This document shows positions 1 to 46,439 of a stretch of 46,439 bases of DNA, piece after piece. The notes beneath the pieces were generated by a model that searched no databases, was not told the origin of the DNA, and worked only from the letters and a program-made list of their open reading frames with translations. Position numbers and translations under genes: made by a program. This DNA is from Thermomicrobiales bacterium (GTDB lineage: Bacteria; Chloroflexota; Chloroflexia; Thermomicrobiales; UBA6265). The stretch lies in assembly GCA_020432165.1 (NCBI GenBank), contig JAGQGU010000021.1, forward strand, positions 1-46,439. The letters are read 5' to 3'. Each line of letters opens with the position of its first letter. Position 1 is the stretch's first letter.

Positions 1-2066
1 CCGAACTTGTCGCCGACCTCCTTCATCGCCGGCAGCAACACATTGTTCAGCACATCAACCGCGTCGCCACTCTCGGCGACCGCCTGATCGATATCTGCTT
101 CGACGCCTTCCTTCTTCCGGTGGACGATACGGTAGTGCAGGCGCTCCCGCACACTCATCTCCAGCATCGGATCAGGACCTTTGTTGGAGGTATCCTCGGT
201 GCGACCCTCGTAATGCTCAATGATGCGTGCCAACGCATCTTCGCGTCGGTTTAGCACCAGGTCTCTGGCCAGTTCTACTTCTTCGGCCGGAATCTCACTC
301 AGCGGCAATACGTGGCTCGGGTGGATGATCGCCTGCGTCAGTCCGGCATCAATGCACTCGCGCAGGAAGACTGCATTGACCACCTTGCGCGCCGCTGGAT
401 TGATACCGAAGGAGACATTGGAAACACCCAGTGTGAAATTCACCTCCGGCAATGCCTCGTGAATGAGACGGATGCCTTCGATGGTTTCCACTGCGGATGG
501 TCGGAACTCTTCGTCACCGGTTGTGAGCGGGAAGGTGAGGGCATCGAAGATGAGATCACTTGGAGCCAGTCCATACTCTTCGGTCACGATCTTGTAGATC
601 TTCTGCGCGACCTCAAGTTTCTTCTCGCGGGTTTTGGCCATGCCATCTTCATCGATGGTCAGTGCCACTACGGCAGCGCCATGGGCCATCACCAGCGGCA
701 TCACCGACTCAATGCGTTTGCGGCCATTCTCCATATTAATGGAGTTGATAATCGCGCGGCCCGGATACTGCTCCAGACCCGCCTGCACCACATTTGCTTC
801 GGTGGTATCGATCACCAGTCCACCATTGACCGAGAGCGCCAGCTTCTTCACCAGGCGTCGCATCAGGTCCGCTTCATCGGCCTCGCGTTCAGTTGTGGCG
901 ACGGAGACATCGAGCAGGTGCGCGCCTTCTTCCATCTGACTGACAGCGACATTAACCACACCATCCAGATCGTCGGCGAGAACGAGTCGCTTCACCTTGC
1001 GCGATCCGAGCGTATTCACGCGTTCGCCAACGATAGTCGGCGATGGCTCCTGAGCAAGATCGGTGGCGGTAATCATGCTGGCCACCTGTTTGCGCGGTGT
1101 GCTCGGACGCACCGGCATCGTGACCGGTTTGGTCTCCACTTCCCGGATGGTTTCGGCGATGTGATCTGGCGTGGTACCGCAGCAGCCACCAACGATACCG
1201 ACCTGCATATGTTCGACCATATCGCGCAATTCGCGGGCGAATGGCTCCGGTGTCAGCGGGAAGACCGCGATACCGTTCTCGTTATGCGGGATACCTGCAT
1301 TTGGAATGATGCTTACCGGCAACGTGCTGTGCTCGCCAAGGTAGCGCGCGGGTTCGCGCATGAGATCGGGACCCGTGGAGCAGTTCAATCCAACAATATC
1401 GACTTTGAGGTGCTCCAGCACGCTCAGGGCGGCCGCGATATCGGTACCGAGCAGCATGGTGCCGCTGGGCATAAGCGTGATACTCGCCTGAATCGGCACG
1501 GCCCGACCGGTTTCCGCAAAGACTTCCCGTGCGGCGAAGATGGTCGCCTTGAGCTCGAGGATGTCCTGTACAGTCTCGATAATGAGTGCGTCCACGCCGC
1601 CATCGATCAGGCCGCGTACTTGCGGAACAAAGAGTTCTTTCACTTGCTGAAAGGTGTGATTACCCAGCATCGGGTCTTCTGAAGCGGGTAGCAGGCCGCT
1701 TGGTCCGATCGAGCCAACGACAAAGCGCTGCCGGGTGGCGGTGGTGTACTCATCGGCAACCGATCTCGCCAACGTAGCAGCGGCACGGTTGATATCGTAC
1801 GCATGATCGCCTAATCCGTATTCTTCGGCCTTGATCACCGAGCTGCCGAAGGTATTGGTTTCCAGCACATCGGCCCCGGCCTCGAGGAAACTCGCATGGA
1901 TGGTGCGGATTACATCCGGCTTCACCACGCTGAGGTAATCGTTATACCCCTCGGTTTGCTGACCGCCGTAATCTTCCGGTGTCAGACCAAGGTTAAGAAT
2001 GGTGGCTCCCATGGAGCCGTCGTAGAAAACAGGGCGAGATTTGATCAGGTCGAGCAGGGCACTCAT
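1..2066 (-). CDS. metH: Cobalamin-dependent methionine synthase, N-terminal part (C-terminus beyond window)
   Basis: Transfers a methyl group from methyltetrahydrofolate through cobalamin to homocysteine, giving methionine in the cytoplasm. About 688 codons are visible. Residues 1 to about 300 form the homocysteine-binding barrel: an early DGSMGA motif and the zinc cysteines in GLNCSTG and GGCCGTTP. A pterin-binding barrel follows (IVGERVN, later SNVSFG), and the window edge cuts in the four-helix cap before the B12 domain (PAMKEVGDKFG). The start is the ATG at 2066, with GGAGGGAG just upstream. The SAM-reactivation domain, if present, lies outside. No riboswitch was recognised in the 205-bp gap to the divergent VOC genes, in contrast to the riboswitch on metX in this window. 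Confidence 0.95.
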   Translation of the reverse strand, partial: MSALLDLIKSRPVFYDGSMGATILNLGLTPEDYGGQQTEGYNDYLSVVKPDVIRTIHASFLEAGADVLETNTFGSSVIKAEEYGLGDHAYDINRAAATLARSVADEYTTATRQRFVVGSIGPSGLLPASEDPMLGNHTFQQVKELFVPQVRGLIDGGVDALIIETVQDILELKATIFAAREVFAETGRAVPIQASITLMPSGTMLLGTDIAAALSVLEHLKVDIVGLNCSTGPDLMREPARYLGEHSTLPVSIIPNAGIPHNENGIAVFPLTPEPFARELRDMVEHMQVGIVGGCCGTTPDHIAETIREVETKPVTMPVRPSTPRKQVASMITATDLAQEPSPTIVGERVNTLGSRKVKRLVLADDLDGVVNVAVSQMEEGAHLLDVSVATTEREADEADLMRRLVKKLALSVNGGLVIDTTEANVVQAGLEQYPGRAIINSINMENGRKRIESVMPLVMAHGAAVVALTIDEDGMAKTREKKLEVAQKIYKIVTEEYGLAPSDLIFDALTFPLTTGDEEFRPSAVETIEGIRLIHEALPEVNFTLGVSNVSFGINPAARKVVNAVFLRECIDAGLTQAIIHPSHVLPLSEIPAEEVELARDLVLNRREDALARIIEHYEGRTEDTSNKGPDPMLEMSVRERLHYRIVHRKKEGVEADIDQAVAESGDAVDVLNNVLLPAMKEVGDKF

Positions 2067-2271
2067 GGTGGCGGTCTCCCTCCGTGGGGTTTCCTGATGG
2101 GTTGCGGTGAATGGACGGTGCGCACAAACACACTGCTATCCATGATACACCGGTTTTGTGGGTGTTTTCCCTGATACGCACCTTTCGCAAGATGGAAGAA
2201 GTCCCGACTTCGCTGCCTCGGGTACCCTGTGATTAGTTGTTGAATGAACACGCAAAACAGGAGATGGGCAG

Positions 2272-2733
2272 ATGGCGTTACTCACAGTGTTTTTGACAGG
2301 TGGACAGGCTGAGGAGATGGCGAACTATTACGCCAATGTCTTCCCGGACGGCGAGGTAACCGATATCTTCCGCACACCCGGCCCGGACGGCGATGATATG
2401 GTCGTGACTGCCAGTATCCGTGTGAATGACACACCGATTCTTCTCATCAATGGACCGCAACATACACCCAACGAATCCTGCAGCCAGATGATCAACTGCC
2501 CGACTCAGGAAGAGGTCGATCATTTCTGGAATCACTTTGTCGGTGACGGCGGTGAGGAAGGAATGTGTGGCTGGTGCAAGGACAAGTTCGGCTTCAGTTG
2601 GCAGGTCATACCGGCAGGATTCATGGATTGCATGAGTGATCCTGATCCAGTGCGGGCGGGCAAAGCCTTTCAGGCGATGATGACGATGAAGAAGCTGGAT
2701 ATTGATGCCCTGAAAGCAGCGATGGATTCATAG
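2272..2733 (+). CDS. VOC superfamily protein, PhnB-like (tandem copy 1)
   Basis: A 153-residue protein of the PhnB / 3-demethylubiquinone-methyltransferase-like branch of the vicinal oxygen chelate fold. Family marks are the N-terminal MANYYANVFPDGEV helix-strand, the central SxMINCPTQEEVDHFW block and GGEEGMCGWCKDKFGFSWQV near the end. Members are usually metal-binding or ligand-binding and mostly uncharacterised; the substrate is unknown here. SD-like AGGAGATGG precedes the ATG. It is the first and most divergent of three tandem paralogues; only 12 bases separate it from copy 2, so they are probably co-transcribed. Confidence 0.85.
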   Translation: MALLTVFLTGGQAEEMANYYANVFPDGEVTDIFRTPGPDGDDMVVTASIRVNDTPILLINGPQHTPNESCSQMINCPTQEEVDHFWNHFVGDGGEEGMCGWCKDKFGFSWQVIPAGFMDCMSDPDPVRAGKAFQAMMTMKKLDIDALKAAMDS

Positions 2734-2745
2734 GAGACAGAGGTT

Positions 2746-3234
2746 ATGAAAAGCAAGTATCGACCGTGTATCTGGTTCGAAGGTGATGCTCTCGAAGCAG
2801 CCCAGTATTACGCTGAAGTCTTTCCAGACGTGAGTATCGGCGAAATCTCCTACCATCCGGAAGGGCAGCCCGACTTCAACAAGCACATGGAGGGCAAGCC
2901 ACTGATAGTGCTTGTCAGCTTCGGTGAGCAGGAATACATCTTCCTCAATGCCGGCCCGGCATTCCCGGCCAGCGAGTACTTCAGTATCGAGGTGATGTGC
3001 GAGGATCAGGCTGAAGTTGACCTGTATTGGGATCGACTGCTCGCCGATGGTGGTACGGAAAGCGCCTGTGGTTGGATCAAGGACAAGTTCAATCACGACT
3101 GGCAGATCACACCGAAGCGCTATTTTGAGTTGATGGCCGATCCCGCCAACGAGAAACCAGTGATGGACGCGATCTATCAGATGAGCAAGATTATCGTCGC
3201 CGATCTCGAGGCCGCTGCGGTTAACGCGAGCTGA
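2746..3234 (+). CDS. VOC superfamily protein, PhnB-like (tandem copy 2)
   Basis: A 162-residue PhnB-like VOC protein. It shares long blocks with copy 3: QPDFNKHM, LNAG.xFPASEYFS, CEDQAE, CGWxKDKF and the C-terminal I(V/I)ADLEAAAV. It lies 12 bases after copy 1, with GGAGACAGAGG as ribosome site. Copy 2 differs from the other two in having Ile where they have the second Cys of CGWC, which may affect a metal or redox site. Function unknown; the three genes together look like a diversified duplication. Confidence 0.85.
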   Translation: MKSKYRPCIWFEGDALEAAQYYAEVFPDVSIGEISYHPEGQPDFNKHMEGKPLIVLVSFGEQEYIFLNAGPAFPASEYFSIEVMCEDQAEVDLYWDRLLADGGTESACGWIKDKFNHDWQITPKRYFELMADPANEKPVMDAIYQMSKIIVADLEAAAVNAS

Positions 3235-3311
3235 CCTCTTGTCGTGGAGACGGCGAGCATGCGCGAGGTGCGCGTGCCGGAATCAAGAGCCCATTACCAG
3301 GGAGAAGCACA

Positions 3312-3797
3312 ATGGTTACCAAGATTCGAAGTTGCATTTGGTGCGATGGCAATGCCAAAGAGATGGCTGAATACTATGCCGACGTCTTTCCCGATACAAC
3401 CGTGGGTCATATTCAGTACTACACAGCCGATCAGCCGGATTTCAATAAGCACATGGTTGGACAGCCGCTCATCGTGGAACTCACGCTTGGTGGTCAGGAG
3501 GTCATCCTTCTGAACGCGGGTAGCGAGTTCCCCGCCAGCGAATACTTTAGCCTTGAAGTAGTTTGCGAGGACCAGGCCGAGATCGATCGCGTCTGGGATC
3601 GCCTCGTCGGTGACGGTGGTGAAGAAAGTGTCTGTGGTTGGTGCAAGGACAAGTTTGGCACCAACTTCCAGGTGACACCGCAGCGCTACTATGAGCTCAT
3701 TGCCGATCCGGCGACAGAGAATGCAGTCAACGGCGTCATCTACCAGATGAAGAAGATCATCATTGCTGATCTCGAGGCCGCAGCCGTTTCACATTAG
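3312..3797 (+). CDS. VOC superfamily protein, PhnB-like (tandem copy 3)
   Basis: A 161-residue PhnB-like VOC protein, the closest relative of copy 2 across its whole length (QPDFNKHM, FPASEYFSLEV, CEDQAEID, CGWCKDKFG, ending IIADLEAAAVSH). AGGGAGAAGCAC precedes the ATG. The 77-base gap after copy 2 contains no recognisable gene or promoter. It is followed by a perfect 18-bp stem terminator, so this is the last gene of the unit. Substrate not deducible from sequence. Confidence 0.85.
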   Translation: MVTKIRSCIWCDGNAKEMAEYYADVFPDTTVGHIQYYTADQPDFNKHMVGQPLIVELTLGGQEVILLNAGSEFPASEYFSLEVVCEDQAEIDRVWDRLVGDGGEESVCGWCKDKFGTNFQVTPQRYYELIADPATENAVNGVIYQMKKIIIADLEAAAVSH

Positions 3798-3808
3798 GTA
3801 GCGGTGAC

Positions 3809-3850
3809 AAAGGGAGAACCAGAGGATGCCTTTCCTCTGGTTCTCCCTTT
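3809..3850. terminator. Bidirectional intrinsic terminator
   Basis: A perfect 18-bp inverted repeat (3809-3826 with 3833-3850) around a 6-base loop, ending in TTT on each strand. It sits between the convergent ends of the VOC cluster (+) and the sugar transporter operon (-) and can end both transcripts. Confidence 0.9.
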
Positions 3851-3874
3851 TCACGTTAATCTGATGAGAGCGGG

Positions 3875-5182
3875 CTATCCGGCGCGTTCCACCGCCGCGA
3901 TTGACTCTGCCTGCATCTTCATGACGCCTTCTTCCGGCGAGTATTTACCCATCATCACCTCTTCGATAGCGGTCGGCACGATGGTGCCACGCACTTCGGT
4001 GAGGGCGGCGCTCGGGGAAAGAATCGTAGCGGCCGGAGCAACTTCCTGCAGCAGCTTCAGTGCAACCGGATCGGCATCGTAGAATGCCGCAATCTCCGGG
4101 ATCTCGAGGAGATCGGTGCGGGACGGGAAGTAGTTCGAGGCTGGAATCCAGACGGCGAATGCCTCTGGCGATACCAGCCATTTCACCCATTCCCAACCGG
4201 CCTTGGTCAGTGCTTCATCGTTGGTGGGCACTGCGTTCAGCGAACCATAGGTTTCCGTTCGCAGCGTATCTGTGTTCTCCCCCTGTGGTGGCAATCCACC
4301 GTTATAGGTGAAGTCCTTCACCTGCTCCGCCAACGCTGGTCCCGCGGACGAGCTGTGCAGCATGATCGCTGTTTGGCCTGCGGCGAAAACCTCAATCTTG
4401 TTGGATTGCGTGAATTGCAGGAGTCCCTCATCATAGAGCTCCTTCCACCAGGTCAGGATCTCGAGAGCTTCGGGTGCATCGAAATTCGGTGTTACGCCAT
4501 CGTCTTTCAGCCACTCGACACCGTATGTCTTCATGATGCTCATAAAGCGGGCGCCCGGATCTTCCTCCATCCAGGCAGTCATGCCGGGGTTGGCTTCCAC
4601 AATCTTGCGCAGGAAATCAGGGAACTCAGTCCAGGTTTCTGCTGGCTTGTCGAAGCCAGCGGCCTTGATCGCATCCTCATTCCACCAGAACGACATCGCG
4701 CTGAAGGCCTGCGGGAATGCCATGCGACGATCGCCGTAGATGGCGAGCTTGTGGCGATCGAACTGGCTCGGCAGGAAGGCCGCGATCTCTTCATCGGTGA
4801 AGCCCAGTTCCGGGTCGTGCACGAACGGATCGAGATCGGTCAGAATTCCGGCGGCGGTGTATTCGGTAATATCGTAGTCATCAGCCGAGATCGCCGCAGG
4901 AAGACCACCGCCGGCGGCGGCGGCACGCAGCTTCTGATTTGACTCAGCGATATCGCCCTGGCTGATAGCGGAGACCTTATATTCCGGGTGAATTTCGTTA
5001 AACATCTCTGCCAGAACATTGAGTGTTTCGGCGCGGGAGCCACCATAGCGATGCCAATAGTCGACAGCCAGCTGCGAGTCCTGGGCCATGATGGCCGGTG
5101 CGTACTTCAGGAAGCTGGTGGTGGAGAGTACGCCAAAGGCTGCAGATTTGGCGAGTGTTCGTCGGCTGGTTTTCAGGTTCAT
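3875..5182 (-). CDS. Carbohydrate ABC transporter substrate-binding protein
   Basis: A 435-residue family 1 (MalE/UgpB-like) extracellular solute-binding protein. The N-terminus has a positively charged Tat-like leader (TSRRTLAKSAAFG) ending in APAIMAQ; no lipobox cysteine is seen. Then come YWHRYGGSRAETLNVLAEMFNEI and DPFVHDPELGFTDEEIAAF, typical of sugar-binding members, and a C-terminal KMQAESIAAVERA helix. The start is the ATG at 5182, preceded by GAAAGGAATC; an upstream in-frame extension to 5296 runs into the permease gene and is unlikely. Last gene of the MBL-permease-permease-binding protein unit. Sugar specificity cannot be told. Confidence 0.9.
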   Translation of the reverse strand: MNLKTSRRTLAKSAAFGVLSTTSFLKYAPAIMAQDSQLAVDYWHRYGGSRAETLNVLAEMFNEIHPEYKVSAISQGDIAESNQKLRAAAAGGGLPAAISADDYDITEYTAAGILTDLDPFVHDPELGFTDEEIAAFLPSQFDRHKLAIYGDRRMAFPQAFSAMSFWWNEDAIKAAGFDKPAETWTEFPDFLRKIVEANPGMTAWMEEDPGARFMSIMKTYGVEWLKDDGVTPNFDAPEALEILTWWKELYDEGLLQFTQSNKIEVFAAGQTAIMLHSSSAGPALAEQVKDFTYNGGLPPQGENTDTLRTETYGSLNAVPTNDEALTKAGWEWVKWLVSPEAFAVWIPASNYFPSRTDLLEIPEIAAFYDADPVALKLLQEVAPAATILSPSAALTEVRGTIVPTAIEEVMMGKYSPEEGVMKMQAESIAAVERAG

Positions 5183-5270
5183 GGTGATTCCTTTCAGAAC
5201 GATAACTGATTTGATGTGAACGACGAGCCTGGTGGTTAGCCTCCTTTCTGGCAACGTTTTGGACGCATGC

Positions 5271-6179
5271 TTACCCCTTGAGGCCGGAGCCAACAATGCC
5301 TTCGATAAAGTGACGCTGCATGATCAGGAAGAGGATGACGATCGGGATGGTGACGAGGAGAGACGCTGCCATCACCACACCTTGATCGGTGCTGAACTCC
5401 CCCTGATACCAGATCATGGCGAGTTGTACCGGTCGGAGTGTTTCGTCGCGGGTGACGATGAGCGGCCAGAGTAACGCGTTCCAGCGACCCACCAAACCGA
5501 GGAGGAAGACGGTAATCATGATGGGCTTGGACATGGGAATAACCACTTCCCACAGATAGCGGAACGAGTTGCTGCCATCAATCTGCGCTGCCTCCCAGAA
5601 GTCTTTGGGAATCTGCATGAAGGACTGCCGTAGCAGGAAGATGTTGAACGCGCCCACCATACCCGGGATGATCTGGGCGGCATAACTATCGTAGAGACCA
5701 ATACCACCGGAACCGAAGATGTCGTTTCCACCCATGAGTGGGAAATGGCGGATCGTCATAAAGTTGGGAATGAGTGTGATCTCACCGGGGATCATCATGG
5801 TGCCAAGCACCAGCGCGAAGAGCGCATCCTTGCCCCGAAACTTGAGCTGGGCGAAGGCATACGCTGCCAGACTACAAACAACGAGCTGTCCGACCGTACC
5901 GGTAATAGCAACAATGATGGTGTTGATGAAGTACCGGCCCAACGTATTGGGCGGAGCTTGCCAGGCACTCTGATAGTTCTCCCACCGCAGTTGACTCGGG
6001 AAGACTTGAGGTGGATAGCTACTGCTTTCCTGCATCGTCTTGAATGATCCCAAAATCATCCAGACAAACGGGAACACCACAACGCATGCGCCCAGCACCA
6101 GGAGCACGGTGCTGATCTGCGGTAACTTCAGTTTGCTGGGTACCTCTGGGGTAGAAACGCGAATTTGCTCTGCCGACAT
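5271..6179 (-). CDS. Carbohydrate ABC transporter permease (MalG-like)
   Basis: A 302-residue inner-membrane permease of the MalG/UgpE type with six predicted membrane segments (the first around VLLVLGACVVVFPFVWMILG). The cytoplasmic EAA loop that contacts the ATPase is clear: EAAQIDGSNSFRYLWEVVIPM. N-terminal GSFKTMQE and the C-terminal RHFIEGIVGSGLKG match the family. It starts 13 bases after the companion permease and ends 88 bases before the binding protein. No sugar-transport ATPase is in the window, so the complex must borrow an MsmK/UgpC-type ATPase encoded elsewhere. Confidence 0.92.
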   Translation of the reverse strand: MSAEQIRVSTPEVPSKLKLPQISTVLLVLGACVVVFPFVWMILGSFKTMQESSSYPPQVFPSQLRWENYQSAWQAPPNTLGRYFINTIIVAITGTVGQLVVCSLAAYAFAQLKFRGKDALFALVLGTMMIPGEITLIPNFMTIRHFPLMGGNDIFGSGGIGLYDSYAAQIIPGMVGAFNIFLLRQSFMQIPKDFWEAAQIDGSNSFRYLWEVVIPMSKPIMITVFLLGLVGRWNALLWPLIVTRDETLRPVQLAMIWYQGEFSTDQGVVMAASLLVTIPIVILFLIMQRHFIEGIVGSGLKG

Positions 6180-6192
6180 GGAATTCCTCTCC

Positions 6193-7251
6193 CTACTGAT
6201 AGTGAACCCGTCGGGAACCTACCTTGAACTGCACGAGCGTCAGAACCAGCAGGATGCCGAAGAGGAGCATGGAGACCGCCGCCGCGTAACCAACGGCGTT
6301 CGAGCGTTCATAGAAGTACCGGTAGATGAAGACCGTGATGGTGAGCGTTGTATCCAGAGGAGCACCTGCCGAGGCAGCGCCCGTGCCAGATTTGCGAGTG
6401 AGGGCAAAGACCGGAGAGAAGACCTGGAAAGCCGCAATCGTGCTGGTGATCAACAGGAAGAAAGTGGTTGGTGAGATCAACGGCCAGATGATGGTGGTCA
6501 TCACCTGCCATTCACCGGCACCGTCCAACTTCGCTGCTTCCAGCACCTCCTTGGAAATACCTGAGAGTCCGGAGAGGTAGATGACAATATTGAAACCGGT
6601 GGATGCCCAGACCGAGTAGATGATGATGACAACCAGTGCCTGGCTGGGGCCGGCTGCCCAGTCTGGCAACCAGCTCAAACCAAAGAGCAATTTCAGCGCC
6701 GGTGTTGGTTCAAGCAGCCACTTCTGCGGGGAAATGCCAATCGATTCCAGGAGCGCATTCACGACACCGACATGGGCATCGAACATCCAGGCAAACACCA
6801 TCGTCACAGCAACGCTGGCAGTGATATACGGCAAGAAGTACATCGTGCGCAGAACACCCTCTCCGCGGGATCCACGAAAGAGCATGTAGGCGATCACGAA
6901 TCCGATGAGAATGGACGATGGTACCGCGATGATGACGTAATTCACCGTCACCAGAAGACTATTGAGCACCTCGCCAATCACGAGATCGCCCTTAAAGTCT
7001 CGGGTTACGAACCCATCGCCGAACATCGTTTTGTAGTTCTGCAGACCAATAAACTCGATCGGGCCGATATTCCACTTCCATAGACTGATCCAGGCACCGA
7101 AGAGCAGTGGCCATACTTCGAAGACAATGAGGATGATAAAGGCAGGAATGATGTAGAGCATCCCGCCCCAGCCGCTGGTTCGTTGCGACTCCTTTACGAG
7201 CCGTTCGGGCGATAATCGTGCCCGACTTTTGATTCGTTGTGGAGATTCCAT
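6193..7251 (-). CDS. Carbohydrate ABC transporter permease (MalF/UgpA-like)
   Basis: Inner-membrane permease of 352 residues, pairing with the MalG-like subunit. Segments such as GMLYIIPAFIILIVFEVWPLLFG and FLPYITASVAVTMVFAWMF are hydrophobic; the EAA loop reads EAAKLDGAGEWQVMTTIIWPL. I chose the ATG at 7251 because GGAGG lies 4 bases upstream on the coding strand; a GTG at 7266 would overlap that site. The charged 30-residue N-terminal tail before the first helix is usual for this family. Confidence 0.92.
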   Translation of the reverse strand: MESPQRIKSRARLSPERLVKESQRTSGWGGMLYIIPAFIILIVFEVWPLLFGAWISLWKWNIGPIEFIGLQNYKTMFGDGFVTRDFKGDLVIGEVLNSLLVTVNYVIIAVPSSILIGFVIAYMLFRGSRGEGVLRTMYFLPYITASVAVTMVFAWMFDAHVGVVNALLESIGISPQKWLLEPTPALKLLFGLSWLPDWAAGPSQALVVIIIYSVWASTGFNIVIYLSGLSGISKEVLEAAKLDGAGEWQVMTTIIWPLISPTTFFLLITSTIAAFQVFSPVFALTRKSGTGAASAGAPLDTTLTITVFIYRYFYERSNAVGYAAAVSMLLFGILLVLTLVQFKVGSRRVHYQ

Positions 7252-7298
7252 CCTGCCTCCGATCACGTAGCCTTTGAGCTCGCATCAGGTAGAGGTTC

Positions 7299-8171
7299 TT
7301 ACTTGAAGATGTGCGGCGTGAGTTGCCTGGTCTTGACGAGATTGGAGGAGGAAGATGTTGCTACACATTCCCCGTCGCGCATGGCCAGCACCTGGCATTC
7401 CGCACCAGCGTTCTTGACCAGCGTCACAATCTCCTCATCGGGAGTGCCGTTCCATTTGGGGTGGAAGTGCGCCATCGCCACTGTGCCGATATGCTTGCCC
7501 GCTACGAATCGACCGAGAAGGGTGGGGTCGACATGCGCGACTTCGCACAGGAAGACATCGCAAGGCTCAACAAAGCCGGCAAGTTCATCGGCGCCATTGG
7601 GTCCATTCAGATTGCCGGAATACACCACCCGCGTTGTCGCATCTCGCAGCGCCATGCTGTAGCTCTCGAAGGTGCGGTTGTGTTGGAGTGCACTGTGTTG
7701 CGCGAGTTTGCGACGGGCAGAATCAAGGTGGGAGTTTGCAAAGGCTTCGAACCGGATATCGCCAGGTAGTTCTATCTCTCGTCCCACCACATCATTGAGC
7801 GGTATCCAGCGAATCGGAAAACCAAGGAGCGGATCGTAGAGATAGCTGGCTTCCAGATAGGCTTTGAGTGGTTGAATACCCTCTGCGGGAGCAAGGACGA
7901 CGAGCTCTTCAGTGCGATCGTAGTGCATGCAGGTTTTTACGAGCTGGAGAAATCCACCGTGATGATCACCATGCATATGCGAGATCATGATCGCGCGAAT
8001 CTCGCGATGATCAAAGCCATTGCGGGCAAAAAGCGAGCTGGCACCATCGCCAACATCCAGAATGTAGTGCCCCAAAACACCGTCCTCATCCTCAAATGAG
8101 ATCACGACGGTTTGGCTAAACCGATCCTGCTCGGGCAACCCTGAGGCTGTTCCGAGGAAACATAGCTGCAC
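7299..8171 (-). CDS. MBL-fold metallo-hydrolase (RNase Z-like superfamily)
   Basis: A 290-residue metallo-beta-lactamase-fold hydrolase. The strand-loop FLGTASGLPEQDR at the N-terminus and the metal site HMHGDHH (about residues 65-71) are clear, with NSHLDS, VYSGNLNG and MAHFHPKW supplying later ligands. GTASG with SGN resembles RNase Z/ComA-like members, but the substrate is not deducible. I place the start at the GTG at 8171: GGAGGAGAG stands 6 bases upstream and the protein then begins with the family's first strand (QLCFLGTASG). It is the first gene of the sugar transporter unit (47 bases before the permease), which hints at a role in processing or sensing the imported compound. Confidence 0.85.
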   Translation of the reverse strand: MQLCFLGTASGLPEQDRFSQTVVISFEDEDGVLGHYILDVGDGASSLFARNGFDHREIRAIMISHMHGDHHGGFLQLVKTCMHYDRTEELVVLAPAEGIQPLKAYLEASYLYDPLLGFPIRWIPLNDVVGREIELPGDIRFEAFANSHLDSARRKLAQHSALQHNRTFESYSMALRDATTRVVYSGNLNGPNGADELAGFVEPCDVFLCEVAHVDPTLLGRFVAGKHIGTVAMAHFHPKWNGTPDEEIVTLVKNAGAECQVLAMRDGECVATSSSSNLVKTRQLTPHIFK

Positions 8172-8249
8172 GTGTTCTCTCCTCCCGCGTGCTTCCACGA
8201 GTATTCGACTGAAGACCCTTGCCATACATCAGACTTTGGCGAGTCTTAT

Positions 8250-8279
8250 TGACTGGTTCTTTGACTGAACCATAAGTCA
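8250..8279. promoter_or_regulatory. Nested inverted repeat in divergent promoter region
   Basis: TGGTTC and GAACCA around a 7-base loop (8254-8272), enclosed by TGACT/AGTCA (8250-8254, 8275-8279; the left arm shares one base). It lies between the divergent MBL/sugar-transporter operon and the HhH gene, 78 bases upstream of the MBL start, so an operator for the transporter operon is plausible. Not matched to a known regulator. Confidence 0.35.
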
Positions 8280-8435
8280 TTAATGAAATGTTAACATCGA
8301 TCCTGAAATGCGGATAGGGTTCGTGAGTAATCCCAATGATGTGGTGTACTGAAGAAGTCTGATTTTCCTCGGGCGAGGTGCTCATCCCCTGGTACTATCT
8401 GGTGTCATATCGGACCGTTCAAGAAAGAGAATGCC

Positions 8436-8891
8436 GTGACCGATCTTCCACGATTGCCTAGAAGCTGCGTATTCGCACTGAATGCCGCAGGTATCAATTC
8501 ATTGGAAGAATGTGCAGCCTGGTCCAGAGACGAGGTAGGCAAACTCCGCGGTGTTGGACCGAGGATGCTTGGAATACTGGATATGTGCGTGGAGGAGATT
8601 GGACTCTCTTTCGATAGCAGTAGTCCAAAGCGCGCCGAAGCCGTCAACGTGGCGATGGCTGTGGAGCGTATGAAGGATGCGCCCGTCATTCCGGATGAAC
8701 CGACGGACCTCCCTAACATCGGCCGCCCTGCGCGCTCGGCGCTGGCAGGCATCGGTGTGCATGATCTCGCTGGGGTAGCACAGCATTCGCGACAGGAATT
8801 ACTGGCGCTTCACGGATTCGGCCCCAAAGCGCTTAGATTGCTGGAGCCTGCGCTTGTGGAGAAAGGTCTCGCACTCCGCGAAAACATCTGA
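8436..8891 (+). CDS. Helix-hairpin-helix (RNAP alpha-CTD-like) domain protein
   Basis: A 151-residue protein made of two similar helix-hairpin-helix modules: LPRSCVFALNAAGINSLEECAAWSRDEVGKLRGVGPRML in the first half and IGRPARSALAGIGVHDLAGVAQHSRQELLALHGFGPKALRLL in the second. The GVGP and GFGP turns are the nucleic-acid-contacting hairpins, as in the RNA polymerase alpha C-terminal domain. No enzymatic domain is present. It starts with GTG at 8436; an ATG at 8431 is out of frame and closed at once by TGA. It probably binds DNA or a partner protein; the role is unknown. Confidence 0.75.
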   Translation: MTDLPRLPRSCVFALNAAGINSLEECAAWSRDEVGKLRGVGPRMLGILDMCVEEIGLSFDSSSPKRAEAVNVAMAVERMKDAPVIPDEPTDLPNIGRPARSALAGIGVHDLAGVAQHSRQELLALHGFGPKALRLLEPALVEKGLALRENI

Positions 8892-8893
8892 CA

Positions 8894-10162
8894 CTAGTCC
8901 CCGGCGAGTATGGATGCCGCTACGTACTCGAACAGTTCCTGGCCATACCCGTCACGGATGCTGGCCGTGGCGCTGTTTCGCAGATCCAGTTCAACCGTAA
9001 TCGAATCGTCACTGGTTGTGGAATACGTTCGATATACCAGATGTTCGTTCGTGAGCACAATCTGCTCGGTTTGTGCTGTTGTCAACCAGGGTCGATCATT
9101 CCGTAGTGCGATGAGTTGTTGATGGACGCGGAAAAGCCATGCCCCCCAGGGAGCAAGGTCAGCGGGACTCTTCGGGAAGGCTGGTCGAATGGCATCGTCA
9201 CCGCCGAAGCGATGCTCTTTGATGCCAACGAATCCCTGTTCATCGCCATAGTAGATCGATGGATGACCGCCCACGGTTAGCAGAATGGTCAGTGCCAGCA
9301 CAGCGTGTTCCGGGCCGACGAGGCTCGCGATGCGGGTGACATCGTGATTTCCGATGAAGGTGAGTGGCGTGAAGTCGTTGAGAAAGTCATTGTGGCGTCG
9401 AAGAGACCACCCCAGCTCGAAGAAGTTACGATCCCATAGGCCGCTCCAAATGGCTTTCCAGAGCTCATATTGCGTGACCGAGTCTATGCCCGATCGCGCC
9501 ACGATTCCGGTGTAATCTCCGTGAATCACTTCACCGACGAACCAGGACTCAGGGAACTCCGCCCGTACTGTCGGAATCACGTGGGACCAGAACGTTGCCT
9601 TCACCGTATACGCTGCGTCGAGACGCCATCCGTCTATACCGCGACCAAGCCAGAACTTCATCACGTTGGAGACATACTCAGCCACTGCGGGGTTGTCGTG
9701 GTTTAGGGCTACCAGAGCACCATGACCCTCAAAGACGTCGGCTCGTGGTTGCCACGGATCATCCCAATTGATGCGGAAGAACGATGCATATTCGCCATGT
9801 AAGCCTTCATTCATGGCGCGTTGAAACCACGGATGTTGGTTTCCGAGGTGATTGAACACACCATCCAGCACGATGTGCAGTCCGCGATCTTTGCAGGCGC
9901 GTATCAGGTCGTCAAAGTCATTCATTGTTCCCAATCGGGGATCGATCTGAAACTGATCGACGCTGTCGTAACCATGAGATTGCGATGAGAATATCGGTCC
10001 AAGCAGCAAACCGCCCACGCCCAGTTCGGTCACGTAATCCAGCCAGTTGAGAAGGTGGCGCAATCTTGGCACCGGTGCATGTGCATCGTCGTTCTGCAGA
10101 GGGGCATCGCAGAACCCCAGAGGGTACACATGCCACCAGGTACAGTTTTGGTGCCAACTCAT
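8894..10162 (-). CDS. Alpha-amylase family glycoside hydrolase (GH13)
   Basis: A 422-residue GH13 enzyme without signal peptide, so probably cytoplasmic and acting on short alpha-glucans. The four conserved regions are present: DGVFNH (100-105), GWRLDAA with nucleophile Asp182, GEVIHG with acid/base Glu211, and FIGNHD with Asp274. At 422 residues it is short for the family and lacks the extra N-terminal domain of neopullulanases. AAGGAGCG precedes the ATG at 10162. It is divergent from a TetR regulator, with two operator-like repeats in between, one of them over its promoter, so it is probably repressed by that regulator. Exact specificity unknown. Confidence 0.9.
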   Translation of the reverse strand: MSWHQNCTWWHVYPLGFCDAPLQNDDAHAPVPRLRHLLNWLDYVTELGVGGLLLGPIFSSQSHGYDSVDQFQIDPRLGTMNDFDDLIRACKDRGLHIVLDGVFNHLGNQHPWFQRAMNEGLHGEYASFFRINWDDPWQPRADVFEGHGALVALNHDNPAVAEYVSNVMKFWLGRGIDGWRLDAAYTVKATFWSHVIPTVRAEFPESWFVGEVIHGDYTGIVARSGIDSVTQYELWKAIWSGLWDRNFFELGWSLRRHNDFLNDFTPLTFIGNHDVTRIASLVGPEHAVLALTILLTVGGHPSIYYGDEQGFVGIKEHRFGGDDAIRPAFPKSPADLAPWGAWLFRVHQQLIALRNDRPWLTTAQTEQIVLTNEHLVYRTYSTTSDDSITVELDLRNSATASIRDGYGQELFEYVAASILAGD

Positions 10163-10173
10163 GTTACGCTCCT

Positions 10174-10192
10174 TAGTGAGATACGCTCAGTA
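10174..10192. promoter_or_regulatory. TetR operator candidate O1
   Basis: TAGTGAG-N5-CTCAGTA, an inverted repeat of 7+5+7 with one mismatch. It is a copy of O2 displaced by 24 bases and lies just after the predicted transcription start of the GH13 gene. Confidence 0.65.
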
Positions 10193-10197
10193 AACGA

Positions 10198-10216
10198 TAG
10201 TGAGTCTATCTCACTA
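10198..10216. promoter_or_regulatory. TetR operator candidate O2
   Basis: TAGTGAG-N5-CTCACTA, a perfect 7+5+7 inverted repeat. It covers the -10 box of the predicted GH13 promoter and lies 17 bases before the TetR start, so bound repressor could block both genes. Confidence 0.7.
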
Positions 10217-10231
10217 GCGGGAGTGATGCAA
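10203..10231 (-). promoter_or_regulatory. Promoter of the GH13 gene
   Basis: On the minus strand TTGCAT (10226-10231), a 17-base spacer and TAGACT (10203-10208). The start point would fall near 10196, giving a leader of about 35 bases. O2 overlaps its -10 box. Confidence 0.5.
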
Positions 10232-10232
10232 G

Positions 10233-10844
10233 ATGACGCGAAAAGATGGTCAGCAACGGGTACGGATGGATCCGACAGAACGGCGAGATCGTATTCTTGC
10301 AGCTGCAGTCAATGCTTTCGCCGCTGCACCATATGAACAGGTTTCGATGGCGGCAATTGCGGAACAGGTTGGTGCTTCTGAAGCACTGGTTTATCGTTAC
10401 TTTCCCGGGAAGGCTGAGTTGTACGCTGAGGTTGTTCAGGTTGCGCTGGATGACTTGGGCGCCAAGATTCGCGCGGCTCAGGCTGAGTTGCCACCTGGGG
10501 TGTCTGCCCGAGACCGCATGCGTGCTACCACTATCGTGTATCTCGATCACATCGCTCATCATCCCGACGCCTGGGCAGCACCGCTTGCGTTGACCAACAC
10601 AGAGCCGCGTATCGCGGCCAGTCTGCGTGAGGCAGCCCGGAGAGAGTATGTTGAGCGACTGCGCCGTCTGCTCGTCCCTGGTGATTCGGTGCGATCTGAG
10701 TACGCGCTGTGGGGCTTCTTTGGGTTCCTCGATGCTGCTTGCCTGAGGTGGGTACAACGGAGATGCCCTGAGGATGATCGATGGTCGTTGATTGATGCGG
10801 TCCTCGGCGCGCTGGAGGGGGCGCTCGGTGACTGGGGGCGATAG
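10233..10844 (+). CDS. TetR family transcriptional regulator
   Basis: A 203-residue TetR-type repressor. The N-terminal DNA-binding domain is canonical: RRDRILAAAVNAFA, then VSMAAIAEQVGASEALVYRYFPGKAELY (about residues 40-67). The C-terminal ligand domain is divergent and the inducer unknown. GGGAG lies about 8 bases before the ATG. It is transcribed away from the GH13 gene with two 19-bp repeats between them, which fits control of the amylase and of itself. Confidence 0.92.
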   Translation: MTRKDGQQRVRMDPTERRDRILAAAVNAFAAAPYEQVSMAAIAEQVGASEALVYRYFPGKAELYAEVVQVALDDLGAKIRAAQAELPPGVSARDRMRATTIVYLDHIAHHPDAWAAPLALTNTEPRIAASLREAARREYVERLRRLLVPGDSVRSEYALWGFFGFLDAACLRWVQRRCPEDDRWSLIDAVLGALEGALGDWGR

Positions 10845-10885
10845 TCACCAATCCGCGGAGAAAGGCCTGGGCTTCAAGTCCGAAC

Positions 10886-10901
10886 CATGACATTTGTCAT
10901 G
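10886..10901. promoter_or_regulatory. Palindromic response-regulator box
   Basis: CATGACA-TT-TGTCATG, a perfect 16-bp palindrome. It overlaps the -35 box of the two-component operon promoter. Position and symmetry suit a dimeric NarL-family regulator such as the one encoded downstream; this link is inferred. Confidence 0.6.
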
Positions 10902-10921
10902 TCTCCCTGGTGACGTATACA
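10894..10921 (+). promoter_or_regulatory. Promoter of the two-component operon
   Basis: TTGTCA (10894-10899), a 16-base spacer and TATACA (10916-10921). The -35 box lies within the palindrome 10886-10901. The transcript would start about 63 bases before the kinase start codon. Confidence 0.5.
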
Positions 10922-10990
10922 ACTACCTGTGGTGCCGCTGCCGGTACACCATATAGGTGTGCTGAGAGCCTGAATCAAGGGAGGCAGCGA

Positions 10991-12196
10991 ATGGCAAAGC
11001 GCAAGGAATCGGACAAGCTGTGGTGGGATTTTCGCTACAACTGGATGTTTATTTCCGGTGTGTGGAGCTTCACCATCCTCTTCGCCATTTTTGGTACATG
11101 GGTAAACAACCGCCATTACTTCCCACTTGGACCTTTCGAGACAGGTCCGGCGGAGTTCGTTGACCAGCCGTTATGGGCACAACTGGCGGCAACGATACTC
11201 GCGCTCACGTTGGCGCTCTGCTACCTCACGGTCATCTACAACTTCTATATAGGCAAGTGGTCAGAGTTCACTGACCCTTCTCGCAAGGAATCCTGGGGCT
11301 TCCGTCTCACCATGTTGACGTTGGCCACACTCCTGGTGTGGCTGCCCTATGAAGACTACTTTATGCGGTGGATGTTCACGTTTGTGTTTGTCGTCATCGT
11401 TTGGACCGTGACCTCCGAACCCAAGAGCGCGTTTTCGGCCGTTGTCATTTCATCCAGCATATCGGCAGCCATTCTCTTTCTGCGATATCACGATAGCAAC
11501 GGCGAGTTCTTTATGACTGTTGTCATGGCCTTGGCTTTTGGATACTTCACCACGGGCTATGTCATCAATCGAGGTGTCATCAATGAACTCTTGCGGGAGC
11601 GCGCCCTCGTTCGTGATCAGGCGATCACCGAAGAACGATTCCGCCTCGCGCGGGATCTTCATGACACCGTTGGCCACTCCATGACACAGATCACCCTCAA
11701 GGCGCAGCTTGCAAGGAAGTTACTGTCCACAGACACCGGTCGGGCGAGTGACGAACTGACTGATATCGAACAGCTTTCGCGATCTCTCAGTTCAGACATT
11801 CGGCAGTCGATTGCGGGCGATGTCGCGCCAACATTGACCACCGAACTTGCGCGCGCCACCGAATTGCTTTCCGCAAAAGAGATCGTTCTGCAATGGGATA
11901 TCCGCGTAACAGACATACCGGAGGAGATCGATACGGTCTTCGGATGGGCCGTGCGGGAAGGGGTTTTGAACGTGGCCAAGCACAGCACTGCCACCCGATG
12001 TGAGGTGACGCTGGTTCAGGATGCCGATGTCTACCTTCTCACCATCCGTGATAACGGCACGATCTCTGCGGCGAGCGCTTCATCTGGTCAGGGGCTTTTG
12101 GGTCTCCGTCAGCGCGCAGAGGAACACGGCGGCTCGGTACACTGGCAACAGACCGGTTCCGGATTTGTGCTTGAGGTCAGGATACCTGCTGGATGA
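10991..12196 (+). CDS. Sensor histidine kinase, DesK/HisKA_3 type
   Basis: A 401-residue membrane kinase. Five to six membrane segments fill residues 15 to about 192 without a large outside domain, as in DesK-like sensors of membrane or envelope state. The dimerisation helix carries the phospho-acceptor His224 in ARDLHDTVGHSM. The ATPase domain follows (N-box REGVLNVAKHS, DNGT, GQGLLGLRQRAEEHGG). The ATG at 10991 is preferred because GGGAGG lies just upstream; an in-frame ATG at 10910 lies before the -10 box. The response regulator overlaps its end by 4 bases. Confidence 0.92.
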   Translation: MAKRKESDKLWWDFRYNWMFISGVWSFTILFAIFGTWVNNRHYFPLGPFETGPAEFVDQPLWAQLAATILALTLALCYLTVIYNFYIGKWSEFTDPSRKESWGFRLTMLTLATLLVWLPYEDYFMRWMFTFVFVVIVWTVTSEPKSAFSAVVISSSISAAILFLRYHDSNGEFFMTVVMALAFGYFTTGYVINRGVINELLRERALVRDQAITEERFRLARDLHDTVGHSMTQITLKAQLARKLLSTDTGRASDELTDIEQLSRSLSSDIRQSIAGDVAPTLTTELARATELLSAKEIVLQWDIRVTDIPEEIDTVFGWAVREGVLNVAKHSTATRCEVTLVQDADVYLLTIRDNGTISAASASSGQGLLGLRQRAEEHGGSVHWQQTGSGFVLEVRIPAG

Positions 12197-12801
12197 TTCG
12201 TATCGTCATTGTGGAAGACCAGGCGATGGTCCGTGGAGCGCTTGTCGCACTCCTCTCGCTGGAGCATGATCTCGAGATTGTCGGTGAGGCTCCCGATAGT
12301 ACGACAGCGATCAATATTGTTCGGGCTACCAGACCCGATGTCGTGTTGGTCGATATCGAGTTACCAGATACCAACGGCATCGCGACGGTAAAGATGCTGG
12401 CTGCCGAGTTACCAGATATCCGATTTATCATGCTCACCACCTTTGGCCGACCAGGTTATCTGCAGGCAGCCATCGCAGCTGGCGCAACGGGCTTTCTCCT
12501 GAAGGACTCTCCCTCCGAGCAACTCGCCCAGTCGATCCGGCGTGTTCACAATGGTGTTCGGGCTATCGATCCCGACCTGGCGGTGGCCGCGCTGACCCTT
12601 GGTCCCAATCCATTAACGCCGCGCCAACGCGATGTCCTGCGGATGACCCGAATTGGCAAGTCGGTGCAGGCAATTGCGGATGAACTCAGCCTTGGCATGG
12701 GAACAGTGAGGAATTACTTGTCCGAGGCGATCACAGCCACCGGTGCCGTCAATCGGCATGATGCTGTTCGTATTGCTGAATCTCGCGGCTGGCTGGATTG
12801 A
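12193..12801 (+). CDS. Response regulator, NarL/DesR family
   Basis: A 202-residue DNA-binding response regulator. The receiver domain has the acidic pair ED at 8-9, phosphorylation site Asp54 (VDIELPDTNG), the LTTF switch and Lys104. The C-terminal LuxR-type helix-turn-helix reads LTPRQRDVLRMTRIGKSVQAIADELSLGMGTVRNYLSEA. Its ATG overlaps the kinase stop (ATGA), so the two are translationally coupled. The spacing and sequence resemble DesR. The palindrome at 10886-10901 is its most likely nearby target; no obvious target gene such as a desaturase or drug exporter follows. Confidence 0.93.
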   Translation: MIRIVIVEDQAMVRGALVALLSLEHDLEIVGEAPDSTTAINIVRATRPDVVLVDIELPDTNGIATVKMLAAELPDIRFIMLTTFGRPGYLQAAIAAGATGFLLKDSPSEQLAQSIRRVHNGVRAIDPDLAVAALTLGPNPLTPRQRDVLRMTRIGKSVQAIADELSLGMGTVRNYLSEAITATGAVNRHDAVRIAESRGWLD

Positions 12802-12855
12802 TTCCCCGTTTGTCCCTGATCTGCAACAATATCAGCAGACAGAAAGGACAGTATC

Positions 12856-13140
12856 ATGAGCGAAATCACCGTCACCCGCAACGAATCCGATAGTCGCTTT
12901 GAGGCTCGCCGGGATGGCGAACTCCTGGGCTATATCTCTTATGAAGTCGAGGGCGATGTTATTGATCTCCCTCATACCAAGGTTTTTCCTGAGTACGAGG
13001 GCCAGGGTGTTGGTTCGGCACTGGTGCGACAAACGCTGGATCAGATTCGGGCGATCGGTGATCTCAGGGTGAAACCCACGTGTCCATTCATTGATATCTG
13101 GATCAAACGTCACAAGGACTATCACGATCTGGTCGCGTGA
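12856..13140 (+). CDS. Small GNAT-fold N-acetyltransferase (YjdJ/Gcn5-like)
   Basis: A 94-residue one-domain protein of the short GNAT family: FEARRDGELLGYISYEVEGDVIDLPHTKVFPEYEGQGVGSALV holds the acetyl-CoA loop (EGQGVGSALV, near residue 50), and the end (KPTCPFIDIWIKRHKDYHDL) matches family members. GAAAGGAC is the ribosome site. It is 54 bases after the regulator and is closed by the terminator at 13231-13263. Substrate unknown. Confidence 0.88.
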   Translation: MSEITVTRNESDSRFEARRDGELLGYISYEVEGDVIDLPHTKVFPEYEGQGVGSALVRQTLDQIRAIGDLRVKPTCPFIDIWIKRHKDYHDLVA

Positions 13141-13230
13141 TTCTTCTCGTAGCGCCGTATTTTATATGCGGCGACAGATGATGGCTGGCCGCAGGTGGCA
13201 ACTTGCTGCCCTTATATGCATCCGTAAATC

Positions 13231-13263
13231 AAAGAGGGGCGGTTACATTTGCCGCCCCTCTTT
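13231..13263. terminator. Bidirectional intrinsic terminator
   Basis: A 12-bp GC-rich stem (AAAGAGGGGCGG with its complement) around a 9-base loop, with TTT on both sides. It separates the acetyltransferase (+) from the cupredoxin end (-). Confidence 0.9.
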
Positions 13264-13267
13264 GTGT

Positions 13268-13519
13268 TTACTGAACTGTCAGCTTGCCTTCCATACCCAA
13301 CTGTCGATGACCGACTTGGGAGCAGTAGAAGGTATAGGTGCCTGGTGCCAGATTTAAGGTCACCTCGGTTGTGCCACCATGTCCCAAGACTTTCGATACC
13401 ATCTTCGGATTATCCATCGCGAAGTCGTGAGCCAGAAAGCCCGTATTCTCAAGCTGAATCACCACATCGGTGTTTGCTGGAATCGTCAGGGCGTTCGGCT
13501 CGAACGCGGTATCGATCAT
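13268..13519 (-). CDS. Cupredoxin domain, probably the frameshifted C-terminus of the ScyD-like protein
   Basis: An open frame of 83 codons encoding nearly a whole plastocyanin-like domain: FEPNALTIPANTDVVIQLENTG, then copper ligand His in LAHDF, and the C-terminal cluster YCSQVGHRQLGM with Cys, His and Met. Read alone it would lack a signal peptide and begin inside the first strand. In the same frame the codons before its ATG read GPFRIT, which completes that strand, while the upstream gene stops in another frame 4 bases later. I therefore read it as the tail of the 13516-14790 gene, separated by loss of one base near 13528-13556. Confidence 0.8.
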   Translation of the reverse strand: MIDTAFEPNALTIPANTDVVIQLENTGFLAHDFAMDNPKMVSKVLGHGGTTEVTLNLAPGTYTFYCSQVGHRQLGMEGKLTVQ

Positions 13520-14790
13520 CGTAATCCGAAAGGGCCCGAAATGGACGCACCCCCGTTGTTTGCAACGGGCGTAGCCTCTGGTGTGCCATCTCCACCCGAT
13601 GCCGGGACGCTGGTGACACCGGTGTATTTCACCAGATTACCGCCGCCTGGCACCACACTGGAATGCTCAATGACGTAAAGATTGTCGTCTGCGTCAAACG
13701 CGATGCCTGCTGGCATCACCAGTCCATCGATAACAACCGTCAGGCTGCCATCGTCTTCAACACGTACCACCTGACCGGGTGCGCCATTGATGAGATCGAC
13801 CGACACGATCGCCACATAGAGCTTGCCATCACTGGCGAAGTCCAGACCGCTGCTCATGGTGAGACCGGTCGCGAAAGTCTCTTCCGTACCGTCAGCGGTG
13901 TAGGCATTGATCGGAGCCAGCCCCGCCGGGAAGGGACCACCGGTGGTGAAGCTGACGTAGATACGACCGTCGGGTCCGATTACGACACCGCTGGGCACAC
14001 TATCGATTTCCTTGGCGCCACCACGAGCCGGGTTTCCGGCATCGCCGAAGAAGTCAACTGGAAGTCCACCAGTTACCACCCAGGGGGTGATATCGCCGGA
14101 TTCAGCATCCACGGTGTACACCGTGTTTCCGCCGGCATCGGCAACGTAGACCTTGCCGTCCAGATATGCTGCACCATAGAGATTGCTATCGATGGACGCT
14201 GGATCCGGATTGTTCGCCAGCTCAAATTCGCCGAGGGCAGCGAGCGCTGTCTTCTCGCCGGTGGCAAGATCGACCTTATAGACCACATTCTCTTCACCGG
14301 TGAGGGTGATCAGGCTGATATTTGGCCCTGGTCCGCCGACGGCCACATAGGCGAAGCCAGCGCCGTCCAATGCAACACCGGCTGCGCCGACAACTTCGCC
14401 ATTCGCGCCAAAGGTATAGCTGCGGAAGTCGGAAACGACTTCGGTGAGGGCTCCATCGGCAGCGAGCTTGCTGAGCTTGCCGGTGTTCCCGGTCATGCTG
14501 ATGGGATCGGTTGGCTCTGGTGTGCCTTCGCCCGGGATCGTGAAGACCGGTGTATCGCCACCATTGCCTGTTTCGGTGAAATAGACATCGCTGCCATCGA
14601 TCGCAATGAAGCGGGGATCGAGCAGTCCGGTCAGGAGAGTTTCTGAGGTGACTCCGTTATCGCCGCCAACTGGTGTTGCGTCCTGCGCGAAGAGTGCGCG
14701 AGAGTGGCTCAGGGCGATTGCCGATGCCAGGGAGCTTACGGTAAATGATCGGCGGGACAACCGCCCGCCAAAACCTAACGACTCGTTCAT
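13516..14790 (-). CDS. ScyD/ScyE-like secreted beta-propeller protein
   Basis: A 424-residue exported protein. The leader has twin arginines (RLSRRSFTVSSLASAIALS) and a cut near ALFAQD. The body is an NHL/ScyD-like propeller with repeated DG(A/K)(I/L)YV and PSGVVIGPDGRIYVSFT blades, followed by a Pro/Thr/Ala-rich linker (TPEATPVANNGG). ScyD/ScyE relatives are named from scytonemin clusters, but here the role is unknown. The ATG at 14790 is chosen because GGAGG lies 5 bases upstream. The last residues (SISGPFGLR) appear to be an out-of-frame end; the natural protein likely continued into the cupredoxin. Confidence 0.8.
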   Translation of the reverse strand: MNESLGFGGRLSRRSFTVSSLASAIALSHSRALFAQDATPVGGDNGVTSETLLTGLLDPRFIAIDGSDVYFTETGNGGDTPVFTIPGEGTPEPTDPISMTGNTGKLSKLAADGALTEVVSDFRSYTFGANGEVVGAAGVALDGAGFAYVAVGGPGPNISLITLTGEENVVYKVDLATGEKTALAALGEFELANNPDPASIDSNLYGAAYLDGKVYVADAGGNTVYTVDAESGDITPWVVTGGLPVDFFGDAGNPARGGAKEIDSVPSGVVIGPDGRIYVSFTTGGPFPAGLAPINAYTADGTEETFATGLTMSSGLDFASDGKLYVAIVSVDLINGAPGQVVRVEDDGSLTVVIDGLVMPAGIAFDADDNLYVIEHSSVVPGGGNLVKYTGVTSVPASGGDGTPEATPVANNGGASISGPFGLR

Positions 14791-15100
14791 GTGAACCTCC
14801 AAATTTCCGCGTAGAAGCCGCGGTCATGCTCCAACACGAGATAGTCGTCGATGAACGCTCATCTTCGGCAAAATGCAGCCAACGATAACCCGCCCCGGGA
14901 ACCTCCCGGCAACTGGATGCGTATGCGGCCTGCACATCACGGCACGTGTTGGTGGTGTCGCTACGTCCGATTGTACTCCCGGTGTAGGGAAATGCAATAC
15001 ATCTGCATGACATATTGTAGGAGAATTATGACGAGCCGAGATCGGGCAACGGGGTGACAGTCAACGGGCGTCTGCGATGGGAAACCCCGGTAGTATCGCG
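14791..15100. other. 310-bp intergenic region, leader of ScyD-like gene
   Basis: It holds the ScyD ribosome site, a candidate promoter (14970-14997, minus) and a leader of about 170 bases with a small CCGGGA/TCCCGG-type hairpin near 14893. The part next to the amino acid transporter has only a weak hairpin and no clear terminator. No gene was found. Confidence 0.5.
14970..14997 (-). promoter_or_regulatory. Candidate promoter of the ScyD-like gene
   Basis: TTGCAT (14992-14997), 16-base spacer, TACAAT (14970-14975), read on the minus strand. Confidence 0.45.
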
Positions 15101-15841
15101 TTAAATCGCCATCGTTACACGTTCCAGGAACTGTCGTGTGCGTTCGTGTTGTGGATTGCCAAAGAATGACGATGGGTGTCCTTGCTCCAGCACCGCACCA
15201 CGATCCAGGAAGACAACATTGTCGGCGATCTGGCTGGCGAATCCCATCTGATGGGTCGCCATAATCATCGTCATATTCAGGCTCTTGAGTTCGATGATGA
15301 TATCCATCACCTCGCCCACCATCTCCGGATCGAGCGCACTGGTTACTTCGTCCAGCAGCAATACCTCTGGCTGCATCGCGAGTGCGCGGATAATGGCGAT
15401 ACGTTGCTGTTGACCACCGCTGAGTCGATCCGGGAACTCCAGGGCCTTATCCAGCAGACCGAAGCGCTGGAGGAGATCGCGGGCACGGTCTTCGGCATCA
15501 CTGCGGCGTTCGCCCCGTACACGCACCGGTGCCAGTGTGATGTTCTTGATCACATTCATATGCGGAAAGAGATTGTAGCTCTGAAAAACCATACCGATTT
15601 TTGCTCGTAGCGCATCGGCATCCTTATGACTCGCAGCCAGATCGGTTTCGCGCAGATAAATCGAGCCATGCTGAATCTCTTCCAGCAAATTCGTGCACCG
15701 CAGCAGTGTGCTCTTGCCACAGCCGGAAGCACCGATCAGGCAGGTAACAGAATGCTCGGGGATATCGAGATTGATATTCTGCAGTACCAGATTCGGACCA
15801 TACGCCTTGTAGACGGATTCATAACGGAGCAGCGCACTCAT
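15101..15841 (-). CDS. Polar amino acid ABC transporter ATP-binding protein (GlnQ-like)
   Basis: A 246-residue cytoplasmic ATPase. Walker A GASGCGKS (37-44), Q-loop QSYNLFPHM, signature LSGGQQQR (140-147), Walker B VLLLDE (160-165) and the switch His in ATHQMGFA are all intact. The wording of the signature and EVTSALDPE fits the GlnQ/HisP family. The ATG at 15841 overlaps the permease stop (ATGA) and has GGAGGTGTGG upstream; a longer reading is unlikely. Last gene of the amino acid importer operon. Confidence 0.95.
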   Translation of the reverse strand: MSALLRYESVYKAYGPNLVLQNINLDIPEHSVTCLIGASGCGKSTLLRCTNLLEEIQHGSIYLRETDLAASHKDADALRAKIGMVFQSYNLFPHMNVIKNITLAPVRVRGERRSDAEDRARDLLQRFGLLDKALEFPDRLSGGQQQRIAIIRALAMQPEVLLLDEVTSALDPEMVGEVMDIIIELKSLNMTMIMATHQMGFASQIADNVVFLDRGAVLEQGHPSSFFGNPQHERTRQFLERVTMAI

Positions 15842-16713
15842 GCCACACCTCCCATCTGCATGCGTTTGGCAGAGCGTTGCAGGAGCCAATCAGTAAAGCG
15901 GGCAAGCGGAATCGTGAGCGCGATAAAGAGGAGCGCTGCCACGACGTAGCTCGAGTAGTTGAAGTTCAGCGAGGAATAGATCTGCGCCTGGCGTGTCGCC
16001 TCCAGCGGACCGATGGTGCTCACTAGCGCGGTCTCTTTTTGGAGGGAGACAAAGCCACTGATCAATGGTGGGATGACCGCCTTGATGCCTTGTGGAAGCA
16101 CAACGTGCTGAAAGGTCTGCCGATTGGTGAGTCCCAACGATCGCGCCGCCGAGCGTTGGCTGCGGTGCACGCTCTCGATACCGGCACGAAAAGTCTCGGC
16201 GGTGTATGCGCTGGATGTGATCACACAGGCAGTGATACCCCAAAAGACCGGATCAGCTGGCAACCAGGAGATACGCAAGCCTGGCATACCAAAGCCAAGC
16301 ATCATGATCACCAGCAATGCCGGTGCACCGCGAAAGAGATCGATATAGGCAATCGCCAGTGCCCGCACCGGGAAGAGCACCGAGCTGGTACCAATGCGGA
16401 TCAATGCCAGGAGCAGGCCGATGGTAAGCACCAGTGGTTCCGCAATCATGAACATCTTGATGTTCAGTTGAAAGCCTTGCCACACGCGGGGCCAGGCCTT
16501 CTTCATGTCTGGCTTGCTAAAGAATGCCTGTTGGACGGCATCCCAGCCTTCGCTGCGACTGATAAGCCACGCGAGTCCGCCAAAGATGACGACGGTGCTG
16601 AGCAAGGCAATCACCAACGATCGCACCACACCTGGCACTTCCCAGAACTTCTTCGGTTGCAGTAGCTGCGCCACCTGTTGCTCGGTGAGCGGCGGTGTAG
16701 GTACAGAAGACAT
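15838..16713 (-). CDS. Polar amino acid ABC transporter permease (HisM/GlnP-like)
   Basis: A 291-residue membrane permease. An N-terminal cytoplasmic tail and first helix (VRSLVIALLSTVVIFGGLAWLI) precede the core with AYIDLFRGAPALLVIMML, typical of His/Glu/Gln permeases. The ATPase-contact loop is ARSLGLTNRQTFQHVVLPQGIKAVIPP. Only one permease is present, so a homodimer is likely. It follows the binding protein after 81 bases that contain a strong hairpin, and its stop overlaps the ATPase start. Confidence 0.93.
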   Translation of the reverse strand: MSSVPTPPLTEQQVAQLLQPKKFWEVPGVVRSLVIALLSTVVIFGGLAWLISRSEGWDAVQQAFFSKPDMKKAWPRVWQGFQLNIKMFMIAEPLVLTIGLLLALIRIGTSSVLFPVRALAIAYIDLFRGAPALLVIMMLGFGMPGLRISWLPADPVFWGITACVITSSAYTAETFRAGIESVHRSQRSAARSLGLTNRQTFQHVVLPQGIKAVIPPLISGFVSLQKETALVSTIGPLEATRQAQIYSSLNFNYSSYVVAALLFIALTIPLARFTDWLLQRSAKRMQMGGVA

Positions 16714-16738
16714 GGTGTGCGGGACTCCGGCGCGGAAA

Positions 16739-16781
16739 ACAATGAATGCCGGATCGCTGCATACGATCCGGCATTCATTGT
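16739..16781 (-). terminator. Intra-operon hairpin between binding protein and permease
   Basis: A perfect 18-bp stem (16739-16756 with 16764-16781) and 7-base loop, followed on the coding strand by TTTT. It lies 14 bases after the binding-protein stop. It could act as a partial terminator or 3' stabiliser giving more binding protein than membrane components. Confidence 0.85.
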
Positions 16782-16794
16782 ACTTGTGGCGAGA

Positions 16795-17661
16795 TTACTC
16801 GGCGAATGTCTTCATATCGGCCGGTGGTGCCAGATACTCATCGAAGAGCCCTTGCAGCGTGCCATCGTTCTGCAGCGCCACAATGGCGCTGTTCAGATAC
16901 GGAATCAATTCGGATTCCTTGTCTGTCACCAGACCACTGCCACCGCCAGAGCCCTTGGCTGGCAATGCACCCGCGATCTCCATGGTCGGGAACTGCACTT
17001 CGGTCACATAGAATGCGATCTGCAGATCCTGGATACCGGCATCGACTGTGCCGTTATCGAGCGCAGTGAGCGAATCGACATTGGTATCGAAGACCAGAAT
17101 GTCCTGCTCTGGCTTGATGAATTCCTCAATGTAGCTGTAGTAGATCGTACCGACCTGGGTGCCCCACTTGAACTTGGCCAGATCCGCCAGTGTCTCGGCT
17201 TCCAGTACCGGGCTACCCTCGTTGGCGATGACCGCCAACTGACCCTTCACATACGGAATGCTGAAACCGACGGCGCGGGCGCGCTCCGGTGTGATGCTCA
17301 CCTGCGCGAGATAGGCATCGAATGGCTTGGGACCCGGTGCGAAGCTGGCATTGAACGAGGTGCGACCCCATTCGACCTGCTCCTTCTCGAAGCCGAGGCG
17401 ATCAGCGATGGCATAGATCAATGCGCTCTCGAAGCCCTTGCCGTTGCTCGGATCGTCATCGAAGACCCACGGCTCGTAGGCGGGCTCGTCGGTATGCACA
17501 ATGAACTTACCCGGCTCCTTCAGCGGCAGCACGGAGATATCGCCGATTTCCACCTGTGGCGTGGCACCGGGGGTGCCAACCTGAGCACCGACCTTGCTAC
17601 CAATCATGGCTGCAGCCAGCGCGCCACCCGAGATCTGGAAGAGTTTACGTCGTGTCGTCAT
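16795..17661 (-). CDS. Amino acid ABC transporter substrate-binding protein
   Basis: A 288-residue family 3 solute-binding protein. The leader MTTRRKLFQISGGALAAAMI has a twin-arginine-like start and ends near VGAQ; no lipobox is seen. Family marks: VHTDEPAYEPWVF, GFESALIYAIADRLG, FDAYLAQVSITPERARAVGFSIPY and GTIYYSYIEE. The C-terminus LNSAIVALQNDGTLQGLFDEYL is the usual final helix. First gene of the importer, preceded by a 119-base gap with an inverted repeat. The ligand is probably a polar amino acid, but which one is unknown. Confidence 0.93.
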   Translation of the reverse strand: MTTRRKLFQISGGALAAAMIGSKVGAQVGTPGATPQVEIGDISVLPLKEPGKFIVHTDEPAYEPWVFDDDPSNGKGFESALIYAIADRLGFEKEQVEWGRTSFNASFAPGPKPFDAYLAQVSITPERARAVGFSIPYVKGQLAVIANEGSPVLEAETLADLAKFKWGTQVGTIYYSYIEEFIKPEQDILVFDTNVDSLTALDNGTVDAGIQDLQIAFYVTEVQFPTMEIAGALPAKGSGGGSGLVTDKESELIPYLNSAIVALQNDGTLQGLFDEYLAPPADMKTFAE

Positions 17662-17729
17662 TGCCCTTTATCCTTCCCGTGGAGATTCAAGGTATTCATC
17701 CTCAGCGATTTTGCGGATGCTTCCCTAAT

Positions 17730-17746
17730 ACTACCCGAGGGATAGT
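17730..17746. promoter_or_regulatory. Inverted repeat upstream of the amino acid importer
   Basis: ACTACCC-GA-GGGATAGT, arms matching except for one extra base, 69 bases before the start of the binding protein. Possibly an operator; no regulator is encoded nearby. Confidence 0.3.
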
Positions 17747-17780
17747 GAGAAGGCATAGTGCCAAAACAAGCAGTGCGACG

Positions 17781-18794
17781 TTAGATCACCTTCTCGGCAT
17801 CACGCAACGGAATGAGAATCTCTTCCAGGAATCCTGTCACACCCTCATAGCTCGCCGGATAGTCACGCTGCCAGGTACCAACCTGACCCGCCTGCGCGGC
17901 TGGCATGGCCGCAAAGGCTGGTTCCGCCATCAGATCATCGGCGGTCTTGAGCGTGCTATAGACATCCATGTAGAGCACATCGGCAGGGTAGAGCAATGCC
18001 TGCTCGGCACTGAGGGTTTCCCAGTATTCCGTCGCTGCCGGAGCATCGATATTGGCGAACTGCAGACCAAGCGATCCCAGGAACTTGAGATCGGAGACAT
18101 CCTTCGGACCCGCCACATAGAGTTCTGAGGCACTTGCATTGATGAAAAGGGTGAGAATGTCGCTCTTTTCGGCTGTGACCTGTTGGAACTCTTCCAGCTT
18201 CGCCTCATATGCCTCACGCATTGCAACGACCTCAGGTGCATCCAGATCAGCGCCCAGTGAATCTGCCAGCGCCACGATCCGCTCGACATTCACATCGGCC
18301 GCTTCCATGTCAGTCACGATCAGGACCGGCGCGATCGTGTTGATGGTGTCGTACATATCCACAGGAATGCCGTTGGTAGATTCCGGATCGCCAAGCTCAA
18401 ACGTCTGGGCGAACAGAACCTCGATCTCCGCTGCCGCAAGCTCCTCTGGCTCAAGATTGCCACCGATATTGCCGATGATGATCACCTCATCCGGATTGAT
18501 ATTGCCCCAGGCGATGTGATCGCCATCCGGATAATTGGAAGATGTCCAGTCATAGACAGCCGTCACCTTGATGCCGAGATCCCACAGTGCGGCCGCCGTG
18601 ACGATGTTGGCAGCGATGCGGGTGGGAGCCTGGGGCAGGGTGATCGTTGTACCCTCCAGATCGGTGAAGCTCCACTCTCCAGTCGGCGAGGCCGGAGTAG
18701 AGTCCTGCGCGAAAGCACCCTTCATTCCCAGCGCCGTGGCTGTGGCAAGCGAGAGCGCAGCGAATTCACGACGGGTTGTGAGTCTGTGAGTCAT
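17781..18794 (-). CDS. Iron-siderophore-type ABC substrate-binding protein (tandem copy 2)
   Basis: A 337-residue periplasmic-type binding protein of the FecB/FhuD helical-backbone family. A twin-arginine leader (MTHRLTTRREFAALSLATA) precedes GEWSFTDLEGTTITLPQAPTRIAANIVTAAALWDLGIKV, the classical N-lobe opening; a long helix and a C-lobe with SLGADLDAPEVVAMREAYEAKL follow. The start at 18794 is set by AAAGGAACAGG; an in-frame extension to 19103 would run through the neighbouring copy. It lies 37 bases after copy 1. No permease or ATPase is nearby, so both copies are orphans. Ligand inferred to be a ferric siderophore or similar chelate. Confidence 0.88.
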   Translation of the reverse strand: MTHRLTTRREFAALSLATATALGMKGAFAQDSTPASPTGEWSFTDLEGTTITLPQAPTRIAANIVTAAALWDLGIKVTAVYDWTSSNYPDGDHIAWGNINPDEVIIIGNIGGNLEPEELAAAEIEVLFAQTFELGDPESTNGIPVDMYDTINTIAPVLIVTDMEAADVNVERIVALADSLGADLDAPEVVAMREAYEAKLEEFQQVTAEKSDILTLFINASASELYVAGPKDVSDLKFLGSLGLQFANIDAPAATEYWETLSAEQALLYPADVLYMDVYSTLKTADDLMAEPAFAAMPAAQAGQVGTWQRDYPASYEGVTGFLEEILIPLRDAEKVI

Positions 18795-18831
18795 ACCTGT
18801 TCCTTTACATTGAACAACATACATTTGATCG

Positions 18832-19842
18832 CTAGGTGAGTGGGGTGGCGCTTTGGAGTGTCGCCAGAATTGTGTCCATGAAATGCGTGACACCGGCATA
18901 GCTGGCCGGGAAATCGCGTTCCCACAAGCCAACCTGATTCGCCTGCACTGCAGGTATCGCTGCGTAGGCTGGTTCCCCGGCCAGATCTTCCGCCGTCTGG
19001 AGCGATCCATAGACGTCCATAAACAACACATCTGTCGGGTAGAGCGTCGCTTGCTCGGGGCTGAGCGACTCCAGGAAGTCGTTTGCGGCTGCCGAATCTG
19101 CATTCGCGAAATTCATACCGAGAGAACCGAGGAACATCAGGTCTGGCACCCCGCCTGGTCCGAAGGCATAGAGTTCATCCGGATAAGCAGCCAGAAATAG
19201 AGCACGGATATCAGCCTGCTTGCTGATTGTTGTGCGTAGTTCCTCGACCTTGGCCTCGTAGGCCTCTTGCAGTGCCACGACGTCCGGTGCACTAAAGTCA
19301 GCGCCGAGCGCAGTTGCGAGCGTCACCAGTTGATCCAACTGCACATCAGTCGAGGAGAAATCGGAAACGATAAGGATCGGAGCGATTTGCTCAAGCGTCT
19401 CCGCTACCTCGGCCGGTACACCGAGTGTCTGGGACGGATCGCCCAATGCAAACGACTGCGTGAAGACGATATCGACATCAGCAACAATCAATTCCTCGGC
19501 AAGGATATTGCCATCCGCATCGGCAACATTGATGACTTCAGCCGGATCGATATTGCCCCAGGCGATGTGATCGCCATCCGGATAGGCGGAGACTGCGTAG
19601 TCGAAGACGGCCACGCATTTGATCCCCAGGTCCCACAACGCTGCAGCAGTGACGATATTGGCCGCAATGCGTGTTGGCGTTTTCGGCAGGGTAACAGTGG
19701 TTCCTTCCAGATCGGTGAAGCTCCACTCGCCATTAGGTGTTGTTTCTGGCGATGCGCTTTGGCCCCAGACATCCTTGACTCCCAAGGAAGCGATGGCAGC
19801 GAGTGAGATACCTGCGAATTGACGACGATTTGCAGAGGTCAT
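18832..19842 (-). CDS. Iron-siderophore-type ABC substrate-binding protein (tandem copy 1)
   Basis: A 336-residue paralogue of the next gene, with nearly the same N-lobe (GEWSFTDLEGTTVTLPKTPTRIAANIVTAAALWDLGIK and YPDGDHIAWGNIDP). The leader (SANRRQFAGISLAAIASLG) is twin-arginine-like. The two copies differ mainly in the central region that lines the ligand cleft, which suggests divergent ligands after duplication. The ATG at 19842 has GGAG 7 bases upstream; an ATG-less extension to 19863 is weaker. Its promoter region carries an inverted repeat around the -10 box. Confidence 0.88.
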   Translation of the reverse strand: MTSANRRQFAGISLAAIASLGVKDVWGQSASPETTPNGEWSFTDLEGTTVTLPKTPTRIAANIVTAAALWDLGIKCVAVFDYAVSAYPDGDHIAWGNIDPAEVINVADADGNILAEELIVADVDIVFTQSFALGDPSQTLGVPAEVAETLEQIAPILIVSDFSSTDVQLDQLVTLATALGADFSAPDVVALQEAYEAKVEELRTTISKQADIRALFLAAYPDELYAFGPGGVPDLMFLGSLGMNFANADSAAANDFLESLSPEQATLYPTDVLFMDVYGSLQTAEDLAGEPAYAAIPAVQANQVGLWERDFPASYAGVTHFMDTILATLQSATPLT

Positions 19843-19884
19843 GAAAATCTCCATTGAGCGCATCGAATCGTTGGCAGGAATCTA

Positions 19885-19917
19885 CCGATGATCAGTATAT
19901 CCGATCGTTATCATCGG
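19885..19917. promoter_or_regulatory. Operator-like inverted repeat over the -10 box of the siderophore-binding genes
   Basis: CCGATGAT (19885-19892) and its exact complement ATCATCGG (19910-19917) flank 17 bases. Within them, on the minus strand, lies TATACT (19894-19899), a good -10 box; the -35 is weak. The place is right for a metal-dependent repressor such as Fur or DtxR, but the sequence does not match a standard box of either. Confidence 0.5.
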
Positions 19918-19944
19918 GATAAAATGCGAACCATGGTGACTCAC

Positions 19945-20296
19945 TTACACGGTACCAAACATGACCTTCCGACCATCGGGATCAGCGACGGTGATCACAA
20001 CATCGTCTTCCACAAGTGGAGCGATGTTGAACGTATCCAGGTGGGCTTTGAATGTTCCGAGATTGTTCACCAGAGATGCGTGAGACTGGAATCCGGCAGA
20101 GGCGGGGAAGTGTAGTCGGCAAACGCTGCCGCGTCGTGAATCGCCAGCTGTATGTTCTGATCGTCCACTTTCCAATAGAGATATTCCGCTGGGTCACCAA
20201 GAGACTCTATCGCCAAACCCGCTACATCGCGATAGAAGCGAGCGTTTTCCTCTGGATGATCGCTGGTGAGAAAATGCCGCGGATGATTGTGTTCAT
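19945..20296 (-). pseudogene. Glyoxalase/VOC-family gene broken by two single-base losses
   Basis: Reconstructed, the gene gives a one-domain VOC protein of about 117 residues: MNTIIRGIF, then LTSDHPEENARFYRDVAGLAIESLG with YLYWKVDDQNIQLAIHD, then VNNLGTFKAHLDTF and the closing VADPDGRKVMFGTV. The three parts lie in shifted frames. Adding one base in the AAAA run at 20271-20274 and one near 20066-20075 restores a single frame to the TAA at 19945. The ATG at 20296 overlaps the stop of the SRPBCC gene (ATGA), so it was the third gene of the ArsR operon. True decay and assembly error are both possible. Confidence 0.75.
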
Positions 20297-20841
20297 GCGT
20301 CTTCCCCTGTCCAGCGCGAGGCGTAATGATCGTTGAGTTCAGACCATCCATACGCCAATGCACGTTGACCGACTACACGCTCTCGATCAGCATTGTCGTG
20401 GGTGGCGGCCAATGTACCGAGGCACACCTGCCATCCTGCGGCAAACATGCTGGCAGCAGATCGATCAGCAAAGGTGTGTCGGAGTTCCAGCGTCGAGCCT
20501 GATTCCGACGGGGTAATTGTCCAACGCAATATATCCTGCCCCCATCGGTGAACAAGTTCATAAGGTTCGTTGGCGAGAAGCACTTCCGCGTCGATCCATT
20601 TCTGCTCTGGTGATTCGTGGCACATGGCTGCACCAGGTGAGGTGAGCGGACGATTCGGTACCACGGGTGACCAGCGTACAAGTTCATCCGGTTCGGTGAT
20701 CATGTGCCATAGTCTGGCCGGACTTTGTTGAAAATGCCGCTTCATGAGGAGCGTCCCGTGGTCACCTTCTGATTCCACGGTAGCGTCAACCGGGGAGTGA
20801 ATCTCGGCAAGAATCGTTGGATCAGGCGTTGGTTCGGTCAT
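20293..20841 (-). CDS. SRPBCC (AHSA1-like) domain protein
   Basis: A 182-residue helix-grip protein related to the activator of Hsp90 ATPase homologues. Marks are LLMKRHFQQSPARLWHMITEPDELVRWSP in the first strand-helix part and LRHTFADRSAASMFAAGWQVCLGTLAA in the C-terminal helix. Such proteins bind hydrophobic ligands and are very often encoded next to an ArsR regulator, as here. Its start overlaps the ArsR stop (ATGA) and its stop overlaps the VOC start. Ligand unknown. Confidence 0.88.
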   Translation of the reverse strand: MTEPTPDPTILAEIHSPVDATVESEGDHGTLLMKRHFQQSPARLWHMITEPDELVRWSPVVPNRPLTSPGAAMCHESPEQKWIDAEVLLANEPYELVHRWGQDILRWTITPSESGSTLELRHTFADRSAASMFAAGWQVCLGTLAATHDNADRERVVGQRALAYGWSELNDHYASRWTGEDA

Positions 20842-21149
20842 GAGGACTCACTCTCCAGAACATGTTCAAGTCGATCGAACGCAATGCTCCATTGGCGGGC
20901 ATAGGGGCCAATCCACGCCAAAACGTCGGGTAGCGGTTCCTTCGCCAATCGATAGACGCGCCGTTTGCCCCGCACGCTGGCCTCAACCAGACCAGCCTCG
21001 CGCAGCACACGCAGATGCTTGGAGGCGAGCGGTTGTGAGATGCGCAGTTCGGTCACCAGCGTGGTCACGTCACGTTCGCCAGTTCGCAGGCAATCCAGGA
21101 TTGCGCGTCGTGTGGGTTCGGCAATGGCGGTAAATCCATCCATGATCAT
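20838..21149 (-). CDS. ArsR family transcriptional regulator
   Basis: A 103-residue winged-helix repressor: AIAEPTRRAILDCLRTGERDVTTLVTELRISQPLASKHLRVLREAGLVEASVRGKRRVYRLA is a complete ArsR domain. The metal-binding ELCVCDL motif is missing, which fits the non-metal ArsR-SRPBCC subgroup. The start is the ATG at 21149 or 21143; the promoter's -10 box ends at 21151, so the transcript would be almost leaderless. First gene of a coupled three-gene unit with SRPBCC and VOC genes. Confidence 0.9.
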   Translation of the reverse strand: MIMDGFTAIAEPTRRAILDCLRTGERDVTTLVTELRISQPLASKHLRVLREAGLVEASVRGKRRVYRLAKEPLPDVLAWIGPYARQWSIAFDRLEHVLESESS

Positions 21150-21150
21150 A

Positions 21151-21179
21151 ATATGAACTATTGGTTATATGAATGTCAA
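21151..21179 (-). promoter_or_regulatory. ArsR operon promoter with internal inverted repeat
   Basis: TTGACA (21174-21179), a 17-base spacer and TCATAT (21151-21156) on the minus strand. Between and over them lies the imperfect repeat ATATGAAC-tatt-GGTTATAT (21151-21170), suitable for autorepression by ArsR. Transcription would begin near 21144, at the start codon. Confidence 0.6.
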
Positions 21180-21278
21180 GGAATATGATTGATAACAGCT
21201 ACTGTCCATGAGATGCACCCAGACTCACCGTATACTCAGATCAGTAATTGCCTACCCCAAGGATGCTCTACCCAACTG

Positions 21279-22046
21279 ATGACGGACACCAAGCCCACGC
21301 CATTTCGCTATCCCGATCTCGCTGCCGAACAGGCCCTGGCAGATCGCCTCGGGGTGCATTTCGCCGATCCCTATCAGCTGCGGCTTGCCCTCACGCATCG
21401 CTCCGTCCTTCATGAATGGACACAGGATGGCAACATCGATGCCATCATCCAGAACAACGAGCGGCTGGAGTTTCTGGGTGACGCAGTTCTCGGCCTGGTC
21501 ACTGCGGATCGCCTCTACCGCTCGCTGGTGGACGCTCCGGAAGGCGAACTCACACGTAGCCGCGTCGCGCTTGTGCGGGCGGAAACATTGGTGGCCTGGG
21601 CATATTCACTCGGTGTGCCGGAGGCGCTCTATCTCGGGACGGGCGAATCCGTCACTGATTCCCCCCGCGATCGCATCCTCGCTGGTTCGATGGAAGCCAT
21701 CATCGGCGCGATCTATATCGACCAGGGCGAGGCTACGGCTGCCTCGTTCATCAATAGTTGGCTGGATACCATTACGCCCGATATGGAATCGGATGACGCC
21801 ATCGCCAATCCCAAAGGTCGGCTGCAAGAGGTTGTGCAGGAGCGAAAACTGGAGCAACCTGTCTATGAAATCGTGGCCGAAGAAGGCCCCGAGCATGCGC
21901 GAGTCTTTACAATTGAAGCGATTGTGAATGGCGCGCGATTGGGTACGGGTATCGGTCGGAGCAAACGTGAGGCGCAGCAGATAGCTGCCCGGGAGGCACT
22001 ACTGGCGATTGCCGCCGATGCCTCCGTTCTGGAGACAAAGGAGTAG
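21279..22046 (+). CDS. rnc: Ribonuclease III
   Basis: A 255-residue double-strand-specific endoribonuclease for rRNA and mRNA processing. The signature NERLEFLGDAV lies at residues 60-70 with the catalytic Glu and Asp, and a second acidic patch is in AGSMEAIIGAIYIDQG. The double-stranded RNA-binding domain (NPKGRLQEVVQERKLEQPVYEI to SKREAQQIAAREALL) closes the protein. I chose the ATG at 21279 because a TATACT box lies at 21231-21236, downstream of the in-frame ATG at 21189. First gene of an rnc-prs-unknown operon with 3-base gaps. Confidence 0.93.
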   Translation: MTDTKPTPFRYPDLAAEQALADRLGVHFADPYQLRLALTHRSVLHEWTQDGNIDAIIQNNERLEFLGDAVLGLVTADRLYRSLVDAPEGELTRSRVALVRAETLVAWAYSLGVPEALYLGTGESVTDSPRDRILAGSMEAIIGAIYIDQGEATAASFINSWLDTITPDMESDDAIANPKGRLQEVVQERKLEQPVYEIVAEEGPEHARVFTIEAIVNGARLGTGIGRSKREAQQIAAREALLAIAADASVLETKE

Positions 22047-22049
22047 CAG

Positions 22050-23045
22050 ATGGCTGGACCTTGGGAGCAGATTCAGGTTTTCAGTGGCAATTCCAATCCG
22101 CGCCTCGTTGAGGATATCTGTGCCTATCTGAATATTCCGGTCGGTAAGGCCGAGGTCTTCAAGTTCAGCAATGACAATACTTTTGTTCGTATCGGTAATA
22201 GCGTGCGCCAGGACGATGTCTTCGTTGTCCAAAGCTTCACCACCCCGGTGAATGATTCGATCATGGAACTGCTCATCATGATCGATACACTCAAGCGCGC
22301 CTCTGCTGGTCGGATTACCGCCGTGATCCCGTATTACGGCTACGGTCGTACCGACAAAAAGGATCAACCGCGCGTGCCCATCACTGCGCGACTCGTCGCC
22401 AAGCTGATCGTGCAAGCGGGGGCCGATCGCGTGCTCACAGTCGATTTGCATGCCGGCCAGATTCAGGGATTCTTCGACATCCCGGTCGATGAGATGAGCG
22501 CGATGTACCTGACCGCTCGCTACTTCGTCGAGAAGGGATTGGAGAATCCGGTGGTGGTTAGTCCCGATCTCGGCAATACCAAGCGTGCCCGTAATTTCGC
22601 CGATAGCCTGCAATGCCCGTTGGCGATCATCGAGAAGCGGCGAGTCGGGAATCAGGACAAGACCGAGATTCTCAACCTTATCGGCTCGGTCGAAGGCAAG
22701 CAGGCAGTCATTGTGGATGATGAGATCGATACCGCGGGTTCGATTACACAGGCGGTGGATGTCTGCATCCGTGGTGGTGCCACTGAGGTCTATGCCAGCT
22801 GCATCCACTCCGTTTTCAGTGGACCGGCCGTGGAAAGGCTGAAGGCATCGCCGCTCAAGGAGATCGTCACCACCAATACGGTGCAATTGCCTCCGGAAAA
22901 ATTCTTCGACAAGTTGGTCGTGCTGAATGTCGCCGAGCTTCTGGGTGAAGCCATCCAGCGCATCCATGCCGGTGCCAGTGTCAGCACAGCCTATCGCAGC
23001 ACCGATGCCTTCCAGGCGCGACTCAGCCTTATCACCGATTACTAA
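22050..23045 (+). CDS. prs: Ribose-phosphate pyrophosphokinase (PRPP synthetase)
   Basis: Makes 5-phosphoribosyl-1-diphosphate from ribose 5-phosphate and ATP for nucleotide, His and Trp synthesis. The 331 residues are close to the usual 310-320. Seen: FSGNSNPRLVEDI at the N-terminus, YYGYGRTDKKD (95-105), DLHAGQIQGFFDIPVD (132-147), the flexible-loop IEKRR (194-198) and the PRPP loop VDDEIDTAGSI (222-232). The Glu after VDD replaces the more common Met or Ile. It begins 3 bases after rnc with GGAGACAAAGGAG as ribosome site. Cytoplasmic, hexameric in the family. Confidence 0.96.
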   Translation: MAGPWEQIQVFSGNSNPRLVEDICAYLNIPVGKAEVFKFSNDNTFVRIGNSVRQDDVFVVQSFTTPVNDSIMELLIMIDTLKRASAGRITAVIPYYGYGRTDKKDQPRVPITARLVAKLIVQAGADRVLTVDLHAGQIQGFFDIPVDEMSAMYLTARYFVEKGLENPVVVSPDLGNTKRARNFADSLQCPLAIIEKRRVGNQDKTEILNLIGSVEGKQAVIVDDEIDTAGSITQAVDVCIRGGATEVYASCIHSVFSGPAVERLKASPLKEIVTTNTVQLPPEKFFDKLVVLNVAELLGEAIQRIHAGASVSTAYRSTDAFQARLSLITDY

Positions 23046-23048
23046 TCG

Positions 23049-24287
23049 ATGGTCATTCGGCACAAGCTTGAACGCGTGATTCTCGCGATCACCATTCTGG
23101 TGGTATTCGTGTTGGTTGCTTCTGTCATCGCGCGCGTGCTGAATAGCGATCAGGGTCCGCTTGAGCCTGTACCGACCAAAGAACCGACGGCCACCATCGG
23201 GCCGATGATCGAGGCAACACCCGCGACGCCGATAGCCACATTTGATCCCGAGCCAGCCCCTGCCGAGGGATCTCTTCAGCATCTGTTAACCTACGCCCCC
23301 GATCGACTGGCCGATAACTCGTTGCCACTCAGCGAAATCGCCCAATACGCCGATGTGCAGCGGTGGCTGGAATCACAGGGCATTGTTCTGCCAACTGACC
23401 CGAGCGATCCGGCCTGGGATACCTGGCTGGAGGCGCTCGGTCAACTCGCCTTGCCGGAGGTTCTGGCCACACGCGGTGCTGATGATGTTTGGCAGGAGAC
23501 CTACGGATTCAGTTTGCTGGATGTCCATCAGGTGCTGGCTGTAGGCAGTGCCCCTGATTATGTGATGATCATTCGGGGCAGCTTCGATGCCGACCTGCTG
23601 CACAGCACCTGGGCCGAGAATGGCTACCAGGCGGTGCGTGTGAATGGTGTCACTTACTGGTCCCTGAATCCGGGTGGGAATGTCGATCTCTCGGCGCCCG
23701 CCTCCAGACCGGCTTTGGGAAATCTCAACAATCTGGTATTGCTGGAAGATGGCACTCTGATCGCCACCGCACGATCGAGCCGACTGGAACAAACACTCGC
23801 GACAATTGCCGGTCAGCAGCCATCCCTGGCTGAGAATTCTGCGATTGAGGGGCTGTTATCATCGGGTATCGATCCTGAACAGATCGTGACAGGTGTATTG
23901 CTCAAGGGCACTGTGTTGGAGGCTGCCGCTGCGACTCCTGTGGCGACACCAACTGCCGCACTACCCGAGGCGAGTATGCTGCTCTCGGGCCTCAGCCTCA
24001 CTCCGGCTGGGGATCCGGTGTATGTGATCGTTGCCGCCTATGGTTCAGCTGCTGATGCTACCCAGGCCTACAACCGCGCCGCACGCGAGTTGACCAACGG
24101 CACATCATCGGTGACACATCAGCCCTATGCTGATCGACTTCACATTGGCTCAATGCGCATCGTTGCCAGTGAGCACGGGGAGAGTCTGCTCGTTATCCAC
24201 GCGTCTCCTCTGCATGGCTGGGGAGACTGGCTCACGATCACCGAGCAACGCGATTTCGCCTTCCTCATGTGGCCGCGGGAACCGTAA
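23049..24287 (+). CDS. Membrane-anchored protein of unknown function
   Basis: I do not recognise this 412-residue protein. A short basic tail and one membrane helix (VILAITILVVFVLVASVIARVL, about residues 10-31) are followed by a Pro/Thr/Ala-rich linker to about residue 75 and an outside domain. That domain contains APDRLADNSLPLSEIAQYADVQRWLE and LGNLNNLVLLEDGTLIATARSSRLE, plus a second low-complexity stretch (AAAATPVATPTAALPEAS) near residue 300. It starts 3 bases after prs, so it is co-transcribed with two housekeeping genes. The pattern (threshold-like VLLEDG, paired repeats of a DUF3352-like flavour) is only suggestive. Confidence 0.7.
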   Translation: MVIRHKLERVILAITILVVFVLVASVIARVLNSDQGPLEPVPTKEPTATIGPMIEATPATPIATFDPEPAPAEGSLQHLLTYAPDRLADNSLPLSEIAQYADVQRWLESQGIVLPTDPSDPAWDTWLEALGQLALPEVLATRGADDVWQETYGFSLLDVHQVLAVGSAPDYVMIIRGSFDADLLHSTWAENGYQAVRVNGVTYWSLNPGGNVDLSAPASRPALGNLNNLVLLEDGTLIATARSSRLEQTLATIAGQQPSLAENSAIEGLLSSGIDPEQIVTGVLLKGTVLEAAAATPVATPTAALPEASMLLSGLSLTPAGDPVYVIVAAYGSAADATQAYNRAARELTNGTSSVTHQPYADRLHIGSMRIVASEHGESLLVIHASPLHGWGDWLTITEQRDFAFLMWPREP

Positions 24288-24289
24288 GG

Positions 24290-25150
24290 CTATCCCTCGC
24301 TCAGGTGTCCGATCGCATCCTCGATAGCCTGTGCCAGTGCGCTGTGTTCATCAAGCAATTCCTGGATGCGATCCGCCTTGGCAGCGAGATCACCCAGCAC
24401 CTGAATATCGCGCGGATTCTCTTTCACCGCATTAAGTGTCGCGGCGACATCCGAGTAGTCCTTAACCTGCAGGCTCGCCTCAGTTAGCGTCATGGCAGCA
24501 GTGCCTTCGTCGGCTTGCGATGCGGCCAATTGCGGGACGATCGTCTGCAGCTCCTTCAGCAATTCCAGTGCGCGGGTATGGGTATCAGTGAGTGTGCTGG
24601 CCTCACCTGCCGGCTCATTAGGTAGCGTGGCGGGTGTTTCCGGAAGAGCGATCGCCTCAACCTCTTCGGGTTGAGCTGTGTCCTCTACAACCTCGTCCAC
24701 GTCTGTTGCAGATGCTGGCTCTGTCTCCGCATCCTCTTCCACTTCGGGTGTTACGGTGCCCCAGGTTGCAGGTGCTTTCCAGGTGTCATCGGTCGCGGCG
24801 CTGAAATTCCAGTTATCGGTGGTCTGCCTGGGGGCACCCCAGCCCTCATCGGTCACGGGCTGGACCTCGGCATCGAGTGCCGAGCGGAAGTTACTGGCGG
24901 GATCGGCAGCGGAGGTTGTGCTGTAAGCGCTGCCCCAATCCCGCTGGCGTTCCTGAACGGGTGATGCTACGTCCGGCTCTGATAGTGGTACCGCCTCAAG
25001 CACAGATGTCTGCTGGCTATCGTCTTCACTCACAGCAGGTACGCCCCAGCCACCGTTGTCGGTTGGCTTTTCGTTCACCCGAGTGCCACAGGTGGTGCAG
25101 AAGCGGGCGCCGGGTCGTAATGCGGCTCCACAGTTCGTGCAGGTTTCCAT
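24290..25150 (-). CDS. Zinc-ribbon protein with acidic low-complexity linker
   Basis: A 286-residue protein. The first 25 residues are a four-cysteine zinc ribbon (CTNCGAALRPGARFCTTCG). A long disordered stretch rich in Glu, Asp, Thr and Ala follows, with repeated GGWGVPA / GWGAP / ATWGT turns. The C-terminal 100 residues are helical (TRALELLKELQTIVPQLAAS to IQELLDEHSALAQAIEDAIGHL), probably coiled-coil. No catalytic motif is present. It converges with the previous gene after 2 bases. Function unknown; possibly a scaffold. Confidence 0.75.
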   Translation of the reverse strand: METCTNCGAALRPGARFCTTCGTRVNEKPTDNGGWGVPAVSEDDSQQTSVLEAVPLSEPDVASPVQERQRDWGSAYSTTSAADPASNFRSALDAEVQPVTDEGWGAPRQTTDNWNFSAATDDTWKAPATWGTVTPEVEEDAETEPASATDVDEVVEDTAQPEEVEAIALPETPATLPNEPAGEASTLTDTHTRALELLKELQTIVPQLAASQADEGTAAMTLTEASLQVKDYSDVAATLNAVKENPRDIQVLGDLAAKADRIQELLDEHSALAQAIEDAIGHLSEG

Positions 25151-25332
25151 TGCATACTCCTCTGCGCTGATATCTGCAGGAATCGTACCAGTTTGTTTGT
25201 CAATGGCGAATAATCCTGACGCAGGTTCATCACTACCACGGGCGAGTTGTCATTATCGCGCTACAATACCCAGTGATTGTGCACCGGATCAATCCGGGCA
25301 ATGCGTACGAGTAGTGCAAGGCAGAACACAAC

Positions 25333-25950
25333 ATGGCAAATGTACTTGTCGGGCGTCGGGTGGTGCAGAGCAAGCAGCTTCCCGTAGGCACCGCCGCCTG
25401 TTTTCAGGTAGCTGACGGAGAATTGATTCAGATCATTGATATGAATGGTGGTCAGGTTGCTGCTTTGGTGGCGTGGACAGGCGAAGAACGCCTGAGCACA
25501 CCTGTCACCATGAGCGCGAACGCCAGCATCGTCCTCACCAAGGGCGACAAGCTTTTCGGTAATAACAAAACTGAATTGCTGGAGCTGGTGGAGGATACCG
25601 TTGGTCGGCACGATCTGCTCACCGGCACCATCCCGACTCCAACTCCGACCTCCAGCGTGCAGACCGTGATCCCAAGCAATCAGGAAGCACTCAAGTCTGC
25701 CGCGGTGGATGCTCCGGATACGGATGTCAGCAACCCGGTCAACTTCTTCAAGCACGTCATCATCAAGAGCAAGGGTGAGCTTGAGGGCAAGGAATCATTT
25801 AGCGAACGCAACGATACGGTGGTGCTTGTTGCCCTCACGGATTGCACCGTGGTGATTGGCAATCAGTACAACGAGCGTCGGCCCGGTGTCACTGCCGGCA
25901 AGACGGCAACGGAGAAGGATGGCGTGGTGCTGATTCGCATCTACGCCTAG
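25333..25950 (+). CDS. DUF1989-like (urea carboxylase-associated) family protein
   Basis: A 205-residue protein with the layout of DUF1989: ELIQIIDMNGGQVAALVAW, a LSTPVTMSANASIVLTKGDKLFGNN strand pair, VEDTVGRHDLLTG, then NPVNFFKHVII and DTVVLVALTDCTVVIGNQYN. Family members often accompany urea carboxylase or aminomethyltransferase genes; none is here. The Cys-containing segments that usually follow the HD motif are replaced by a Thr/Pro run (TIPTPTPTSS), so a metal or catalytic role may be lost. Weak ribosome site. Its stop overlaps a small convergent gene by 4 bases. Confidence 0.7.
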   Translation: MANVLVGRRVVQSKQLPVGTAACFQVADGELIQIIDMNGGQVAALVAWTGEERLSTPVTMSANASIVLTKGDKLFGNNKTELLELVEDTVGRHDLLTGTIPTPTPTSSVQTVIPSNQEALKSAAVDAPDTDVSNPVNFFKHVIIKSKGELEGKESFSERNDTVVLVALTDCTVVIGNQYNERRPGVTAGKTATEKDGVVLIRIYA

Positions 25951-26066
25951 AAGAGCAAAAGGATCAGCCAGGCGGTTGTGACGATCAGAATCACGGCGGT
26001 AATGATACCGACAATCACATCGGTGCGAGTGACGACGTTCTTTAGATCATGATCAACTGGCTGCAT
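25947..26066 (-). CDS. 39-residue single-helix membrane peptide
   Basis: A tiny gene of 39 codons plus TAG. The peptide has a hydrophilic N-terminus (MQPVDHDLKNVVTRTD) and one membrane helix (VIVGIITAVILIVTTAWLIL). AGGAG lies 9 bases before the ATG. It is divergent from hemH and its end overlaps the stop of the DUF1989-like gene by 4 bases. Such peptides often modulate a larger membrane complex; no partner can be named. The strong ribosome site and the clean helix argue against chance. Confidence 0.65.
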   Translation of the reverse strand: MQPVDHDLKNVVTRTDVIVGIITAVILIVTTAWLILLLF

Positions 26067-26108
26067 GTGCCATTCTCCTCATTCATCGATATCGGTATAG
26101 CACATATG

Positions 26109-26128
26109 GCGGGCAGCGCAGTGCCCGC
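26109..26128 (+). promoter_or_regulatory. Hairpin in the hemH upstream region
   Basis: GCGGGCA-N6-TGCCCGC, a perfect 7-bp stem 46 bases before the hemH start codon, just after a TATAGC box. Could sit at the 5' end of the hem transcript or be an operator. Weak evidence. Confidence 0.3.
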
Positions 26129-26173
26129 ACAACGTCGCAAGGTCGCGACATCCGGAAGGAGCGGTACCTTTTC

Positions 26174-27106
26174 ATGTCCCAACATCATCTGCTCATCATG
26201 GCCTATGGCGGACCCGACAAACTGGGGGATGTCCGACCATATCTTTTGGATGTCCGTCACCACCGTCCCACCTCCGAGGAGATCTTCAAGGAAGTGGAGG
26301 ATCGTTACGAACTCATCGGTGGCCGTTCCCCCATCCTGGAGTTGACCGAAGCCCAACGCGTTGGGATTGAGCAGCAGTTGAATGCCCAGGCCGCTGACGG
26401 CGAGAGCTGGCAGGTCTGGAAGGGGATGCGACACTGGCATCCCTATATCGCGCAGACGGTCGGCGAGATGAAGGAAGCCGGTGTTGATCAGGTGATCACG
26501 CTTGCCATGGCGCCGCACTATAGCAGCATGAGCATCGGTGCCTATAACAAGGCAGTAGAATCGGCCGCCGATGGAACCATGCAGATCGCCAATATCAATC
26601 GTTGGAACCTTTTGCCCGGCTATCTTGATGCGCTGACAGATCGTGTCAATGATGCGTTGCAGCTCTTCCCGGAAGATGTTCGCGATAGCGTGCCGATCAT
26701 CTTTACCGCCCACAGTCTGCCGGAACGCATCAAGGAGATGGGCGATCCCTACGAGTCGGATCTCCACGAGACCTGGGAGGAGATGAAGCGTCGCTTCCCG
26801 TCTCATACCGGCTATTGGGCGTACCAGAGTGCAGCCATGACCCAGGATCCGTGGTTGGGACCCGATGCCAGCGTCATCATCGAGCAGATTCACGCCGATG
26901 GTGGTCAGCATGTACTGATCGTACCGGTCGGTTTCGTCACCGAACACGTCGAGGTGCTCTTCGATATCGATATCGAGTTCAGACAGCAGGCGGAAGCACT
27001 GAGTATGCAACTGGAACGCATCCGCATGGTGAATGATCATCCCACCATGATGGCCGGACTCGCCGCCCTGGTGCGGGATCGCGCCAGCGAGGAAGGCTGG
27101 CTCTAG
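26174..27106 (+). CDS. hemH: Ferrochelatase (probably coproporphyrin-type)
   Basis: A 310-residue enzyme that inserts Fe(II) into a porphyrin. Seen: LLIMAYGGPDKLGDVRPYLLDVR at the N-terminus, FTAHSLPER with catalytic His180, and VPVGFVTEHVEVLFDID with Glu260, the pattern of monofunctional Gram-positive-type ferrochelatases. Those enzymes act on coproporphyrin III, so the coproporphyrin-dependent route is likely here. hemY begins 1 base after the stop, supporting a joint step. It heads an operon of about six genes. Confidence 0.93.
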   Translation: MSQHHLLIMAYGGPDKLGDVRPYLLDVRHHRPTSEEIFKEVEDRYELIGGRSPILELTEAQRVGIEQQLNAQAADGESWQVWKGMRHWHPYIAQTVGEMKEAGVDQVITLAMAPHYSSMSIGAYNKAVESAADGTMQIANINRWNLLPGYLDALTDRVNDALQLFPEDVRDSVPIIFTAHSLPERIKEMGDPYESDLHETWEEMKRRFPSHTGYWAYQSAAMTQDPWLGPDASVIIEQIHADGGQHVLIVPVGFVTEHVEVLFDIDIEFRQQAEALSMQLERIRMVNDHPTMMAGLAALVRDRASEEGWL

Positions 27107-27107
27107 C

Positions 27108-28490
27108 ATGGCCCGTCAGGTTGTGATCATCGGTGGTGGTATCAGCGGCCTCGCTGCCGCGTATGCCCTGAGCCAGCAACCTGATATCCATCCGGTCATC
27201 TATGAGGCCAGCGATCGCGTGGGTGGTGTGCTTCATACCGAAGTTAACGATGGCTGGGTGATCGAACACGGTCCCGAGAGCTTCATCGCCATGAAGCCGC
27301 GTGGTATCGGTCTGGCGCGTGAACTTGGGTTGGAACCACGATTTCAGACAACCAATCCTGCCAATCGCGGCTCGCTCATCATGAAGGGCGGCAAGCTCTA
27401 TCCCATGCCGGAGGGCTTGACCGGTCTCATTCCCAGTCAGTTTGGTCCGATGGCGAAGACCTCGCTGGTCTCGCCAGTGGGCAAGCTCCGCATGGGGTTG
27501 GACTTCGTCATTCCCGCAAGAAAGGACGATGGAGACGAATCGCTCGGCGCATTCGTGCGTCGACGCCTTGGCAGCGATATCTATGACCACCTGATCGAAC
27601 CATTGATGGCCGGGATCTATAGCGGTGATGGTGATGAGCTGAGTCTGCAGGCCACCTTCCCGCAATTGGCAGCGGCTGAACGTGAACATGGCGGACTTAT
27701 CAAGGGTGTGCTTGCGCAGAAGAAGGCGCAGAAGTCGCGACCGATCGCACATCAGTCCGTCATGGGTTTCCTCACTTTCAGAAATGGTATCCAGGAGATT
27801 GTCGACGCTTGTGCCGCGGCGATCCTTGCCAATGGCGGGGAGATGCGGTTGCAGACAGCGGTCACGGACCTGAACCGAACAGCTGGTGAGCGTTTTGCCC
27901 TGACAACACCTGGGGGTGTCGTCGATGCTGATGCCGTGATTCTCGCGGCACCAGTGCATGTGCAGCGGGAACTGCTGGCAGGGATAGCACCGGCATCCGC
28001 GCAGGCAATGACCGGTATTCCTCAGGTTTCGTCCGCGGTAGTCATGCTTGGATACGAGGGCGATATCGCACCGAAGAACTATGGCTACCTCAGCCCCAGG
28101 GCGGAGAATCGCACCGTGAAGGCCGTTACCTGGATGTCGTCCAAGTGGGAGGGGCGAGCTCCCGCGGGGCACACGCTGGTGCGCGGGTTCCTCGGTCGCG
28201 CGGGCGACCAGGCAGTACTGAATGCTACTGACAACGAACTGGCGAATATGGTTCGCGCGGAGATCAGTGAGACTGCTGGTATCACGGCTGCGCCGGTTCT
28301 TGTGCGCGTCGTGCGCCTCAATGCCGCCAGCCCACAGTATCTCGTCGGTCATCTCGATCGCGTTGCCACTATTGAGGCGGAGATCGCCACGATTCCAGGT
28401 TTGGAAATCGCGGGAAACATGCTGCACGGTGTCGGTATTCCGGATGCCATCGCTGCTGGCGAGCGTGCATCTGCTAACGTACTTGCATGA
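27108..28490 (+). CDS. hemY: Coproporphyrinogen/protoporphyrinogen oxidase
   Basis: A 460-residue FAD enzyme that oxidises coproporphyrinogen III (or protoporphyrinogen IX) to the porphyrin with oxygen. The dinucleotide fold GGGISGLAAAYALSQ, then VYEASDRVGGVLHTEVNDGWVIEHGPESF, is typical of HemY. Also LVSPVGKLRMGLDFVIPARK, EPLMAGIYSGDGDELSLQATFPQL and the C-terminal second FAD motif ending GVGIPDAIAAGERASANVL. It sits 1 base after hemH and overlaps the next gene by 4 bases. The next enzyme of the route (HemQ) is not in the window. Confidence 0.94.
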   Translation: MARQVVIIGGGISGLAAAYALSQQPDIHPVIYEASDRVGGVLHTEVNDGWVIEHGPESFIAMKPRGIGLARELGLEPRFQTTNPANRGSLIMKGGKLYPMPEGLTGLIPSQFGPMAKTSLVSPVGKLRMGLDFVIPARKDDGDESLGAFVRRRLGSDIYDHLIEPLMAGIYSGDGDELSLQATFPQLAAAEREHGGLIKGVLAQKKAQKSRPIAHQSVMGFLTFRNGIQEIVDACAAAILANGGEMRLQTAVTDLNRTAGERFALTTPGGVVDADAVILAAPVHVQRELLAGIAPASAQAMTGIPQVSSAVVMLGYEGDIAPKNYGYLSPRAENRTVKAVTWMSSKWEGRAPAGHTLVRGFLGRAGDQAVLNATDNELANMVRAEISETAGITAAPVLVRVVRLNAASPQYLVGHLDRVATIEAEIATIPGLEIAGNMLHGVGIPDAIAAGERASANVLA

Positions 28491-28978
28491 GCAAGCAGCG
28501 TCCTGACGAGCCTAAACGCGAATATACCCCTGGAGAACAGCAGCAGAGCTTTATCCAGCGACGCTATACCGCCTTTGCTGATCGCTCCCGTGATCCTGGC
28601 GATGCCTTAACCTGGGCGATTGTGTTAGGTGCCTTTATTGGCACATTGCTCCTCGTTTGTTTTGCCGTGGCGGGTCAGGCACGATACGCGTTGGTCTCCT
28701 CCGGTGTCTTTCTGCTTTGGGTTGTGGTGGTGAGTTACTGGGGCCGTGTCAATGTGGCCTCCATCTTATGGGGATCATCCACCGCCGATAGCAACCGGCC
28801 GCCGAATCCCGTCTATGTCTATCATCCCACCTTCGCCCTTGTTCTTTTTGCCCTGATATGTGCCGCACTTGATGTGGCGAATGGTCGGGGATTCGGCTGG
28901 TACGGCGTGGTCCTGATCTTTGCCGCGATCGCGTATCTGGCGCTCTATCTCCGTTCCTTCTCGAGCAGTACTTCCTGA
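28487..28978 (+). CDS. Four-helix membrane protein of unknown function
   Basis: A 163-residue integral membrane protein. A charged tail (SKQRPDEPKREYTPGEQQQSFIQRRY) precedes about four hydrophobic segments: WAIVLGAFIGTLLLVCFAVAG, YALVSSGVFLLWVVVVSYWG, FALVLFALICAALDVA and WYGVVLIFAAIAYLALYL. No family recognised. Its ATG overlaps the hemY stop (ATGA), so it is translated with the heme genes. Confidence 0.75.
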   Translation: MSKQRPDEPKREYTPGEQQQSFIQRRYTAFADRSRDPGDALTWAIVLGAFIGTLLLVCFAVAGQARYALVSSGVFLLWVVVVSYWGRVNVASILWGSSTADSNRPPNPVYVYHPTFALVLFALICAALDVANGRGFGWYGVVLIFAAIAYLALYLRSFSSSTS

Positions 28979-29010
28979 ATCGTCGTCGTCAATTGAGAGG
29001 AGCCTCGAAC

Positions 29011-30393
29011 ATGTTCACCCGTCGTCAATTCATCACCGCCGGGAGTTTTGGTGTCCCTCTGCTGATATCGCCGGCGTGGGCAGAAGCGACACCTCAGGCG
29101 ACTCCTTCCGGAGCATCGATCTCGACGCCGCCAACATCTGCCGAGATTGTTCCTGTCTGGAAGAGCGCGCAGGCGAATCTTGAAGCTACGGCGAAGCCTG
29201 TTTTGGAGGCATTTTGGGCAGCTGATGCCGATACGATTGCCGCTGTGGCGACGGATGACATCGCCCGGTTGATCACGGCCGCGAATCTTGCCTCAGCCCT
29301 CGATGCACTCACGCAGAATCAGTTGCAGTTTGCTTTTGCTGAGGTTGGTGCCTGGTTCTTCGGTCAGTTCACCGGCGATCGGATCGCTGGCACCTTTGTG
29401 CAGGGTGGCGCGATCGATTGGTACGTTCTCCCCGAGGAAAAGCAGACCGATAGTGTCCCCACGGGTAACTGGAAGGGTGTTATTGGTCCCGGAGTCATCG
29501 ATCTGGGTATCGAACTCGTCTTTACCGGCGATGCCGATACCCTTGCAGTCGCGTTGAGTACTCCATCTCAGTTCGTTTTTTCGGTTCCCATGTCCGAGGT
29601 TCAGTTTGTTGCTGATCTGCCGATCGGTGAGCGCATCGACCTCAGCACCAAGCCAGCCGGGGGATCGATATCCAGCATTAACTTCTATGGCGAGGAGTAC
29701 GTTTGGGGAAATCACACCGTGCAGTTGGAGAGTTGGTGGGATAGCACTGGCAAGCTTGCGAGCCTGGCACTCACACCACAACCGACTCTGCCTGCAACGG
29801 ATGAGATGGAGCCGATTTACGCACGACTCCCGTTCGATGGGGCTTGGTTGGTTTTCTGGGGTGGTGACACGGTCTTCCGCAACTATCATGCGGCCACACC
29901 GAGCCAGCGCACAGCTGCCGATATTATGATCTGGCGAGATGGTTCCACAGCATTTGGTGATGGCAGTAAGCCCGAAGATTACTGGGCGTTTGGGCAACCA
30001 TACCTCGCGCCCGTGGATGGCACTATCGTCATTGCGCGCGATGGATTCGAGGATATTACTCCGCAGGGGCCAGCCAACCCTGCCGATCATGCAGCCGGGA
30101 ATCATGTTGTCATTGATACGGGCGGTGGTTTTGTCTACCTTGCGCACTGCCAGCAAGGATCGGTTTTGGTGGCCGAGGGTGATGTGGTGATGGCGGGGCA
30201 ACAGATAGCCAATATCGGTAACTCCGGCAATACCTCCGAACCGCACGTGCATATTCACGCGCAAAGTGTTGCCGAATTCGGGGATCCCAACGCGGTCGCG
30301 GTGCCAATGGTATTCACCAATCTGTTGGTTGATGGCGAACCCATGGAAAGCGCGATGCTCCAAGCTGCTACCATCGTGGAGAACAACGCATAG
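29011..30393 (+). CDS. Exported M23 (LytM-like) peptidase family protein
   Basis: A 460-residue secreted protein. The leader MFTRRQFITAGSFGVPLLIS has a twin arginine and ends at AWAEA. Residues about 50-270 form a domain I cannot name; the C-terminal part is a duplicated-hybrid-motif M23 domain with HxxxxSxRTAADI, NHVVIDTGGGFVYLAHCQ, EGDVVMAGQQIANIGNSGN and EPHVHIHAQ. The metal ligands would be His, Asp and the HxH pair, so an active peptidoglycan endopeptidase is possible. The ATG at 29011 has AGGAG 9 bases upstream; a TTG at 28993 overlaps that site. Confidence 0.82.
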   Translation: MFTRRQFITAGSFGVPLLISPAWAEATPQATPSGASISTPPTSAEIVPVWKSAQANLEATAKPVLEAFWAADADTIAAVATDDIARLITAANLASALDALTQNQLQFAFAEVGAWFFGQFTGDRIAGTFVQGGAIDWYVLPEEKQTDSVPTGNWKGVIGPGVIDLGIELVFTGDADTLAVALSTPSQFVFSVPMSEVQFVADLPIGERIDLSTKPAGGSISSINFYGEEYVWGNHTVQLESWWDSTGKLASLALTPQPTLPATDEMEPIYARLPFDGAWLVFWGGDTVFRNYHAATPSQRTAADIMIWRDGSTAFGDGSKPEDYWAFGQPYLAPVDGTIVIARDGFEDITPQGPANPADHAAGNHVVIDTGGGFVYLAHCQQGSVLVAEGDVVMAGQQIANIGNSGNTSEPHVHIHAQSVAEFGDPNAVAVPMVFTNLLVDGEPMESAMLQAATIVENNA

Positions 30394-30408
30394 GGAAAGG
30401 ATCCTGGC

Positions 30409-31569
30409 ATGACTCGACTGGTGCTCTCTGTCTTCGCTGCAATCGTCCTGCTCGTTTCCTCCCTGCCTGCAAGTGCGCAGGATTTTGTCGAGGGATTCGA
30501 TGTCGGTTTCGAGCCGGTAGCGGAGGGATTCGACAGACCCACGGTTATCACCAATGCAGGTGACGATACCCTTTACGTCGCCGAGCAAGCCGGTATCATC
30601 TCCACCATCGTCGATTCGGAACGGAGCGCCACTCCTTTTCTCGATATCACTGATCGCGTCAACGATGCTGGCAATGAGCAGGGGCTGCTTGGTCTTGCCT
30701 TCCCATCAGACTACACCGATTCGCACGTCTTTTATGTCGATTACATCGATAACAACGGGAATACGGTGGTGAGTCGCTTTACGGTGGACGATAGCGGCAG
30801 CGCCGATCCTGCCAGTGAGGTGGTGATTCTGCAGCAGGAGCAACCCTACCAGAATCACAATGGTGGTCAACTCGCATTCGGTCCCGATGGCTATCTCTAC
30901 ATCGGCCTTGGCGATGGTGGTAGCCAGGGTGACCCAAATGGCAATGGCCAGAATCTGCAGACCTGGTTGGGCAAGATTCTGCGGATCGATGTCGATCCCA
31001 CTGTGGTTCCATCCGGGCAGACGTATGTTATCCCTGAAGACAACCCCTTTGCTGATGGTCAGGGCGGATTGCCAGAGATCTTTGCCTATGGATTGCGCAA
31101 TCCCTGGCGATTTAGTTTCGATGCTGAAAACGGCAATCTCCTCATTGCCGACGTCGGTCAGGACTGGATTGAAGAGATCAATCTGCTGCCGGTCGATCCG
31201 GATGCTGCCCTCAACTTCGGCTGGAACGTGATGGAGGGTGACACCTGCTATCTGGAGGAGGGATGCGATACGACCGGAATCACGCTGCCGATTATGGAGT
31301 ACACCCACAATGAAGGTGGTTGCAGTGTTACCGGTGGTTATATGTATTATGGAGAAAACTTGCCTGATTTCACCGGCACCTATTTCTTCGGTGATTACTG
31401 CACTGGATATGTCTGGCAGGGTGTTCCTGGCGACGACGGTAGTTGGACCATGAATGGACCCGTGCAGAGTGGACTGGCGATATCGACGTTTGGTGTTGAT
31501 ATCAATGGCGAAATCTATGTTGCTGATCTAAACACTGGCATCATCTACCGATTGGAGGCACCGTTGTGA
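30409..31569 (+). CDS. PQQ-dependent glucose/sorbosone dehydrogenase-like protein (GSDH)
   Basis: A 386-residue exported beta-propeller. The signal peptide (LVLSVFAAIVLLVSSLPASAQ) is clear. The body follows the soluble aldose sugar dehydrogenase family: RPTVITNAGDDTLYVAEQAG, EQGLLGLAFPSDY, QPYQNHNGGQLAFGPDGYLYIGLGDGG, GKILRIDVDP and EIFAYGLRNPWRFSFD. These cover the PQQ and calcium pockets. It lies 16 bases after the M23 gene, and the next gene starts within its stop codon. Substrate unknown. Confidence 0.92.
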   Translation: MTRLVLSVFAAIVLLVSSLPASAQDFVEGFDVGFEPVAEGFDRPTVITNAGDDTLYVAEQAGIISTIVDSERSATPFLDITDRVNDAGNEQGLLGLAFPSDYTDSHVFYVDYIDNNGNTVVSRFTVDDSGSADPASEVVILQQEQPYQNHNGGQLAFGPDGYLYIGLGDGGSQGDPNGNGQNLQTWLGKILRIDVDPTVVPSGQTYVIPEDNPFADGQGGLPEIFAYGLRNPWRFSFDAENGNLLIADVGQDWIEEINLLPVDPDAALNFGWNVMEGDTCYLEEGCDTTGITLPIMEYTHNEGGCSVTGGYMYYGENLPDFTGTYFFGDYCTGYVWQGVPGDDGSWTMNGPVQSGLAISTFGVDINGEIYVADLNTGIIYRLEAPL

Positions 31570-32075
31570 TCCGAATGCGATTGGCCACGCTTGATGATAT
31601 TTCTCAGATTGCTCCTATGGAGCAGGCTGCCTCGGAAGTCTTCCGCGAGATTGGCATGACTGCCGTCGCTGATGATGCTCCGATTCCTGATGCCGTGCTG
31701 GAGCAGGCTGTGGCTGATCAACGACTTTGGGTTGCGACCGAGTATGGCACTCTGCGCGCCTATTTGTTGGCCGAATTTCTCCCGGAGAGTCTGCATATCG
31801 AGCAAGTGACCGTGCATCCGGATGCTGCCCATCGTGGTATTGGCGCGATGCTGATTCAGTCGGTTTCCGGAGATGCCCGGGCTGTTGCACTGGGCAAGAT
31901 CACGCTGACCACGTTCGAGAATGTCCCGTGGAATGCGCCCTACTACGAGCGGTTGGGATTCATCGATATCGATGAATCGGAATGGCCAACGGGGATTGCC
32001 GAGATTGTGCAGGCAGAGAAGGATAAAGGGCTCTATGCCTGGCCTCGCGTGGTCATGATGAGACCGATCGAGTAA
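31566..32075 (+). CDS. GNAT family N-acetyltransferase
   Basis: A 169-residue acetyltransferase: IRMRLATLDDISQIAPMEQAA at the N-terminus, LRAYLLAEFLPESLHIEQVTVHPDAAHRGIGAMLI with the acetyl-CoA loop (HRGIG), and LTTFENVPWNAPYYERLGF, which is the typical last half. Starts with GTG inside the stop of the GSDH gene (GTGA), so coupled. Last gene of the hemH operon, closed by hairpins at 32091-32200. Substrate unknown. Confidence 0.92.
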   Translation: MIRMRLATLDDISQIAPMEQAASEVFREIGMTAVADDAPIPDAVLEQAVADQRLWVATEYGTLRAYLLAEFLPESLHIEQVTVHPDAAHRGIGAMLIQSVSGDARAVALGKITLTTFENVPWNAPYYERLGFIDIDESEWPTGIAEIVQAEKDKGLYAWPRVVMMRPIE

Positions 32076-32090
32076 CCAACGTGAAAAGAG

Positions 32091-32144
32091 GCAAGACGCC
32101 CATTCGCGGTTCGGATTGGCTGAATCCCGAACCTGGGCGTCCTG
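32091..32144. terminator. Convergent-gene hairpin 1
   Basis: A long stem: GACGCCCA (32095-32102) with TGGGCGTC (32134-32141) and inner GGTTCGG with CCGAACC (32108-32114, 32127-32133), followed on the minus strand by CTCTTTTC. Fits a terminator of the C39-like gene. Confidence 0.7.
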
Positions 32145-32157
32145 CAAGGTGAGGGGG

Positions 32158-32200
32158 AGGAGGTTGCGAAGATGGTTTCCCATGTTCGCTTCTATCTCCT
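32158..32200. terminator. Convergent-gene hairpin 2
   Basis: AGGAG...GCGAA-g-ATGG-tttc-CCAT-g-TTCGC...CTCCT, a nested stem of three helices, followed by TTT on the plus strand. Probably shared 3' end for the acetyltransferase transcript. Confidence 0.5.
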
Positions 32201-32258
32201 TTAACGACCGATCGTCAGGATTTGTTCCGGTAGACGCGGAACGTCTGTGCTCTGGTCA

Positions 32259-33047
32259 TTAAGTAAAACGCGTGGGAGCCAAAAAAGTGTCGGTTTCCAT
32301 AGAAATCGACTTGGGCATCACACTCAGCGCCATCCCGTCCATCACGTTCCACATGGACATGAACTCGTCCCAGCCGTAGGTCCGCCAGACAGCCGTCCCC
32401 GGATCGGAGAGATAGACATAATCTTCGTCATAGCCGTATGCGGTCATGACGTGCATGTATTGCGTGAGCTGATAGCTGCGCCCCTCCTCATCCTGGACGT
32501 GGAAGGAGTTAACTTCGCCGCGCATTGCCAGCCAGACCACCACCGCATGCCCTGACGAAAGCTCACGTTTCAGGATATTGGCGTCGCCCTCGGCATAGAT
32601 CACCTCGCTGGGGATACCCCAGCTGGCGAGTACATCGTGGAGTGGCTCGGTATAGATGCCATAATCGGTGGTATTACCCCATTCGCCCCAGATATTGCCA
32701 CGGTAGCCATAATGCGGATTCTCGTTCAGTGGCACCGCATCATCGAAATCGTATTCGGTGATATTCCAGCCGCCGATCGTTGCGGCGATGGTTGTGCTGG
32801 CATATTCGCAGCTGAGCGGACGTTGCTGTTGATAGAGATAGGCACCCGCGAGCATTGCGCTGGCGGGATAGGGGCCGGTATCGAGGTGGCGTTCGATCGC
32901 ATCCGGCACGTAGTCACTCGGGACACGGTTAAGTACGCCGCTTTGCCAGACAACCAGGGCCAGCACAACCAATGCCGATGCGATCCCCAGCTTGCGCGGG
33001 AATCGGCGATTGTGCGGTTGCTGCATTGATCCGGCGGTGGTGACCAT
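32259..33047 (-). CDS. C39-like cysteine peptidase, membrane-anchored
   Basis: A 262-residue protein with one N-terminal helix (GIASALVVLALVVW, about residues 21-34) and an outside papain-like domain. The catalytic triad is visible: Cys80 in LSCEYAS, His199 in YMHVMTAYGYD and Asp215 in YLSDPG. This matches the C39-like (PF13529) peptidases often found in Gram-positives and Chloroflexota; it lacks the ABC exporter parts of true bacteriocin-processing C39 proteins. GAGGAG lies 9 bases before the ATG. Standalone gene, substrate unknown. Confidence 0.85.
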   Translation of the reverse strand: MVTTAGSMQQPHNRRFPRKLGIASALVVLALVVWQSGVLNRVPSDYVPDAIERHLDTGPYPASAMLAGAYLYQQQRPLSCEYASTTIAATIGGWNITEYDFDDAVPLNENPHYGYRGNIWGEWGNTTDYGIYTEPLHDVLASWGIPSEVIYAEGDANILKRELSSGHAVVVWLAMRGEVNSFHVQDEEGRSYQLTQYMHVMTAYGYDEDYVYLSDPGTAVWRTYGWDEFMSMWNVMDGMALSVMPKSISMETDTFLAPTRFT

Positions 33048-33266
33048 CGTATCGCTCCTCGGTTACCAGTGTACGCAATTGGTTAACGGTTGAGGAAGCG
33101 CGAAGTGTCATGTTATGGGATGATACAGAACCGCTTTCATTAGGGCTACGGAGCATTGATTCGAGTCACAGGATATGGCATATTAGTTGTGTGAGCCCCG
33201 GGTCGACCTCTGCGAGTGTAAAAACTTGCAAGCCGCCGGGGCATTGTCTTACCCCGAGAAAACAAA

Positions 33267-33956
33267 ATGCCGGATGAATGGATCGAACGATGGTTAGGCG
33301 CACCGAGGTTCGAGAAATACCTACTGCTTTGTGCAGGTGACAGGCAGAGAGCTCTGGCTACCTATGAGTGGAATGTCAGGCTGGGGCTGGCATTGATGCG
33401 TGATATCTGCCACTTTGAAATAGCTCTCCGAAATACATATGATCGTGCTATCTCTGAGAGATGGGACGGGACAGACCACTGGTTGCTTAGTGCAGATTCT
33501 CCGGTTTTTACTCGAAGCGAACACAATCGTTCCCTGCGAACCGATGCTCAGGATCTCAAGACGCGCTGGGCAATCAGTGACGCGATTGCGCGCGCTACAA
33601 CTGACGATTCCGTTGTCCCATCATCGGGCAAGATTGTGGCTGAGCTCACTCTCGGGGTGTGGTCGCGATTCACGTTCAAGCTTAACGAACACAATCTCTG
33701 GATTCCATATCTTCGATATGCTTTCCCGTTAGAGGTAACCAGAGATGATGTACATGGGAACGTTATGAGGATTCACGGTATGCGGAATCGTATCGCTCAT
33801 CACGAACCTGTATTTGGGATGACTCCTGGCTCCCGACAAAACCCTTATAGCGTGTATCTGGCCGTGGTCGAATCTCTTGGATGGTTTGCTCCCGAAGTTG
33901 CACAGCACGTGATTGCTGGATCTACGGTAGTTGATTTGATCAACAGAAAACCATAG
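33267..33956 (+). CDS. Abi-like HEPN protein (candidate abortive-infection RNase)
   Basis: A 229-residue protein of the Abi-like group (related to PF07751). It opens with WIERWLGAPRFEKYLLLCAGDRQRALATYEWNVRLGLALM and HFEIALRNTYDRA, and ends with the HEPN signature MRNRIAHHEPVF: Arg173-x4-His178, the ribonuclease site of these families. Base composition is lower in GC than the neighbours. No ribosome site is evident before the ATG (AAAACAAA), and a CGGGG/CCCCG hairpin (33237-33256) stands just upstream, so expression may be low or conditional. No antitoxin is adjacent. Phage defence is the family's usual role; here it is inferred. Confidence 0.75.
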   Translation: MPDEWIERWLGAPRFEKYLLLCAGDRQRALATYEWNVRLGLALMRDICHFEIALRNTYDRAISERWDGTDHWLLSADSPVFTRSEHNRSLRTDAQDLKTRWAISDAIARATTDDSVVPSSGKIVAELTLGVWSRFTFKLNEHNLWIPYLRYAFPLEVTRDDVHGNVMRIHGMRNRIAHHEPVFGMTPGSRQNPYSVYLAVVESLGWFAPEVAQHVIAGSTVVDLINRKP

Positions 33957-33988
33957 CTCCTGACGCTTGTTACTAGCTACGCAATGGT

Positions 33989-34019
33989 AAACGACCCCGG
34001 CGGTTCACCGAGGTCGTTT
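33989..34019. terminator. Bidirectional intrinsic terminator
   Basis: AAACGACC (33989-33996) and GGTCGTTT (34012-34019) enclose a further CGG/CCG pair, with T-rich ends. It separates the Abi-like gene (+) from metY (-). Confidence 0.85.
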
Positions 34020-34030
34020 GCCAGAGAGTG

Positions 34031-35476
<1,446 letters not shown>

Positions 35477-35490
<14 letters not shown>

Positions 35491-35527
35491 ACATGATGTT
35501 TTCCCGTGGTCGGTACATCGTCATCAT
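35477..35527 (-). CDS. 16-residue Cys-Cys upstream ORF between metX and metY
   Basis: Encodes MMTMYRPRENIMCCRY and stops with TGA. Its first ATG (35527) overlaps the metX stop (ATGA), and GGAGG lies 8 bases upstream inside the metX end, so it should be translated by coupling. The two consecutive Cys codons and the hairpins beginning on top of them suggest a leader peptide that senses cysteine (or sulfur) supply for metY. Poly-cysteine leader peptides are known from Actinobacteria; homology to those is not claimed. Confidence 0.6.
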
Positions 35528-36711
35528 GATGTCGCCTCCTGGCGGCGTGTATCCGCTGCGAGGTGGTGCATGAAATCGGTCATGATCGGATTGAGCTGAT
35601 CCCAGTCTTTCAGGAAGGCATCGTGACCGTTGGGAGAATTGATGAGTTTGTAGCAGGCATCCTTACCACGATCCCGCAACCGCGCCGCCAGTAGCTCGAT
35701 ATCGTCCGGCGGGAAAAGCCAGTCACTGGTAATGCCGACGAAGAGCATCGGTGCATTGATCTTGTCGAACCAGTACGCATCTCCACCATCACGTCCGATA
35801 TCGTACATGTCCATGGCGCGGGTGAGATAGAGATAGCTGTTGGCGTCGAAGCGACGCACCAGCGCCTTACCGTGATAGTGGAGATAGCCCTCGACATCGA
35901 AGGTCGGACCGAACTCCGGATAGAGCGAGGCCCGTACCGCCGGATTACGACCAAAGCGATTTCCCAGGCTCTCGCGGCTGTGATAGGTGGTCATCGCCGC
36001 CATCCGCGCGATCGCGAGTCCGCTCTCCGGGAAGACGTTGTACTTGAGATAGTCGCCATTGAGCCAGTTGGGATCGGACATAATCGCCCGCCGACCGACC
36101 TCGCCATGGACCGCGATCCCGAGCGCGTTCAGGTTACCTGCCGCGGCAATGCAGCCGGTACCCGCCACGATATCCGCGTGACGGGTTGCCCATTCCAGTG
36201 CCTGGAAGCCGCCGATGCTGCCACCGATTGCGATCACACGTGTGATACCCAATGAATCGACAAGCTTGCGCTGGGTGGTGACGATATCGCCAATGGTGAT
36301 GAGCGGGAAGCGGAGTCCGTAATAGCCGCCGAAGGCATCCTTGCTGGCCGGACCCGTGCTGCCCTGGCAACCGCCGAGCACATTCGCGCAGAGCACGAAG
36401 TGGCGGCGGGTATCGATCGGTTTGCCGGGTCCGATCACCGGTTCCCACCAGCCACCATCGCCGGCTGCGAGGGAATCGCCGGTGAGGGCGTGCAGAATGA
36501 TGACAGCGTTATCGCGCGCGGCATTGAGTTCGCCCCAGCTGCGCCAGGCGATCGTGACATTCTCCAGCGTATCGCCGTGCTCCAGCGTGACGACACCGAG
36601 CTGGGCGAGCTTGAGCACACCATCCTGCGTTGGGCGATAGCTCGGCACCACGTGCAGATGCCTGCGCATGAGTTCGTTGGTGGTTGCTGGGTTGTTGTCG
36701 ATCTCGCTCAT
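35524..36711 (-). CDS. metX: Homoserine O-acetyltransferase
   Basis: A 395-residue alpha/beta hydrolase-fold enzyme that acetylates homoserine for metY. Seen: VTIAWRSWGELNAARDNAVIILHALTGDS, FVLCANVLGGCQGSTGPAS, the nucleophile elbow GGSIGG with Ser165, GITSDWLFPPDD with the acid, and NGHDAFL with the His. The ATG at 36711 is favoured by GGGGA 7 bases upstream; the ATG at 36717 sits too close to it. An extension to 36825 would cover the terminator and is rejected. It lies directly behind a SAM-I riboswitch. Confidence 0.95.
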   Translation of the reverse strand: MSEIDNNPATTNELMRRHLHVVPSYRPTQDGVLKLAQLGVVTLEHGDTLENVTIAWRSWGELNAARDNAVIILHALTGDSLAAGDGGWWEPVIGPGKPIDTRRHFVLCANVLGGCQGSTGPASKDAFGGYYGLRFPLITIGDIVTTQRKLVDSLGITRVIAIGGSIGGFQALEWATRHADIVAGTGCIAAAGNLNALGIAVHGEVGRRAIMSDPNWLNGDYLKYNVFPESGLAIARMAAMTTYHSRESLGNRFGRNPAVRASLYPEFGPTFDVEGYLHYHGKALVRRFDANSYLYLTRAMDMYDIGRDGGDAYWFDKINAPMLFVGITSDWLFPPDDIELLAARLRDRGKDACYKLINSPNGHDAFLKDWDQLNPIMTDFMHHLAADTRRQEATS

Positions 36712-36753
36712 CGTCATGTCCCCGAAAGAGAGGGTAGGGCAGACGCGGAGACG

Positions 36754-36780
36754 AAAAACGCCTCCTGCGGATGGGAGGCG
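36754..36780 (-). terminator. Riboswitch-controlled terminator before metX
   Basis: On the minus strand CGCCTCC and GGAGGCG form a 7-bp stem with an 8-base loop, followed by TTTTT. It lies between the SAM aptamer and metX and would end transcription when SAM is bound. Confidence 0.85.
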
Positions 36781-36807
36781 ACAACGCAAGAGCGGTGAAG
36801 CTGATCC

Positions 36808-36905
36808 CTTATCTCGCAGATACATCTGCCGGAGTTGGCACCTTGGTGATTGTCACCAGGTTGCCGGGCTTCACAGGGCCGAATCCCTCCACCTCTCTGG
36901 ATAAG
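36808..36905 (-). ncRNA. SAM-I (S-box) riboswitch
   Basis: On the minus strand the aptamer core reads CTTATCCAGAGAGGTGGAGG, then CTGTGAAGCCCGGCAACC, AAGGTGCCAACTCC and closing GAGATAAG. P1 is CTTATC with GATAAG; the kink-turn and the GCCCGGCAACC internal loop match the S-box consensus. It governs metX and, through read-through, metY, switching off when S-adenosylmethionine is plentiful. Confidence 0.95.
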
Positions 36906-36926
36906 GTCATTCAGTTGTTAGCGGCG

Positions 36927-36956
36927 ATTGTAGGGCGGTGGGGTGGTGGGTGTCAA
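36927..36956 (-). promoter_or_regulatory. Promoter of the SAM riboswitch-metX-metY operon
   Basis: TTGACA (36951-36956), an 18-base C-rich spacer and TACAAT (36927-36932), on the minus strand. The start point near 36920 lies about 15 bases before the aptamer. Confidence 0.8.
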
Positions 36957-37103
36957 GCGCGAGATATATTTGTGTTTTTCGCCCTGTCAGGATTTCGTTT
37001 CGGTTTGAGCCAAGACATTATTGCGATGGTGTAATTGTTGTGAGTACAGGACGCATCCAGATGCGATCGCCAGAGATTCGTATATCAAAGGAGAATGGTC
37101 ATC

Positions 37104-38657
37104 ATGACGGTTAGTATCTCTGAACTTCCATTTCTCGAACTGCTAAGGTCCGTTATTGTGGAGCCTGATCCATATAGCGAAGATGATCATCGTTGCATGG
37201 GATATATGAGTGTGATCCCATCAGATATTCTCTCTTCTGACTTCGAGAGCGGCTTGATACTTGGTCGTGTCTCTGATCGCTTGTTTCGGCAGTGCCTAGC
37301 CGGAATGGAGGCAGCGAATGAGGACGGAGATCTTGAATATATGTCCCCGCGCGACATCGAGAAAATACTATGGCGCTTGGTGTGTGAAGTATGGACAAAT
37401 AGGAACTCGTTGGATGTTTGCAAACTGACTGATCGAATTGATGCTTTCGTGGGAGAACACTCAAAACCCCAGGAGGAGTGGACTGTGCTCTGGGAGATAG
37501 ACTTCCTAGAGTTGTCGGAGCCCTTGAACGTAGAAGAAGTCACAATTATGTCACTTACCGGTGATATGTTGTCAGGGTTCCGATGGGCAGATGAACTCCG
37601 GTTGTTTGGACTTGATGAGACACTCAGGGGCTCTGCTTTCGCACGCGCAACGGTTCTAGCAGGATCGCATAAGACGGCTCTTCTACGAGCGAAGCCCGTG
37701 ATAGATGACGCTCTAGATATATTGCGGGTCACTTTCTCATATGCGAGGTATTTACCTTCCTTCCAAAAGCTGTATCGTCGCGGTATGCGCTATTTCGCCT
37801 ATCCATCTTCCATTCCAACTGAAGGTACTATTGGGATGGAATCGGTAAATCTGGAGTCGGTACTAGGAATATCTGGCGATATGCGGACTCTGGTCGATAC
37901 TCAACTAAGAACGTTCGCACCCATATTCGAGAGGTCAATGCCGGAAGCCATCCGTGAGCCATTGTGGCGATCACTGACGTTGATAGGCAGAAGTATGACT
38001 AGAAGCGATCCTGACTCCCAGATACTTGACCTATGCTCTGCCCTCGAATCAGTCCTATGTACCGCAACTGACCCCCTGAAAGCTCAACGAATCACGTTGC
38101 GGTATATGCTCATGGGTTTTGATCTAGACAAAGCCGTATACGCGAACCGCTCGTTTGGTGTTTACGATGTATACCTAATGAGAAATGACATAATACACGG
38201 GTCGCGACGTCGTGTCAGTTCCAGCCAGGATTCTTTCTTGCTTCGCGGTGTAGCGAAAGAGACTGTCGAGTGGCTACTTGAACTATCAAAGAAGTACCCT
38301 GAGGCATCTCGACTAGATCAGCTATTTGAGGTAGTTGAGAGAGTCGAGTCCTTGGAGACCATAATTCAGTTTATAGAGTCTCATTTGTCTTCGACTCAAC
38401 AAGCTTCCAAACCGGTACGCCAACTTGCGGTATGGTGGCTAGAGCGCGCCCGACTCCGTGCTTTCTGTCAGGAACAAAGCCTCGTAGTGCGTGAGTATGA
38501 CGTAAGTCGCGATTATGAGGTTTTGGTATACCCATGTGGGATCAAGCTGAAACGAGCGAGAGCAGAAGGGAAAACCAGTCAGATCCTGAACAGTGATCCA
38601 GCGGAGGCGCACAGACTAATGCTTGAGCAACTCAAGACACAGATTGCGACCGACTGA
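37104..38657 (+). CDS. ApeA-like HEPN protein (candidate phage-defence RNase)
   Basis: A 517-residue protein of unknown family by name, but with the shape of ApeA-like HEPN proteins: a long N-terminal part (about 290 residues, mixed strands, EEWTVLWEIDFLELSEPLNVEEVTI) and a C-terminal helical domain with SQILDLCSALESVLC and the signature YLMRNDIIHGSRRR, in which Arg360-x4-His365 is the HEPN ribonuclease pair. The ATG at 37104 has AAAGGAG 10 bases upstream; an ATG at 37095 is too close to it. Codon use is rich in ATA, CTA and AGA and the GC content is clearly lower than next door, a sign of transfer. It stands alone, opposite the metX promoter. Confidence 0.72.
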   Translation: MTVSISELPFLELLRSVIVEPDPYSEDDHRCMGYMSVIPSDILSSDFESGLILGRVSDRLFRQCLAGMEAANEDGDLEYMSPRDIEKILWRLVCEVWTNRNSLDVCKLTDRIDAFVGEHSKPQEEWTVLWEIDFLELSEPLNVEEVTIMSLTGDMLSGFRWADELRLFGLDETLRGSAFARATVLAGSHKTALLRAKPVIDDALDILRVTFSYARYLPSFQKLYRRGMRYFAYPSSIPTEGTIGMESVNLESVLGISGDMRTLVDTQLRTFAPIFERSMPEAIREPLWRSLTLIGRSMTRSDPDSQILDLCSALESVLCTATDPLKAQRITLRYMLMGFDLDKAVYANRSFGVYDVYLMRNDIIHGSRRRVSSSQDSFLLRGVAKETVEWLLELSKKYPEASRLDQLFEVVERVESLETIIQFIESHLSSTQQASKPVRQLAVWWLERARLRAFCQEQSLVVREYDVSRDYEVLVYPCGIKLKRARAEGKTSQILNSDPAEAHRLMLEQLKTQIATD

Positions 38658-38703
38658 GACCGTTTGATGATTCACTTAGGCAGCGATGTCTGACAAATGC
38701 CGA

Positions 38704-39726
38704 TTACTCCGCAGGTGACTCCAGCAATGTCACTGCAACCATCTCTGTATCAATCCGCGCCTGCACACCTAGCGGCATGGCGATCGTCGGCGAGTAGTGG
38801 CCGAAGTCCATGTTCGTGATCACCGGGAAATCGTACCTGTCAAGACGCTCGCGAAGCAGTCGCTCCAGAATCCCCCAGTTTTCTTCGGGGAAGTCGTATG
38901 GCTTCGCGAACAGGAGCCCTGCGATTCGGTCGAGGGCACCGGTGAGCTCCAGCCCTCCCATCAGCTCGTCAGTGGCGTAGGCGGACTTCAGATCGCCGGC
39001 GGTTTCGATGAAGAGAATCGCGCCATCCAGATTTGGCCAGTACCGGGTTCCCCACAGCAGATTGAGACATTCCAGGCACCCGCCAATCAGCGTCCCTTCG
39101 GACTGGCCTGCATTGAGGATGTTCCGGCCGGTATTGCGTTCGTGGTGGCGACGGCGGGTTCGGTCTTCACCGGTTTCCCAGTCCAGAAACTCACGTGTCC
39201 ACTCGTCGGGATACGGAACTTCGCCAGGAGCATCTGATGATGTGAGGAGTTTGAGCATCCAATCCTGACTGATCTCTGGCATCTGCGGGAACTCGGCCCA
39301 ATCGCTGAGCAGGTAGGGGCCGTTGATCGTGCATAGACCTGTCATCGCATGAATCGCGACATTAAGCGAGGTGATATCGCTGTACCCGATGAACGGTTTC
39401 GGATTGGCGCGGATCAGATCGAAGTCCAGATACGGAATGACATCGATACTATGCGTACCACCGATCGTGCACATGATTGCGTTGACGTCTGGGTCAGCGA
39501 ACATGGTGTTGATATCTGCCGCCCGATTGATCGCCGTATCGGAGACATGTCCGCGATTCTTGAACGCATGTGGCGCGATTTTGACGCTGTAGCCGAGTGA
39601 TTCCATGTAGCGGATGCCGTGCATTGCCCGAGGGATGAACGTCTCGCCACCAAACCATGACGGACTGACGATACCAAAGCATCCTTCGGGTTTGAGCGCC
39701 GGGTATTTGAGCGGAGTTGGCGACAT
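38704..39726 (-). CDS. S66 family peptidase (LD-carboxypeptidase / MccF-like)
   Basis: A 340-residue serine peptidase of the S66 family. Seen: FGIVSPSWF at the start, IMCTIGGTHSIDVIPYLDFDLIRANPKPFIGYSDIT with nucleophile Ser116, NGPYLLSDW, GGCLECLNLLWGTRYWPNLDGAILFIETAG (acid residue) and DFGHYSPTIAMPLG with the His. MccF members cleave microcin C-like peptide-nucleotides and LD-carboxypeptidases cleave muropeptides; the long insert before GGCLECL is closer to MccF. GAAAGGGATC precedes the ATG at 39726. Likely cytoplasmic. Confidence 0.88.
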   Translation of the reverse strand: MSPTPLKYPALKPEGCFGIVSPSWFGGETFIPRAMHGIRYMESLGYSVKIAPHAFKNRGHVSDTAINRAADINTMFADPDVNAIMCTIGGTHSIDVIPYLDFDLIRANPKPFIGYSDITSLNVAIHAMTGLCTINGPYLLSDWAEFPQMPEISQDWMLKLLTSSDAPGEVPYPDEWTREFLDWETGEDRTRRRHHERNTGRNILNAGQSEGTLIGGCLECLNLLWGTRYWPNLDGAILFIETAGDLKSAYATDELMGGLELTGALDRIAGLLFAKPYDFPEENWGILERLLRERLDRYDFPVITNMDFGHYSPTIAMPLGVQARIDTEMVAVTLLESPAE

Positions 39727-39798
39727 CGTGATCCCTTTCCGTCCACGGCTCAATGATAACAACCACTCTGGGTGTGATGAATATCACCACTGGAAAGC

Positions 39799-39847
39799 AA
39801 ATCGCCGAGGAACGACATCAGATGATGCAAACGTTCCTCGGCGATTT
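39799..39847. terminator. Strong hairpin upstream of the S66 gene
   Basis: A perfect 16-bp stem (39799-39814 with 39832-39847) and 17-base loop that can itself form CATC/GATG. On the minus strand it follows the DUF2249 gene and precedes the S66 gene; it ends in ATTT. Terminator of the former or control element of the latter. Confidence 0.75.
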
Positions 39848-39897
39848 AATGCGCGAATGGGAAATGTCCCATCGCTATGTGAACGAAGAATTGAAAT

Positions 39898-39961
39898 GGT
39901 AGCAGGGTAGCTCGTCTGCCCTCAGGAACCGAGGAAAGGGGAGACCAGCTCCCCTGCTACC
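39898..39961. promoter_or_regulatory. Long paired element behind the DUF2249 gene
   Basis: GGTAGCAGGG (39898-39907) and CCCTGCTACC (39952-39961) bracket a 44-base interior in which GGGGAG and CTCCCC (39938-39943, 39949-39954) can form an alternative stem sharing bases with the outer one. The two folds compete. Role unknown. Confidence 0.45.
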
Positions 39962-39970
39962 GGACCAGTG

Positions 39971-40210
39971 TTACTCAGCCGCCAGCTTTGTCAGCACGAC
40001 GCGCCAGGTCTCCGGGCCCTCTTCCAGATACTCCCAGCCCAGCTCGCCCGGACGCTCGGCCATGAACTGGTAATAGAGTGGCTTGGGATCGTGATCGTTG
40101 ACAAGCTCGAACGCATCGCCAGCGGCGAGTGCATCGAAGGTGTTGAAGATCAGCGGGTGGCGTTCCCGGGGGGTGATTTCGCGGACATCGATTTGCAGAA
40201 CGTTGCTCAT
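39971..40210 (-). CDS. DUF2249 domain protein
   Basis: A 79-residue protein that is one DUF2249 domain: LQIDVREITPRERHPLIFNTFDALAAGDAFELVNDHDPKPLYYQFMAERPGELGWEYLEEGPETWRVVL. The family has a TusA-like fold with the DHDP-x2-L signature and is common near nitrogen-oxide and electron-transfer genes; none is here. GGGAG is the ribosome site, and a nested hairpin (40227-40277) stands immediately before it. Confidence 0.88.
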   Translation of the reverse strand: MSNVLQIDVREITPRERHPLIFNTFDALAAGDAFELVNDHDPKPLYYQFMAERPGELGWEYLEEGPETWRVVLTKLAAE

Positions 40211-40226
40211 GGGTAGGCTCCCTTGG

Positions 40227-40277
40227 GTAGGTAATCCGGATGGTACCGACTACCATCCGGGCATGACAATACCTACC
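40227..40277 (-). promoter_or_regulatory. Nested hairpin before the DUF2249 ribosome site
   Basis: An inner 10-bp perfect stem CCGGATGGTA/TACCATCCGG (40237-40246, 40252-40261) with a 5-base loop inside an outer 8-bp stem GGTAGGTA/TACCTACC (40227-40234, 40270-40277). No T-run follows on the minus strand; the outer stem ends next to the AAGGGAG ribosome site, which points to translational control or an operator. Alternatively it ends the upstream gene. Confidence 0.55.
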
Positions 40278-40337
40278 ATACCGCTCGGGAATGGCCGCGC
40301 GTATCGGGAATTTGCCGATAGTGTGTCGGGGAAAATG

Positions 40338-41213
40338 CTATGGAAGCTGCATTTCGCCTGGAAGCTCGCCGCGTTCCATCGCCGCCAGCCATGCACTCAC
40401 ACTCTCGTCCCACTGTGCCGGATAGGTGAAGCCCTGTGCATCGCCGACCGCTACTGCTATTTGCCGGAAGAGTATCGTGATCGCATGGATCGCGCGCCAG
40501 ATATCGTCGCGGTCTGCATGCGGATAGGTCGCGCACACTTGCGCGAAATCCTCCGCAGAGAGCAGATCACCGAGAAACTTGCCCTGCTTACCGATACTGA
40601 CGCGCCAATCGTGCCGCATACCGGTATACCAACCCAACATCTCCATCAGCATATCCCGCACCGGCGATTCGAGACTCGAAACCGCCATCGGATACTGACC
40701 GCGTGCGTTCGCCTTGGCGACATTGTTCAGACACCACCAGAACTCATTGCAGCAGGCGAGATACTCGTTCTCGGTTGGTGGTTTGTGCCAGAAGGTTGCG
40801 CCGGACGAGATGTGATCCGTTGGCAGCAATCCATCTTTATCCAGCAATACACGATGAAGATCGTCTTCCATAAACCTGTCAAGACATATGGTGATGGCCT
40901 GTATGCCCAGATCAATTCGGATGCCGGAGTCAAGAATCATAAGCCATGCATAACCCAGCTTCCCGTCCTCTTCCTGGCCCCAGCCATACTCTGGTTTGTC
41001 TGGTTCCTGTACCATAGCGGGTTTGCCGATGTTATCGATCCAGCTTTGGTCCGAGATGAAAACGGTGGGATCATCCACCACGAATACGACGTCATAATCC
41101 TGAAAAGGATCGGGTGCCACGGACGGATCTGTGCGCGATCCTCCCAAATACACCGCCCGGATGCGATCTTCGTTTCTGGCATAGCCGAGAATGTGATTGA
41201 GGAATCCGCCCAC
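40338..41213 (-). CDS. Aminoglycoside 6-adenylyltransferase-like nucleotidyltransferase
   Basis: A 291-residue protein of the ANT(6)/AadE family. The N-terminal ILGYARNEDRIRAVYLGGSRTD, then QDYDVVFVVDD, gives the nucleotidyltransferase site (GS, DxD-like acidic pair). LGYAWLMILDSGIRIDLGI carries the third acidic residue, and the C-terminal helical part ends in MERGELPGEMQLP. Environmental members may have other small-molecule substrates; drug modification cannot be claimed. Starts with GTG at 41213, AGGAG 10 bases upstream. Single gene, divergent from the Fes-like esterase. Confidence 0.85.
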   Translation of the reverse strand: MGGFLNHILGYARNEDRIRAVYLGGSRTDPSVAPDPFQDYDVVFVVDDPTVFISDQSWIDNIGKPAMVQEPDKPEYGWGQEEDGKLGYAWLMILDSGIRIDLGIQAITICLDRFMEDDLHRVLLDKDGLLPTDHISSGATFWHKPPTENEYLACCNEFWWCLNNVAKANARGQYPMAVSSLESPVRDMLMEMLGWYTGMRHDWRVSIGKQGKFLGDLLSAEDFAQVCATYPHADRDDIWRAIHAITILFRQIAVAVGDAQGFTYPAQWDESVSAWLAAMERGELPGEMQLP

Positions 41214-41231
41214 TTATCTGCTCCTGTCTCA

Positions 41232-41286
41232 CGTGGTCGATCATGATCATTCTTACCACGAAGCTCATGGCGATGTGGCGTATACT
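41232..41286 (+). promoter_or_regulatory. Promoter region of the Fes-like esterase
   Basis: TATACT at 41281-41286 with a weak -35; upstream CGTGGT/ACCACG (41232-41237, 41255-41260) enclose GATCATGATC, a palindrome. Possibly an operator; a link to iron is only guessed from the gene type. Confidence 0.35.
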
Positions 41287-41337
41287 AAATCCGATGAATA
41301 AAGTCGGGATAATCCCACGAAACCAGCAGGATAATCA

Positions 41338-42570
41338 ATGACTACTCTCTCACCAACTATCGCCGCCCTCGCCGAGAATCTCACGCCAACAGCCATCAAC
41401 GCCTTCTGGGCCGAGCGTGAGCGTGAGGGTACACCGCTGATCGAACCAACCGCGGAGGCCAACGTCTCTCTGGTGACCTGGCTCTACCGCGAGAGTGATC
41501 GTGCGATCAACAGCGTTGAGATCGTGGAGCCATTCAGTTGGAAGGAGCGATCCGCCCGACAACTGGCCAAGCTTGAGGGCACCGATATCTGGTATCTCAC
41601 CTGGCGGGTGCGGAGCGATCTGCGCGGAGCGTATGGCTTCAATATCACCTGGGCCGATGGCACGGGATCACATCATGTCAATGATCCGATCGCACGCGAA
41701 TATGAGGGCGATGGCTGGCACGCCGAGGATGGTCGAACCTCGGTGCTGGTTATGCCGCATGCGTCTCCGCTTCCATGGAGATACGCCGATGCCTCGGTGC
41801 CGCGCGACGCACGCCACGAACATACTTTTTGTTCCGACATTCTCGGCAACGAGCGTCGCATCTGGGTGCACACACCTGCCGGCTACGAGAAATCGGCAGG
41901 ACCATATCCCTTCATGGTCATCTTCGATGGCGAGGAGCCGGGCTATCCCGGACCCGAAGTCATCGATAACCTCATCGCTGCTGGCAGGATTCCACCGCTG
42001 GTAGCAATCATGGTCGATCAGATCGAGATTCGTGATCAGGAACTCCCTGGCAATCCCGATTTCTCCCGTGCTCTCGCTACCGAGCTCGTACCCTGGCTGC
42101 GGGCGGAGTACAACCTCTCGACTGATCCCGGCGCTGCCATTCTGAATGGTGGTAGTTATGGCGGATTCTGCTCTGCCTACACTGCGCTGCATCATCCGGA
42201 TGTCTTCGGCAATGTCATCATGCATTCACCCTCAGCCTGGATGACGCCGAAACTGATGGAGACCTGGGAGCGGAAGTATGGTGATATGTCCTCCGATCCG
42301 GTCGGCGAACCTGCCGAGATCCCCTATCTGATCCAGCAGTTCCGTGATACCGAGCGGCAGCCGATTCGGATCTGGCACGAATGCGGTGGCGTGGAGAACG
42401 GACCCGCCCCTGCCCGTATCTGGCAGACATTCGGCAATCGCTGGCTGCACGATGTGCTGCAACTTAAGGGCTACGACACTACCTATCGCGAGTACATTGG
42501 CGGTCACGATCACGCCTGGTGGCGTGGCACCATCGCGGATGGCCTCATCTGGATCTTCAATCCGGAATAG
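41338..42570 (+). CDS. Enterochelin esterase-like hydrolase (Fes/IroD type)
   Basis: A 410-residue cytoplasmic esterase. The N-terminal part (about 1-145) resembles the beta-sandwich of enterochelin esterase (NVSLVTWLYRES to GAYGFNITWADGT). The alpha/beta hydrolase part has RRIWVHTPAGYE, FDGEEPGY, nucleophile Ser273 in NGGSYGGFC, and the closing EYIGGHDHAWWR with the His. Fes enzymes open catecholate siderophores to release iron. Two siderophore-type binding proteins lie 22 kb upstream, but no siderophore synthesis gene is in the window, so uptake of foreign chelates is a fair guess. AGGAT is the ribosome site. Confidence 0.85.
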   Translation: MTTLSPTIAALAENLTPTAINAFWAEREREGTPLIEPTAEANVSLVTWLYRESDRAINSVEIVEPFSWKERSARQLAKLEGTDIWYLTWRVRSDLRGAYGFNITWADGTGSHHVNDPIAREYEGDGWHAEDGRTSVLVMPHASPLPWRYADASVPRDARHEHTFCSDILGNERRIWVHTPAGYEKSAGPYPFMVIFDGEEPGYPGPEVIDNLIAAGRIPPLVAIMVDQIEIRDQELPGNPDFSRALATELVPWLRAEYNLSTDPGAAILNGGSYGGFCSAYTALHHPDVFGNVIMHSPSAWMTPKLMETWERKYGDMSSDPVGEPAEIPYLIQQFRDTERQPIRIWHECGGVENGPAPARIWQTFGNRWLHDVLQLKGYDTTYREYIGGHDHAWWRGTIADGLIWIFNPE

Positions 42571-42647
42571 CGAATATTCCCCACCTGTTATCCTTCGCTG
42601 AACATGGATTTCTGAATGTCATGAAGGAAATATCTGGGGGTGGAAAC

Positions 42648-43109
42648 ATGAATAGCCTTATGAACGGAAGCGTGGGCCGCTTCATCTGTCCGGCACTGGC
42701 CGTCGTCATCGCTATCGTTGCGGCTATTGGGCCATGGTTCGTGATCGAGCATACCCGCACCACCAGCGACTCCACATTGCTGGAGATCATGCGTGGTGAG
42801 GGCATCGTGGAATACACCAGCCAGCGTTGGCTCTGGATTAGCGGTGTCGGGCTGCTGCTCGTCATCGCGAGTGCGCTCGTTGGCGCTGACTCTCGCAAGA
42901 AGCTCGCCCAGGCAGGTGCATACCTTATGGTTGTTCTGCCTGGATGGAGCCTCGCCAATATCTATATCGAGGATCAGGGCTATCAAGCTGGCTGGGCGCT
43001 CTGGGTCGTGGTCGTGCTTGCGGTTGCGATCATCCTGCTCGCGAGCCGTATCCCGGAACCCGAGGAAGCACTGGCCGATGCCCTCTCCGATCAGGTCAAT
43101 TCGCGCTAG
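42648..43109 (+). CDS. Four-helix membrane protein of unknown function
   Basis: A 153-residue membrane protein with helices at ICPALAVVIAIVAAIGPWFVI, WLWISGVGLLLVIASALVGA, AGAYLMVVLPGWSLANIYI and AGWALWVVVVLAVAIILLAS. A C-terminal acidic tail follows. I chose the ATG at 42648, with GGGGGTGG 5 bases upstream; an ATG at 42621 is possible. No family recognised. Its stop overlaps the convergent reductase gene by 4 bases. Confidence 0.7.
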   Translation: MNSLMNGSVGRFICPALAVVIAIVAAIGPWFVIEHTRTTSDSTLLEIMRGEGIVEYTSQRWLWISGVGLLLVIASALVGADSRKKLAQAGAYLMVVLPGWSLANIYIEDQGYQAGWALWVVVVLAVAIILLASRIPEPEEALADALSDQVNSR

Positions 43110-43792
43110 TAGCTCGTATCGTCGTAGTGCGGGAACCAATCCTGCATCAACTGCGCTTCCGGTAAACCGGCGGATTTGAGTTGCTCACCGAGGCTGTCCA
43201 CCAGTGCTTCTGGTCCCGAGAGATAGATGATCGATTCGTTCAGATCGGGATACTTCTCCTGGAGGAGTTCCAGGGTGATATGTGTCCCGATCTGATAGTC
43301 GACGCTGAACTCCGGATTCGACTTCGTTAGCGCGGCGAACTCGTCCTTCCACGGCAATGCATCGGTGCGTCCGTTGTAGAGCAGTGTGGCGGGAATCGGT
43401 TGATCATCGTGCACGCGTTCCGCCAGGATTGAGTAGTAGGGTGTGACCCCGATACCGGCTGCCACCAGAGTCAGCGGTCTGTCGCTCTCGCGCCACAGGA
43501 AATCGCCCTCCGGTGGCTTAATCATTTCCAGTGCATCATCGCCTATATCAAGTTTCGAGAGCGCCTGCTTGAAGGTACTGTCGGTGATGCGCGTCGTGAT
43601 CTGCACCACGCCCTCAAATGGCGGTGCCGAGTTGGTGAAGAAGCGCTTGATACCTTCATCGTCCGGCTGGTCGTGTGGTAGTTGCACGCGAATGTATTGA
43701 CCGGCCTTGTAGTGCAGCTCCTCCTCCGGTGTGAAGATGAACGCCCAGATGTTGTCGGTGAGGTGTGATTTGCTGGCCAGTGTCAGTTTCAT
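43106..43792 (-). CDS. FAD/NAD(P)-binding oxidoreductase (ferredoxin-NADP reductase-like)
   Basis: A 228-residue one-chain FNR-type reductase. The FAD domain shows AGQYIRVQLPHDQPDD, RFFTNSAPPFEG and TTRITDSTFKQALSKLDIGD; the nucleotide domain opens with LVAAGIGVTPYYSILAER and closes with YLSGPEALVDSLGEQLKSAGLP. No iron-sulfur or heme domain is attached, so it must serve a separate electron acceptor. Likely cytoplasmic. Standalone gene. Confidence 0.9.
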   Translation of the reverse strand: MKLTLASKSHLTDNIWAFIFTPEEELHYKAGQYIRVQLPHDQPDDEGIKRFFTNSAPPFEGVVQITTRITDSTFKQALSKLDIGDDALEMIKPPEGDFLWRESDRPLTLVAAGIGVTPYYSILAERVHDDQPIPATLLYNGRTDALPWKDEFAALTKSNPEFSVDYQIGTHITLELLQEKYPDLNESIIYLSGPEALVDSLGEQLKSAGLPEAQLMQDWFPHYDDTSY

Positions 43793-43855
43793 GGCTGACT
43801 TCCTTTCCGCATGAGTTGGCTGTTACACACACTCTACACCTTAAGGAGTCTGTTT

Positions 43856-44317
43856 TTACTCAGGAGATATCTGGTTGTGATCCCGGAATCGGTAAAGCAC
43901 ATCCGGCGTCTTCTCCTCATTCTCGACACCATCGGTGAAGAGAATCGGTGCGAAACCGCGATCCTCATAGAACTTGCGAGCAGGCTCGTTGCGCTGGAAT
44001 ACCCAGAGTCTCATCGGCGCATCTGCTATCTCAATCGCCTTGCCCAGAAGCTCACTACCGATGCCCTGTCCCTGATACGCTGGCAGAATATAGAGTTGCT
44101 CCAGCATATCGCCCAGCACGGACATGAATCCGCAGACTTCACCTTCGATCTCTGCCACCCACACTTGTTGCTCTGGCAGTACGATGTTGGTTATCCATCA
44201 GATGGTCTCCTCCAGAGGATGCAGCTTCGGTAACCACGGCATAGCCGTTTCCCGCGCGATCATGTGGATATTTGCCAGTTTTTCCGCATCATCCGGACGT
44301 GCGGTACGAAGATTCAT
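43856..44317 (-). pseudogene. GNAT acetyltransferase interrupted by an in-frame TGA
   Basis: The frame from the ATG at 44317 gives MNLRTARPDDAEKLANIHMI, RETAMPWLPKLHPLEETI, then TGA at 44198-44200, then in the same frame WITNIVLPEQQVWVAEIEGE and a complete acetyl-CoA domain (LYILPAYQGQGIGSELLGKA, WVFQRNEPARKFYEDRGF) to the end at 43856. Without the stop it is a normal 153-residue enzyme. A change from CGA (Arg) is the simplest source. The start overlaps the glycosyltransferase stop (ATGA). An internal start after the TGA could still give a truncated protein. Confidence 0.8.
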
Positions 44318-45615
44318 GAGGTTAAGTCCTTCAAGCCACGGGTGACCCAGCCTACCGTCACACCTGTGCAGACAGCCATCGCCAGCAGGATTGGTCCATG
44401 ATAGCGTGCCCAATCCACGCCCATACCACCGAATGTGATCACGACCATCGTCCCGAGGACGACCGCAATGAGTGCTGTGCCACTGGCAAGTCCGCGTTTC
44501 CAGATCAACCATGCCAGGATCACTGCGCCGATCAATGCCAGCCATAGCTCTACCGGCCATGCCACGCCAAGGAATCGACCGAGTAGGGACCAATCCTCGC
44601 TGGCGAATCTGTGCCAACTTCGTTGCACCGCCTCTCTCGGTCCACTAATCGCGACCTGTGTCCACAATGTGCTCTGTACCTCCATCCCCCAGGTGCGGTA
44701 GTCCAACAGATTCCGACTGTGTCGGATCGGATCTGGCCAGAGATAGGGATAGCTGGCGACAAATGTTGCTGCTGCGACAAATGGTGTGCTGAGGAGGAGT
44801 AGACCAAGTTTGTCGATGCCTTTCTTCGCCATGCCGTGGTCGTTGCGGCCAGAGAGCCATCGCCAGCCGATGAGGATTACACCGAGCAGCGCCAGCACGA
44901 TCGCGATTCCGAGTGGGCTCAGCTTGGTACCACCGCCCAAGCCAATCGCGATCCCGAGCAGAATCGCTCGTGACCAGGTTGGTCTCTCCGCCACTCTCGC
45001 CGCCAGCCAGGCACTGAGCGCGATAAAGAAGATCAGCGTGATATCGGAGCCAGCGAAGGTAGCCAGGTAGATAGCCAGCGGATGCAGTGCGAAGAAGGCT
45101 GCTCCTGCCGCTGCCCCGACTGGATTGGTCAGTCGCAATCCGATCAGATAGATTAGCAGGGCCGTAAGCACACCGACTGCAGCCGTTGTTCGTCGGGCAG
45201 CCAACAGCTGGGCATCGCTCGGTTTGTTCCCACGCTCTGCGTTCCAGGCATCGTCATGATCCATATTCCAGTAGCCAATGTGGGGGAGGGGTTCGCCTTG
45301 CAGGAGCATACCGATACCGATCACGTATGAGCCCACTGGCGGTTGTGCTCGCAAGCGATAGATCTCATCCGCCGAGCTACCACTCGTCCTCCAGGTCGAT
45401 TCGTCCCAGTAATCGCTGAATGGGTGAAGCAACTCGCGCAAATAGACCGCCCGATGAATCCATCGTGCCTCATCACGATGGAACTCGCGGTCATCCACCG
45501 CGGAGAAGAACTGCCAGATCGCCAACAGCACGACCAACGCGCCGAGGAGGGGAATGGTTATGCGATTGGCGAAAGATGGTGTGCTCAATGCATCGTCCTG
45601 CTGTGTGAGAAGCAT
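44314..45615 (-). CDS. GT39-like membrane glycosyltransferase (PMT/ArnT type)
   Basis: A 433-residue protein with about ten membrane helices. The first loop carries FHRDEARWIHRAVY, the acidic motif of dolichyl/polyprenyl-phosphate mannosyltransferases, followed by RLRAQPPVGSYVIGIG. Later RTTAAVGVLTALLIYLIGLRL and GAAFFALHPLAIYLATFAGSDI fit the PMT_2 pattern. Transfers a sugar from a lipid-phosphate donor to a protein or lipid outside; the acceptor is unknown. Coupled to the broken acetyltransferase. A weak ribosome site precedes the ATG. Confidence 0.82.
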   Translation of the reverse strand: MLLTQQDDALSTPSFANRITIPLLGALVVLLAIWQFFSAVDDREFHRDEARWIHRAVYLRELLHPFSDYWDESTWRTSGSSADEIYRLRAQPPVGSYVIGIGMLLQGEPLPHIGYWNMDHDDAWNAERGNKPSDAQLLAARRTTAAVGVLTALLIYLIGLRLTNPVGAAAGAAFFALHPLAIYLATFAGSDITLIFFIALSAWLAARVAERPTWSRAILLGIAIGLGGGTKLSPLGIAIVLALLGVILIGWRWLSGRNDHGMAKKGIDKLGLLLLSTPFVAAATFVASYPYLWPDPIRHSRNLLDYRTWGMEVQSTLWTQVAISGPREAVQRSWHRFASEDWSLLGRFLGVAWPVELWLALIGAVILAWLIWKRGLASGTALIAVVLGTMVVITFGGMGVDWARYHGPILLAMAVCTGVTVGWVTRGLKDLTS

Positions 45616-45727
45616 ACGATGTCAATCGAGATTGTTGAATCGGGTTCCTTTGCCGAAACCATCTCGAACAAATGATATCGAGTTATATGTGTTGGTAAGT
45701 CACGCATCCAGGGCCTATCATGCGAAT

Positions 45728-46336
45728 ATGATGGAGCATGATGAAATTCTTCGCCTCTACGGACCGTGGAAGCCTAACACGCCAGCGGATGCTGCATTGC
45801 TTCTCGATGGCTATCCAGGGCGATGGTGGATTGCTGGCGGGTGGGTTATCGAAGCCTTCACCGGCGTTTCCCGTATCCATGGCGACGTTGACATTGGTAT
45901 CCCACGGGCCGATGTTGCTTTACTGTGCTCATTTCTGCACCAGAAAATAGATGTATGGGCCGCTGGAGGTAGTCTTACCCCCATCACAGCAGACAGTTCC
46001 GATCTACCTGAGGATTGTGAGAACCTGTGGTTGCGCGCCAGTGGCGCGGATCCCTGGGAGTACGATGTTTTGCTGGAAAACACCGATTTATCAACCTGGA
46101 TCTGTAAGCGCGACGCGACCATCACACGGCCGTTTGTTGATGTTCTGTGGCAACAAGATGGCGTCGCATTCCTGCGCCCAGAGGTGCAGTTATTGCTCAA
46201 GGCAAAGCGCGCCCATCCCAAGGACACGTCTGACTTCGATACCTGTCTGCCAGCCTTGGATCAAGGGAGTAGGTTGTGGCTCGTGGATGCGCTCCGGCAG
46301 GTTTATCCCGATCACTCCTGGCTCCGCAGAATCTAA
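45728..46336 (+). CDS. Nucleotidyltransferase-fold protein (ANT(2'')/LinB-like)
   Basis: A 202-residue protein that begins MMEHDEILRLYGPWKPNTPA and has the site YPGRWWIAGGWVIEAFTG...HGDVDIGIPRAD: GGW and the DxD pair of the aminoglycoside-2''-adenylyltransferase / lincosamide nucleotidyltransferase group. Further ENLWLRASGADPWEYDVLLEN supplies the third acidic residue, and FLRPEVQLLLKAK fits the family. No clear ribosome site is seen before 45728 or the ATG at 45731. An upstream extension in frame reads as unrelated sequence. Substrate unknown; environmental relatives are not always resistance enzymes. Confidence 0.78.
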   Translation: MMEHDEILRLYGPWKPNTPADAALLLDGYPGRWWIAGGWVIEAFTGVSRIHGDVDIGIPRADVALLCSFLHQKIDVWAAGGSLTPITADSSDLPEDCENLWLRASGADPWEYDVLLENTDLSTWICKRDATITRPFVDVLWQQDGVAFLRPEVQLLLKAKRAHPKDTSDFDTCLPALDQGSRLWLVDALRQVYPDHSWLRRI

Positions 46337-46395
46337 GCGCATATCAATAAGTTGTGACAGTCTGGCACAATGGGAACACGTAGAGGAGACATCCG

Positions 46396-46439
46396 ATGGC
46401 AGGTTCCCTAGGTCCCCATGTGTCCACGCTCCGGTCATT
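46396..46439 (+). CDS. Start of an unidentified gene, cut by the window edge
   Basis: ATG at 46396 with AGAGGAG 7 bases upstream; the first 14 codons read MAGSLGPHVSTLRS. Too short to identify. Confidence 0.5.
   Translation, partial: MAGSLGPHVSTLRS

Follow-up and report, generated by a model that had tools for sequence, protein, structure and literature searches.

The gene at 37104-38657 (+) of the window, a 46,439-nucleotide stretch of DNA belonging to a 105-contig draft genome of a Thermomicrobiales bacterium, encodes a protein that is best read, on sequence comparison, as a distant relative of the Escherichia coli ApeA proteins in a compact and uncatalogued branch. We consider it probable that the gene was acquired horizontally and by itself makes up an anti-phage system of the ApeA kind, in which a sensor is joined to a HEPN RNase and which acts by abortive infection. 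A published account presents ApeA as a HEPN defence system (PMC7699616), the E. coli ApeA being the system of Gao et al. 2020. If the proposed assignment is true, catalogues of defence genes now lack an entire branch of ApeA-like HEPN proteins.

The longest frame of the gene opens at 37095 and would yield 520 aa. Since a Shine-Dalgarno-like AAAGGAG (37087-37093, +) lies at a fitting spacing, 10 nt before the ATG at 37104, the latter is the better start, and the single 517-residue gene given in the preliminary description of this DNA stands as reported. Residue numbers used here (R363, H368, E318, R336, Y360) are counted from 37095, and the H365 of that description corresponds to H368. Its remark that codon use is AT-rich against the neighbours was likewise confirmed: the gene has 48.7% GC and 48.8% GC3, as against about 53-60% GC in most of its neighbours, and it ranks last of the 42 non-overlapping ORFs of the window both in GC and in codon-usage score. 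The protein can be divided into an N-terminal region, a putative sensor (residues 4-250; 37104-37844, +), where the match to a profile made from distant members begins at residue 63; a C-terminal helical region, the putative HEPN RNase domain (residues 263-430; 37881-38384, +); and a C-terminal extension (residues 453-520; 38451-38654, +), which in the alignment is absent from the closest relative.

A profile built from two congeneric proteins led to five further members in Chloroflexota genomes, and profile searches placed the wider family in 22 of the 400 Chloroflexota genomes sampled. When the query and its closest relative were left out, the resulting profile recovered the query with an E-value of 9.9e-36 over residues 63-430 (the best of 999 shuffles gave 0.24), so that the relation spans both halves of the protein; the N-terminal half is conserved among the members, as would suit a sensor. 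Searches with the protein itself against plasmids, phages, viral contigs and named genomes returned no match, and it was the profile searches of whole genomes that worked.

As to the relation to ApeA, the two-sequence profile alone found nothing in the PDB, and the link therefore depends on the family profile. Against all PDB sequences, the seven-member profile ranked Ec2ApeA (E 1e-5) and Ec3ApeA (E 3.5e-5) first, while the 20-member profile retrieved all four E. coli ApeA proteins (Ec1-Ec4, 9HX series) with a best E-value of 9e-7, the next match, and the first that was not ApeA, lying at E 1.1. The profile of the C-terminal half again matched Ec1-4 ApeA (best E 3.8e-8), and the family is thus significantly related in sequence to characterised ApeA proteins. 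The N-terminal half behaved differently: its profile, searched alone, gave neither ApeA nor any other match in the PDB, whereas the full-length comparison aligned part of the N-terminal region to Ec3ApeA. The preliminary description had stated that the N-terminal part matched nothing recognisable, which agrees with this result.

Its assignment of the protein to an ApeA-like family is supported, in that ApeA proteins are the sole PDB entries that the family profile brings below E 1. The window protein itself matches no Pfam, PADLOC or NCBIfam model, which counts against reading it as an ApeA-type defence system. With the PADLOC models it gave no match up to E 10, one distant relative touching Cas13-ApeA at 0.0023; the Pfam cut-off was reached by none of the scanned family members, and the NCBIfam models matched none of 20. 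Single members, when searched with their C-terminal halves, gave weak matches to four different Pfam HEPN families, among them HEPN_Apea (PF18739), for which the best member match was E 0.13 at full length (one A2 member) and 0.034 with the C-terminal half. The window protein showed no match to PF18739, and so did not reach its curated cut-off; hhalign against four Chloroflexota PF18739 proteins gave nothing either, a template of only four sequences making this weak evidence of difference. Fragments of Ec2ApeA, copied from an alignment, matched the same model only weakly (E 0.093), so that E. coli ApeA may be poorly captured by Pfam HEPN_Apea itself. AlphaFold gave no usable model, either from two sequences (mean pLDDT 39) or from four sequences for the C-terminal half (mean pLDDT 47), and Foldseek and VIA-align 2 returned unrelated helical proteins for the latter; the input model being of low confidence, the absence of a HEPN match in these fold searches says nothing.

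The R-x4-6-H pattern of the HEPN superfamily is present here as RNDIIH (residues 363-368; 38181-38198, +). An R-x4-H motif occurs once in the protein, and on its own it means little, because 42% of composition shuffles also contain one; the longer pattern Y..R....HG is less common, appearing in 0.12% of shuffles. In the alignment of 20 relatives, which share 13-35% identity with the window protein, R363 and H368 do not vary, and conservation reaches at least 90% at E318, R336 and Y360. E318, which is Asp in two of the 20, belongs to the ALESVL block (38040-38057, +) and precedes R363 by 45 residues; the corresponding distance is 37-46 residues in all 20 aligned members. The motif is taken as real because R, H, Y and E are conserved in these relatives beyond what chance would give. 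Both the RNDIIH signature and the ALESVL block ahead of it, as first described, are therefore upheld, the former by conservation rather than by the motif as such. The same invariance bears on whether the protein might adopt a HEPN fold and lack RNase activity, serving for example as a pure nucleotide- or RNA-binding sensor. Some HEPN families have indeed lost the motif (PMC3710099), and RNase activity is only predicted here; yet Arg and His were retained in 20 of 20 relatives while the remainder of the sequence diverged to 13-35% identity, and we regard loss of catalysis as very improbable.

Comparison with known systems helps to place the protein. Like E. coli ApeA, it is a single chain in which an N-terminal region comes ahead of a HEPN part, putative here, at the C-terminus, and the ALE/AIE block and the Y..R....H block come in the same order. 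It differs in its length (517 aa, compared with 593-619 aa), in the spacing of the two blocks, which in Ec2ApeA lie at 318-386 and 491-556, with an E-to-R distance of well over 100 instead of 45, in an N-terminal region that is not recognisably related when searched alone, and in escaping detection by PADLOC. With Pfam HEPN_Apea (PF18739) and the ApeA/BMEI1217 family (Anantharaman et al. 2013) it shares the R-x4-H motif and, ahead of the HEPN part, an N-terminal domain of about 300 aa, a domain that is beta-rich in that family (PMC3710099); it differs in the lack of matches to the PF18739 model and to the four proteins noted above. By description, Tha from Staphylococcus aureus prophages is also similar, being a stand-alone defence protein with a C-terminal HEPN domain and an RN-x3-H type motif, but it has 301 aa and is switched on by phage tail proteins (PMC11087260). 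In Tha, the motif R265NSIMH270 is the demonstrated RNase centre, active protein degrades RNA and the H270A change abolishes protection (PMC11087260).

By analogy with such proteins, we infer a HEPN fold, dimerisation, RNase activity, an infection-derived trigger and phage protection for the window protein. The N-terminal half, of about 250 residues, would detect some sign of infection, and this detection would free or assemble the C-terminal HEPN domain. R363 and H368, paired across a dimer, would then cleave RNA of the cell, the probable targets being tRNA or other RNAs of the translation apparatus, and growth would stop before the phage multiplies, that is, by abortive infection. HEPN RNases are known to work as dimers, with Arg and His situated in the cleft (PMC11087260). 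Deoxydinucleotides activate ApeA, according to the title of a preprint (2026.01.26.701840, via PMC13405049). The trigger here may differ, since the N-terminal half cannot be recognised as the one found in E. coli ApeA. A wider proposal, that the family forms an uncatalogued, compact, ApeA-like defence branch of patchy occurrence in Chloroflexota and that the N-terminal region common to its members responds to a trigger other than that of E. coli ApeA, is put forward tentatively and stands somewhat short of an even chance. Because the N-terminal regions differ, comparison with E. coli ApeA could reveal the part that reads the signal.

On one side of the gene is metX and on the other an S66-peptidase-like gene; the names metX, metY, metH and S66 peptidase come from inspection by eye and not from models. 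Its immediate neighbours are metabolic genes and not a defence island, which counts against a defence role. In a congener (G003) whose DNA is about 82% identical over the stretch, blastn synteny showed the region to be collinear and the segment 36944-38704, which holds the gene, to be missing, with 131 bp at the same site. Among the three other sampled congeners, one (G002) carries a relative, of 34% identity, and among 158 genomes of the class 2 have such a gene, its own included. Each species was represented by a single genome, and several of the relatives are incomplete; some absences may therefore be data gaps. The empty site in G003 was read directly and is unaffected by incompleteness. 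Patchy presence, together with an empty site in a close relative, marks the gene as accessory and probably acquired, as the preliminary description had supposed, and it is not a core gene of all relatives. The edges of the insert showed no clear duplicated target site.

The same distribution could reflect an old, vertically inherited gene that was lost from most relatives and drifted towards AT. An empty site alone cannot separate loss from gain, and the 34%-identical relative in the same genus speaks for such a history. The two congeneric copies, however, occupy different loci, on the metX side here and 3' of metH in G002; the sites are empty or differently filled in other congeners, and the composition is atypical. 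Vertical descent is accordingly judged unlikely, and recent acquisition is preferred. A connection with methionine genes was also considered, given metX at this locus and metH in G002. Within this genus the region 3' of metH seems to be a variable site: it holds a PIN/AbrB-like pair, by eye, in G000 (L121, C39), an AbrB-like gene in G003 (L123, C28), and the HEPN relative followed by an uncharacterised phrog_34615 gene in G002 (L003 1643-3945).

The surroundings of the relatives bear on a further alternative, namely that the protein is a HEPN RNase used as a stress or toxin protein, for growth control or maintenance of an element, and not as a phage-triggered defence. HEPN proteins do serve other intragenomic conflicts and RNA processing (PMC3710099), and the metabolic setting of the gene, like the position of its closest relative between metH and the phrog_34615 gene, would suit such a function. 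Against it, the neighbours differ among the relatives read, with no conserved partner gene, and the nearest characterised relatives are the anti-phage ApeA proteins; we give this reading a minor, though not negligible, chance, and retain ApeA-type defence as the better account. Other relatives have neighbours linked to defence or to mobile elements, which speaks for a defence role. One (G188) is found 1.1 kb from a CD-NTase whose match to CdnC of the E. coli MS115-1 CBASS has an E-value of 2.7e-146, and another (G494) follows a C5 cytosine methyltransferase (E 9e-20 to HhaI) at a distance of 0.8 kb, with GIY-YIG-like and transposase-like genes nearby, by eye. Also by eye, SIR2-like and KAP-like genes occur near a third (G276), and on a viral contig (L053, 1-2277) an integrase-like gene directly precedes the family member.

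Several other features were observed in the window and in the family. A second HEPN gene, of the Abi_2/AbiD type (33267-33956, +; Pfam Abi_2 E 8.9e-6, above the cut-off), lies 3.1 kb away beyond metY-metX, so that two HEPN genes flank this pair. It has the second-lowest codon-usage score of the 42 ORFs and resembles the ApeA-like gene in its superfamily, its low GC and its absence from the same site in G003, where about 320 bp replace its segment; it differs in belonging to another HEPN family and in its length of 229 aa. Ahead of metX there is a SAM riboswitch (36806-36907, -; Rfam RF00162, 84 bits), and a promoter-like TTGACA-18-TACAAT (36956-36927, -) is situated right at the edge of the insert. 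An aminoglycoside 6-adenylyltransferase-like protein, identified by eye, is encoded at 40338-41213 (-). Finally, two relatives of about 610-640 aa (L027 1075-2988, +; L029 329-2167, +) carry a second R-x4-H near the C-terminus (FRNGIVHGG and FRNGILHGG, respectively), so that a single chain of these proteins may contain two HEPN domains.
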